DNA of 64,000 nt from Amphirosellinia nigrospora (Eukaryota > Ascomycota > Sordariomycetes > Xylariales > Xylariaceae): NCBI GenBank assembly GCA_004123355.1, contig SCHM01000001.1, forward strand, positions 4,456,001 to 4,520,000, written 5' to 3'. The position numbers and the translations under genes were made by a program. The notes under the pieces were generated by a model that was not told the DNA's origin, made no database searches, and saw nothing but the letters and a program-made list of their open reading frames with translations. Below, piece by piece: positions 1 through 64,000 of this stretch; position 1 is the first letter of the stretch; each line of letters opens with the position of its first letter.

Positions 1-263
1 GTTAGGTCATCAGTCAGGATAATTAGCCCTTATCAGATGTAATAGGATATGAGACGGACAGTCAGGTCAGATGATTATCGACCCAATGAATTGCTACTTC
101 GCTGACTAAGAATACCTACTTGAAGGTATCGCAACCATGTCAAGGATAGGCGCTGTATCATACAGATAGAAGCAGTTTAAACGTACAACTACCTCAATAC
201 AGACACAGAAACCTATTACATTTATTAGATTTACATCCTAGCTGCTCGTATCGCCCTATCAAC

Positions 264-2050
264 TCAAGAAGCCATGATGCTTCTGCCGCCGTCTGCCGTT
301 ATGCGTGCCCTCATAACAACCCTCAAGACGTGGTGCGCTAATTTTCTCGGGGTAACCTTGACGCCACGTTCCGAGCCGTCCTGCCTTTCCAATGACAGTA
401 TTGCACTAGGAGCAAAGACTAGGGCCTCACCAGTTCGCAATTGTACGATTTGCGAGAAGAGGTCGAATATGGGATCATCTGTCGATACAGATATCCCTCG
501 CAGGCCATAGGAGGTAGCACGTTCATCATCGCCGTTAAGGTCGTCTGTTCTACTTGTCACTCTCGCGACTTTTGAAATGCCAGCTAAGTGCTGAGTCAAA
601 CATTCAACCAGTCCGGAGAGCTGAACCGATGGACGATCGTGATGCTACACAGGTCTAGCAGCTTTGGAGAGATAGTCGGCTCTTGTGTAGAGATGACAAT
701 TCGAGCGCCGAGGTGGCGCTGGAACCTAATTGCCGCGAGTAAGCTATTCGTCAAGACTTCGCAGTCTGAAGTCTCGCCCATGTATCTGTGGGCTTCGTCT
801 AACGCGATGATTCGCCCAAGCGAGGAGTCTTGTGCCAGGAATATCGAAAGGCAGATGTTAAAAAGTGCACAGGCCATCGAGGTGGTTACACACGGGCATG
901 AGAGATCAACGATTATGAGCTCACCGGCCTATCGACTATATTAGAAAAAGATCACGACTATGTAAATATTAGGAGGATGTCGAGGCTGGGGACTTGCCTT
1001 GGGTTCCCAGTTTGTGCCTAGACGGACATCGCGCTTCTTTTTCGTGTCAGCTTTAACTTGCTTCGGGACCATGAAGCTTTCCAGTGTATCCAAGCGTTGG
1101 TGAAGACCACGTTTCTGATCAGGATTCAAGTTCTCCAGGTCAAGCTTTTCTCGAAACTCGCGGTACTTGAATTTACTCGGGTTGTCTTGCTGAATTAGGC
1201 GCATATCCCTCAATATCCGCTGTATTACTTGGGCATAAAGGGGCTGTGCGCGATCGAATGCCATGAGTTCCAACATGCGTTTTGTATTGAGGTCCGCTTC
1301 GTCTAGGCGTAGCGCTTCGACCTGTATCTTCCCTAGCTTACCATACGACTCCTATGCCCAATTAGATACCGAAGGAACAAGACGGAGAGAGGCCGTTGAG
1401 AATACCTTTATTGCTCGAACGTTGGTAGGCGAGCATAATACTCTGACGCTAACGGCAGGGTGGCTGCCGAGGTAGGCGGCTTCGCATGGAGCAACGTGAG
1501 AGTCAGATGCGTAATCGTCGTAGTGAAATACGATACCCGTCAGGGGTCGAGGAAGACAGCCGAGCTTTTCTGACTGCACCAGACAGTTCTCGAGGATACA
1601 GGATAAGGTGTGGCTCTTCCCGGATCCCTGACTCCCACAGATAAAGACACTGGAGGGTGTGGCAACATTGTAGAAGATGCGCGGGTCATCTGCTGATGTT
1701 TGAAGGCTCTGTTTGTCTCCCGCTAGGAGCCCGTATTGAGAGAAGGGCAAAGAAGTAGTTGACATCGCCAATCTTCGTGCATGTTCTAAGATGTGATGCG
1801 TGAACAAAGGGGCAGTGCTAATTTCATTTAGTTCATCCACATTTGTTTGCTGCATGAGTAGGCTGAGCTGCTGGCGCATTATCTCATCATGTTCGTTGTC
1901 AGCTATATCGCTATCCATGCCTCCGTTCGATGATTCGCAGCTAATATATGATGGGGTTGGCGATGGCGATGACTCCCGGGATCTATCGTCCTCGGCCATT
2001 GGGTTTAATATTGGAATATGGGGTGCTTGGGACGTGTCGCAAAGTGGCAT
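264..2050 (-). CDS. HerA/FtsK-like P-loop ATPase, fungal-specific (frame broken once)
   Basis: A Walker A motif (GSQGSGKSHT) lies about 140 residues after the start at 2050. A Walker B (RIIALDEAHRYM) and a sensor-like segment (ISTQEPTISPKLLDLC, then VHRF) follow downstream, which is the order seen in HerA/FtsK/VirD4-type ATPases. The N-terminus is acidic and Ser/Pro rich. Two introns can be read. One at 1352-1405 (54 bp, phase 0) leaves an in-frame TAG as its acceptor. One at 929-997 has a GC donor (GCAAGT) and restores the frame exactly (NWEPK then AGELIIVDL). Near 597 the frame must shift by one base (WLNV then LTQHLAGIS), as if a T were missing from a T run. Function is inferred only as nucleotide-dependent motor or pump activity. 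The substrate is unknown. Whether the gene is broken or mis-sequenced cannot be told here. Confidence 0.72.
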
Positions 2051-3562
2051 TGGAGGCTTGAACGATAGCGAGGTACTGGCGGTGATATTCTTCTCGCGTT
2101 GTAAAGCACCTGGATAACAAAAGGCGTTGTCGGGTTATGTAAACTTAAGGTTGTAATAGGGACGGGCAGACCGTATTCTAACGAGTTATATACATACATA
2201 CATTTTGTTACGCCAATGATGAAAATATATGGCCTTCAGCCAAGGGGTATCCTACTGATGCTAGATGATGCCACCAAGGGTAGAAGCAAATCCTTCACTT
2301 CTAAGAGTCGGTGGCCCCGCGGGCCGTTGCAGTTCAGACATCGAAATTTCGACATAGTTCTGTAAGCACCCAATTGTGGGAAAACAAACGGAAGAAGCGT
2401 TTTGAGACATGCTTTCGAGATGGAGTAGGTGAAACTTTTACGATACTCAGGCTTGACCTGGTCCTTTCGAGCTTGTCACCGCAACATGTACACATTTAAC
2501 TGTGGCTTATATTTTCGTGAAGCTTTCATAGCCCTGATCCATCTAGAGTACAAGTGGTTCGGTTAGTTCGATAGTTGACTTTTTGTCGTCAAACGGAAAC
2601 CCGCAAACAGAGACCTCGCACTTCACGAAGCTGGCACGTTATCCGCGGTACCGTGCCGACGAGGGGAAGCGAGCAACGCCTCATTAGGGTTTGCACTCGG
2701 TAGCTTTCGTCGTGCTCTGATGGATATGAAACTCAAGCGAGGTCAAAATTCACGTACAAGCCTCTGAGATCCGTCGGGGCGATCCGGGATGGGTACAGTG
2801 AAGATCCGCGATGCCGTTACCCCTAATGTGGTAGATCGCGTAGTTGATTATACAAACTAGGTCTGTGGCTCAATCAATTAATCCAACAAGCCAACAGGTA
2901 CCTGACCGACCGGGACGGGTACACACAGCGCCCTTGCTTCATGCGACGTGGTGTTTTCGGTCAACGTCAACGTCGCCTCAGCCCCTTATTCTGATTGTCT
3001 AATAGCGAATATAAATAGCGAATATAGATATCGAGTCTCCGTTTGTAGACGTAGGCCCTCCCCCCGCCCCAACTCTGAGATCGAGTTTTGTAGGCTTAGC
3101 GCATGTTGCATTATGCGAATAACTGTAGTTTGCCTTATCATCTGATATTTCTTGTTTCAATGCTGCATAGGTTTAGTCTTAGGTATCTGTGCTCGAGGTG
3201 TGTAAGTACCCTTCCGGATGAGCGCAGCCACTTATCAACTACCTCAACTCCCATAGCCCCAGCTGGCACATATTTTTCTTCCAATCTCGAATTAGGGAGT
3301 CTAATCAAAATCAATTTGATCATTTAACAGCAGTGACAAGAGCCAGAAACCCAGTATAGAGTCGGGAGATCCAACATACCTAAGTACTTACCTAGTAAGC
3401 TCGGGTCTGTACTGCGGAGTTATCAGCGGACAATGCATAAATATCAAAGTCCGCCTCCTGGACAATGAGAACGCAGTGCTTGTAAATAATTACTGAAGAA
3501 TTGGATGCCTAGTATCCAAGACTCGATCACAACTATCCGATTAGCTTAATCTATACTTTAGA
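2051..3562. other. Gene-poor intergenic stretch
   Basis: Only short overlapping open frames without recognisable motifs are seen. It lies between the divergent ATPase gene (minus) and the Fmp52-like gene (plus), so both promoters should fall inside it. I see no repeat or RNA gene. Confidence 0.5.
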
Positions 3563-4358
3563 ATGGTATTAATCACAAGCGCAGCCCTGTTCGGAAGTAC
3601 AGGCCACTCGGGCCAGTACAATTCTCGCTTCACTACTAGCTGTCGAGTCGATCAAAACTGTCTACACATTCTCTCGTCGAGCACCAAAGATCGAAAGCCC
3701 AAAACTCCGTGCCCTTGTTGAGCGTGACAGTTCGAAGTGGGCGTCCAGTTTGTCAACCATTCAGCCTCCTCCAAATGTCGTTCTGTCCGCATTAGCGATG
3801 ACGCATGTGGAAGCCGGCAGCATTGAAAATAAATGGAAAATTGACCACGATCGTAAGTGCATGCCGCGTAGTCTCCACCCCCCCCGGCTTGGCATCCGTC
3901 TCATGTTTGGGGGAGCTTCCCTTACTCACAAACCTCCCATAGTGAATATCGAATTAGCGACAGCCGCTAAGGCGGCTGGTGTAAAAGTATACGTCTTTAT
4001 CTCAGGGGTTGGCGCGCGCAGCGCAATTGGAAAGTATGTTTCCGACATGAAGATGAAAAGAGGTGTAGAAGAAACGATTGAAGGGCTTGGGTTTGAACAT
4101 GTGGTGATCCTGCGACCAGGCATGATTCTTGGGCAACGGGAGATTCCACACCCTATTGGGCCGCTACTCAATAGCATCATATATGGGCTTGGCAGCATCG
4201 CGAAGACCCTTCAGGATAGACTAGGGCAAGAGGCCGAGGTTGTCGGTAGGGCGGCCGCGCGGGCGGCGCAGGTCGCTAGTGAAGGCCGAGCCCCTAATAA
4301 AGTATGGGTTATAGAGGGGAGCGACATCGTGAATCTGGGCAAGAATACACAAGTATAG
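3563..4358 (+). CDS. Fmp52-like NAD(P)-binding protein (atypical SDR, mitochondrial outer membrane family)
   Basis: The start at 3563 gives a Rossmann glycine motif (FGSTGHSG). A segment with IKTVYTFSRRAP, SSKWASSL and VVLSALAMTH follows, then ENKWKIDHDLN and KAAGVKVYVFIS, and later VILRPGMILGQRE. This order matches the Fmp52/TIP30-like family. Yeast Fmp52 is a mitochondrial outer-membrane protein of unknown reaction. An intron at 3853-3942 (90 bp, phase 1) interrupts DHD/LNIELA and contains no stop, so uncorrected translation reads through it. One frameshift is needed between about 3600 and 3650 to join the glycine motif to the rest. The gene is convergent with another atypical SDR at 4498-5304. 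Confidence 0.72.
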
Positions 4359-4497
4359 TATGACGACTCTAGAAAGACATAGTACATGTTATACCGTTCT
4401 CTAAACATGAAATTTCGAAGATGTCTCATTTGATGTTGGTATCATAACTATTACAGCAGAAAAATAACACGCTCAACCAGGCACCATCCTCGCAGTG

Positions 4498-5304
4498 CTA
4501 CGATCCCGGGCTCCGTAGCTTCAACAGTTCTCTGCCTTTCCTTACTATGCGCGCATTTTGAATGACAGAGCTCTCTCCTTCGCCGTCAATCGCGAGGTAT
4601 GTCATAAATGCACCTAGTTCTTCAAGTAAAACACACCAATTCTCTCCATTATGGAAGCAGCCGTCCGAGAGCCTGTGATACTGTCGGTCCCAACTCCTCC
4701 TGGCCGAACAATGAATGTCTTCCATATATCTTCATGATTATCTGCGAAATCAGCGACTCTCGCCTCAGCCAAACCCTAGAGCTCTATTAGCCTCTCAGAA
4801 AGATGATGAAAATGAAAAGAAGAAAGCGGTTGTGCTATACCCTGATTTTGCGCGGGTAATCGAGAAAGAACAGCCTCCTTTCTTGATCTCGCTCTGTAAA
4901 CATCCCGCCCAAATGTACGTATCTGAATTGTGGTCTTTTTGGCTTCGTTTCCAATACCCGCGCCATGCTCTCTATGAAAGCCAGGGGGTACTCGAAGTCG
5001 GCGGCACGGCTCCCTTTATATGACCCCATGGCCCTGTAAATATCTAATCAGCAAACGCGATTTCCGTGTGTTGGCCGATTTACCAGATCATCCCTACGGC
5101 ATCTGCATGCGCATCTAAAACATCTTCCGGCCATTTTGAAAAATCCTCGATCAAGATAATTTTGAGCTTTGGGTGGCCGGAGACATCTGGGGACAGTTCA
5201 CGACGCACGAATGCTACGACGGTCGATATAGTTGGGTGAGCTAGACATTGAATAAGACATCCGCCTCCAATTGAACCGCTAGCGCCGGTAATGAGGACTT
5301 TCAT
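4498..5304 (-). CDS. Atypical short-chain dehydrogenase/NAD-dependent epimerase-like protein
   Basis: The protein starts MKVLITGASGSIGGGCL, a textbook Rossmann nucleotide-binding turn. It continues with FEYPLAFIESMARVL, RYVHLGGMFTERDQER and FLDYPRKIR, then GLAEARVADFADN, WKTFIVRPGGV and EELGAFMTYLAIDG. Two introns fit perfectly: 5034-5083 (50 bp, phase 2) and 4776-4840 (65 bp, phase 0). One frameshift near 4655-4665 is needed before GENWCVLLEELG. The family is the small fungal NAD(P)-binding proteins related to nucleoside-diphosphate-sugar epimerases. The substrate is unknown. It runs tail to tail with the Fmp52-like gene, with 140 bp between their stops. Confidence 0.68.
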
Positions 5305-5657
5305 CTTGGCGGAGATAAAGATGATTTTAACTTAAGTGTAGGGGGTATGATGAAGATAGAAACGAGATATATGGTCGGCGTTGAAAAAGTCTAGAGGTAG
5401 GTACGTATTCACTCGAACAAAGAAATATACGGGCGGCTTTGGTGGAGTTCAGTGAAGCTCGCCGGACTTGTAATCCGTCGGCGGAGTTGTGATGCCCCCC
5501 CGGCGGAGTTTCGAGACACCAGCTCGATGCAATCTAAACGGGCGGTACAAGTCAAGTAACAAAATGTGATTTGATTAGATTATATCGTTTGTATTCTAGA
5601 GTACGCAAAAACTATTCAACAGATTTTATGACGCTTAGGTCACTTGCTGTCCGGCAG
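5305..5657. other. Short intergenic stretch
   Basis: This is the promoter side of the SDR gene (its start is at 5304) and the 3' side of the membrane-protein gene. No motif is recognised. Confidence 0.4.
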
Positions 5658-6149
5658 CTAAGGCCGTATCCGTGATTCAAGCTCATAGACCCTAGGAGCA
5701 CCATTCAATTCCGTTAGCCGTATAGTTGAGCGCACCTCAGGGACCAAGGAGTTTCTAGGCTCGGGCGAACTAAAATTATATTGTAGAGCCGGAAATTGTT
5801 GTCTTCGTTCATATTGTCTTCGTATCAGCGAAACAACGCTTGAGAGCAAGAAGACAACGCCGACGGTACCCCCAACTCCTATTCCTGTCAACGCAACAGC
5901 GGGCCAACTTTCTAAACTAGGTGTTGTAGGAGACGTAAAATCAGCGGTTCTTGTTGAAAGCGATGTTGTTAACGTTGGTGCTAGAGCTTCGGTCACTGAA
6001 GTAAATTGGTGGAAGATGTCTGAATAATAAAACGCAACCCTAATTGAGTGCGCGTTTATCCCACTATCAGCCATAACGTCGGTAATTATGGTATTCCCGA
6101 ACATATCTATGTCGGTGATAATGTAAGTCTTTGTCACTGGGACTGGCAT
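5658..6149 (-). CDS. C-terminal part of a single-pass membrane protein (Ser/Thr-rich ectodomain)
   Basis: The open frame encodes a Thr/Ser-rich stretch, then a hydrophobic helix (about residues 84-111, rich in Gly/Val/Leu), a basic stop-transfer patch (RRQYERRQQ) and a short polar tail ending near YELESR. This layout is common in fungal cell-surface proteins with a Cys-rich N-terminal ectodomain. Just upstream (about 6150-6190), another frame encodes a CDGGTWSC-like stretch that resembles the Cys-rich region expected there. The annotated piece is therefore probably the last exon or the 3' part of a longer gene, whose signal peptide I could not place. Function unknown. Confidence 0.5.
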   Translation of the reverse strand: MPVPVTKTYIITDIDMFGNTIITDVMADSGINAHSIRVAFYYSDIFHQFTSVTEALAPTLTTSLSTRTADFTSPTTPSLESWPAVALTGIGVGGTVGVVFLLSSVVSLIRRQYERRQQFPALQYNFSSPEPRNSLVPEVRSTIRLTELNGAPRVYELESRIRP

Positions 6150-7655
6150 CTGTTAGGCACGACCAAGTACCGCCGTCACAACTGAACTTGCTTGTAGGTT
6201 GTCAGTTTTAACGCAATTGGGGCTGAGATTCATGACTTATTTTATTACACAGCACTGTAGGTAGTGATACCGCGAGGCGCAATGTTATATATATATATAT
6301 GGAACTATTTCTAGTATAGAGACATTGTGCTCTCGTCAGCTTGGGCACATTTGATAAGCCCAAGTGCTCTACCCCCTAGCCTAGGAGGCAATCACAAGGT
6401 CAAGACTTGTTCACTGAGATATTTGGGGGACTTTTTGATCGAATAGAACGCGATGTGTTGATAAGAAATTTCAAAAAATAAGATGAAGCAAATAAGTCGA
6501 AAAAGAGACAGAGGACTAAGATGTAAAAACACCAAAATCATTTACCTCTGAGTGCTACCCGCACTACTTCAATGCGTTGATGGATATGCAACCTACTTAC
6601 TTGCCTGACTGGGGGGGATCGTATATAGGTATGTACAGTATGTACACTCGTAGCGGGTCTAAGCTAATGCGGGTGCCTGAATGAGGCTGGATTGGGATTT
6701 TGAGGTGGGTGGCAGTAAGATCGTCTTGACCGAGGACAACCACACTACGCAGACCCAAGCCTGCCCAAGGTCGAACAATGCGTCGAACTACTAGGTATAC
6801 AGTAATGTGTACCGTACTAAAAGCCTGCTACCGATGTTGAATACAGCATTGTCGCAGTTTGTCACAAAATTTTTCAGATATACCAAGTAGATCTATCATT
6901 CATTCGACTATTGCGGTAACCCGAACCGAAAGAACCCATGTCTGCTCAATGCTCAGGGGCTGCGGGCCATCGGCTTGGCTCACTTGCGCGTGCATATGAT
7001 GACGTTGCCGCGATCCGCAGCTCTAGCCTCACTGCCGGGTAGTGTGTGTAGCTCTTGCCTCGGCAAACAGTCAGACAGGGTAGAATTTGATATCATGGCC
7101 AGTTTATAATTTCTATTCTAAAAAATCTATCATAAGAGCCGAGGCTGTTACTTGACTATTTCTTTTCAGAACACAACAATATTCATCATTGAATTATCAC
7201 AACCTGAGGCATCTCCGCACCGTGGGGTAGATAGGCGAAGGATAAACAGTACCAGTGTACGAAATGCCTCCAGAATAAAAGTATGAAGTGGCAGAAATGA
7301 TGCGCATATTACATTTCCTCAAGATATGCCAATTTTTCGAATGATCTTACGGTATGTAGACTAGCTCTGTAGGTAAGTATAAGTAGGTAGATGGTGCTTA
7401 AATGTATCCGCCGCATTTCAAGCTCGAACACATCTCGGCGAGGAAAGCCCGCGCCAAGGCCCTAGAATCTTTCCGGGCGGGGTACCGAAAAACGGCCTGT
7501 GAAACTTATTACCACCTGGGCAGCTTGAAGTGTACCTAAGCTTAGCCAAATTATCATCGACGCCTTCCAGTTTCTACATAACTACGACTAAGGAGAGTAG
7601 TCCTCTGATGTATTAGTTACAAGAAGCATTTTATGATCGATTTATCGTAGCCATT
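6150..7655. other. Intergenic stretch with a short TA microsatellite
   Basis: No supported gene. A run of TA dinucleotides lies at about 6285-6300. The 3' part is the upstream region of the beta-galactosidase gene. An unseen 5' exon of the membrane protein may reach into the first few hundred bases. Confidence 0.45.
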
Positions 7656-10899
<3,244 letters not shown>

Positions 10900-11124
10900 G
10901 AATATAGTTTATCATCGAAGATCGATTAATGGCGCTCGAAAATTTCGTTAGCTAGGGAGGCAGGTCTCATTATTCATCCGAGAAGGTACACGCTCGCACG
11001 TCGAAGACACAGTCATTTGGCTAAATTAAAATTAATTCTTCGCACTCCATTGACTATGCTACTATTCCCATTTATGTGCCAATCTACCAATGTCGTATCT
11101 GAACTATTACGGGTGTCCTGGTGC

Positions 11125-11950
11125 TTATTTGGCTATCACAGTCGACATTGCACCCAATACAAATAGAGCATACTGTACGACAAGCTCAACGGTGTTTACA
11201 TTGTTCCCTCCTAGCCATTTCATAGTCAACCGTAGTAAACCTTGACCACTCCCTTGACTATTTCCTAGTTCGGATTCAAGATGCAACCACAAAGGAGCAG
11301 CAGCTCGCCTCTTCTCTAGAGGCACGGAATTTATCTGCTGCATCATCTCTGCGAAAAGGGTACCGTATTCGGCTACTCATATACAGATCAGGTTAGTCAA
11401 TCGTGTACTCGAGAGGATGGTAACTAGAGGCGAAGAAAAACATACCGATATTCTTTTCAAGCTCTCGTTGACAATCCAGTCGGAGTTCAGGTAGGTCCGA
11501 ACACATACTGCCAAAAGAATCATGCATCCGGCCGAGAACCGCGATCCGATTCTCATACATGTGGAGCTTATCGCTAAAAGCGGTGAATCTCTTGTATGAA
11601 GAATAAATCGGTGGAAGTTCGGTATTGCTCTGCTTCAAGTTGCGAATGTAAGCTTTCGCGATTCCATAATCCCTACCAGGATTGGAACGGTTGTGGTCGA
11701 GGACTGTGCTCAAAGTCAGTCACGGCCATCTGGAGTGCGGTTCATAGCAACTTCAGAAGACACTATCTTCTCGTTCTAAGAAGGAGGCCCCGCGCCTTGA
11801 AGGTCGTGAAACAGGAAAGAAATGATTCCGACGATTACTTACCGAGCCACCGATCGAAATCTGAGTCAACGCGCGAGGTTGGCGGAACCAAGCATTGGCG
11901 TTGGCCATCGCGTTAGAAGCTGTTGTCCTTTGCATTAGCATGAAATTGAA
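11125..11950 (-). CDS. Unrecognised small three-exon gene
   Basis: Three exons are read: 11843-11950, 11446-11703 and 11125-11372. The introns have GTAAGT and GTATGT donors and CTGAC/CTAAC-like branch sites. Exons 2 and 3 join in frame (EKNI/AEYGTLFAEMMQQ). Exon 1 (LMQRTTASNAMANANAW) does not join exon 2 in phase, so either a base is missing or the exon 1 assignment is wrong. The protein would be about 200 residues, helical and charged in the middle. It ends in a hydrophobic C-terminal segment (VELVVQYALFVLGAM) that could be a tail anchor. I do not recognise the family. Confidence 0.45.
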
Positions 11951-12760
11951 CTGCTGCATTAGCCACGTCAATAGGTATTTGTAAGCTTACCCATCGTTGT
12001 ATCAAGTTAAAGCTTCAAGGGAGATTCCAGATGTGATGAGGTGACAGTAGTAGAAGGCCGGGAACGTGCAAAATGCAGCAGATGAGATGATCGTAAAGGT
12101 TGTTCGTTGTAGCAGGTTTCTGAATTGCAGCTCTTTTTGTGAGTCGACAAAGTAGTAGTGGAATGAAAAGTGTAACAGAAGTTGGGTTGCTTGGTTGGTG
12201 AGCAAGGTGGAAAGGCATCAATATATACTCCTACCTCGCAGTGAATGCCGTAGACCCTGGCCGCAATCATTCTCAATACAATGAGCCATCGAAATGCATT
12301 CACTCCCTAACGAATTATCCATCGACCCACCTAGCCACTATAGCTTCAAGTTTGTTCGTTTTAGCATACGCATTCACCGAGCCACATTGATTTCCCATTG
12401 TCGTGGTATATAGTGGGGAGGGGACCACTTGACACAAATACAACACTATGTAACTCGGCGATTTAACCTTCATCTTTTCATGATAGGGTTGAATTCTATC
12501 GTAAGGATTCCTAAAACTAACAAGTGGGTTTTATCTTCATTTACCAGTCCTGTGTCAGCTACTGCTATAACAGAAGCCCTACTACTGCTCTCGTTGCTAA
12601 GCATTTTAAGATAATACGAGGGTGGCACGTAAGGAGTCTCGCAGAGCAAACCGCGATTATCGACCAGTTACTACATAAATACTTAAGCTTCGTCTGCCGA
12701 CGTAAATGTTCCCCAACATTTCAAGCTGAAGGCAAAGTAGGTATATATACTAAAGTAGAG
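11951..12760. other. Intergenic stretch between two minus-strand genes
   Basis: Short overlapping frames exist on both strands at 12002-12303 and 12429-12784, without motifs. An upstream exon or leader of the preceding small gene may lie here, since a GTAAGC donor occurs near 11985, but no start codon could be connected. Confidence 0.35.
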
Positions 12761-13364
12761 TCATCCAATAAGCATCTTTTTTAGGCACATATAAGAGAGA
12801 GCCGGTTTCAACCTAGACCCGACACGCCCAACTCTGTACCGTCGTTCAAGGATGGGTTTGCTTGCAGCCATGATCCCTACCATTCGCGACCATTTATCCT
12901 TGCTAACATTCGTCCACTTATGGTTGGTGCCGCGCTGTATGATCGTGTCACCGGGCTTCAGCTTTCGTACCTCCCCGAGTCAAGTGTTAGTTGCGCCTCG
13001 CCCTCGACAACGACGACGAAATCAAGGCTAATAGTTCGGTGCAGCGGACTCTCTCCTCCAGGGGGTGTGTCGATGTACCAGACGTTCGTACCTCCCCTGG
13101 AACAATCAAAGGAGGCACATTCTTCAGATGGTCACCGTAAGTATCAAGGTCACTGCCGTTTAGGGCCTGGGGCGCCTGGTCTGAGACGTACGCGAGTCGA
13201 AACAGAGCTCCGCCTAGATTTTGAACAGGGGCGAGGCTCTCGTCGAACGTGTTGTCGAAAGAGGAGATGCCATTCTCTGGGTTTGTAGTAGTTATCAGAC
13301 GTGTCGGGTTAGGAAGATCCGGCACAGTGGTTGAGGAAGCAGCATGGCTCTGTCCTGCAGCCAT
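12761..13364 (-). CDS. Cupin-domain protein
   Basis: The start at 13364 gives MAAGQSH. A beta-rich domain follows, with the cupin signatures TPPGGESPLHR (metal-binding motif 1 region), VVVVEGEAQLTL and KPGDTIIQRGTNHKW (motif 2 region), about 195 residues in all. Small fungal cupins of this type are often oxidoreductase- or isomerase-like proteins of unknown substrate. Two frameshifts are needed, near 13094 and 12973. Both read as GGGGG reduced to GGGG on the coding strand. No intron is required. There is no clear functional link with its neighbours. Confidence 0.7.
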
Positions 13365-14485
13365 ATTGACTTATTGGCTTATAAGAATGACAACTAAGGA
13401 AGTCAGCATATGTACGTCATCTCGACGCAGTTTCTAGTAAGCTCACATGCTCAGCTCCCAGTTTCCGTATGAGTCAGGGGTTACGCCTCGAGTCCTCTTT
13501 ATTACCTCAAATCTCGTACGTCTGGACGCTCTCTCAGCTATTGTTAAGCTTGACAGAGATGGCTTATCTCTATATATAATCTGTAGTATCATGGTCAGGA
13601 TGCACATCTCCAGTGGAGAATGGGGCAATACCGGCGCTTTAGGCATCTGCCCGCTCCGGCACTCTCCGCTTCAACTGACCGGGAATGGATGGAGTAACCA
13701 GCACCAAGATTTCGGATATAAATACGGATAACTTCGGCCCCGATATCCTCCAAGCGCGAGTGCCGAGGAAGGAACTTTATATGTACGGCGAGGTTGTAAT
13801 CAATACGTAGCTATATGAATTGCCATAGATGGCCTACTAGATATTATACTCCCCCTAGATGCCTAATGCAGCAAGTTCTGACCTTAGACTTGGGGAGACT
13901 AAGAGGGTGCCGGGAAAACGCAAGCCTGCTAAATTCGCTGCTTTGATTATAAATAGAGTGCTAGTAAAGGACGGTAGCACTATATATTCACGCTCAATCC
14001 ATGAGGCAATAGGAAGTCGGCGCTCTTATGCCAATAGCAAGTAGTGCTATGCCACTGGCAAGATCTCTGCTGGCATTGGGATATCATGGCTACATTGATA
14101 TCTGCATGGCAAACTTGCAATGGTGACCATCTCTGATCTGACATCGGTGCAGATATTCATGATGTGTAGGTAGATAAGGCAGTAAGTGAAGTAGCAACCC
14201 TGTGAGCTGGTTAGTATTACAAACACGAGGCGGGAGTGTGTAAGATGACAACAGACGGCTTTTATATACCTACTACCTACCTAGCCTGTTGTGTAAAATA
14301 AACCGATTTGCAACTAAATCTAAAAATTTAAGTAAGGAGTCTATTTATCTAACAATTTCTATATCTATCTAGTAAGCCCCATAACCATCATTCCCTTCAA
14401 TACTTTTCAATATAATTAACGAAGCCATGCCCGTCCCAGGGCAAAAGCCTAATGATACGGTCATGTTGCCCAACATGGTACCCCC
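13365..14485. other. Gene-poor stretch
   Basis: One 61-codon frame at 13859-14044 on the plus strand is basic and has no recognisable domain. Short CTACCTACC-type repeats occur near 14260-14290. Nothing else is supported. Confidence 0.4.
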
Positions 14486-15743
14486 TTAGATCTCCAGTGC
14501 GCCTTTCTTGAATGTGACCGGAGGCGCCACCGGCTCAAGGGTCGTCAAGCCTTTCCGGGTCTGTCTGTAGTGCAGCGGGACGTACCTTAGCAGCTCTGCA
14601 AAAGTGCCCGGCGCGCAGTCTGTTCCTAGATTCTCAGGCCTATTCATAAAGTCCGATTGATACCCAATCAACCATGCCCTTAATAGTACAATCTTCAACA
14701 TGGATGACTCTGTCAGCTGCTTCCATACCAATTTCTCTGCCTTTGTACTCTGCCGAGTCCGCTGGACCATCCCGTTTGATGGTAAGGAGGTCAAATATTT
14801 CCTGTCCTCTCCACAAGAGGGGCACACCGTTCCCTCTTCATAAAAGGGACGTATCAGCTCCTGAGGGCAGTCAATCCATAGGGTATTGTTCAACCAATGA
14901 TGCACGCCTGAGAAACCATCTCCGTTGTCCTCAAGCATGTGTACACGCATCCAACAAACCATTTGCAATCCATATTCAACTAACCCGGACATGTTCGCGG
15001 TATCGGTCAAGCCGAAGCCATTTTTTGCGTGCTCCCCCATGCTTTGCAGAAAAGGGGACAACTGGCGCCAACAATGGATGCTCTGCCAGACCATCCGGAT
15101 TGTTGCGACCTTGCCATACATGCATGAAGACATCGTGCCTAGACTGGTGAGCAATGAGCTGATATATGTGAGGGCTCTACAATTTTTCAACGTACCATCG
15201 CTTGATATAGGGATCGTGCTTTCGTGCAGCAATGAAGCAGTTTAGCAGGTTGCCTGCTATTATAGGAGTCGCTACACGGTACGGAGACGCAGGGTCCTCA
15301 AGTTGATTCCAGCATATGTCGTCCATGCTCCTCATCAAGAAGGTACTGCTATCGACCCACACTCCTCCATATTCATAGAGACAAGCACCTCGAAGAAAGT
15401 CGGCGCTGTGGGACCAGAATGAGAGCCGTCCATGGTGTCGTTGTAGAAGCAGTCTGTAGTCCTGTTGGAACATATCTTGCGGCGTAGTTCGGTGACTCGC
15501 GTTTACTGTCCAGGACGCGAATGGTCCATTCAGGCCCGCAGATGCGAACCCAGTTTATTACATTGCGTCTGCACCAAGCTGGCATCCCATGGATACACTG
15601 TCCCAGAAAGTCCAAATGTTTTTCTCTGAGGTGACCGGCTGGTAGTCTAGGAGGGTATGAAGTATCTCTTCGTCAGTCCTTGTGTCGTTATTTTCTTGGG
15701 GTTCCAGTTTGTTCTGGTACTCGAGAGGAATTTGGATTGCCAT
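14486..15743 (-). CDS. Capsular polysaccharide synthesis-type glycosyltransferase (Caps_synth/GT32-like)
   Basis: The start at 15743 gives MAIQIPLEYQNK. The conserved core is NIWTFWDS, MPAWCRRNVINW, a donor-sugar-binding segment ADFLRGACLYEYGGVWVDSS, then DPYIKRW/HDVFMHVWQGR and LVWKQLTESSM. The C-terminus (CAPGTFAELLRYVPLHY) closely matches fungal capsule-polysaccharide-type transferases of about 400 residues. It should transfer a sugar from a nucleotide donor; the acceptor is unknown. One intron at 15139-15195 (57 bp, phase 2) fits exactly. Three frameshifts are needed: near 15590, near 15440, and near 15037 in a run of Gs. The canonical DxD is represented by VDSS in this subfamily. Confidence 0.75.
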
Positions 15744-18385
15744 GGTGACTAGAATAATACGCAAACCTGAAAGATTTAGGGCAACTCCAAAGTAGGTGAT
15801 AGTAAAGATGAAGAAATCCGGGAGATCAGAGGGCAACGATGGAGCAACGCAAATATACTACTCCTGGATAGGCGTCTCGGGTGTTGCTATGGAAAACAAG
15901 ATGGTTGTTAAGGAATGAGAGAACGTTCACAAGCCAGTGACGAGCAAAGCAGCTTGATATAAAGTCTGAGTTCCCTCATATACCCAACGCGTCCTTAACA
16001 CCCATTTCACGCTCGGTATCGGACAGTTTTAGGATACCGATTCTGCAAAAACAGCGTGCGGGTCTTGATGTAAGGGTCCTACCTTCGGACGAAAAATCTC
16101 TAAATCTCGATATGTCAGCGCTTAGGTGACCATCTACACTACCCTTGTATCGGGTTTACGTTCTAAGCTAGCAAAGCCTTGTTGGCATTGAGACATGAAT
16201 GCTGATCAATCAGAGCGATAATGACTCGACCTCAAATGAAAGGGCACTTGTGTGATAGGTAAGTTTCCGCGAGGCAGTCACAGTTTTTGCGAGTCAAAGG
16301 GGCGCGCTAAAGCTGCGAAAACGGTGCTAACCTAGAAAAAAGACAACAAAACAAAAGCAAAGCACTATCTAACTCTCGGACTATCTATTGTATAAGGGCG
16401 GTGGGCAGGAAAATGTCGTATCATATACGTAGCTTCTGTGCCTGATGTGCATACATACCTACTCTTTGGTGTTAACACCTAAAGTCTCGGTAGGTCATAA
16501 TCGGAATGGATACCGGATACCCGATATGTTTGCATGCAGCTCAAAAATCCAGGACCTAGGCCCCTTGGCAATCGTTGTCAATATAATAACTATATAACTT
16601 CTGTATCGATAGCGGTGTGGGAAAAGTCGTGGGTGACCTGATGCCTAGACGCATAGACAAATAGATAGAGGACATACTACCAAATAAATGACTAAGAGCC
16701 GCGCGGTTATTATTATCACTTTGTGCCAATATCTCTCGAGAGATAACGCACGATGTAACACCTCGGTTAAATACCGATGCAGATGTCTAAAAAAATCTAG
16801 CTCACATGTCGAGTCAATTAACAAAAGCGCTAGAAATGATTCCACAACAATTGCTGCTGAAGTGGTCCTCTAAGATGGCGTGAGCGAGTATCATAATGAC
16901 GAGAGTGTGTAGGGCAGGGCTAACAGGGCAGGGGTGGTAACTATCCGCGAGCAAACAGGTGCACATAGACAAACACGACCGAAACCAATACTCATCACTT
17001 TCTAACTAACTAAACTTGTTACGCCGAAAGCAGGCACACTAAAGGTTACAGTTCCTACCACGGTAAGTACAATCAACCGTGAAGAGGGAGAGCAGAAACG
17101 GATTAGTTGAACGCCAAGATACCCGCCACGCGGCACGGCCCTTCGCGACCCTATTTAAATGAGAACCCATGTTAACCTTAACCACGCAGCTCTGGGTCTC
17201 GGTATCACAAAAATGCACACCTTGCCTAAGGGAGACCGGTAACTGGAACAATTCCGATAAACGGTAGATGTAGAGATAGTGCCGATCTACCTACCTGACA
17301 GCGAGGCCCCCATCACAATGCTACCCCCGTAAGAAGGTTACCTTCAACTACTCGCGCTATACGAGGTTTCGGCAAGGTTCTTAAGGACGAGCACCGATAG
17401 GTACGTTTTGGGGTTCTGATAGAAGAATTAGCGTGCCAAAAATAGTTGACAGGGCTGGGCCAATCGCGGACTTAGAATGGTGTCGGCACAAACACGTGGC
17501 TAGATAAATCAACACTGCAAGATAAGAGGCGCCAACAAATACAATTGAACTTATATGCACTCTTAATTATCAGCCATTAGCACACACAAGATACATAAAC
17601 AAGCTGGCCCTAATACCGTTTGTTAGGACTATCGGTATCCCCCCACTTGCGCCACCCCGACTCTGCCACCGGTTGACGGGACATCGGGGCTTACGGTTCC
17701 CGGAGATTCTGTGAGTTCTCCCGAAGCTCCATGGTAATCAACACATAATCCCAAACAACACGAAAACTAATAGTGTTGGAATAAGCGGAAGTACATTAGA
17801 AAGCTCGACGCTAGAACTATAGCCAGAGCTACAACTAGCTACTCGGTCAAGCTTGCTTAGTGCACGCCAATTTTAGCCCAACCCTACTAAATACCAACCT
17901 ACATTAGAAACATCGTCAGGTTGATTGGCACTTCGCTACATGCTCCCGATTGAGTAACATTACTCGGAGTTATCGCCAGTGAAGCCGGTCCGTTTCCTTG
18001 TTTAGACAACCGACTCCTGGCCCCAACAAATTGCGGGGTCCTTTCTCAGGACGTCAATTTTAATCAATCATGATGAGTATTATTGGTGACCCTTCTCCAA
18101 CTCCACAACCACCAACGCTTGAATTACTTATACACATGAATTTGAGCAGTCACGTGCAGCTTTTATTCACAACATAATCTAGCTATTACTCAGCGAAGGG
18201 TGAGCGGGGTGTTTGAGGCTACTACGCGATCTATAACACGACTTCCCATCATCACGCGAGCCCTATACCAGAACTTTACGAACATACGGCAACCTTACAA
18301 AACATGAGAGAGGTCCGTCAAGACACCAACCATTATTATTCAAATTGTAGTAAAGCTAGTTGAAGACAGGTTACCTAAACTAAAG
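15744..18385. other. 2.6 kb gene-poor stretch
   Basis: Only short frames without motifs (for example near 16645-16873 and 17039-17251). Base composition is mixed. No repeat or RNA gene could be supported. The 3' end should carry the promoter and a small first exon of the iminopeptidase gene. Confidence 0.4.
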
Positions 18386-19340
18386 AGGAACAGGGCAGAG
18401 CTGAATTCAAAATTCCTACCCTCCACGAACCTTGTTACACATGGTTCAAAATATTTGGAGACCTCTCTAGTGCAACACCATTGATAGTGCTTCACGGAGG
18501 ACCAGGAGCATGCCATGAGTACCTCTTACCGCTGACAGATCTCTCGCCTTCCGTGCCCTTGATCTTTTATGATCAGATTGGAAATGGAAAGTCAACACAC
18601 CTGCCAGAGAAGAATGGGGACGAAGAGTTCTGGTCTGTCAAGCTATTTCAAGATGAGCTTGATAACTTGATATTGCACCTTGGCCTACACAATCGACCAT
18701 TTGACGTTTACGGGCATTCTTGGGTGGGATGCTCGCGGTGGAGTGGGCAGTTGCATCTCCATATTCAGCGAACCTTCGCCGACTGGTCATCGCAAACAGC
18801 CTCGCTAGCATGGATGCATGGCGAGCTGGCATCACCACGCTCCGACAGAAACTTCCAGATGATGTACAAGAAGTTCTCGATCACGCAGAGAAGGAAGGGG
18901 ATTTTGAGAGCCCTGAATATGAGGCTGCCATTGAGGTGTTTTACAAACGTCACCTGTGCCTCGCTCAGCCATGGCCGTCAGAGGAAGTCCAAGCCGCTCT
19001 GCATTGGTTTGCTAAAGACCCCACGACATATGGAACTATGTATGTATCGTTATACCGGCTACTTGGCAAAACTGACTGTGAGGCCCAGGTACGGCCCAAG
19101 CGAGCTGTCGATAACCGGCTCGCTCCGAAACTGACATCAATACATTTTTTGAGCAAAATAAAGGCACCAACGCTGTTGATCAATGGCACTGAAGACGAGG
19201 CACAGGATGTCGCAATGAGACCATTCTTTGACCATATCGAGAAAGCAAAATGGATTACGCTAGACAATGCGGCCCATTTCTCTCACGTTGATCAGCGGGT
19301 GAAATACATGGAGCAGTTGCGCGCTTTCCTTTTGGTGTAA
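18386..19340 (+). CDS. Proline iminopeptidase-like alpha/beta hydrolase (peptidase S33)
   Basis: The oxyanion motif HGGPGACHEY is followed by FYDQIGNGKST, the nucleophile elbow GHSWGGM, a cap domain, the acid in NGTEDEAQD and the histidine in DNAAHFSH. All members of the catalytic triad are therefore present. The family removes N-terminal proline from peptides; fungal members also act as general aminopeptidases or ester hydrolases. The frame breaks once near 18722, where GHSW and GGM are separated by GGG instead of GGGG. No ATG precedes the N-terminal EFKIPTL segment in frame, and an intron acceptor-like CTAAACTAAAG ends at about 18385. The start codon is therefore probably in a small upstream exon that I could not place. 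Confidence 0.82.
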
Positions 19341-22300
19341 TGGGAATATGCCTTTACTCCTAACAGGATAGGCATGAAGACTTGTTCAACTGATGCAAGT
19401 CCGCGCTAATTTTTGTAGCCATGACCTGGAATCTATGAGGAAGGACGTTATGTATGCTGCGTTAGCTATGGCATCAAGACACGCGTATTTCTGACAAACC
19501 ACTTCATGTCATGACTCGAGATTAAAACCGCAATTGAATAGAACTCGAAAAAAAATTATCCCAGAGCCGGGCTTCACCCGGATTCCTGGCCCCGAAGGGC
19601 ATGGTACTAGGGCATGGTTTACTACCTCTCGCCTTCTACCATGGGTCAACTAGGGATGCTACCATTACACACTCCAGGTTCTTTCAACAGCGATTGCATC
19701 AAAAGGAGCTATCAGAGACACCACTATCATACTGTAGCCACAGTTTGCATGAATGATTAGGCAGTCATGACGGGCAAAATGTAGAAAATTATGAGTTGCA
19801 GCAGGTCACTTAACTACTAATGCTACGTAAACTACCTACTGTGTATTGATACTTCCCTCCTTCTCCTCTAACAATCCGTGCAATCATAACGCGCTGCCTA
19901 ATCTATACTGGCAGTCACCTGCGCCTAAGTAGACATATCCACGATAGCTATCGGCTATTACAACCACCCACCGCTTATCTATGCGGGCTCGGATCCAAAC
20001 TATCGGGTGAAGCAATTATTAAAAAACAAACACGGATCGTCAGCATCTTCTAGAGGGATTATAGACGTTTTTACAGATCAGGACCCGTACCAGTACAGCT
20101 CTAGACCAGTACAAGCTTAGGCCACAGCACAGACTTGAACTCGTACTAGTACAGCAGGTAACAAGTTCCCGACCAGTAACATAAAAACAGGCTGCCATGG
20201 AATAGCATCGATATCCCTGTACCAGTCCAAGGTACTGGTCCAGCGCCGTGCTGATACAGGGTCCCAGTACAGGTTCATACTGGTCCGCCCTGTGCTGGTC
20301 CCGGCCTAATCTGTACTGTTCCAAGCCCGAACCAGTCTACGTCCGGACCGACGCCGCGTGCCTCTGCTGTTTTTATCCGTCGATATGCCTGTTTATCACG
20401 CATGTATCGCAATGCCAATGGTGCTGCCGTCGACGGCGTCCCTTGCTGTGCTGTGCCGCGGCCTGGCGTTATCTAAGAGATCGCCTTGTCTAGGTATTGC
20501 TATATGCGTCACCGTAACCCTTACGATCAACATGCATATTTATAGTAGCTAACTAGGTCTAGTGGCAATATCTCGCGACCTCCGTTAGTGCCCATCCAAA
20601 GTGCACATACGAAGAGGAACTTTGAACTTTCGCCCGTTATTTAGATGCTCTAGCTAACTAGTAGGTATCTTTTACAGCTGCACCAATCACTATGGACTAT
20701 TAAAGGTTATAATCATGCTCAAACTTCTTCTATATGTCGTTTCCTAGGCCACTAGGTGCCTAGTTATCTAAATCAACGTGAATTTGAATATTTGCAACTA
20801 TTTACTCTACCGATACCCGTTTTAAAGCTCGAACAAACGAGTCGTAGCTGTTTAAATGTCGTCGGTAATCTTGACCATCTTCATATACTGCTAGCTCTCG
20901 GCGCCGAATCTACCGGCCAAGGCCGCCATGGCCTAAACGCGTGCTGGCGATGGTCAACGTTAGGGCGGATGTAAATGGATAGGTTGTTAGCATTGGTTGG
21001 TCAGACGTCGGATCGTGCCTAACGATAGATCAGCCGACCAATCTATACGGAGTAAGCCGCGCCCGTAGGCCGCCCTAATCGCTTGCCTTGGTTAACTGTT
21101 AAGAAAGGCTGTGAGATTTCAAGGTTATCGCTCTAGGTAGCCTTGTCCCAGTAGATTAGCGAAAAGCCACACTTATTAAGTATGGGGAATTACTAAAAGG
21201 GTAGGACTTATATCCTATTTAGGTAAAACTCTCCCGTCGTCTTAGTACCATGTAGTTCTTTCAGGTACTCACGTGCTTACTTTCCTAACCAGATCTGTAG
21301 CTCACTCCTAAGGTAATACCTTAGACCTATTACAGCAGGGTACCGGGGGCACAGGCCAGTAACTCGGGTGCTACCTAGGTAGGTCCTTAAGCTCGTCGCA
21401 TATACATCGGCTTACCCAACCAAGCCGTCATCAATCTGCGTGTTTCCTACTATAGGTCTTTCGAGCTTGTGGCAATGGCAATCTGGGTTATAGCTCCTGG
21501 TCTTGAAATCCATCCCGATTATGAAATTGTAACCTGCAGTCAGACCCGATGGGACGGTATTGAGCTTTACTTGTATTATCTGGCAACAATATGCCAAGAA
21601 AAATAGAAAAATAGGCTAGGCGATATACCCATGGGGGAAATGAAAAGCTCGTTTTCCGTAAGTAATAAGGAGTAATCACAATAACCCCAGCTCAAACCAT
21701 CTTTTTATTGAGTTTATGGTGCGCGCGTAGGAGAGTAAATAGATGCATGTACACTAATACTGTTAAGACTCGAACGGACTTTTGGAGACCTATCACTAGG
21801 TACTTCTAGCACGCGCGATAGGAGATGGAATTGGCAACAGCCCCCATACCCTGTACAACAGCTCGTCCTTGGCGGACTTTGGGTGCCCAACCTGAGCTGT
21901 CACGATTGCATCACAATATAACTAACTTCGAACAACTACAACTACAACCTGGACAGAACACACCAGTCAAGCCTGATACCACTAGAGAACCATATCCCTC
22001 TTTTTGACTAACGTCCTGTGACTGCAGTTGTCAATCTGTAACAACAGCCACGCAAAGTCATAGGACGGCTGGGTAGTAGGGAAGTGTCTCAGGCCATGGC
22101 AGCTTGTGCCTTCATGAAATAAAGGATCTTTGTCCGTCAAGTCTCAATCAATCATTACGGTGCTGCAACCCTTCTGCTGCAGCTTGCCACGAGCTACCGA
22201 CGCGCCAAAAATCGATTATAAGGCGTCCAACCAATTACCTAGGTAACCTATTTGTCTATCCCATCCCATCTGGGCACTTGTACAAGTACCTTTTGCACCT

Positions 22301-23020
22301 CCACCGCGCCGGATCCCGGCAACAAATACGCAGTACAATACATACCTACCTAAGTAACACCACACGCGAACCTTCTTCTTTGGCAGCAAAACAGCCCGCG
22401 ATTGCCAACTTTGAAAGTGATACAAGTGATACAAGTGCTTTGGTAACACTACATAAGGTTTAGACAGCCAGCGCCCGATTCCGCTTCAGTGAAACCTTCT
22501 CCATTCCCCATCATCCCCCATCCCCTGCCCCATTCCATATCCTGGTCGCCCGAAACCTGGTTGCAGTGTAGGTAGTGTAAGTATAGTACTTACACCGAGT
22601 TCTGCCACACCAACCTACCTGCCTCACGCTTCCTACTTACAGCACATACTTTACACCACAATAACCAGACAACCCTACAACTGATACGCCGCCTTGGTCC
22701 GGCTTGGACTAGACTGGTTTGCTTTAGACAGCTCCAACCCAATTCATGCTAAACCCTCTCCACACTACTTTGGTCCGACTTTTACTTTCCTTTTCCTTCA
22801 TTATATCCGACTCGAGCCACGGCGACTCCGACGAGCTTTACCTCTACGCGTACCACTATCAGCCCTGCCGACCTTGGCCTGCAGATCACAGGCACGTCCA
22901 TTCTCTTGGGTCCATTCTCACTGGTCACCGAAGCATCGCCGGCTGCGCCGCCGTGGCTGTATGGGTAACCCCCAGCAAGACGCCCAGCCTGCCGCCCAAT
23001 GTCCCTGGCGTCCTGCAGCC
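19341..23020. other. 3.7 kb gene-poor stretch with repeat cluster and leader region
   Basis: No supported gene. It contains the degenerate repeat cluster listed separately, several dispersed CCTAGGTA-type palindromes (for example near 21372 and 22237), and a pyrimidine-rich region from about 22480 that looks like the promoter and leader of the phosphatase gene. Open frames at 22694-23182 overlap one another and appear to be leader sequence. Confidence 0.4.
20085..20340. repeat. Degenerate CCAGTAC/GTACTGG repeat cluster
   Basis: About eleven imperfect copies of a short core occur. It reads ACCAGTAC in the left half (near 20090, 20106, 20143, 20173) and GTACTGGTCC in much of the right half (near 20232, 20278, 20292, 20312). 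Spacings are often 14-20 bp. The core is present in both orientations and its copies have diverged, so this is an old minisatellite-like array, not a young tandem repeat. It sits in gene-poor DNA. A minus-strand frame across it is probably a by-product. Confidence 0.5.
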
Positions 23021-24445
23021 ATGGATCATCTCACTTCTCGTTTTCGGCGCAATAAGAGGGACTCCCCCGTAACATCGACCTTCCCAGATCCCGTGCCAAC
23101 GTCCCCAACCGCTGCTGACGCCAAGTCCGCCCTCCCTTCCCTCTCCATTACGACAACCCCGCTACCACGCCGCGGGCTCTAGCCATACCTCCCATACTCT
23201 ACTACCCAAGTCCCCTCTTCGTAGTCTTAATCAGTTCCGTACAGCTCACAAGAGAGCTCGATCGCCGGCGTCAGTGCAGGTCAATGTTCCTCGCATCATG
23301 ACTAACCTTTCCCCCGTTGATGCTTCCGCCGATCAGCCTCAGACTCCGTCTGAGAAGATCAGGAAGCAAATGCCACTTTTCTTGAGGCTCTCGGACGCAA
23401 GTATGTGTTTTAGAAGCTGGGCCTAACTCGTGAGGTTTGGAACCGATCGGTTGACATGAAGCTAACGTGGACATCTCCCCATTCAGATATTGAATCGAAG
23501 TTTCAAGAGTTGATTTGGCTTGAGCGCTTACGAAGTCAGCAAGGATACAAAACCCCTCGCCGAGCTTTCGATTTGCCCGCATGTTATCGCCCGAGACTAA
23601 GGTTCTGGATCGGTACGCGAACATTCAACCTTGGGCCAACAACCGTGTCCACCTTCCGGTTCCCGAGGGTAAGCTGGATTACATCAACGCCTCCCGATCG
23701 TCTCCCCGTCCCACTCCGACCAGAAACGCGACGAAGCTTCAAGTACATCGCGATGCAAGGACCAAAGGTCAATACGGTCGAACACACTGGCGCATGGTTG
23801 CCCAACTGGAGAGTCCTGTTGTCATCGTCATGCTTACTGACACTCACGAAGGCTATGGAGAAGTGCTATCCCTATTTCCACGCGATTCTCACACCGAGGG
23901 GATTGAGGTGGGTGAACTGGATGAGTTTGAAGACGGGTTCCGCGCCCGCGTTGAATGCATCAGTACACAGGAGAGACAAGATGGTGCTATCCAGATGCGC
24001 AGGCTAAACTCCATGTGGACGGGCGTGGAGATATTACTGTCTGGCATCTTTTGTACGCAAATGGCCTGATTTTGGTGTCCCTAGAGTGGAGGACTATGAC
24101 AGCTTCTTTGACCTGATGAAGCTCTCTCGGGAGCTGAATACTAATCCCAAAAATCCCCGCATCATCCACTGCTCGGCCGGCGTGGGGCGAACTGGTACAT
24201 TCACCCTGGAGACCCTTATGCGTGAGATTGAAGAAGGAGCCATGGACTATCTGGATCCGGAGTTGAACGACAACAGCGATGATCTCGTCTTCAAGACTGT
24301 TAATCATCTGCGTGAGCAGCGACGCACTATGGTACAAGCGGACAGCCAGTATGCCTTCATCTACAAGGTGCTACGTAGGCAGTGGTTAGAGAGGCATGGT
24401 CTTCTCGATGATGCCGTAGAGAATGGGCGGGCATCAAGAGGTTAG
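23021..24445 (+). CDS. Protein tyrosine phosphatase (classical, Pyp/PTP type)
   Basis: The active-site signature HCSAGVGRTGTF carries the catalytic Cys and Arg (near 24170). A WPD loop (NWPDFGVPR) lies upstream, and KFQELIW, NRVHLPVPEG, DYINAS and YIAMQGP match the conserved PTP motifs in order. The C-terminus has the QTVQ-type motif in the form RTMVQADSQYAFIY. The start at 23021 (MDHLTSRFRR) gives a Ser/Pro-rich N-terminus. One intron is clear at 23401-23486 (86 bp). Several one-base frame changes are needed between 23540 and 24070. Yeast relatives dephosphorylate MAP kinases, so a signalling role is likely but inferred. Confidence 0.8.
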
Positions 24446-25467
24446 AGGTTTATCATGATCCCTTTGTCTAGCACAACGGTTAACCGTGTTTCAAGAAACC
24501 ACTCTTCACCACTCGGTAGACCTACGGTTGGACAGCCCCGTAGGTCACGCCGCGTCCGACCACCCCTCAGCCCATCGACAATGATAGCAGCGATGATTCA
24601 GCACCAGGTGGTGCGCCCCTACGCACTCCCGAAAATTAAACCTGGGTCTGGGTATCAGGGCAAGAAGACGACGTATTCTTAAGTTTTTGACATGTTTATA
24701 CGCGATCCATCGCCACATGGCGCAGTATGGACCGAGATTCGCGAATCGACACATAGCAGTAAGTCATTGGTGGTTTGCCTGCATTTTTGTTTCCTTGATA
24801 CGCATATAAAGGGCGTATTTTGTTGATAGCGGCTTGGCATGACATACATGACAAGGACTTGCATTCCATGGGCGGTTGGGAAAAGTTTGGCGATTTATTT
24901 ATGACACGAACAGGAATGAACAGCTTTGTATTACCACGATGAGCAAGGTAGCGGAAAACCGGCGTCCATAGAAGGCTGGATCATGAGGACTGACCCGTTC
25001 GAGATACCCCGTTTGCACATGCTTTACTAGACATAGAGAGAGGCATATATGTCTGCCTTTCAATTCACAGTTAACTTATAATTACCTTTTTTAATAATCG
25101 TACATTGTAATTCATCACGATTCACGATCTTGTGATTCTCAAATCTTGATTTTAATCCAGATTAACCAGCGCAGAAATAGCGCAAGGAACGAAAGCCCCG
25201 ACAATAAATCTAGCTCAACGGAGGTGTCATCTAGTCAAATCATATGCTGTGATAGGCATGTAGACGAATGATATCGCATAGAGTGTTATTCGAGTCGAGT
25301 ATCGGATTTCTAATGAACCCCTGCCCTTCACATCGGTCATGAATATATGGCTTCTTGACCAGCAAACGCGGGGTATCATCATAACAGTAGCACGATGAGA
25401 GCAGTTTTTGACATCATTCACACTGTCATTAGCTTCCGTTTCGCCATCAAGTATCTCCATCCTCATC
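24446..25467. other. Convergent intergenic stretch
   Basis: This holds the 3' regions of the phosphatase (plus) and DUF427 (minus) genes. An open frame at 24455-24682 directly after the phosphatase stop might be its last coding part in a shifted frame. No motif supports that. Confidence 0.35.
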
Positions 25468-26262
25468 TCACGAAAACGGCGTCTTCGGCTGTCCCAGCAT
25501 CTTGCCATCCAGTTCAATGTCGACCTTTTCGTTATAAAAGCACAAGCAACCGGCAATCGCCGCACACTCAAGCTTGGGTTTTTATAATACCAAACTACGT
25601 CCTTGAAACTCTCCTCCGCTTGCCACCTTCCCTTGCAATAACAACGTCGTAGTAGTTCGCCTCGCCCTTGTAGGACACGCCGTGACTGTCTCGCTGCTTC
25701 GAAGGAACTTCGCAGAGACACTGGTGGCCGGGAGGTAGAACCGTACGGGCAACCCCGTCTCGTATAGATGGAAGCACGAAGCTGCGGCCGCGACTTGCGT
25801 CCCAGATACGAAGACGCGCACCGGCCGCGCAGAAAAGACGACGTCGACGCGCTTGAACGGGTTTTGGGGTGAATGTCGATGCGTGCATCTTCCTCGAACC
25901 AGGCATCCACGGCCCCGAACTCGACGCGCACGAGTCCAGCCAGAGCACCGCTGGAGTCCTCGTCGGAGAACACAATCACCCGATCTGTGGATGCGCCCGA
26001 GGCGCTCAGCGTCGCGAGGCTGTACCCCTTTTCTCATGCTCGCTGTCAGGGTAGGAGAGAACGCCGGCCCCGAATGATGAAAGTGGCAAGTAGTAGGTTG
26101 GGTAGTAGGGATGTTCCCAAATATACACGGCCTGCGTGGTATCCGCGACGAAGCTGCCGCCGACGGATGCGGATGCGTTTTGGCGCCGCGGCAATGTCTT
26201 GACTGGTCCGTTGGCGAGCAGCGAGCGCGCGAGCTCATCTAGATTCTTAGGTGGGGTGGCAT
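25468..26262 (-). CDS. DUF427-domain protein
   Basis: The start at 26262 is followed by LARSLLANGPVKTLP, then the DUF427 pattern YIWEHPYYPTYYLP. Next come DAWFEEDARIDIHPK, PFKRVDVVFSARPVRVFV, LYETGLPVRFYLP, CPTRA.R and VWYYKNP. It ends with FYNEKVDIELDG. Two DUF427 repeats are usual in the fungal family. The function is not known for fungi. Several frame changes are needed between 26010 and 25560. The stop is at 25468. This strand also carries longer overlapping open frames that are shadows. Confidence 0.7.
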
Positions 26263-29200
26263 TTTTTTCTTTTATTTTGCCTGTTTTCCCTGACCTTTGG
26301 ACTTTACGTATTTTGAACGATGTGACTTTGTATCCTATTTAGGGTCAGTACTTTTTCGGGTAGTTGGTTGGTCTTCGGACTAGACCAGCACCGCCAAGGA
26401 TGATGTCGGAAGTGCTCCGGCAGTTTTGTTAATACTGGATTAGATTCGGAGTCTGTAATTGATAAAGATGATTGAACTTTCATGCCTTAAGGAGTACATA
26501 TGTAGAAATGGACTTGCATACTAAAACACAGCATTCGTATATAGCTGACAAAGCAGACTGGGTCGAGTTCTCGGTAACCTCGGGGGGGTAGATGTAACTA
26601 TGAGGTAAGTCTTCATTGCTCAGTTGGATTGCTTTCGATGACGATATATACTATAACTTTCTTGCCTACCTTGGCACGTAACTATCTAGATCTAGGCTTG
26701 CCGTTGTCGCCTCACTTATGTACCTAGGTAGCTCGAACACACACATCTGCTGTCGCGTTAAAAGTCCCTTCAATTACGTAACTTTAGGTACCTAGGGAAA
26801 CTACGTTTTGTGTAGTGAATCAATGCTTGTAAGATCATAAACTCATTAAATAAAAGCTACTTTTTATGCCAGGTTCAATACACTAGGTATCTAGAAGTTC
26901 TATACATACTTAGGAGTGTACGCAACACGCGACCATTCGATATTGAAATCGCTTTACGTCTGTTTAACAGAGGTTTAGACATAGTATGAATGCAATGCAT
27001 TCAACGTATCACCAAATACGAGGCTAAGAGAATTCTGGAGATCCCTCTACTGAGGGCTCACCAATGCAAAAACTGTCTGTTATGTCCTCATTTTGTGAGT
27101 GAGCGCGGATAAGCTGCTGATTTTATATCTTAGACTGGCCCCAGAACATGGCTATTTGAGTGAATTATAAGGTCTCAAATCATAAATAATAAAAACACCT
27201 CAAATCCATGCCGAATATAACGGCGAAGAGCTCACACTACGGGCCTTTGGAGTAGTGCTCATATATCCTTTTTAAGATTTCAAAAAATTACCAATTTACC
27301 AACATCCCGCGAGAATAGCATGACGAACTCGTGGTGATTACGAGTTATTACGATTTGACAACACATTTGAGTTTGGTGCATTGATATTGAACAGACGCCT
27401 TGGATATTGAGCTCTTCAAGACGATGCTCATGAGGGATTTTGGGACATCTCTAAGGTGCCTAGATTGATATACACTAGAAGACTTCATACTCGCGGACTT
27501 CTTGTAATAAAAAAAGGACATTGGAGTTCTTGGCGGTTGCATATTGACCCTGACCGCAAACAAGGTGCTAATCTGAGATACCGAAGACTCCGATTGTTCG
27601 CCCGACGTTGATGCCCAATGCTCCGCTAGAACGTAATCAGTATAGGGTAAAACGACGTCCAGCACCTAAACCGTCGCCGCGCACAGACAAACGCTTGGTT
27701 CTCAATGAGGACAGACACCGCATTGAGAAGACCTTTTTCGGATTCGTGCGGTAATCGGCGTCGGGGACCTGGACCCGGCTTGCGGCTAAATACAGTGGCG
27801 TTTGGTTGCAAAGGAGTCTCGCATGTAACATATGCTTACTGTCTTATTATAGCTTGAAGCCAGGATATATGTATATGGGATGCATATACGCATAGTACGG
27901 AGGTGAGCAGGAAGGATCTGGGGTAACCAATGTGACCCATCGTGGCATAAAGATGAGCGGAACTTGCATGTGCATGACAGGGCTGGAAGTTGGGACGAAC
28001 ACCTTCCCGCGCCAGCGTCGCCCAGGACATTGCATTTGCAGGTAACCCTGAACCGCGATCGTAGTGTAGTGGGTTGGGGAGCCTTGTCTGCATGAACGCA
28101 CGTGCAGAGCGAGAAGCTCGAGCCGACCCGTGCTTCGTGTACGCGATCGAACTGCGTTTGGTGACGCATCCATCTATTTTCGGACTACCTGGTCTCTCAA
28201 TACTCAGCGCAGGCAGGTGTATACACTAGAGATTGATAACAGATCTGTCATCACAAGATCTTCTGTCATGAGAATCTGAAACAAGGAGATGCCGGAATGC
28301 AGCCACATCACATTCTAACGGTCGGCGACCGCGAGTCCATGTAAAAGGACCGAGAAAGACATACGTGCGTCGGGAGTGTACCGCAACGGTCATAGCTGGG
28401 ACTGCAAGGTCAGGTGGTGAGGGGAGGTTACAAGGGTACCATCTCCTCGTAGAGGCATTCTACATGGTAGATGGGATATGTCGGGAAGTCGGGAATCGAG
28501 GCACAGCATGCTGTATAATGTGAGCGAGACACAATGTATCGATCATCAGCTCGTGCCTGTTATAGACCATTTCCTCATCTACTCCGACCGTGCGGTTACA
28601 TCCTGGACCGTAACCTCTAACGTCTTCTCTCCGGTACGCATCTCGAGCCCAATGCACCCCAGAATTCCGGAGGTATGACTAAAATGGTCGAATAATTTGT
28701 GTTTGACAAGTATTCGCATGAGGCGATTACCATAGTAGGTAGTCAGCATCGGAAACCAGGAGTTGAATGAACTAATATCGTGTTACCGGCTCAATGAAGC
28801 ACTCTGAGGAATCATCGTAATGCGTGACTCTGGGATGGCTGAGAAGATTGAACCAGACTCAATTCGCGCAAGGCAACAAAAGAGGGTAGGTAGTTACCCC
28901 TGTGGCTTGTCTTGTAACAGTCCACCAACCCACCAGTCCACGTGCTAAAGACGAAGAGGAAGGATCAGGGAAGCAGGGAAGAAATGAAGAAGGGAAATGA
29001 TGGTTTTCGCATCACATCCTTGACAGGCCACGAGGGCGCTCGGGCACTATTCCGAACAGCCGTTATAGTGTAGTAGGCCTAGCTTGATTCGATTCTTGGC
29101 GCCGTGTACAAAATTAATGAGTATCGAGAAGGCTTCACGATTGCGGATCAGCCTGTATTCGTATAATTAGTGTAGCAGTGTAGTCTGTCATACGACAGTT

Positions 29201-32200
29201 TAAAAGCCGAAGAAACCGTAAGGATTATGGGTAGGGCCTTATGCATGCAATCCTACCGCATGTATCCGCTCAGCGTCAGTTTCGCGATGCTGACGCACAT
29301 GAAGCAGCTGAAAAGAGAGCTGGGCCAGCTCGGTGTGAGCAACAGAATGACGAGTAGCTCGGTCGTAGCATATATATTTGCGTGTGCTATGTATGTTGTA
29401 TGATAGGTATGAAGCTCATCGGGCCCTTCTTGACCGTGCAACCTCCGCCAATGAGCGCTCTCGCTAATTGATCCAAATAACTACCTTTTTATTTTATTTT
29501 TGTCAATATCAACTCCGTAGTGGAAGCGGGATCGGTTTGACGTGGCATCGAGTTCGCCGAAAGACGACCATGAATTGCTTCGTACCAACCATGTAGCTAT
29601 TAGATCGTACGGAAGAACGGGGAGATCAGCACAACGGAAGTTGAGCCAGGGGAGATCACTGAGGGATCACTCCGAGACATGACGATGTCCTGAAGCAAAA
29701 CTTCGCGATCAACAGTGATGAGAGTTAGATGGCGGGGTAGATAGGTGATCGTGTTGCGAAAAGCTCCATGTTCTGCTCCGTATCCGGTAGATCAGGTAGC
29801 TGTATTCTGTACACTACACTAGACTACACTATGCTGTAATCAGACTGTGGTATTGAATCTACTGAATCAGGGATCATCGCGCGATAGTGGGCCAAGCGTC
29901 AATTCCTAGTGTACTTAGGCACACCACCATTCTTACTTTCTGGTCGGGTTACCCGAAGCTAACTGGTGCTAGACTAGGTACCTAGCTCAAGGTGCCTGTG
30001 CCTAGAAGACTAGTCTAAATAAGTAGGCATTATAGTCTAGGTTGATCGGTGACAATAATTAATTGATCAAAGTTTCAAGGTTCACTCCGTTGCTTTTGGC
30101 GATGTTGTGATTGCTCATGTGTTCTCCAACTTTGGAAATGACAGAGGAAGAAAAAAGCAACCGTTGTTGGAGACACCTCACACGCGAGAGATAATACAGA
30201 CACCATGCCTGTAGCCGTTTAGAAGAGGATGAAGCTAATACTGCATGGTGTACACACCACATTACGTACGTACTACAAGTACAGGTTGTGTTTCCTGCAG
30301 ACATCCCTAATGTACTGTACTTATGGGAGCGGGGGCATAGTCAGGTCGCTCCGTGGGCAGGCATCGTGCAGCGTATTCTCTTGACCAGAGCTTAACTTTG
30401 ATATTCCAAGTATCAACTGAGTTGTATAGTTCCTCGGCTCCCGAGGATAGGCCCACTGGTAAAAGTCGATTAGGGCTTCCTTATGTATTAAAGGTAAATA
30501 AGCACTTTTTTTTCCACTCACCGATAAACATAGAGCAATTCTGCAATCGAGATGTTCTACACTAGCTTATATGCTACTGCTTGAGTCAGTGACCTCGGAC
30601 ATCATTAAAATGTGGATAGAGAACTACCTACTGTACGGGAATTGGACTGGGCCTGCAGCCCAGCTCGCTGCTAGTTCCCGATCTATCCAGAATCGAGCAA
30701 GTGAGCAACCTATGACGGCGGCTTTCAAAATAACGGCGATTAAATAATCTAACTAGTAGCCCCATGTCATATATCCAATCACCAGCGTTCTAATCTACTT
30801 TAGTATAGTCATGCTAATGCGTGTACCTGCCTCACTGGGCAGGGGGAAGAGTAATGGGATATTGAGTCAGTATACAGTAAACTGAACGGAATGCTCCGTG
30901 TCTTGGATTTTACCTTCATTGAAGGCTGTACAGATAGTTTGAAGAGTCCGGCATACTATCGACGATTTTGAAGGTTCTTTTCCCGTTGGACGTAACTATT
31001 AATTTGGGCAGCAGAGCGGTCTCATGTCGAACACGCGTCGTTTATTTTTATCACTCCAGTACTCGTGCGCTATATTGGGGCTTGGGAAATGTATGTGCCT
31101 ACCTGCATGTCAGATGCGGGAATGTGGTTCATAGACTAACCTGAGTAATATATACTACATGTACTATACAATTTCCCGACTTGTCAGACGTATGGCAATA
31201 CTTGAGGAAGCCTCAACATCCACGGTAGTACGCTACACTACCGCGACTCTCTCCACTGACTGAGATTAGCATGACTGGCTAGTTGATCTTGGCACGCAAT
31301 ATGGCCATACCCAGTCAGACCAGTGCTAGATTTGCCCTGGAGAACTGCTCATCAGCTGCCCATCTTGTAATCCCTACCTTCTAGCCTGTCTTCTGGAAGC
31401 TCCCTATGCGGCCTAGCTCTAGAACTGGCTGCACAACCCACCCCAGTTACCCTGAATATTTCGGCCATTCAGATTTCAGGTCTGGATCGATTGGTAATTT
31501 GACTCCGCTTCGAGTCGAGAGGAGTCTGAGAGGTGCCGCGACGTTTGGTAATGAGAGAGGGGCACGACGACCCAAGCGTGGCCGATTACTTAGCAACGTT
31601 CCGAGCTCTGGTATATGTACACAACGGTCCAAGGACCCGACGAGACTACCACAAAAGAATCGACTTTCCGAGTCTTCCCCTTCTCGGCTCTCCCTCCCGG
31701 TTCTCGTCTTCGGGTCGTTGCTCATAAACCTACGTATTTCCTCGTTCTCATGTACGTATTGTTAGGTACTCTTAGCGAGCTTCTTGCCAGTTAATTTATA
31801 CCAGACCGTCTACACTCTCTTTCAAAGTGACGGCCATTTCGAACCTCATGATCTGCTGATATACCGGCTTTACCTGCCGATTCTGCTCGCTCTTCCGAAA
31901 CCTGCCACTAACTTCACCACAACCGGGCCGTCCTTGCTTCGGTTGTTGAGCGGCGCCTCGCCTATTCGAAACTTGATATAATCTATAATCAGGTATCATA
32001 ACAGTGTTTTGCGACTTTATTGCGGAACCTCTCGGCGAGCTCGCCCGAACTGTCTGACCACATTTCACGACGAGACACCTTCCCTCGTGTGTTCAACAGT
32101 ACTTTGAGAGCTCTGTGGTGAAAACAAAAAGCATACTTTTGCTCACCGACCGCGATTCTTTTACGACTAACTATCGCCGAGCATGTTCTCCATATCGAAT

Positions 32201-34138
32201 AGCTTGGCATCGAGACTTTGTTAAATAAATCGATATATCTTCCCGGAATTATGGTTCCGTAGTCATCATCAACTGAGGTAGGGCCGCCCTGGCATACTAC
32301 GAAGCCACACATTTGAGTGGGCCCAGACTCCAAATACAGGCTATCACTTGTAGTTTGCCGACGGAACTCGAGGACTAAAATTTGCACATATATGTGGTAG
32401 TGATTGAGGTGGGTTGAGGCGGAATTTGGCTTTGAGATGAATGAAATGGCACTTACACAGTTAGTAGGGGTAACAGGAACACATACACGACTCACCCAAA
32501 ACACAACGACACGCCTCGCCGCCCGTCGGCGAATGAGCTGAAACCTTACCAGTGCGAATTCTTGGGCTCCTACCGATAACGGGCGAGTTATCTCTCGAAG
32601 AGGCGGGCCGCAGCCTTGGGACGCACGTTCTGGGAGGAAGATTCGGTTCCAACTGGCATCGTATCCCTGCCAAAGTACCGAAGCGTCATGACATCCATTG
32701 TAAGTGTTGGGTGATTTCCAGTACCCTTTCTTTCTTATCTTTCCCGTTGTCTGGTTATTCTCCTTCCCGCGTCTTCCGTTGCTCATCCCTCATACCCTGT
32801 TCCCGGGACCCCGTTGGTCGATGTAGCCCACGCCAACTCTTACTCCTGCGTGAATGCCTGCCTATCTTGCTCGTCTGTCTCACGGGTGATGTCCCCTTTT
32901 GGGCCTCTGATCTACTTGCACGCTCCGGGGTTGGTGGTTGGTGGTCTGACATGCCTGCCGCGCCTCATGCCCACACTCACTCGTCGACAAACCCCTATCA
33001 GACCGCGATCCAAATGGCGCTTCATGAACCTTCACCGCCTCGCTATTGTGCTACTGCTTGTGTTACAAGCTGGGTGCTCTCGCAAGGGGTGTCATTTCGC
33101 ATTTCGCCCCCACCTCCCCGCCTGGCTGTGCTGTCATGGGCGAGTGATATTGGCTTTGATAAGCGGCAATCCATCCCACAGGAGAGGCCGATCCCACTGT
33201 GGTCATCTGTCCATCTCACTGGGAACGGGTCGGTGCGATGCGCGCGCGTTCCGTACAATTGGATTGAAAATGCTTGGCAGCCAGCCCTCGTGTTCAAGAC
33301 TAAGTGAGCTTGATTCGCCTCAATACACCGGCCGTCGTGGTAGGAGCTGGGAAAGAGTACAGGCTCGAGTAATTTCCATTCGCCGTCTCACCCACCCCCT
33401 GAGCAACAGTGCAAGTGAGGTTTTACCGTTTGAGTTCATCTCGCATTCACTTCCGCTGCCGTCATCACGTCCACCCCCTGGTCAATTATCCTGAATGTGT
33501 GTGCATTACCCAAGTACCAGCTACAACATGCATGTGCGTAACCCAAGGGACCACCGCCACTACTACCACTATCACCACCACCACCACCCTGTCTGCCTCC
33601 CTTGCCTTGCCTTGCCGTTTGTGTCTTGTCTTGACTTTTCCGCCCGGTCGGTGCACACATGTCATACATGTCCACCGCCCATCTCCCTGACATGACTAGC
33701 TGCCTCAACTCTCAACTCTGCTGGGTCGATGATCCCCGCTCGGGCTGGACTTTGACAAGGCTTACAATTATACCTGCCGACGGCTGCATGGCGTTGTGCT
33801 GTGTACCTGCTTCGGGGCCTTGGGTACCCTAGCGTCTGGCACTTGCCCCTTTCCCCTTCCCTTTCCCAGCACTCTCCCGGCATTCCCAGCAGCTTGGTAA
33901 CTTGTTCCGTGCCCAACCCCAAACCGCCCTAAGCAATGTCCCCCTCCCTCCTTCCCCCCCATCGCCCAATCACCCAGCCAATGTCTGACGCGCTACGACT
34001 ATGCCCTCCTCCATTTAGTGTCCGGCTTCTGCCCCCGTCCCCTCCTCCCTCCTCTCTCCCTCCCCATTCTGCCTAGTTCGTTTTCTCTCACTGCACCGTT
34101 TGCGCACGCCCGCGGTTCTCGGCATCGTCGACGTCACG
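26263..34138. other. 7.9 kb gene desert
   Basis: No gene can be supported. Frames here are short or overlap each other on opposite strands (for example 31989-32786 minus against 32552-33307 plus) and lack motifs. A weak ankyrin-like fragment occurs on the minus strand at about 27600-27831. The last 1 kb (about 33100-34138) is strongly pyrimidine-rich and looks like the promoter and long leader of the folliculin homologue. CCTAGGTA-type palindromes recur (near 26724, 26793, 29975). Confidence 0.4.
33549..33592. repeat. Imperfect CCA/CAC trinucleotide microsatellite
   Basis: A run of CAC/ACC triplets with TAC variants, followed by CCTTG pentamers. It lies in the pyrimidine-rich upstream region of the Lst7/folliculin gene. 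Confidence 0.6.
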
Positions 34139-35754
34139 ATGGCCGTCGCCGACAGATCTGCCGTAGTGTCGCTGCTAACCACGGACATCCAGCTGTGTTT
34201 GGCGCATTATTGCGACCTGCATGGTCCCACGCCGTTGATGGTGACTGAAGGCCTCCCGGTTCCCTGCGCACGATGCCGCGACGATCACCTTGACGACCTA
34301 GCGCGCCCACGGTCGAGCGCCGCATCAGCCACATCGGCGCCATCGGCGGGGCCGCCGACAGCGGTGGCCGATGCCCTACGCAAGATCAACATGGGCGTGA
34401 GCGCGGGCGCCGCACGGAGTGCTTCGGCTACCGTGCCCGAACAGGATGCACAGACGCACCGAGCCGCATTGCTGAGAGCCTCAAAACTCGCGACCAATCC
34501 GACCCAGCCCGTCCGACCCAATGCCTCGGCGGTTCAGACGCCGCCCCAAAGCCCACGCAGAACGGCCGATGCGTTTCCCGAACCCACTACCTCACGGCGC
34601 GACCCCAGTTTTCGACGGACTTATGACGAATATGCAGAAAGGCGCGCGAGTCCGTGCGCCAACTGCGCCCTCACACTCCCCAAGCGCCAGGACGGGCAGA
34701 AAGCAGCCGACATCAAGTCTGAGATTCAGGGCCCTACCATGCGGACCCGTGCTCCATTCGCCCGCGTGTACGGCAGCCTGGCTGATACGAGTCCGCCCTG
34801 TTCCAACCCACAGTCATCATACCCATCGGATGCCGAAGAGGAGACGACCCCAAAAAATCCCGTCACGCGTACGAGTTCCCGGCGCCGACCTACCACATCC
34901 ACCTCGCAGTCGAGTGTGACGTCCAAGGGCATGCCTCACCATACTCATTATCTCGACTACACATCTACTCACGAGCCTACCGTTCAGACCACTTACACCA
35001 TTGTGCGCGCTTCGTGTCTACGCACGCTCTCCTTTGAGACCCTCCGCGACGACCCGAAGCGACCCAGTCGACTCCTTCCCTCCTTGGACCTGCACCTTGC
35101 GTCCCTCCACCGTTCCCCTCTGCCATGAATGTTGGTCCCGGCTACATCACGGCACCACCCACCCCCAATCCGCCGCCAATGGCGGTCCCATCTTCTTCGG
35201 CGACCCCTCAGCCGGCTATACAACGGCATATATATTCGGATTCCAGACGTGCATGCGCGTGGCCGCAAAAGGGTCTACGCGTTCTTGGCGCTTAGTACGC
35301 ACCGAGAACGCTTGGCCATGAAAGCATTTAGCTTTATATCTGCCGCATTTCGCGATCTTGCTGCCTGGATCCAGGAACTTGTCGAGGCGGAAGCCGAACG
35401 GGAACGTGAACGTGAGGAAGAAGGAAGCGCTGTAGCTGCGTTGAATGCTGCCTATGGAGCGTGGTTTTGGCCGGCCGCGGGCCTCACGATAGCGGCATCG
35501 GCCTCAGCAGAGGCCACGGCGGCGTCACAAACACGGAACGCACCAAGGAACGAGATCGCAACAACAGCAGTTTTCTAACTGGAGGTGGTCGAAGTGGCTA
35601 CATGCAACGTATGGGCGGCTCTATGGGCCCCAGTGGATTCACGCCAAAGGCCCGTGGGCTGGCTGAACTTGCTGGTCTACCTGACTTCTTCATCGAGCTC
35701 CATACGAGGTTCGTGAAGCTGCTCCTTGAGCTTGGTATCGTCCTCGGCTCTTGA
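34139..35754 (+). CDS. Lst7/folliculin (FLCN) homologue, longin-domain GAP subunit
   Basis: The protein begins MAVADRSAVV and soon reads LCLAHYCDLHGPTPLMVTEG, the diagnostic N-terminus of folliculin/Lst7. A Cys motif (CARC, later CANCALTLP), a disordered Ser/Pro/Arg-rich linker, and SAGYTTAYIF/RIPDVHARGRKRVY follow. The longin core continues with AFLALSTHRERLAMK, FRDLAAWIQ and LAELAGLPDFFIELH. In yeast, Lst7 pairs with Lst4 at the vacuole as a GAP for the Rag GTPase Gtr2 and so controls TORC1 in response to amino acids. At least three frameshifts are needed (near 35060, 35238 and 35560). The one at 35238 reads as a lost C between YIF and RIPD. No intron is required. Length (about 530 residues) fits filamentous fungi. 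Confidence 0.82.
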
Positions 35755-37387
35755 TAACAGCCTTTATCTTCACCATATTACTTCACTTACTTGTTGGGTA
35801 GTTATGCTGCTAGAGCAAGAGCTACACTCTCAAATACCTAAACATAATAGATGGAAGCGGAGGATATACCCAACGCTAACAATGGTGATGGAGATACCCG
35901 GGAAGCAATAGCTTACGTGATGGCTGGTGCCTTCGCGTGCTACTAGCTTTGCTTCTATCACTTATTTGTGCACGGAGTTTGGTTTTTATTGTTGCATGGT
36001 GTACCACAATGTGAACCCGGCAATATTTGAAATTGTCTGCTATCATCAAGGTCTTGGCATTTGGCCTCGGGGTCCTTGCCTCGATCTCGATTTTTCCACT
36101 TCTCTTCCCACAACTGTATTACTTATCCCCCCGTCGCCCGAAATGCGACAGATAGACAAAGCTGTCGCGTGTATTATGAACAACATCACAACAAACTAGA
36201 ACGGGGCACGACAAAACAGGACGAAAGAGATCACGCGCCGACGGAAAAACTAGGAACGGTGCTAGGGGACTGGCTGGTCCACAGGAGTTGAGTACACACG
36301 GGAACACTGAGTCCCTGGCAAGGTTGCGAGGTTTACAGCATATGCATAGATTCAGCGGTCGTGGTGCTTGCATTGATGGACTATATTTACTCGACATCAG
36401 AGCTGGACTCACCGGTGTTCGGGTTTCGAGCAATATTTGCGCCGGCGTTATGAGTGACGATGTGTTTCGCATGAACTACATTGGTTCTGACGCATGAGTG
36501 GTGATGGACGTGGCGCATCTCGTTTTCATAGGGTCAATGGGTTGTAAGATGGCGCGAGTTGGGGACGTAATGGCTTGGGCGCGAGTGAGTCCTCTGCACC
36601 ATGATTGTACCAATATGTATACGACACAGTAACGAGGGATGGGCTCGTTGGAATGATGCGCAGTCAGTTAGAGTTATATATCCTTGCAATCCATTTGCAC
36701 GCTCGCCTCGATAAAGTTAAACGTGGTAGTAGCAATAGGAGCATGTGTTTTAATATTAATATCCATACTTGTCACTTCTTGAGTCGTCAACTACCTAACA
36801 GGAGTTATTGGGCATTTAAGGTTCAATAGGCCGAGTCTCGTGGGATCTCGTTAGACGATGCTAATGCAGTTCACGGCGCGAAAACGAGAAGACTTAGAGA
36901 ACGAGACCTCTTAATGTAACTACTAGCGAGAGTAGAAACTTTTGGGAAATTTGATACTTATATCAGTCGCGGAGCAGCTGGTTGACCACCCACTCACTCC
37001 ACTGATTCTGACCAGGCTCTTGCAAGCCTCATCATAATGCCCCAGCTTCCCATTAACTGTCGGCACCGCGTCCGCATAGTGTCTACCCATAGATAGATTC
37101 TATCTGGTATTATTTCGGAAGGATCCCGGTGAAGAGTGCAAGGATAAATAAATCCCGATCTCCACGAGTCGTATAATTACGCACTCGATTTATATAAGCA
37201 AGGCAAAGGGGGGGGTTCCGGAACGACCTCCAGGATTTCTATTAGGCTTAATGCAAAACCGGATAGCCACGGCCCCTCTCTGTCGCGGAGAGTGAACAAG
37301 CTCTTCCAGTTGTAAATATGAACTCTTTACATCGCCAATGAACATTAGTTTCACGGCATTTTCCATCGGAGGTCGCTGCCATCGAGA
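35755..37387. other. Intergenic stretch
   Basis: This is the 3' region of the folliculin homologue followed by the upstream region of the GFA-domain gene. Only short, motif-free frames are seen. A TATA-like TTTATATAA lies near 37189, about 190 bp before the GFA start. Confidence 0.4.
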
Positions 37388-37828
37388 ATGACGACCACCG
37401 ACCAGTCGCAACCCCTCACGGTGCGCTGCCAGTGCGGGCGCGTCACATTTCCGACACCAACCCGAAACCCGCTAGCCATCTACCACTGCCACTGCACAGA
37501 GTGTCAGAGGCAGTCCGGCTCCGCGTTCGGGACGTCCGCCATCTTCCCGGCAGCCGGCCTGTTCCCGCTTTCGTCCGAGGTGGAGTCCAAGATCAAGAAG
37601 TACACGCGCGGCACAGACAAGGGGGACACGATGGACTGCTATTTCTGCACGGAATGTGGATCCCGTCTGTTCCATCGCATCGTGGGGAAAGACGGCATAC
37701 CTCGCGCGACTGTCAGTATCAAGGGCGGGTGTGTCCAAGGCTTGAACTGGTCAGGTGCTAGACATATCTATGTTCGTTCGGCCGTCATGGAGATTCCTGA
37801 GGAGTGGGAGACGTACGAGACAGTCTAA
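37388..37828 (+). CDS. GFA-domain zinc protein (GFA/CENP-V fold)
   Basis: An intact, intronless 146-residue protein with the complete GFA zinc pattern: RCQCGRVTF, HCHCTECQRQSGSAFG and YFCTECGSRLFHR. The conserved cysteines bind two zinc ions. The fold was first described in a bacterial protein reported to bind glutathione and formaldehyde. Most fungal members have no proven reaction. It is one of the few genes in the window without any frame break. I see no linkage with neighbours. Confidence 0.88.
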   Translation: MTTTDQSQPLTVRCQCGRVTFPTPTRNPLAIYHCHCTECQRQSGSAFGTSAIFPAAGLFPLSSEVESKIKKYTRGTDKGDTMDCYFCTECGSRLFHRIVGKDGIPRATVSIKGGCVQGLNWSGARHIYVRSAVMEIPEEWETYETV

Positions 37829-39417
37829 TCGGAGACATTATGAGTATAGTTAATAAAGAGGAGCCAGGAGATGGGGGCTATTGCTTGTCGAGGCTAGTGA
37901 AGTGGCTTCCAGGTATATTAGCGCCAGGGGGTCTCTGGGAATAGTTTTCCACAGTATTTTGAGAGACTTAAGAAGTTTCATGATGATAGTCTTGTGGTGG
38001 TACCGTTTTCCCCTGTTAAGGTAATGCCCTGCTAGTAATGAATTTGAATATCTGGGACGCATTTATAACACCGCGATCATTTTGATTGCTGGAGCTCATG
38101 TAATAAGGGTTAACGTAAGGACCCAGAGAGTTATCAAATTATAATAATTCTTACATAGAGCCGAGGGGTCATGAATGACTATATTCTCTCGTCTCCTTCG
38201 AAGCTGAAGAGTTCGAGTGTATATACCCGAAGGTTTTGTCTCTTATTTCCTATTCCGCTTCAGTCGGTAGTCACACTCAGATACTCCAGACTTTTATCAA
38301 TATAGATATGCAATGAGGCTATAGACACTTTGTCTAGCATGCTTCACAACGACCATAGAAGCGTCCTGAAGTGTCTTCAAACCTCGATAAAGATTGTGAA
38401 AACTAACAGACCATCACGGCAACCATGCTACTTCTCATTTAATACCAACATCTAAGATTCAATTATAAGGTATATGCGTCCTCGCCCGACATATCACACG
38501 AGAAGCGACGGGGTTGTCGATATATAATAGCATATAGCAGAACCCAGACTTCGCGTGCTGCTTGTAGCGGCGAAATGGCAGCCCTAGGCCTCCGAGATCT
38601 ATTAGAATACCAGGACACGCACCTCCCCTTCCTCTGTGTCAGGACAATGATATAAGATTCACGGCTACCCATAACGATATCACTAAATCGTTCTCCGTCT
38701 CTGTCGCCGAATCTAAGTAAGGACACGGCGCGCAAAGCTCCTCTGGCCAGTGATAACGAAAGAGGAGGTTTTCTCCGGAACCTAAACCTCTCACGCGCTT
38801 CTCAGACGCCTACAATATATGAATAACAGTTTAACAGGCAGCTAGAATATACAATTGTAGTACTGTATGATATAAGTGCTGAAGTTTGTTGCTATCCAAG
38901 AGCGCTTACATGCAGCAATATCCGTCTTCTAATTTCTCACGTAGCTATGTTCAAGTATTGGCGAGAAGTACTAGAGATCAAAGGAATAATTGAAGGGTTG
39001 CAGAAGGGAGATGGATAGAACAGGGGCACGGGAGAAGCAAGTTCGTTGTTAATGATGTCGTATTGCTATAGCTAGACGGATAGTAACGGATGGTTTTTAC
39101 TTTCTTGAGTAGCTTTCAGACCTAGCACAACGGGTACTTAGTAGCTAGTTGACTACATAAATAAGGTCGTCGGGCGAAAGAAAGGGGTTTCAGAGTTGTA
39201 GTTATACTCGATATTGTGTTTGATAAAATTCCGTCATCCGCCATCCGTGTGATAGCTGTAGGAAGATATCTAGAGTTAGATCAAATTGCCTACAGTCTAT
39301 AAAATAATGCAAGTACGCAGAGATAACTAAATATAGAGAGGTAAGCACGCCTATTTAAGCTACCTTATAATAGTGCATACAGATATTAAAGTATTAGTAT
39401 AAAAGCCTTTAAATAAC
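37829..39417. other. AT-richer gene-poor stretch
   Basis: No supported coding sequence. The A+T content appears higher than in neighbouring genic DNA, especially at 38800-39417. It separates the GFA gene from the aminotransferase gene and could be the left edge of the candidate gene group described in the findings. Confidence 0.4.
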
Positions 39418-41015
39418 TCAGCCAATGCATCTGTGAGCCTTCATTTGATCAACACACTCCTGGACATCGCAACTATCAATGCAGCATGTCCTGCACCAAG
39501 GCTGCCCGGTCTCTCTCGACGAGTTGCCGCAGTTGAAGCACCACTGCGGGCGTACACCTTCCTTGTCAAATATACGAGATACCTCCCTCCTTCTCTCGAC
39601 GCCGTCCCGAGATAAGGCCCTCTCGAGTGCCTCCTTCGACACAAGATGCTGATCCATGCGCGGTAGCCATCTGACCCAATGGACCCAAGGCCCCGCATTG
39701 CTGGCGCCCATGGCCAGGAATGTGATGGCCACCTCCTTGTGTACAAAGAGGAAGGCGTCCAGGCCGCCAATGACGGCAAGCTCAGACTCATCTTTCGGGT
39801 CACCCGCCGCCGTCGAAGAGGCTTGGGCGATAAGCTCCTTCGCTCGCTTGGCCACCATGCTCCGCAGATACGTGCCGATGAGACGAGCGCGGCCGACCCA
39901 GTCGCCAGCCACGGCCATCTCGAGCACCCCTAGCGCATCGATCAGGACGGGCAGTTGAACGGCCTGCGTGACAACGGCCTGCCAATCGTAGATGGCCTGC
40001 CGGCGGCGGTCGAGCGCCACAATGCCCAAACGGCTTACAAGGGGCCGTCAAAGTTGATGGCGACGCCGTTGATGCCTAGGGCCTTGCCAAAGAATACGAG
40101 ATCGGGTTTGCCGCCGCTGCCGAAACAATCTCGGTATTCGGGTCGCTGGTGGGCAAAGGGAGCGCCGCACCTCAGTGCTGTGATGGTCTCATCGACCGCA
40201 ACGAGCAGGCCGTTGTCGGCGCAAGCTTGGCTGAGGTTGCGTAGCTCCGAGGGTGTCGTCACACGCCCGTTGTGCTGGTTGTTGACGATCTCAACCACCA
40301 CGCCAATGCACCCCTCTCGCTTCGCCGTCGCCAGGCGGGCAGACAGCTCCTCCTTGGTCTTTCCGACGAGCTCGACGCAGATACCGGGGCTGCCTGTGGC
40401 GTGGTCGCGCATGGCCGGTTGGGCACTGAGGTTAGCCTGAGGAAACGAACCCAGCGTTAGAAAGGCGTTCATGCTATTACAGCTTGGAACATATGTGACT
40501 TGCTATAGGGCCAAAGCCTGCGGCGTACGAGTCCTGGATCACAGCCCACCTGGGGTTGTCAAGATGTATCTCACTCCAGCCCAGCAAGGCAGCAAGCTCG
40601 ATTCGATTGAGAAGGCATCGCTCGTGGATGGAATCTGTGCTACGGCACTGCGACACGATGGCGAGTCGCATGAACATGCCGGCTATCGTAGTTGGACACA
40701 TGCCGTCCGTGACATGGCCGTGGAACGAAATGGGCATTGTGCTGCCAAAGAAATCTCTGATAACAGCAATGGCGACATCGCTCATCATCAGCTTATGCTC
40801 ACGAACTGTCACTCTGGGGTATTTCATGCCACGTACTCAAACCTGTCCATGTACTGGGACAGGATTTTCCCATAGCGTCTGCCCGTCTTGAGAGGATCGT
40901 CCCAGCTTTCCTGCATAATGGCACGGGCGACCGGACGGCATTGAAGCTCTGTGATGCCGAGCACTGAGCCCCACGTATTGTTGAAGTCGTGGTCAGGAGT
41001 GGCTGGTGTGTCCAT
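39418..41015 (-). CDS. Class III PLP-dependent aminotransferase-like protein with Cys-rich C-terminal tail
   Basis: The start at 41015 gives MDTPATPDHDFNN. Landmarks are FHGHVTDGMCPTTIAGMFMR, NPRWAVIQDSYAAGFGPI, and the cofactor region VAVDETITALRCGAPFA with Asp-Glu. The likely PLP lysine is in LVFFGKALGINGVAI. After a helical domain the protein ends with CFNCG, CRTCC, SCDVQEC and HRC, a zinc-binding-like cluster. An intron of about 44 bp fits at 40437-40480. Frame changes are needed near 40830, near the intron and near 40034 (one G missing between GPL and VSRLG). The family uses amino or keto substrates. The actual substrate is unknown. It shares a 730 bp divergent promoter with a methyltransferase. 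Confidence 0.68.
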
Positions 41016-41745
41016 TTTGCGTGAGGCGCCTGTCTGTTCAGACTATACTGCAAGTCATTCAGTTCATGAAGCCTAAACGGTCGGGCAGACAGACAAACGT
41101 GTTGACAGCGTGTTCTTGACTTGATCCTTTATGTGCATTATAATTCAATCGCCCATATAGCATATTCCTTCCTATTGCCTTGGCCAATGGGTCTACTATG
41201 GCTAATCCAATTGACGTAAACGCCCGTGATAGTCCACGTCAGTCACCATTTGACACAATCCTTCCGCCGATCACTATGGCAGCATGGTCAGCCAACTTAA
41301 TTAGAGCCATTAAGGAAGCGCCGTTCATATTACGTATCTGATGAACATACGATATTGGAGAAATATGTAGGGGTTTGATCACGCGTTGGGGCGACGGTGA
41401 GAGGATCAGCTATTTCTCAAGCAGGCTGCGACAGGCATAGCGAATGAGCTTCCCCTTCAGCATCTGCGTGACTACACCCTGTTGAGTGGTGCCGAACAAA
41501 ACCCCGCAGAGCCTGCATCCCCAGTACCGCAGTATTTATATTTGAGAGTCATTATATGGTCTCTCATGACGATCCCGCATCTATCCAACCTGCTGTTTCT
41601 CCTGCCCGTCCATATAGCCAAAGACCTTGTGCGGGCACTAACAGCGAGTCAACGAAGAAATCATGAGTCTTAATGTGAGTCTTGAGTCTTGAGTCTTTCA
41701 CTTTTACTATTTATTCTGTAGAACCAGTTGCTTACAGGTTAGAAT
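41016..41745. promoter_or_regulatory. Divergent promoter region, aminotransferase/methyltransferase
   Basis: This 730 bp stretch separates the two start codons (41015 minus and 41746 plus) and holds no credible gene. It must carry both promoters, which favours joint expression. No specific binding site is claimed. Confidence 0.5.
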
Positions 41746-42854
41746 ATGACTCCTAGCGAAGTTATCGATATCGGCGGCAGCCGACTGACAAGTCTATCAA
41801 GATGCTCTCCAAGCAGACTTCATGAATGACAGAAAGGTGTGGGGAAATACGTATCAGATATATTTGCCTTTGGCGACGGAGGCATAGAGCTCTGGAGAGA
41901 TGTTATAGCCTTGCCCGACTGGTATCAGACTCGAGAGGAGATAAGCCTTCTGCAGCAATACGGTCAGGATATTGCACGCCACGTACAGCCTGGCTCGAGC
42001 CTGGTAGATCTTGGCAGCGGGTAAGTTGCAAGTTGCCTAGTCTTTCACAGCAACAGACTGTAATCTGACGATCTGATCAAGGGACGTGGGTAAGATTCAA
42101 CACCTTTTGGACAATATCGAGACATTGCAGCGCCCAATTACCTATTATTCTCTCGATCTTTCCTGCTCGACCGTCTCTAGAGGCCTCGAGACTCTTTCGA
42201 AGCGCAAGTATCAGTATGTGAAACTTCTCGGCCTCTGGGGAACCTTCACCGATGCCAAGGCTTTTTTGGAAAAGCTTGAGGGTCCTCGCTTCCTCGTCTG
42301 TCTGGGGGCCGAGATCGGTAACGACCCGTTCGATTCTGCTGTGTCAGACTTGACCTCATGGGCATCTGTGATGCATCCCGAGGACCGACTGCTTATTAGC
42401 GTTGATAGCACTCAGGACAAAGACAAGATATGGCGAGCTTATCATGACAATGGCGGCGTAGTTGAGTCATTCATTAGACAGGGGATGGCGCGCACAAACG
42501 CCGTCCTCGGTCACGAGTGGTTTAACAACAGGGACTGGGTTCTTGAGGGCAAATTCTGGGACCGCCCTCTAGTCCATCGCTTCGTTTTGACCGCGGTGCG
42601 AGACGTTGTTTGCTCAGAAGTAGGGATTGCCTTCAAGAAAGGGGACAGGCTCCTATCATTTGAGAGCCATCGAAACACGCCGGCGGACATGAGACAGGTG
42701 TTTGTAGCATGTCCTCTGCAAGAACTCAAGTGCTGGAAATCACCAGATGGAGAATGCCGTAAGTCCCCATCGTTCGCTTCGTCTTATTTAATTTGCCGCT
42801 TTAGCACTAACGGATCATGCCGCAGACGAGTTTCTTCTTGCTCTCAAAGACTGA
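41746..42854 (+). CDS. Stand-alone EgtD/EasF-like SAM-dependent N-methyltransferase (histidine-specific MT superfamily)
   Basis: The protein starts MTPSEVIDIGGSRLT, typical of the fungal EgtD/EasF family. GGIELWRDVIALPDWYQTRE and the SAM loop SLVDLGSGDVGKI follow, then LLGLWGTFTDA, FLVCLGAEIGND and VLGHEWFNNRDW. Introns are exact: 42021-42081 (phase 2) and 42759-42825 (phase 1). The stop is at 42854. One or two frame changes are needed at 41795-41840. Relatives are EgtD, which trimethylates histidine, and EasF, which N-methylates dimethylallyltryptophan. In most fungi the EgtD domain for ergothioneine is fused to a sulfoxide-synthase domain (Egt1). Here no such domain follows, so an amino-acid-derived specialised metabolite is more likely than ergothioneine. 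That is inference. Confidence 0.78.
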
Positions 42855-43144
42855 ATACTACTCCTAGTCGCGCTCCGTTTTCCTCGTAGTTTTTAGTAAT
42901 AGGAACATCTCTACTATGTGGATACCTCCTTGTTGAATGAACCCGGTGCCGGGCTAGTCACTTAATACAGCAGGTATGGCAGTGTCATAGGATACGTACT
43001 ATCGCATGTATTATAGGAAAACAAGCCCTAAAGATATAATCATGTGCTCTTGCGCTGCTTTGTGTACAGCTAGAGCCTGTTATTATAGTAGTGAATGAAA
43101 CAAGAAATCCGCATACTGTATCTCCTTTTTTCAAGAATCGCAAG

Positions 43145-45477
43145 TCACGTCAAGCTCATCCAGCCCACCTGGTCCAACAGATATTCCACCATGTCCTCCC
43201 ACCATGCATGCCTCTGCCCAACAGCGACTTGTTCATCAAATGGGGCTCGAGGGCCCAAAGACATGTTCATCTAGCCATTTCCACAGCAATTGAACGGCAT
43301 TCCATACAGGAGGGACGTTCTGGGCCGAGACTTGTATTAGCTCACGATGCAGTGATAGCATGCCCGAAGACAAGGGCAGGGTGTATAATATCAGCAGTAA
43401 GGGGGTAAAAAATGAATCTTACCGATCTGCCTCCACCGGAAACTACGTTTTGGAACCATTCGCGTGCTATCGCTCGATCTCCTGGAGTGTAGGACATGAC
43501 GGCCATCAGAAACACCGGAAAGAAGGGCGACTGAGCCGTGAGCAATGGACCATCCTGAGGCAGGAGCTGAATACACCGACTCAGATCTTGCAAAGTGGAC
43601 CTCACATCGAGGTGTGATGGGGTTTCCTGGATAGAAATTAGACACAAATTCAATAGTTGCGGATATAAAGGTAGCCCCATTAGCTCTAGAGAAAGGGGAA
43701 AAGAAAAGTAAAAAGGTCGCAGAGAGTTCACAGACCTGAAGAATCGGCAGTGCAGGTAGATCTTAGCTGTACACAGCCATGCCTCACCCGACAGCTCGGT
43801 GACCTTGACGGGCGTGAAGACCTTGCCATGCTCGTCTAGCTCGCACGAGTCGAACAGAGCGGCTGCGGTCGCGTAGCCCTCAGAGAGCTCCGACCGCTGA
43901 CGGAAGGTGTCCAAAATCTGTTCCAGCTTTGAAGCGGCCATGGGAAGAATGATGGATTCTTGTGTCTCTTCCATTTCGGCACAGAGACGAGTGATCTGGG
44001 CCAGTATGTGGATGAGCTTGGGTGAGAAGCCCTTGGCTCCATAGATGGTGTGGGCCTCCTTTTTGGTGCCGCCCAGTAGCCACGAAAAATTGCGGTCGCC
44101 TGGTCGGGGTGGTAGGAGCGGAGACACCATTTCAGGGAGAATGCAGCCCACGGCGACGCAGGCCGACATACCGGCCCACGCCCGCGTGTACTGAACGTTC
44201 TCGGACTTCCAGTATCTATAGCCAGGATCCGAATGGTCGAGAATGGCTTTGGCTAGAAGATTGCCTCGGTGGAAATTGGGAATCTCTTCTTTGGGACGGC
44301 GCAACTCCCAAAATACTTCCTGTTATGTTTCTTGTGTTCAGGGATGGATTATACCTTGAAGCGAGGGCGCGCAACCTTACATCGTCAGCTTCCATCAAAA
44401 TGACTGAAGCAACAAGAGCCTCGCCCTTGCCTATCTCGTGGCACTCTTCCCGTGCCAGTGCTGCACTGATCAACTCTGATGCCTTGGCATAGTGGCGGCT
44501 GGTCCGCTTCCTGAGACTCTCATTCTGCACGTAGTCGAGGACGTAAGCCCCAGATAAGGCAAGGAGAGCCTCTTGGACGATAGGCTCCGTCTCTGCCATG
44601 GGCGCGATCTCTGTGAGCCAGAAGTTGTGCTTCGGGATCAAAGTTCGGCCTCGGCAATATGCCGTCAAGTCTGGCGAGCCGACGGTGCACAGGGTCAGTT
44701 TGTGTTTGCAAACGTGAAAACGGAAATGCGGGTAGCACTGATGGAGGGCACTGACAGAAAGTCAAGAGCTTTTGGTCATTGACGTCCAATTTTGAGCCTC
44801 TCCCAAAGTTGGAGGAAGCAGTGGCACAATTGCGTCCGGGGACTGCCTTCGTGTCACTGGAAACTTCTGATAGCGGCGGTGGTAAAAGCTAAGGGGCCTG
44901 ACACCGACAGAGTCATCAAAGCCCGAATCTGTCTGTTGGAGGCGAAATTTGATGTACCCGTTAACTTCCCCTTGTGCCGCGGTCTCGACGATGCCTCGTG
45001 CTTTATCGTACCTACCGATCGAACCTTCGGCAAACGGGTTCAGAAGACTGAGATTAATTTCACGGGAAGCTATTTCGGGGAGATTTGGGAACAAAACATC
45101 GGTGATTACGGACAGTTGAGGGGGATGTTTGACGAATCGGCCAAAGCAGCGATGTCATTCTCCCATCCTTGTCGAAGTTCTTCGGTCCCAAATAGCGTGT
45201 CGAAAACGATGGAATCCAAAGGTGCTTCTACCTCTTGGCCTGAGAAGCCGACAGAGAAGAATGATTGATCAGCCCATATTTCCTCATCGTCCTCGCCAAA
45301 AGAGTCCACTGGCAAAACGCTGGGTTGAGTGGCTATCTTGTGTACCCCAGAATGCCTAGAATGCCTCCCTTGGGCCTGACGTGCGGTTGGATGATCCACA
45401 TTGCGCCGTTTAGATCCAGCCAAGAGCCCACGGCTTGACGGCTCCGCTATTGCCTGCTCCGTATCTGACGAGGCCAT
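43145..45477 (-). CDS. Fungal_trans_2-type transcription regulator without a visible zinc cluster
   Basis: The C-terminal regulatory domain is clear: EPIVQEALLALSGAYVLDY, then EVFWELRRPKEEIPNFHR and DPGYRYW, PWLLGGT-like NFSWLLGGTKKEA, SPKLIHILAQITRLCA, and QSPFFPVFL before the end. Two introns fit exactly (44320-44380, phase 0, and 43341-43422, phase 0) and another is likely near 43625-43735. The C-terminus (WWEDMVEYLLDQVGW) runs to 43145 after one frame change near 43243. The N-terminus from 45477 keeps a KRRN patch, but the six cysteines expected for a Zn2Cys6 cluster are not there in any frame I read. The region around 44700-45100 also needs frame changes. It diverges from the C2H2 gene. 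Confidence 0.7.
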
Positions 45478-46002
45478 GGTCCAGTCGGAGGCTTAATTCC
45501 TTCTAGGCGTTGCTGTTTGACAAAGAGAAAGGGAGAACAAACACGTGTGACCCAGGGTAAGGCATCAGACGGAGGCAAACGGTAATCTCAGAGGCAGACC
45601 TTATATTGGAGAAACGAATAAGTCACTTGTTAACTACATTGGTCAACTCGCTAGCTATACGAACTTCTTCTTCCACGGCCTACCAGCGAGCATTTCCGAC
45701 TGGACACTTGTATCGATCTGACATGCATTGGTAGTGAGGCAGGCTGCCTAGGATCGGTATCAACCGCGGGGTATTGCATGACCCCAGCTTACTGCTTCTG
45801 CGCCCGAGTTGTGTGCATGCTCGCCTCAGATTTCAGAAACAGAAATAAAACACCCCAACCCCCGTCAAGTTTTCTCATTTCTCCTTTCTCATTTCTCTTT
45901 TCCCCTTTCCCCTTTCTCCTTTCTCGTTACTCATCCTCGCTTACCCCTTTCGGCTTTTTCCCTTTCTATTTGTCGCTCCCGGCCGCGGCTGGACGCGGCC
46001 CC
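45478..46002. promoter_or_regulatory. Divergent promoter region with pyrimidine tract
   Basis: This lies between the start of the Fungal_trans_2 regulator (45477, minus) and the C2H2 protein (46003, plus). From 45869 to about 45930 it is almost pure C/T, built from TTTCTC/TTTCCC units. This is a common fungal core-promoter feature, here probably for the C2H2 gene. Part of this tract recurs elsewhere in the window (see findings). Confidence 0.55.
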
Positions 46003-47050
46003 ATGGCCTTCCCACCGCCCATGGAACACACATTTCTTGGCAATGCAGCCGACAGCGAAGATCTCTCAAATATAATGCTGGCGCACCTACCTGAGATTGT
46101 AGCCGGACTGCCACCGCCAGAGTCGGGCACCGGCTGCTTGTTGGCCGACATTGGCAACTATTTAGTAAGGTCGGTGGTGATCCTATCTCGACTAAGTGCT
46201 GTTCTCGCCAATGGGGATCACATTAGGACATATGCCAAGCACGGAATTGAGTTCGTCTATCAAGGGACCGAGTTCTCGGATCTCGAATTCACGTATTATA
46301 TGAACAGCAAGCATCAGTCGCTTCGGTAAGCATTGTCCATGCTACCTAACCTAAGTTCCCTGCACCTGTCAGGGGAAATTATGGCATGAGTCCTTGAAGC
46401 CTTAATAACTCGAACACTTGGTCGCAGACGTATAGCCACGCAAATCGAAGACTCCGCCCGAGGTGTTGAAAGTCAGTGGGAAAACAGCAGAACGCCCCCC
46501 GATATAGTCAAGTCGTTTGGAAAACGTTCTGCCACAGCCGGTAGCTTTTCAACCGAAGCCAACGCGGTCGAGTGTGGACCAATGAATGACGCAGACCCTG
46601 GAAGTGGCGGAGCCGCCGGTGGTAGCATTTCTTCGTCAGATACCATGATGAGTGGTTCATCAGAACCGCCCTACTCAACGGAAGATGCTGCGCAAGCCTC
46701 AATTCAGCGTCATTTGAACTCACTTGCCGCCAGTGTGAGAGGTAAAGGCGATTACTATTGTCCGCTCGGGTACAGTGCACCAAAGGCGGTGTTCTACCAG
46801 ACGGCACAATTGTAATGTTCAAGCGGAATTCGGCTTTTAAGTAATCCTATCCCTCCTGGCCACGAGAGCCCTTTACTAACTGATGGGTTACTAACCTGAT
46901 ATGGCATGAAACAGAGCACACCTGCAGAAGCATTTAAAGGGTTTTAAGTGTGACATTCCGGGCTGCAAGAACAAGAAAGGGTTTGCTAGAGTAGATCAAT
47001 TACAACGACATCGAGAGAATGTTCATTATTCGGGCATTACTGGCACATAG
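46003..47050 (+). CDS. C2H2 zinc-finger protein
   Basis: Of several upstream starts, ATG 46003 (MAFPPPMEHTF) is preferred because the codons before it translate the promoter-like C/T tract. Introns fit at 46326-46427 (phase 2) and 46841-46914 (phase 2). The C-terminus has two zinc-finger units: YYCPLGYSCTKGG...FKAHLQKH, and FKCDIPGCKNKKGFARVDQLQRHRENVH with canonical Cys2-His2 spacing. The middle is Ser/Gly rich and disordered. One frame change near 46773 is needed inside the first finger (one T missing from AGTTGC). A DNA-binding regulator is likely. Its divergence from another regulator suggests a local regulatory pair. Confidence 0.72.
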
Positions 47051-47748
47051 GCACCTCGCCTAGGTCTGGTGCCTGGATTTCAACGTTTAAATTCAGGACT
47101 ATTGCTTACTTAAAAGTCTGTAGGGTTGACGAAATAACAACAGGCTTTAGGGATTGGCCGGGTAAGAAGTATTGAGTTAGTGATACCTAATGGATCTTAG
47201 ATCACGAAGGCTCGCGATAAAGAGTGAAATATGACATATAACGATATAGTTGAGCTAATTAATTATAATAAAATAAGTAATATAACCTCCTTATAATATA
47301 TATATTGAACGCCTTATGTTCTTACATATTTCTAATGAGAAGGGGTGAGTAAAAAAGAGAAAAGAGAAAACACGGCTAGGCCTAAACGTTCCTTGAAAAA
47401 AGGAGAAATGAGAAAACAAGAAACTGTGATTCAAGGCGGAGTGTGTCCAAAGTAGAGGAAACAATCTCGTGGCTCTCTGTATTCCAGGATGGACATGATT
47501 AGCTTTAATGTTTAAAAGCTAGTCGTTTCTCAATTTTTTTGGTCAAAATGTTGACGATTAATGTTCAAAGGAGGCAGATCAACTCATGGCTGAACGTCGT
47601 TAAGAGTACTACTTATGTTCGGTCTAGCAAATCTTCGTCATCAACCACTGCTGTTCATAATACTAGGTACAACACCTGCCTACAGCCGACGTGCATAGCA
47701 AAGCAACCAAACGCATAAGAGGTACATACTTTGTCACTTCTTGTAGCC
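47051..47748. other. Intergenic stretch with purine tract
   Basis: AT-rich at 47240-47310. At 47351-47417 it carries GA-rich tracts that are reverse complements of the C/T tract upstream of the C2H2 gene. No gene is supported. Confidence 0.45.
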
Positions 47749-48081
47749 ATGTCTGAGTCTCCATCCACAAGCTCAGCAGGACGGACAGGGTCGCTAGCTT
47801 GGGAGACCAGGGTCCCCAAAGCCATTCATCCACCAGCCATGTCACGGTGGCTCGGAGAAAAACCGCACCAGGCTAGCCCTATTGAGGGGCTGTTCCCGCG
47901 AGCACCACGCCCAGAAACCTCGAAAGTGGAACATAGGGCTGAAGCTCGTCTGGTAGAAGGGGTTTCAGACCGCGACAGACAGCTGTTGTTAAAAGGCATG
48001 TGTCGCTGCCAGCAGCATTGCAGTGAGCCGACACTTTGGTACGTTGGTGGTGCATTCGAAGACCTTCCCCATCACAGGTAG
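47749..48081 (+). CDS. Hypothetical protein, about 92-110 residues
   Basis: An uninterrupted frame from ATG 47749 encodes MSESPSTSSAGRTGS, a Pro/Arg-rich middle and a C-terminal CRCQQHC cluster. It has no recognised domain. It could be a real small gene, one exon of a larger gene, or chance. Codon usage is compatible with coding, but there is no independent support. Confidence 0.3.
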   Translation: MSESPSTSSAGRTGSLAWETRVPKAIHPPAMSRWLGEKPHQASPIEGLFPRAPRPETSKVEHRAEARLVEGVSDRDRQLLLKGMCRCQQHCSEPTLWYVGGAFEDLPHHR

Positions 48082-48767
48082 ATGCGCAGATTTCTCAGTA
48101 GTCGAATCGACTTGGGGACTGATTGACTGTCTTTTATTTAAAGGGTTCGAGTTGGTGGCTAGATTAAGCGTTTCTGGCGTATGGTGATGGAGTCCGAGGG
48201 TTAGGGGTGGTCAATCTCTTGTATGTCATAATTCTCATTGCATGTCGAGAAGAATCGAGGTGTGCAAGGCAAATGTGAGGTGGAAACACCTTATCATTAG
48301 CTGGAAAGCCTTGACTTCCTATACCTCTTCGATTTATCTGCTTTCGGTGATCTTGCGGGCTATTCACTATAGTTATACAGGTAATGATATAAAAGACGGG
48401 AATATCTAGAAGCATGATTCCATGTTATTCAAAGTTTACCCCTTAAATCACAGCCTAGTAACTAGGTACTTGGTTAATAGTAGGGGCTGGCTTATCGATG
48501 GGTTCTATTCAATCCAATGGATTGATTGATCTTATCACCCCTATTATGAGCTCCTTTATTCATAGACAAGTTTAACCAAATGAAGGAGAGTTATGTTATA
48601 TGCCTGCTGATGATAGCTGGATTATGTGAGAGATAGCTCCACTAACCCTGTTAGGTAGTATCTTATATAGGTAGCGCTTCCTATTTCGTCCTGGCCAGAA
48701 AAGGGACGGACCCACAGGACCTGCTCCACTACATACTAAGTACGTAAGTACATAGTATGTACCTAGT
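48082..48767. other. Intergenic stretch
   Basis: No gene supported. Close to the SDR stop (48725-48770) lies a palindrome-rich TACTAAGTACGTAAGTAC-like segment of the kind that recurs in other intergenic regions here. Confidence 0.4.
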
Positions 48768-49841
48768 TTAGTATGTCAACTTCTCGCCTGTCCACTTCAC
48801 ATAGTCGCCGCTCTCAAAGCCTTCGGCTTCCTCTGTGCCCAGTTTCTCAATAATCTCCACGAGCCCCTCCATGCACGTGTCCATGTCGTCGCCTCCATGA
48901 AAGTCTGTCATCTTAGTCGGAAGCCAACCTGGATGCACGCCAAGCGTGACTACCTTGGATCCTGTCTCGTGCAAATCGATTGCCATGTTTTTGGTGAGCT
49001 GGTTCAGTCCCGTCTTGGATACGCGGTACGGCGCGTTGCCGCCGTAGTTTCGGGCGACGCCGGCCATGTTGCCGGGAAAGGTGATGATTTTGCCTAGCGC
49101 CGAGCGTGACAGCGCTGGGAGGAACGCTTTTGAGGCCAAGAAAGGACCCTTGGTGAAATCGGTAAGAAACGCGCCGAAAACCCAAACAAAGCAAAGCGAT
49201 GATGGAGTACTTACCAGTGTGTTGACGTTGAAGTGGCTCACAAAGTCTTCAGCCGTCATCTCGTGAAAGCGCTTGTTGTCCCAATCAAAGTAAATTCCTA
49301 TCACAGTTCCAAGTCAGTGATTACAGGTCTAGCGGTAAAACTCAAGCGCCCGCGCAAGGTGTATTTATCGTAGTACCGGCAACGTTGACGAGCACATCTA
49401 GAGAGCGTTCACCGTATGCATCGGCAGCAGCATTGATAGATTTCTCGTCAGTGAGATCTACTTCAAACGTCTGGACCCCTTGCTTCTTGAGCTATCAAAA
49501 TGCGGACGTAATCATTAGCTGTTGAACGCGCACTAAGGATCGGGGGTGGAAACTTGGGGACGGGAACTAAAGACGGGCCCGGAGCAATATGGATACAGTG
49601 TGGGGTTTGCATACCTCAACTACGGAGGTGTCATCCCTGGTCTGTGGTCGGTACGTGCCAAAGACTTCGTAGCCCCGGGCTTGGAAGCGGTTTGCAAGCT
49701 CCCTTCCGATGCCCCGGTTCGCCCCTGGTCAATCATGAAGCGAGGTCAGTAAAGTATTTTATATCGTCAACTAGTGCAGGGCCGCGGAAAGTTAGAAAAC
49801 AAGCAAGTACCGATAATGAGAATGGTTTTGATGAGGTTCAT
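48768..49841 (-). CDS. Short-chain dehydrogenase/reductase, intact, five exons
   Basis: Five exons (49811-49841, 49615-49724, 49377-49491, 49215-49297, 48768-49148) total 720 bases and encode 239 residues with no frame break. The cofactor motif is GANRGIG and the NAG motif is NVAG. The Tyr/Lys pair is YRVSK. HPGWLPTKM is the usual C-terminal anchor. The strand where the catalytic Ser normally sits reads IITFPGNMAG, with Gly at the expected Ser position. The intron at 49149-49214 is 66 bp with no stop, so it is easily missed. The reaction is probably NAD(P)H-dependent reduction or oxidation of a small carbonyl or alcohol. The next gene upstream, on the same strand, is the flavin amine oxidase. 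Confidence 0.82.
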
Positions 49842-50430
49842 GGTGTTTCTTGTAGTGAAAAGGTATCGAGTGTTAACTTGCTGTGCCGTTCCAAGGCTGG
49901 ATATGGAAATTAGAGAGGGCCCGGGTGCGTGGGATACAAAGGGGAAATGGATGTCTTTTATAGGCGATGCGGCGCTGAGGCCATTGAAGGCTGCCACTGT
50001 AATTCATGCAAGTACCTCTTACACTTCCATACCTACCTGCTAGTGGGCACAATTATATCATGGACCCAAAGTCACCCATCGAGCCTGCTGTCGATGTCAG
50101 GTAGGGTAAGTAAGCGATTGGAGAAACCAAAGAACCTAGAACAAGAAGCTGGGCGGCACTAAGCACATGGAAATATCGAAGAATTGGTACCTGCTGCTGA
50201 CTGCTGTAAATAAGTACGCTAACGCCTTAATATAGCAGGTAATTCTCCTTTAAGGCTTCCCCGAACAGCCACGACGCTACCCATATGGGTTACACCTTAT
50301 ACATGTTTTTTTTCATGGTGCATTTTCTCATCACGACTCTCAATACCACGGATTACTTGTTCAGAGGCACATGCCAATACATAGACACTGTAATTTCCCG
50401 TAATATGCACAGGAGATACAAGTTTGTCCA
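49842..50430. other. Intergenic stretch
   Basis: Upstream region of the SDR gene and 3' region of the amine oxidase gene, both on the minus strand. No motif is recognised. Confidence 0.4.
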
Positions 50431-51870
50431 TCACCAGAGTTCCTTCAAGTCTCTCTTGGGTGCAAACTGAGGAGAATTGTCCCCCTCGTCAGGGCGGTCC
50501 CAGCCAAAGCGCTTCGCCATGTCTTCATCCAGCTCACCCTGATCATCTGAAGGACAATATCACCTACGACTGGTACAAATTTAAAGCCATGAAATGATCC
50601 ACCACCAACAACGTAAAGGTTGTCGGAATGCGGATGTGGGCAGATGATGAAGTCTTGGTTTGGCGTGTAGCCATCCCTAGTGAGTCTCAGACGGGCAACC
50701 TTCGCCAGCTTCGCTAAGGCTACTAAGGTGTTCCTTACTTACCAGCACATGCGATACTTGTTGGGTTCTAACCCCTTGATCCGGTCTCCATAGAGCTCCT
50801 TTTGCACTGTGTGAAGCTCGCCCTTTAGGACCTGAGGCATATCCTGTGACCATGTTAACTGACTTGTCGCAGATGGCGGGATCGATAAATGTTGTTTCGA
50901 TTTGTCGTGGTACACGGTATTGCTGAATCCGGTGTCGTGCGTACATTTCAGCACCTTGTTGTTCCCTGGAGGGATGGATTCGGCTGTAGCAACGAATGGT
51001 CAGCGGCGCGCCACACTCGAGAGCAATAACAGAAGTCAGCATTAGGGAGACGAGACCATCTAGCTTCGCCAGTAAAGCCATGACGGGACATTCTCCAAAC
51101 TTGTCCATCTCGCCGTCCGGGACCGTGTAAAGACACATCGGAGCCGCGGTCGCAACTAGTCGATGGCTAGCGTGAATCTCTGGTCTGTCAGGAGCGCTTT
51201 CGGCAAGAAGATATGGTATGAATGCTCCGGCTGCGAGGATGGTTCTATCTGCAAGGACTGTCCGCCCGTCCAAGGTCTCGGCTCCAATGCATGAGCCTTG
51301 TTCATCAAAGAGTAATTTGGCTGCGCCAGTATCGAAATAATTGACACCAAGGTCGATGGCAGCCTGAATAACAGTCTGAAGCACGGCAGCAGAATCGGCC
51401 CAGCCTGCAGTGGGACTCCAGAGCGACTGGGTGGCCATGGTCCAGTCTGCATTCCGGAAAATGCCACCGAACCGTGACTTGGCTTCGGCGGGATCAAGCA
51501 GGCTGGATGGGGCGTTGCCCTTGCCACACAAGAACTCCCAGTTGGCCATGATTTTAGTCATATATGCCTTGTCATAGGCGTAGAGCAGGCCGACTTTGTG
51601 GAAGTGTTGGCTGTAAAGGGGATCTTTGGTCCACGACTCCATTGCCTTGACCGCAAGCTTCATGTACATAAGATCGCCGTAGTCGCCTCGACAGAGCTTG
51701 TTGACATCGTGCCCGGCTGCATAGGGACAAGGGAATGGTGTGCGATCCAAGACGGTGACGTGGGAGTCGGGTGCCCACTTTTTTAGCGACAGGGCTGTCG
51801 GAGCGCCAAATGCGCCAGCGCCTATGACAAGCCATGATCGAGGAACGTCAGCATGCTGACTTGGGGCCAT
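50431..51870 (-). CDS. MSOX-family FAD-dependent amine oxidase (sarcosine/saccharopine/fructosyl-amino-acid oxidase type)
   Basis: The N-terminus reads WLVIGAGAFGAPTALSLK, the FAD-binding dinucleotide fold, followed by VTVLDR. GLLYAYDK and WADSAAVLQTVIQAAIDLGV match the MSOX family. Towards the C-terminus come KYRMCW/DGYTPNQDFIICPHPH, with the Cys that binds FAD covalently in this family, and GGGSFHGFKFVPVVG. One intron at 50677-50742 (66 bp, phase 2) fits exactly. Frame changes are needed between 50960 and 51070 and near 50545. The coding end is at 50431. The family oxidises secondary amines or N-substituted amino acids to imines, releasing hydrogen peroxide. It diverges from a D-amino-acid oxidase. 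Confidence 0.8.
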
Positions 51871-52548
51871 GTTCGCGGTAGGAGGTAAGTAGACGTGGAA
51901 TAGTTGGATGGATCGAGGCGGCCGAAGTCCTATTTGCGATGGAAGCTTAGAAACAAGGCGAAGTGCAAGTCGATGCCTCCTTAAGTACCTGTAACCAAAA
52001 TCCTACAAGCCACTCCCGCCGGCGGGGGGCGTATCTTCCCTTTCCCCTTTTCTCTTTTCTCTTTTCTCATTTCTCTTTTCTTCTTCTCACCATTGTGCTA
52101 CTACACTAGCAAAAAAAAAAAAAGATTACCATGTACATGCACCTACGCGGTGAGAGATCTGCAGAGCGATTCTCGATCACTTCCTCATAATGCCCTTGTC
52201 ACAAGACCCTGCACTGGAGCTTCTGGTATGAATTCAACACCCAGTGTATCGAGAGTCGCCCCTGCTGCCTTGGGAATCGCACGCCTTGTCTCCTGGGTGA
52301 ATATATCTCAAATTATATGTTTTCTCATTTTTTGAGTAGCATGCGTCGAGGCGCGATAGGCTGACCGACAGAATGCCTTACACCCCTATCAATTTAGTAC
52401 ACCCATTGCTCTCGAGACAGACAGGCAATCATGACGGCGCGAGGTGAATCAGGTCCCGTCTACCCGAGAGTGTGACTATATAAATGCTTCAATCGGACAC
52501 CTGTCTGGTAATGATTCTCTGTCCAGAAACGGGCTGCCATCAATAATC
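51871..52548. promoter_or_regulatory. Divergent promoter region, amine oxidase/D-amino-acid oxidase
   Basis: A 678 bp region between two flavin oxidase starts. A C/T tract at 52036-52088 lies on the amine oxidase side. It is followed by an A run near 52112-52124. No gene is supported. Confidence 0.55.
52476..52485 (+). promoter_or_regulatory. TATA box candidate for the D-amino-acid oxidase gene
   Basis: CTATATAAAT lies about 65-70 bp before the ATG at 52549, at a distance typical for fungal TATA elements with short leaders. Confidence 0.45.
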
Positions 52549-53982
52549 ATGTCTCTCGATTCAAGAATCGTGGTTCTTGGGTAAGAGAATATAACTACTC
52601 TCTAAATTACAACATTGCCGTCGATCCACTAACATTAACGTAGGGCAGGCGTCCTGGGGCTCACGACCGCCCTTCAACTTACCCGCAAGGGCTATAAGCA
52701 TATTTTGGTCGTTGCCAAACACATGCCAAGTGACCATCATCTGGATTATTGCAGTTCCTGGGCAGGAGTGAATTGGATTCCGTAAGGACCTACCCCAGTC
52801 CCATCCATCTACCGCTCAAACACCATACCTATGTACTAAGTGGTCCTCTGAAGTGTCTCAGAGGAAGGATCGAAGAAGCTCGGTGGGATCTGGAGACATG
52901 GGATGAGCTGATTCGCTTGGCCAAAGACGTCCCTGCCGCAGGGGTGTGGATATCTGGTAGGCTTTGTCATCGCAAACCCCGAAAGCTCTGATGCTAACAG
53001 CCCATATTATCTCCAAGATAAAACGGTCTATGGTAGAGACCAGAACAAAATGGAAGAGTTGCAGGCGATGTGGTACAAGGATATCGTCTACGATGTGAGA
53101 ACCTGTTCCACTTGCCTTCCTCTTCCTTCTTCAAGTTTTCTATCCACCATTCTAACGAAACGTCGGGCGGGCTAGTTCTCAATGCTGGAAAAGCACCAGG
53201 TCCCTCAGACATCGCGGATTGGGGGATGTTCTTTCGCACAATTGGACTGGATCCCAGTATTTACCTCACTATCTACAGGCTCAGTGTCTCTCTGCGGGGT
53301 TAAGTTCCGCCGACACACCATCGGGCACATTCGCGAGGCCTTCACCGCCGATAACAGCAGCAACAGAGGTACAACACCACTGATGGATGTAGCTGATGGT
53401 GGTGAATTGCACAGGACTCTGGGCTTCCAAATTGGGTGGTGTTATGGATGGTCTGGTTAGGCCTATGCGAGGCCAACTTGTCATTGTCGAAAACGAGAGC
53501 AACGGCCAATACCGCTATCCGTACCAACGATATGCGAGCAGACATTGGGGAGTCCTGCTATATCAAAAATCGTCCTGCTGGTAAGATATCTATATTTGTT
53601 AGTATTATATTCGAACTTCTAACAAGTTGCTTCGACAGGTGGCGGAACTGTCTGGGGGGCTGCTTTGATTTGAGTTCGAGCTGGAATCAAGAGCCCGACA
53701 TGGCACTGGCCAGAGGATTATGGAGCGTGCAGTGAAGCTCTGTCCACAACTTGTGCTTCTGGTTGTGGTGCTGAGGCTTGCGCGTCGTCAGACATCAGGT
53801 TGGTCTGCGGCCTTTCCGAGAAGGGGGGCTCGAATCGAGCGCGATATCCTTGAGACGACGGGCTTGGGCCGCTAAGAATCGTGCACTGCTATGGCTCTGG
53901 TAGCTTCGGCTTTCAGGCGAGCTACGGCATAGCGAACAAAGCAGTTATGCTAGTAGGCGAGACTCTCGCGGCGAAGTCTTAA
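52549..53982 (+). CDS. D-amino-acid oxidase
   Basis: The first exon (52549-52580) encodes MSLDSRIVVLG and joins in phase to AGVLGLTTALQLTRKG. This gives the FAD-binding GxGxxG, followed by VVAKHMPSD and YCSSWAGVNW. Later blocks are EARWDLETWDEL, VVNCTGLWASKLGGV, RPMRGQLVIVENES and GGCFDLSS. QVGLRPFREGG contains the substrate-binding Arg, and VHCYGSGSFGFQASYG leads to the stop at 53982. At least five short introns are present (52581-52643 is clear; others start near 52782, 52950, 53094 and 53582). A few frame changes are needed. The C-terminus ends AKS, which is close to but not a standard peroxisomal SKL. The enzyme deaminates D-amino acids to keto acids with hydrogen peroxide release. Confidence 0.82.
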
Positions 53983-54849
53983 TCACTGGATCAGGGGGTT
54001 ACTGTGTCACGATTTTCAGTTACATGTTGGAATGCCCCAAGGCGAATGATACAGTCGGCGCCTCCAGATCAGCCCTCGTCTTCAAATGTCGTCGGCTTGT
54101 CTTGGCTTGCCTTGTACACTCCCTACAGTGCCAATGGATCACCCCAGATTGATTGATTGATTGATAGTGGTGAACGTCATAGGAATACTAAGTATGCTAA
54201 GCTACCTAATATCCAAACCCCCTTAAGGGTATTGGACGTGGCGATCTATTCTATTATATATTATTATGACGGCTATAGCAGCTAATTTTTAGTTTGAAGA
54301 GCGTGCTATGTTATAACTCCTTGTTTATTTTTTAGGACTACCCCGTCCTCGTCCTTCCCTTTCTATTCCCCCCCCCCCTTAAAAGTTTCTCCCTTTTTAC
54401 TCTCGCAACAAAGCCATAGCCCGCCCATCACAGAAGTCATATCTCAGCCCATACTACGCAGCCTTTGTGACAAGGACTTGCGCTCAACCGCTTGGAATTC
54501 GGAGCTCAATTCTGCTAATAATATCTTGGGGGTCTCTAGGGGCTCTGGCTTCTTTCACGCCTGCCGTCAATTCATAGACGAATTCCTGGGACTTCTGCCC
54601 CCTCGGTAGACCTCCGAGAGTATAACTCCTCGAGAGGGGTTAAGGCTGTTCTAATCAATGCTATTGCACCAATATACGTGTCTCAGCTCACGGAAATAGT
54701 CGGAGTGATATCGGCCTTCCAGGACCTTCCAGGAGTCTCTAGGAGTCCGTATGGCTCCCGTGGCTAAGTCTTGTGGCTGGTTCATGTGACAGTTTTATCC
54801 TTGAAGACCCGCCTTGGACAGGTTTATGAGTGGATTACAGTCAACGAAG
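53983..54849. other. Intergenic stretch with simple repeats
   Basis: A short GATT/ATTG tandem repeat lies at about 54147-54165 and a run of about eleven Cs at about 54368-54378. AT-rich at 54240-54320. No gene is supported. Confidence 0.45.
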
Positions 54850-55305
54850 GCTGAATCTACGAGAAGACTAATAAAGAATGGTTTGTGTACAAAGTTGTCT
54901 TCGAACTAGCTGGAGGACCAAGTAAGTTTTGTGCACTTGATCAATTACTTGAACAAGCTAACTTATAGGGTTTAATAGAAGTAGTTGATATCAAGCACGA
55001 CTTGAAGTGTCCTAGCAAGGCTCGTAACGAGCTCGACGGACCTTACGTTATTTGGCCGGCTATGGCGGCCGTTACTGGCGCCAACCAGAGAATGATTTCG
55101 GCCCGCACCATTTTCGACGCGGCCATGTACTCATATGCTTACCTGCCACAACGCACGAAGGGTCCATTATTGCAGAGCCACAAATGGAGGACTGGGACAT
55201 CTCGTTGGCAGACCTGATGAATTCGAGTGTTGCCCCTCATTCGACGATGTTCTTGTATCAAGTCTTCTCGCTTTTGCTCAAGCTAGATGATGTCAGTAGC
55301 CTTAA
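54850..55305 (+). CDS. Possible exons of an unrecognised gene
   Basis: A good intron candidate at 54922-54968 (GTAAGT, branch GCTAAC, TATAG) is followed by an open stretch reading GLIEVVDIKHDLKCPSK and LDGPYVIWPAMAA. A second frame carries EDWDISLADLMNSSVAPHS. The pieces look protein-like, but the frames do not join without changes, and I do not recognise the family. It may belong with the exon at 55654-56037. Confidence 0.28.
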
Positions 55306-55653
55306 AATGTACGTTTCACTCTCTTCTGATCTCTTTAATTACAACATCCATTAATCACATCTTGATCCCTTGCGAACTATATCAGTAAGCTAGGTAGCTA
55401 CCAAGTATACCCTTGTCCACGATGTCTTAGTCTAAATTTCATCCCTTTTCTTTTAGTTACACTCGCTGAGACTGTTGCACCGCCAACCAAGGCACGTGTC
55501 ACATCACAATTATTATTCTATTTCTTTCTAACAGCGATTAGATAGCTTTCTCCTGTTCCTTCTCCTGAGATTGCGGCGAGCGAAGATGGCAAGCAACGTA
55601 AGTATTGCATCATTAACCCCGTATTCAATTTCTTTATTGTTCCCTTCTAATAG

Positions 55654-56037
55654 TACTGCATAGATGTTGATAATGGCAAGCGACCTATTGAGCCATCTTT
55701 CTTTGGCGCCGGCTATGGAACTTTCGACCCTACTAAGTATGTTCTAAAGAATCATTTATCAAGGCAACGCAGTTCCATCAGTGGCGGCCCCTCTCATAGT
55801 CCCGTCCACCATCACAAGACTACTATAAATCGCAAAGCCCCTGCCGAGCAGAAGACCTGTAGTACAGAGACCATGCCTTTGACCATCGCCAGCCCCTCTC
55901 TTGGACCCTCCTATGACTTGAGTCCTAAACAGCAAAGCTCAAGTCATTTTACTGGTCCACCCAGCAGCCTTCCCGAAAAGCATCTGGGATTCCTTCTATG
56001 TATGGTGATAAGTATGAAGGAAGCAGTTAAGGCCTAG
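55654..56037 (+). CDS. Open 3' exon without its own start, unrecognised
   Basis: A 127-codon open frame begins directly after an acceptor-like CTTCTAATAG and runs to a TAG at 56035-56037. It reads YCIDVDNGKRPIEPSFFGAG, then a Ser/Pro/His-rich tail. No early ATG exists in the frame. A short preceding exon ATGGCAAGCAAC with a GTAAGT donor lies at about 55586-55597 and would join in phase, giving MASN then YCIDVD. That yields a plausible small two-exon gene of about 131 residues. Function unknown. Confidence 0.42.
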   Translation, partial: YCIDVDNGKRPIEPSFFGAGYGTFDPTKYVLKNHLSRQRSSISGGPSHSPVHHHKTTINRKAPAEQKTCSTETMPLTIASPSLGPSYDLSPKQQSSSHFTGPPSSLPEKHLGFLLCMVISMKEAVKA

Positions 56038-56946
56038 GCCAAGCTTAACTGAGTGACCCGGCATTTGGCAAGGTATTTCAATCTGTAAGAGTACAATGAT
56101 TTGCTTTGGGATGAGATAAAGTTTGAAACGGGACTCAGAGTTAAGCCACGACGGGCATAAGTTCCGCGATAGCTTTTGTCACGGAGATGTGGAGTCTTTA
56201 TACCGTTGTAGCCATATGGCGACAACGGCGTCGTTTTGTCCGTCACAGTTTTCCTGTAGCAATAAACACAGACAGGCACGGGAATACGACCAAGAGGTTC
56301 CATATGATGTGCACTTCTAAACAATTGGTTCTCTACGGCACGCTTTAGGGTGCTTGGTGTGATAAGACTTTATAATTATTCATATGATTATAGGGTCTCT
56401 GATTTCCTTCTTCCCTTTACAACTCAACCTCGCTTATGCCATTATTATGAAACAGATCTTGAAGCCCCCCTTCTCCCTAAGACCTCCGGGCGCAGGCGCT
56501 TCGAGAAGAGTCCGCACTATACGTGGCTAATTCGATCAACGCTCCTTTTATCTTCTTCCATAAGTCTCGAACTTTAAGGGCTCGAAAGCGTGTCGTAAAA
56601 AGGATAATTGTGCGGCGTAGCAGATGTTAGATCTATAGAACTAATGCCCTCTGCGGGAACTAATAGGGCCCCGTCCACTTCTAGCCAATTATGTGCCCGC
56701 CAATACGATGCTCCACAGCCTATTTCTGTATGGCCATCTTGTTCGCAGCCAATAGGAGAATAATGAATACGACTAGTATACGGATGGCTAACCAATGACG
56801 GCTGTGCAGTTCCTCGCGACTGTTGGTTTCACTTCCAACCCGAGATGGGACAGGACCGTTTCCTCACTTCTCTTCACTGTATTATCAGTCGCCTCGGGTC
56901 TTCGGTGCTACAGAGTACGTGCGTACGGGGATCCGCGAAGGCCGCT
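56038..56946. other. Intergenic stretch
   Basis: Upstream region of the Zn2Cys6 regulator. Short frames on both strands have no motif. Confidence 0.4.
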
Positions 56947-58265
56947 ATGCAAAGAAGATCAGCCAAAAAGTCCAGACATGGCTGCAAAGAATGCAAGCGG
57001 CGTCACGTGAAATGCGACGAGAGTAAACCCTCCTGCGTCAATTGTAAAGTCCGTCAGTCGCCGTGCTCGTTTCTCTCCAGTCTTTCTATCCCACCACCAA
57101 GGTCCACTACCTCCACGCCATCTCCGAATCCGACAACTGCGTCTGGGTCCCACCCGTCGCCGGCAGAGCATGTGGCCCCATATACTGCTAAAGTCATATC
57201 GCCCCCGAGTTCTGACCATGAATTGGCCGCTCCTTTGTCTTTGTCCCATGCCGGGCCAACGTTCACAATTAGCTCTTTGATCTCGACGGATTATTCATTC
57301 AAACTTCATCACTTAGAGCTCCTACATAACTTTAGAACGGGTGTGCTAGGGATCAACATTCCGGATTCCGCTGCGCTTGATGGTTATATGGCCATGACGG
57401 TCGGGGAAGCCGCTCAAGCCCCATACTTGATGGACCAAGTCCTTGCTATATCGGCAGCCAATATGAGCACCAAGCGACCACATCAACGGCGCTTTTATGA
57501 GAAAGAGGCGACGCATCTACAAACCCGTGGGCTCGCCTCATTCAACGCCGCCCAAGCTGCAGCCGATAACTCCTTGGCCGGCTTCGTCTTTTCCACGCTT
57601 CTCTCACAGCAGGTCCTTTTTGACGCCTTTTCAACCCGCGCTGATTTCCCGACGTTTCTGGATAGGTTGGTGACCTCGTTCCATATCTGCGGCGGCGTGC
57701 GAATCATGACGGGGAAATCGTGGCCATATATCATGGCCCAATATCGAAAGCAAACCGGGATAAGTCTCCCTGGGAATTCCTAGCTGGCAGCGGCCCTGAG
57801 AACTTGCTTACGATGAAGCTGTCTCGGTTAGAGAGCCTACTTGCAGCAGAAAACCTTTCTCCGTCTGTATTAGATCCTTGTAACACTGCTCTACGCTTGC
57901 TGCGAGATATATCATATGCACCATCGCCAGACCGCCCGCGTTTCTCAACCATCCGAACTGTCCGCGTGCTTCAGTGGGCGGTGCAAGTCCCACCTGATTT
58001 CATTCAACTTCTAGAGCAGCGGCGACCCGAATCCCTCGTTATAACGGCCTACTATGCGTTGCTGATACATGATACAAAAGATTACTGGGCATATGGCGAC
58101 GCTGGTGCTTTCATGATCCGATCTATTACGAAATTCTTGGGAAACTATTGGGCCGATTGGCTTGCATGGCCAAATGAGGTGTTGGACTCAACAAACCCTA
58201 CCAATGGGGCGGGATCCTTGCCAATAGACATAGGTATGCAGTACAGGATAGACGAGCTGACGTGA
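56947..58265 (+). CDS. Zn2Cys6 fungal transcription factor
   Basis: ATG 56947 is chosen because it places the DNA-binding domain at the N-terminus: HGCKECKRRHVKCDE then PSCVNCKVRQSPC, a complete six-cysteine binuclear cluster with its basic patch. A Ser/Pro-rich linker follows, then a helical C-terminal domain starting near FKLHHLELLHNF with YLMDQVLAISAANMS and LASFNAAQ. This is the pattern of the fungal regulators whose C-terminus resembles sterol-uptake-type factors. One frame change between 57725 and 57780 separates the two halves. The second half (WEFLAGSGPENLL onward) continues to 58265. Target genes are unknown; a kinase and a glutaminase lie downstream. Confidence 0.8.
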
Positions 58266-58612
58266 GAGGGTAGCTTATGAGGGTGTGACGCCGTCTCCTC
58301 TAGAAGTATATAGAAGTGCTAACAAATAATGATGTCTCATGCTACTGGATATAATTCCTACCCGGTTTTGATAAGGTCGGATCAGCAGCTAAGATGTTAT
58401 CACGAAGCTTGGAACTTTATAATAGTATATGGTGGTCCTCTTTGAAGGGCAGGTATTTTCTATACGGGATACCAGAATACTATAATACAAATGATATGAA
58501 GGTATTGTTACATTGTTAAGCCAATATCAACCTACATTATATGTTTAAACGCGAGACCGCTTCCGAGAATGTAATGAATAGGACCCCAGTTCCATCTTTA
58601 AAATCCACGGGA
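58266..58612. other. Convergent intergenic stretch
   Basis: 3' regions of the Zn2Cys6 regulator (plus) and the kinase (minus). No feature is recognised. Confidence 0.4.
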
Positions 58613-59980
58613 TCAAGCATTATGCACAAGCTCTTGTAAAAGGAGACGGATCACGTAATCCGTTTCCCGGGCTGCGTTGACACCATAATATCCCGCCGTC
58701 CTGGTTGCCACGGCATTCTTGCAGACCTCGAGCACTACGGCGAGGCTCGGACGCTGGTTTTCGTCTTGAGCGAGACACCAGGCGATAAGATCACGCAAAT
58801 CAGGATCCAACAGCGGGAACGGCTCCCGACCATCATTACGCGGCAGGATGTCCGTAGCCAGCGTGGTTATGCCGTGGTGTACCCGCAGTTGATTAAATGC
58901 AATGTTTGGGAAGTCACAGATGATCATGTAGTACATCTGTTTGCTGATATCGAACAGATTCCGCTCGTTGCTCCGCGCGCGCACTAGCGATAGCCCGAAA
59001 TCTATGAGCTTCATGGGCGGTACGACGGCGTGCTCTGGGAAATCTCCCGGCGTGCCGAGGAGCACGTTCCCCGAATGCATGTCGCAATGCATGATGTTGG
59101 CTGGAGCTGATCCATCAGTCGGTATCTCCTCGAGCCTTGCCGGTGAGCCAGGTGGTTGATTCGGCGGGTACTTCATAGCGACGCATGCTCTCACCACTTG
59201 TATCTCGGAGTTAGCGGGCGAAACTTGGACCTCATGCCCCTTATCGTCAGTGATACTCACAACACAAGTAGAAACTCCATAATACCCGATTTGGTAATCT
59301 CCTCATGTTCTTTTCATTCATAGCGTTTATTAGGTTTAATATGGACCCGTTTTCAAGGTGTTCGAGGACGAGCGTCGGCCCCGGAAGCCCGGTCAAGATG
59401 TGTTTCCGTCTCTGTACTACTCTGGAGGCCATTCGGCTAAATACTCCTGCTCGACGTCGTGCAAACCCGTCGTAGGTTGTGGTAACCACTCTCGCGATAT
59501 GCGCCGAGCCACCAAGTCTCTGATTACAAGCAGTCGGGTCAGTGAGATGTCTCCAAATGAGTTGTGGCAGACCTCCGCCCTACGGTAAGCAGGATCCTGT
59601 CTCAAGGGGGGGGCGGATTTGTCGCGACATACTGACATTACCCGGATCTCCTGTTCCAGTTCTTTCTCGGCCTTCTCTGTCAGTGCCCTCTTCACGACGA
59701 GTTTCCGCGAGCTCCTGCCAACGCGCTTCTCTCTCACACTATATACCACCCCAAACGCTCCGGTGCCGATAACTTCACCAAACTGGAAGTTTGTTAGGCT
59801 GTTGAAGTGGTCGCGTACCACGCGCTTAGCTTCCTCGGCAATCCCATCCCCGCTTTGTTGTGCTGAGCGGACATTCACTACTACAAATCCTTCCAGCGAG
59901 TCGCGCACCGCCGCAGGGCGGCCAGAGTCGGTCCCGAATAGGTTGTTAGGCACAAAAACACGTCCAGTCAATCCGGACAT
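58613..59980 (-). CDS. Protein kinase, fungal type
   Basis: The start at 59980 gives MSGLTGRVFVPNNLFG. The glycine loop is GTGAFGVVY, the ATP lysine is in LVVKRAL, and the hinge region reads GPTLVLEHLENGSI. The catalytic loop is HCDMHSGNVLL, where HRD is replaced by HCD but the catalytic Asp and metal-binding Asn remain. The DFG is intact (LIDFGLS). An intron at 59197-59260 (64 bp, GTGAGT donor, GCTAAC branch) joins LC and LVRACVAMKYPP in phase. A second intron is likely near 59571-59636, and one frame change near 59520 leads into GGSAHIARVV. The substrate is unknown. Fungal genomes carry many such single-domain kinases. Confidence 0.75.
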
Positions 59981-60316
59981 CGTTGCAAGCGTGGTTCGGA
60001 CGTCGAGTTAATCCCAGCGCGAAGTCATGAACGCAGTCAAAGCCATCCGCTGGGTATCTATTGGGTTTTCTATTGGCATGGGTATGAGAATAAGCCACTA
60101 CGCGTAAGAGACAAATGGCTCTTCCCGGATTTGTAACCTCAACAAAGACGAGAGTTTTAAGACAAAGACATTCAATATTCCCACAGACATCTTTGTCTAA
60201 TTCATTCAGTACCCAAAATTTTAACTCTGAACGACACAAGACGCAGATACATGAAAATCTGGCTTCCCAATGTCTCTACTTCTCTATAGCCAGTTTCTAG
60301 AATACTGAGTCTGGTA
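59981..60316. other. Short intergenic stretch
   Basis: Lies between the kinase start and the glutaminase stop. No motif is recognised. Confidence 0.4.
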
Positions 60317-63300
60317 TTAATGCGCCGTCTTGAAGATATTCGAGTCCTCATTACGCGCGAGTTTTTTTCTCCAAGATTCTAGCTCGCTGGATAGCAAGGT
60401 GGTCAACTCTCCGCGAAAATCTTTCTTCTGCTCGTCTGTGAGGAAGCCCATCTGTGCAGGCGGAATCGGCGTATCTGGGACAGGAAGAGGCTGCGGACTG
60501 TTCTTAGGGAAGAGGGAACCGGATGTGTTACCGCCTTCTGCACTAGACTTTTGACCTGTCTTCCCAAGTGCCAGAAAAGCATAATGACCACCCACGACTG
60601 GCCGCGCCTTGAATGCGGCGTTCTCGACGTAGTCTCCGCGGCCAGTACATTCATACAAATCTGTGAATGGCCCACTGGTGACGGTGTCGTTAAGCCAATA
60701 GGCAATTGAGTTGATGAACAGTCTTCGTGTGTTAGCGTGACAAGTAGCGGCCGTCCAGATTTGCCAATCGGTTTTTGTGTAGTGATGACGGTTATCGAGG
60801 GGCACCCCGTACATTTGGGACACCGTCGGGTACCAATTTGACTGCATCGTGTACACATCCTTATTGACGAAGCCCATATTTAGCAGCTTGTCGAAATACT
60901 AACCATACAAGGTTAGTAATAGCCCGTTAAACAGATAAATGAAGGGTTCGCACGATATTGTAAAGCACTAGACACTCCGAGTCAGTTACTGTCATTTCGG
61001 GCAATATCTAAAAGTGCTTCTGAAGAATCGGAATCTTATAAGACATCACGTCACTTGAAAAGGAATATCTGTTATATTCAACAGAGCTAAAGCAAGTAAG
61101 AAATAATCGTGGAGATTACTTACAACCCAGCTAGAACGCCATTGATATGCCAATGTTGTGTGTTTTTGACCTGGCTCAATCCCGAAGTTCTCCCATTGAT
61201 CGTAATATGATTTAGCCGTGTTGGCATAGTCTGTGGCATCGGTGGTATTGCCAGCCACGGTAGCAATATAAGACATGGCCTGTAAACCGATGATGCCTTT
61301 GATTGCGAGATTGGTCTGATTGAGCAGTGTGCCAGCAAAGTCATCAGTGCTTAGCTGGGCCTCCGGATCAGGGAGAAGGCAATAAGATAACGTGTGAATT
61401 GTCTAAGGAGGTCGTAATGACTTGTTAACCAGGCAGCATCTCCTGTAAACTTGTAGTAAGCATAACTCATTAGTATGAAGTTTGCGCTTTCTTCTACAGG
61501 CATGTATTCGTCGCGCACCATCAACGTGGCCAGTTGCGTTTGGGAAGCGAGCCTCCAATATCACTGTAAAGTATTAAGAATTAGAAACTATTGTTCGTTA
61601 TCGCAAAAAGTTGACAATAAATAAATAGGGTGTTTGATGAGCATGCTTAGCCATACGGCTCATAGGAGGAGAAATTTGCCAAATTGGAAAATAGACCACT
61701 CAGGAATATACTAACTGGATACAATAACCATTAGGATAGAACTGTCCCTCTTGGTATTCGTATAGTGGCTGTAAGGCATATCGAAGCAAATTCGGATTGG
61801 CGTACAAGAAGAAGGGTGCTGCCGGGTACAACACATCCACCGTGTTGACGTTGCCGTTGCTTGAAATCTCCTAACTTTAGTGTTAGAAGTTATCGGTCCT
61901 TTATCAACTTTAACTCAATGCAAGTTTTTATGACCGAAATAATCTACCTTTTGAAAAACCAAAGGGTCTTGGCTCGTTTTGTTTGGGCCCTGAGCGAAGA
62001 CGTAGGCGCCCATAATCTGGCGAGCTGATAGTGCAATAATGGCGTAATAGGATTGAGCTTCTGATATATAGGGAACAGAAACGCCGGTCCAATTAGATGG
62101 CTGAAGAAATCCATAGCCGTTAGCACTATCAAAGACGAATTGTTCGCCGTATTGATCAGTTCCATTAGTAGGCGCGAGATGCGAATCCCGCGAAGCACTA
62201 CCAGTAATAAGCTCTTCCGCACCTTCGTAGAAGTGATTTACGTCATCTTGAATCTGCTTCTCGAATTCGTTTCCAATCCTTTGCGCCGTATTGTAATTCC
62301 CAATGAAAGCGTATCATTGAGTTCATATCCCCACTGCAACACCCGGGGTCAGTTATTGTCATTTAGAACTGACTTTTGGAAGTTCTAGAAGCTTCTAGAC
62401 TCTCTTATTCCCCCAAAAAAAACAAGAAGAAAATGGCTCCGATTATTGCTTACTAACACTTAGACCACCAAGGGTCCAGCTTTGTTAGGCCATTGTCGGT
62501 GATAAACTGTACGATGGGATCTTGAACAGACCCAACGGTATATCTGATTGATTTTTCATAGACGGTGCCAAAGTCATGAGCAAACGCGAACACTGGCGTG
62601 TGGTCACCGAAGTCGGTGACAAAAGATGCGACATTGTTATTGAGAGTGCGGTTTTGGAAGAATGCTAAACGAACGGCCGTTGCTTCACCGCACTCGAAGG
62701 AAAATGAGCTCGCATCCGAGGAACTAGTGGTATAGGCGAGATCTCCCCATTGCGGAAATTCAGATTGTTCGCCGAATACTAATTGATTTTGTCGACGCTG
62801 TAACCAGGTGAAGAGGTCGTCAGGGGCGGTAGGGGATTTGCCCGTTGCGTTGACCAATGCGCTGTTCTTCCTAAGCTCCCAAGAAATCCCATTCCGATCG
62901 CCCACTCCCAGCCATTTTGAGCTTACATCTGAGTAAAATCGAACGTATGAGGTTGGCCGTCCTATAAACTCCGGTTAAGTTGCCGTTTCCGTTCCGTATA
63001 CATCCGATGCAAAATTCAAGCACTACCCGTGCATGCACAACGAATGCGTCACATATTAAGATTGAGAAGGGATAGTGACGTTGAAATTACCAAAAGGGGG
63101 AGACTTACATTGGAGCGAATAGTTGTCGTCAGATAACTAAGCGGAATAGAGGATCGACACACATCCTTTGGGGTAACTGGCGAGAGGAAGCTCGCTTCAA
63201 TTGTCACAGGCCCTGCTTTAAAAGTAAAATTGGAAGCTTGAGAATCGAATGTGACTGTCAGCGGCACAGCTGAAGCATATTGCGCTTCTTTTGGGAGTTC

Positions 63301-63582
63301 CTTGTTAGCGCTACCAAGATACTCATACGCGGTTTGGTCCACCACAACTATCCCTTCCCAGCCAACAGATTCCGTTGTCCAGAAACTGGGAGTCTGACTG
63401 TTTAGTGTTCCGCCAGCTGCTACATTCGCCGCCCACACATTTGTATATGGATTTCTGACGGCCAACGGTATAGCTGGAGGTCTCAGTGGCGAATAGGACA
63501 CATCTTGAGCTGTTATCCCTGGTAAGATCAACACGAGAACTGCAGTAGCGCAACGAAGCGATCTAGACGCAAACGTATACAT
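60317..63582 (-). CDS. Secreted glutaminase GtaA-like protein (DUF5127/DUF4965/DUF1793)
   Basis: A signal peptide starts the protein at 63582 (LRCATAVLVLILPGITAQ). The DUF5127 region follows (PPAIPLAVRNPYTNVW, FWTTESVGWEG). The DUF4965/DUF1793 catalytic-type region then carries SARQIMGAYVF, KEISSNGNVNTVDVLYPAAPFFLY, NATGHVDGADEYMPVEESANF, WYPTVSQMYGVPLD, KTDWQIWTAA and RPVVGGHYAFLAL. GtaA enzymes hydrolyse extracellular glutamine. Introns are evident at 62962-63108 and near 62340-62455, 61865-61945, 61570-61720, 61025-61125 and 60900-61020. A few frame changes occur (for example around 62190-62290). The C-terminal tail (about 100 residues, ending FKTAH) is longer than usual. Confidence 0.82.
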
Positions 63583-64000
63583 GTTGTCTGTAGATCTTGG
63601 TGTGGTAGGAACGGCACTCTGGACTGCCTATCTACGTAGTTAGCCTGGCTTTAATATCCTTCGCTAACTTTTAGCTTGAGAAGCCCGGATGCAGCGGTTA
63701 AATAGAATGACGCGATTACTGTCGATGGGGAATGCCGCTGTGGCTTGTTCATTTCAGAGATTCATCACCATGATAGATACGGGACACTAATAGTTATATA
63801 ATTAATTGGTGCTCCCGTGTCAGCGGATTGGTGAGCTTCCTTGCAGCTCTTTCCGATGGGACGGTAGGTACAACCTGGAGATGCCTCCAAGCCTTGATAT
63901 CTAGCACAAGTGGCACATGCCTCCTCGCTAAGGCTGGCGTCTTGTTTGCGGAGTGAATGTTCATGTGAACACTAGGTGCCACATAGGCGAGGAGATGATA
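63583..64000. other. Upstream region of the glutaminase gene
   Basis: No gene supported. A TTTAATATCC element near 63650 could act in the promoter. Confidence 0.35.

Follow-up and report, generated by a model that had tools for sequence, protein, structure and literature searches.

Seven genes lie side by side between 39.4 and 54.0 kb of the window, by which we mean the whole 64,000-nucleotide stretch of a fungal contig that was analyzed, and we propose, tentatively and with a probability of roughly 40%, that they form a small gene group lacking an NRPS or PKS and acting through a common pathway to modify one alpha-amino acid. The neighborhood itself is real: every gene that an earlier note on this DNA had described as clustered could be located in the sequence. 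Gene starts, splice junctions, and changes of frame were assigned by visual inspection, and the joint function of the seven genes was judged from this one genome only. The features are as follows.

39418..41015, minus strand: AT, a divergent PLP enzyme resembling class III aminotransferases, with a Cys-rich, MYND-like stretch at its C-terminus
40757-40836 and 40437-40503: inferred introns of AT, the second of which would be GC-AG
41016..41745: AT/MT divergent promoter, with ATATTGGAGAAA at 41352-41363
41746..42854, plus strand: MT, an EasF-family SAM methyltransferase (Methyltransf_33), with an apparent frame switch in its N-terminal part before ~41,850
43236..45477, minus strand: TF, a Fungal_trans_2 protein, 3' end inferred by eye
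45478..46002: TF/C2H2 divergent promoter, with ATATTGGAGAAA at 45603-45614
46003..47050, plus strand: C2H2-type protein, with one or more C-x4-C...H-x4-H fingers toward its C-terminus, by eye
48768..49841, minus strand: SDR, a short-chain dehydrogenase/reductase with five manually assigned exons and no visible frame switch
50117-50126: ATTGGAGAAA upstream of SDR
50431..51870, minus strand: MSOX-superfamily oxidase of the amadoriase / fructosyl peptide oxidase type, with an apparent frame switch near its C-terminus
52549..53982, plus strand: DAO, a D-amino-acid-oxidase-like flavoprotein with several apparent frame switches
54466..54791, plus strand: dispersed repeat at the right edge, with at least 39 further genome matches at 69-83% identity

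The three divergent pairs reported earlier are present, their inferred starts being 730 bp (AT/MT), 525 bp (TF/C2H2), and 678 bp (MSOX/DAO) apart; by simple arithmetic, three divergent pairs out of six adjacent ones, against about 1.5 expected, is not above chance. The group had also been said to lack an NRPS or PKS; a Pfam scan of a subset of the window's ORFs returned no match to either and none to an NRPS-like enzyme domain. No tRNA gene was found in the window. We found no second copy of the cluster in the genome: TF has no other match there, SDR has one weak match, and the neighbors of AT's paralogue differ. A literature search, conducted largely outside subscription papers, found no description of the seven-gene set.

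The methyltransferase is the gene on which the proposal leans most. MT passes the EasF-family model TIGR03439 with 236.4 bits (curated cut-off, 205.55; its largest single open piece alone scores 170.2 bits), and its gene model, which is without the N-terminus, fails the EgtD model TIGR03438 (123.8 bits against a cut-off of 290.9). No other stand-alone Methyltransf_33 gene was found in the genome; the second locus of this family is Egt1 on contig C5. We compared the MT pocket with EgtD chain 4pip and with the genome's own Egt1. In the alignment, MT keeps N166 and Y206 of EgtD, presumably the carboxylate contacts, and thus resembles Egt1/EgtD in both family and carboxylate binding. It departs from them at positions 282 and 56, where MT has F and W and the genome's Egt1 has E and Y, and no sulfoxide-synthase domain was seen beside MT. 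The 4pip chain itself has A at 282; we take the wild-type residue to be E and to contact the imidazole. EgtD M252 could not be placed confidently on MT, since phmmer pairs it with V and MAFFT with a gap. Given the F at 282 and the W at 56, histidine is an unlikely substrate, and the predicted pocket fits some other alpha-amino acid. A comparable fungal enzyme is TrpM of Psilocybe, an N,N-dimethyl-L-tryptophan synthase of methyltransferase family 33 (PMC12603985). Likened by description, TrpM and MT would both be fungal family-33 enzymes acting on a non-histidine amino acid, which for MT is a prediction.

The enzyme identities given in the earlier note were largely borne out by family searches, with one recast and one resting on motifs. 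The plain "MSOX" label can be made more specific: the gene matches PF01266 (80.9 bits) and resembles amadoriases over its full length (110.2 bits to 5t1e, residues 12-396), and it keeps a Cys in an RMCW motif aligned to MCW, which we take to be the covalent FAD site. From these matches, it is an MSOX-superfamily oxidase of the amadoriase-like type. It differs from the oxidase of the fumisoquin (fsq) clusters in being closer to amadoriases (110 bits) than to FmpA (70 bits), which we take to be FsqB. The first two exons of DAO match PF01266 with 30.1 bits (cut-off, 27.9) and a middle piece with 24.3; this family is broad, so the name D-amino-acid oxidase rests on motifs recognized in the sequence. 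SDR matches adh_short with 111.8 bits.

AT scores 21.9 bits against Aminotran_3 (PF00202), below the gathering cut-off of 30.5, and its paralogue scores 33.8. Its PLP Lys (FGKALG) and Asp (VDET) align with BioA-type class III chains, and this region aligns with GSA aminomutase as well, whereas the N-terminal half of AT is unmatched by either enzyme, the Cys-rich tail is extra, and the scores are weak. A reading of AT as an MppP-like arginine oxidase (E 0.004) was dropped because BioA-type class III enzymes come out on top in a profile search. Comparison with the paralogue (G000:C1:7909641; 36% identity over the whole alignment) suggested that one of the AT frame breaks is likely an intron; one frame switch, near 40,040, stays in the model. 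The paralogue has a Cys-rich tail too, so class III-like PLP enzymes with such a tail, in at least two copies in this genome, constitute an uncharacterized enzyme type that merits a structure. One scan for bacterial or archaeal relatives with two peptide patterns matched 28 stretches, none of which was confirmed (0/28).

The claim of two local regulators stood in part. TF's best piece matches Fungal_trans_2 (45.5 bits; cut-off, 21), but TF is without a visible DNA-binding domain, no Zn2Cys6 motif being discernible on visual inspection of its N-terminal open frame. The C2H2 call consists of one finger motif read by eye, and the two scanned pieces of this gene, both other than the N-terminal one, had no Pfam match. 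As a sign of co-regulation, we considered a putative element, ATTGGAGAAA, present in three of the four promoters and missing from that of MSOX/DAO. The motif was chosen post hoc, after inspection, and its sharing is suggestive only, because a 10-mer is likewise common to three of four sequences in 25 of 400 random sets of non-coding-like sequence (10/400 for unrestricted sets). With 9-mers, this is so for 74 of 400 non-coding-like sets, and the observed number of 9-mers shared in this way is reached by 14 of 200 random window sets. Across 48.1 Mb, the 12-base form was counted 13 times and a reversed control pattern six times; two of the 13 lie here, 4.25 kb apart.

The gene identities, the layout, and the altered MT pocket residues are observed, and from them we infer a substrate, an order of steps, a mode of regulation, and a joint working of the genes. 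MT would N-methylate an amino acid other than histidine, probably an aromatic one; the MSOX/amadoriase-type oxidase, with its covalent flavin, would oxidize the resulting secondary amine beside the nitrogen to yield an imine or aldehyde; trimming or reduction of the products would fall to the PLP enzyme, the D-amino-acid-oxidase-like enzyme, and SDR; and the Fungal_trans_2 and C2H2 proteins would regulate the group via ATTGGAGAAA elements. We counted in favor of such a pathway MT's EasF score, changed pocket, and status as sole stand-alone copy found; AT's PLP Lys/Asp match; the oxidase's amadoriase resemblance and Cys; the element in three promoters; a repeat relic on the right side; and the gene association in fumisoquin clusters. 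Those clusters carry an N-methyltransferase gene together with ones for a fructosyl-amino-acid oxidase (FsqB) and a transcription factor (PMC5999785), much like the N-methyltransferase, fructosyl-amino-acid-oxidase-type enzyme, and transcription factor found side by side here. They also contain an NRPS-like enzyme, an ATP-grasp protein, a transporter, and a phenol hydroxylase, none of which was recognized in our group. Against the pathway we counted the post hoc motif, its absence from the MSOX/DAO promoter and its poorer performance in looser controls, the other neighbors of AT's paralogue, TF's lack of a visible DNA-binding domain, and the large size, in fungi, of the SDR, FAD-oxidoreductase, and regulator families.

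Cluster-finding programs easily miss groups without an NRPS, PKS, terpene, or prenyltransferase core, and to our knowledge few members of MT's methyltransferase family have been assayed so far. If real, the group would offer a testable core-less example and a new substrate for that family. FsqB is believed to convert its substrate's N-methyl group into an electrophile that brings about ring closure or cleavage. A bolder version of the common pathway, improbable in our estimate, would be a core-less alkaloid-type cluster in which the EasF enzyme with its rebuilt pocket N-methylates a free aromatic amino acid, the amadoriase-type oxidase uses its covalent flavin to make the N-methyl such an electrophile with no NRPS, the finger-bearing class III-like PLP enzyme adds or removes the alpha-amino group, and the regulator acts at ATTGGAGAAA.

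The seven genes could instead be chance neighbors, accessory-type members of common fungal families with separate jobs in a gene-sparse stretch beside repeats, and we hold this at a little short of even odds. AT's paralogue is flanked, by eye, by quinone-reductase-like, tyrosinase-like, and ankyrin-like frames, which implies that this type of enzyme can do without such partners; the best MSOX paralogue is on a different contig, with no cluster partner recognized by eye nearby (L026 2000-6000, minus strand only). The promoter element is rare only marginally, and the orientation pattern is ordinary. Chance accounts less readily for five chemically compatible enzymes around the only stand-alone EasF-family gene found, or for an element present in three of four promoters.

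We think it doubtful, and no better than unlikely, that the two flavoenzymes, the PLP enzyme, and SDR form a catabolic or detoxification unit degrading N-methyl amino acids or Amadori compounds, with MT unrelated. The MSOX-type oxidase is indeed nearest to fructosyl peptide oxidases, and two of its pieces give weak scores of 39.4 and 40.3 bits, against a cut-off of 257, to an N-methyl-L-tryptophan oxidase model. At 37.3 kb there is a gene of the GFA family, whose name refers to the handling of formaldehyde, but GFA proteins are common in fungi, and MT and AT have a promoter region in common.

Very unlikely, in our view, is a remnant or split-off of an ergot-type alkaloid pathway, in which MT would be the EasF (the dimethylallyltryptophan N-methyltransferase of ergot clusters) of a prenyltransferase encoded elsewhere. 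MT's score and sole-copy status would suit this, and prenyltransferase (Trp_DMAT) loci do occur in the genome, at least four of them, but none of the four is in the window, the nearest on the same contig is ~3.5 Mb off, and no ergot set was recognized in ~20 kb around each (ORFs of at least 150 aa, first 90 residues each, judged by eye rather than by family search). Ergot clusters differ in gene content as well, since the window has no Trp_DMAT match and no other ergot gene was recognized by eye in it.

A decaying, non-functional cluster of pseudogenes is likewise very improbable: at least five of the seven genes (AT, MT, TF, MSOX, and DAO) have apparent frame switches that no visible intron accounts for, but switches also occur in two genes for the RNA polymerase second subunit, on C8 and C6 (2 and 5 switches in 1069 and 1057 bp, with no intron room), and in a beta-galactosidase in the window (at least one). 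Since essential genes of this assembly are affected, the switches in the cluster are no evidence of pseudogenes and point to assembly errors; contrary to that reading, the domain of a third RNA polymerase gene, on C1, matched in one piece.

The dispersed repeat begins 0.5 kb past the right end of the group, and its copy number is a lower bound, 40 of 138 candidates having been scored. When the intergenic stretches were compared by BLAST with the retrieved loci and the flanks of the window, no repeats were detected at the left edge or in the middle; the search returned only the right-edge repeat, a 44-base match within the same stretch on the right, and one self-overlap.

The gene group lies on contig C1 of the 48.1-Mb, 11-contig assembly, whose rDNA spacer has an ascomycete look and may be of Xylariales type. 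We read the region from 39.4 to 54.0 kb in six frames, built spliced models by hand, introns being present in the window's genes, and searched the gene pieces against Pfam, NCBIfam and PDB sequences. All seven genes that the earlier note had grouped as a candidate core-less amine-modifying cluster were located, although two corrections were needed, one to the regulator TF and one for apparent frame switches.

Genes of the group and related features (window coordinates unless a locus is named).
39418-41015, minus: divergent class III aminotransferase-like enzyme (AT)
41746-42854, plus: EasF-family methyltransferase (MT)
43236-45477, minus: protein with a Fungal_trans_2 match (TF)
46003-47050, plus: C2H2 protein, one finger, read by eye
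48768-49841, minus: clear short-chain dehydrogenase (SDR)
50431-51870, minus: MSOX-type oxidase, nearest to fructosyl peptide oxidases
52549-53982, plus: D-amino-acid-oxidase-like flavoprotein (DAO), found in pieces
54466-54791: dispersed repeat, ~330 bp, 0.5 kb beyond the last gene
L024:4046-5660 (extracted locus, also on C1): AT paralogue with the same Cys-rich tail

Family matches, or for AT the alignment of its PLP residue, largely bore out the identities proposed for AT, MT and SDR; DAO matched the broad family PF01266 and is D-amino-acid-oxidase-like by its motifs. AT scored 21.9 bits against the class III aminotransferase model (cut-off, 30.5) and its paralogue, 36% identical overall, scored 33.8; in a search with a profile of these two sequences, BioA-type enzymes ranked first, and the PLP lysine and cofactor aspartate of AT aligned with theirs. 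A Cys-rich tail (C-x2-C ... C-x2-C ... C ... C ... H ... C) closes both copies; in our view it resembles a MYND finger, and the Pfam search returned no MYND match for either. The MSOX-type oxidase belongs to the proposed family but has its best match among fructosyl peptide oxidases, at 110 bits and nearly full length; FmpA scored 70 bits and the highest-scoring sarcosine oxidase 38. It retains the cysteine to which FAD would be bound. A GFA-family gene (formaldehyde-activating type; 37349-37825) lies just left of the group, adjoining enzymes that could release formaldehyde.

Methyltransf_33 matches (METHYLTRANSFERASE) were found at two loci in the genome, MT and a gene on contig C5. MT exceeded the cut-off of the EasF-family model (236.4 bits; cut-off, 205.55) and failed that of EgtD (123.8; cut-off, 290.9). 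In the C5 gene the next domain resembles ergothioneine/ovothiol sulfoxide-synthase models, with scores under the respective cut-offs, and we take the gene for a putative Egt1. When both were aligned to EgtD (letters from chain 4pip), positions 56 and 282 were W and F in MT, which kept N166 and Y206; in Egt1 they were Y and E, and its 206 region was not alignable. The 4pip chain itself has A at 282; wild-type EgtD reportedly has E there, and Vit et al. in 2015 are said to have assigned roles to the pocket residues. Because N166 and Y206 are kept and positions 56 and 282 are replaced, the substrate of MT is likely an alpha-amino acid and unlikely to be histidine.

At least four Trp_DMAT prenyltransferase loci exist in the genome (C1:1000873, C1:898262, C6:718241 and C7:597438; surroundings read by eye only). 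The window contains none of the four, and on its contig the closest is ~3.5 Mb away, so the group is not an ordinary ergot cluster. Ergot clusters are known from Hypoxylaceae (PMC8403587) but differ from this group. Its nearest known parallels are fumisoquin clusters (PMC5999785) and TrpM (PMC12603985).

A common pathway for the seven genes is possible but unproven, and we put its probability at about 40%. Counted in its favor were compatible chemistry, the compact layout, a common promoter element and the repeat at the right side, for which 39 or more additional genomic matches were counted (69-83% identity). Against it, the MSOX/DAO promoter lacks the element, the AT paralogue has other neighbors (quinone-reductase-like and tyrosinase-like frames, by eye), and the group's families other than that of MT are common.

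The element, ATTGGAGAAA, lies upstream of AT/MT, TF/C2H2 and SDR. Three of the four copies of its 9-base core in the window fall in these promoters; four copies were reached in 1 of 100 shuffles. Genome-wide, there are 13 copies of the 12-base form and 6 of its reversed control. The controls are sobering. Among random sets of four equal-length stretches, scored for a k-mer common to three of four, a 10-mer was found in 25/400 non-coding-like and 10/400 unrestricted sets, and a 9-mer in 74/400 and 44/400, respectively. At least as many 9-mers as observed turned up in 0/100 sets of first-order resampled sequence, but in 14/200 sets of real window sequence.

Five or more of the seven genes seem to change frame without a fitting intron, as pseudogenes might; the breaks were judged by eye and, in AT, with the paralogue as a further guide. 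Yet essential RNA polymerase second-subunit genes do likewise, with five switches in 1057 bp on C6 and two in 1069 bp on C8, where profile pieces abut or overlap; a third copy, on C1, gave a one-piece match with one stop flagged. The window's beta-galactosidase also has at least one switch, near 9.34 kb. Since these genes switch frame too, the assembly seems to carry many small insertion/deletion errors, and the group's breaks are therefore no firm evidence on function. We set the pseudogene reading aside; such claims from this genome need care, small indels apparently being common (window near 9340; extracted loci L027 and L029).

Of the two proposed local regulators, TF has its Fungal_trans_2 domain but no visible Zn2Cys6 motif, and the C2H2 protein is recognized by its single finger. 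Some 2.8 kb to the right of the group, a regulator-like frame (56767-58262) that matches Zn2Cys6 (Zn_clus) could be the group's true regulator.
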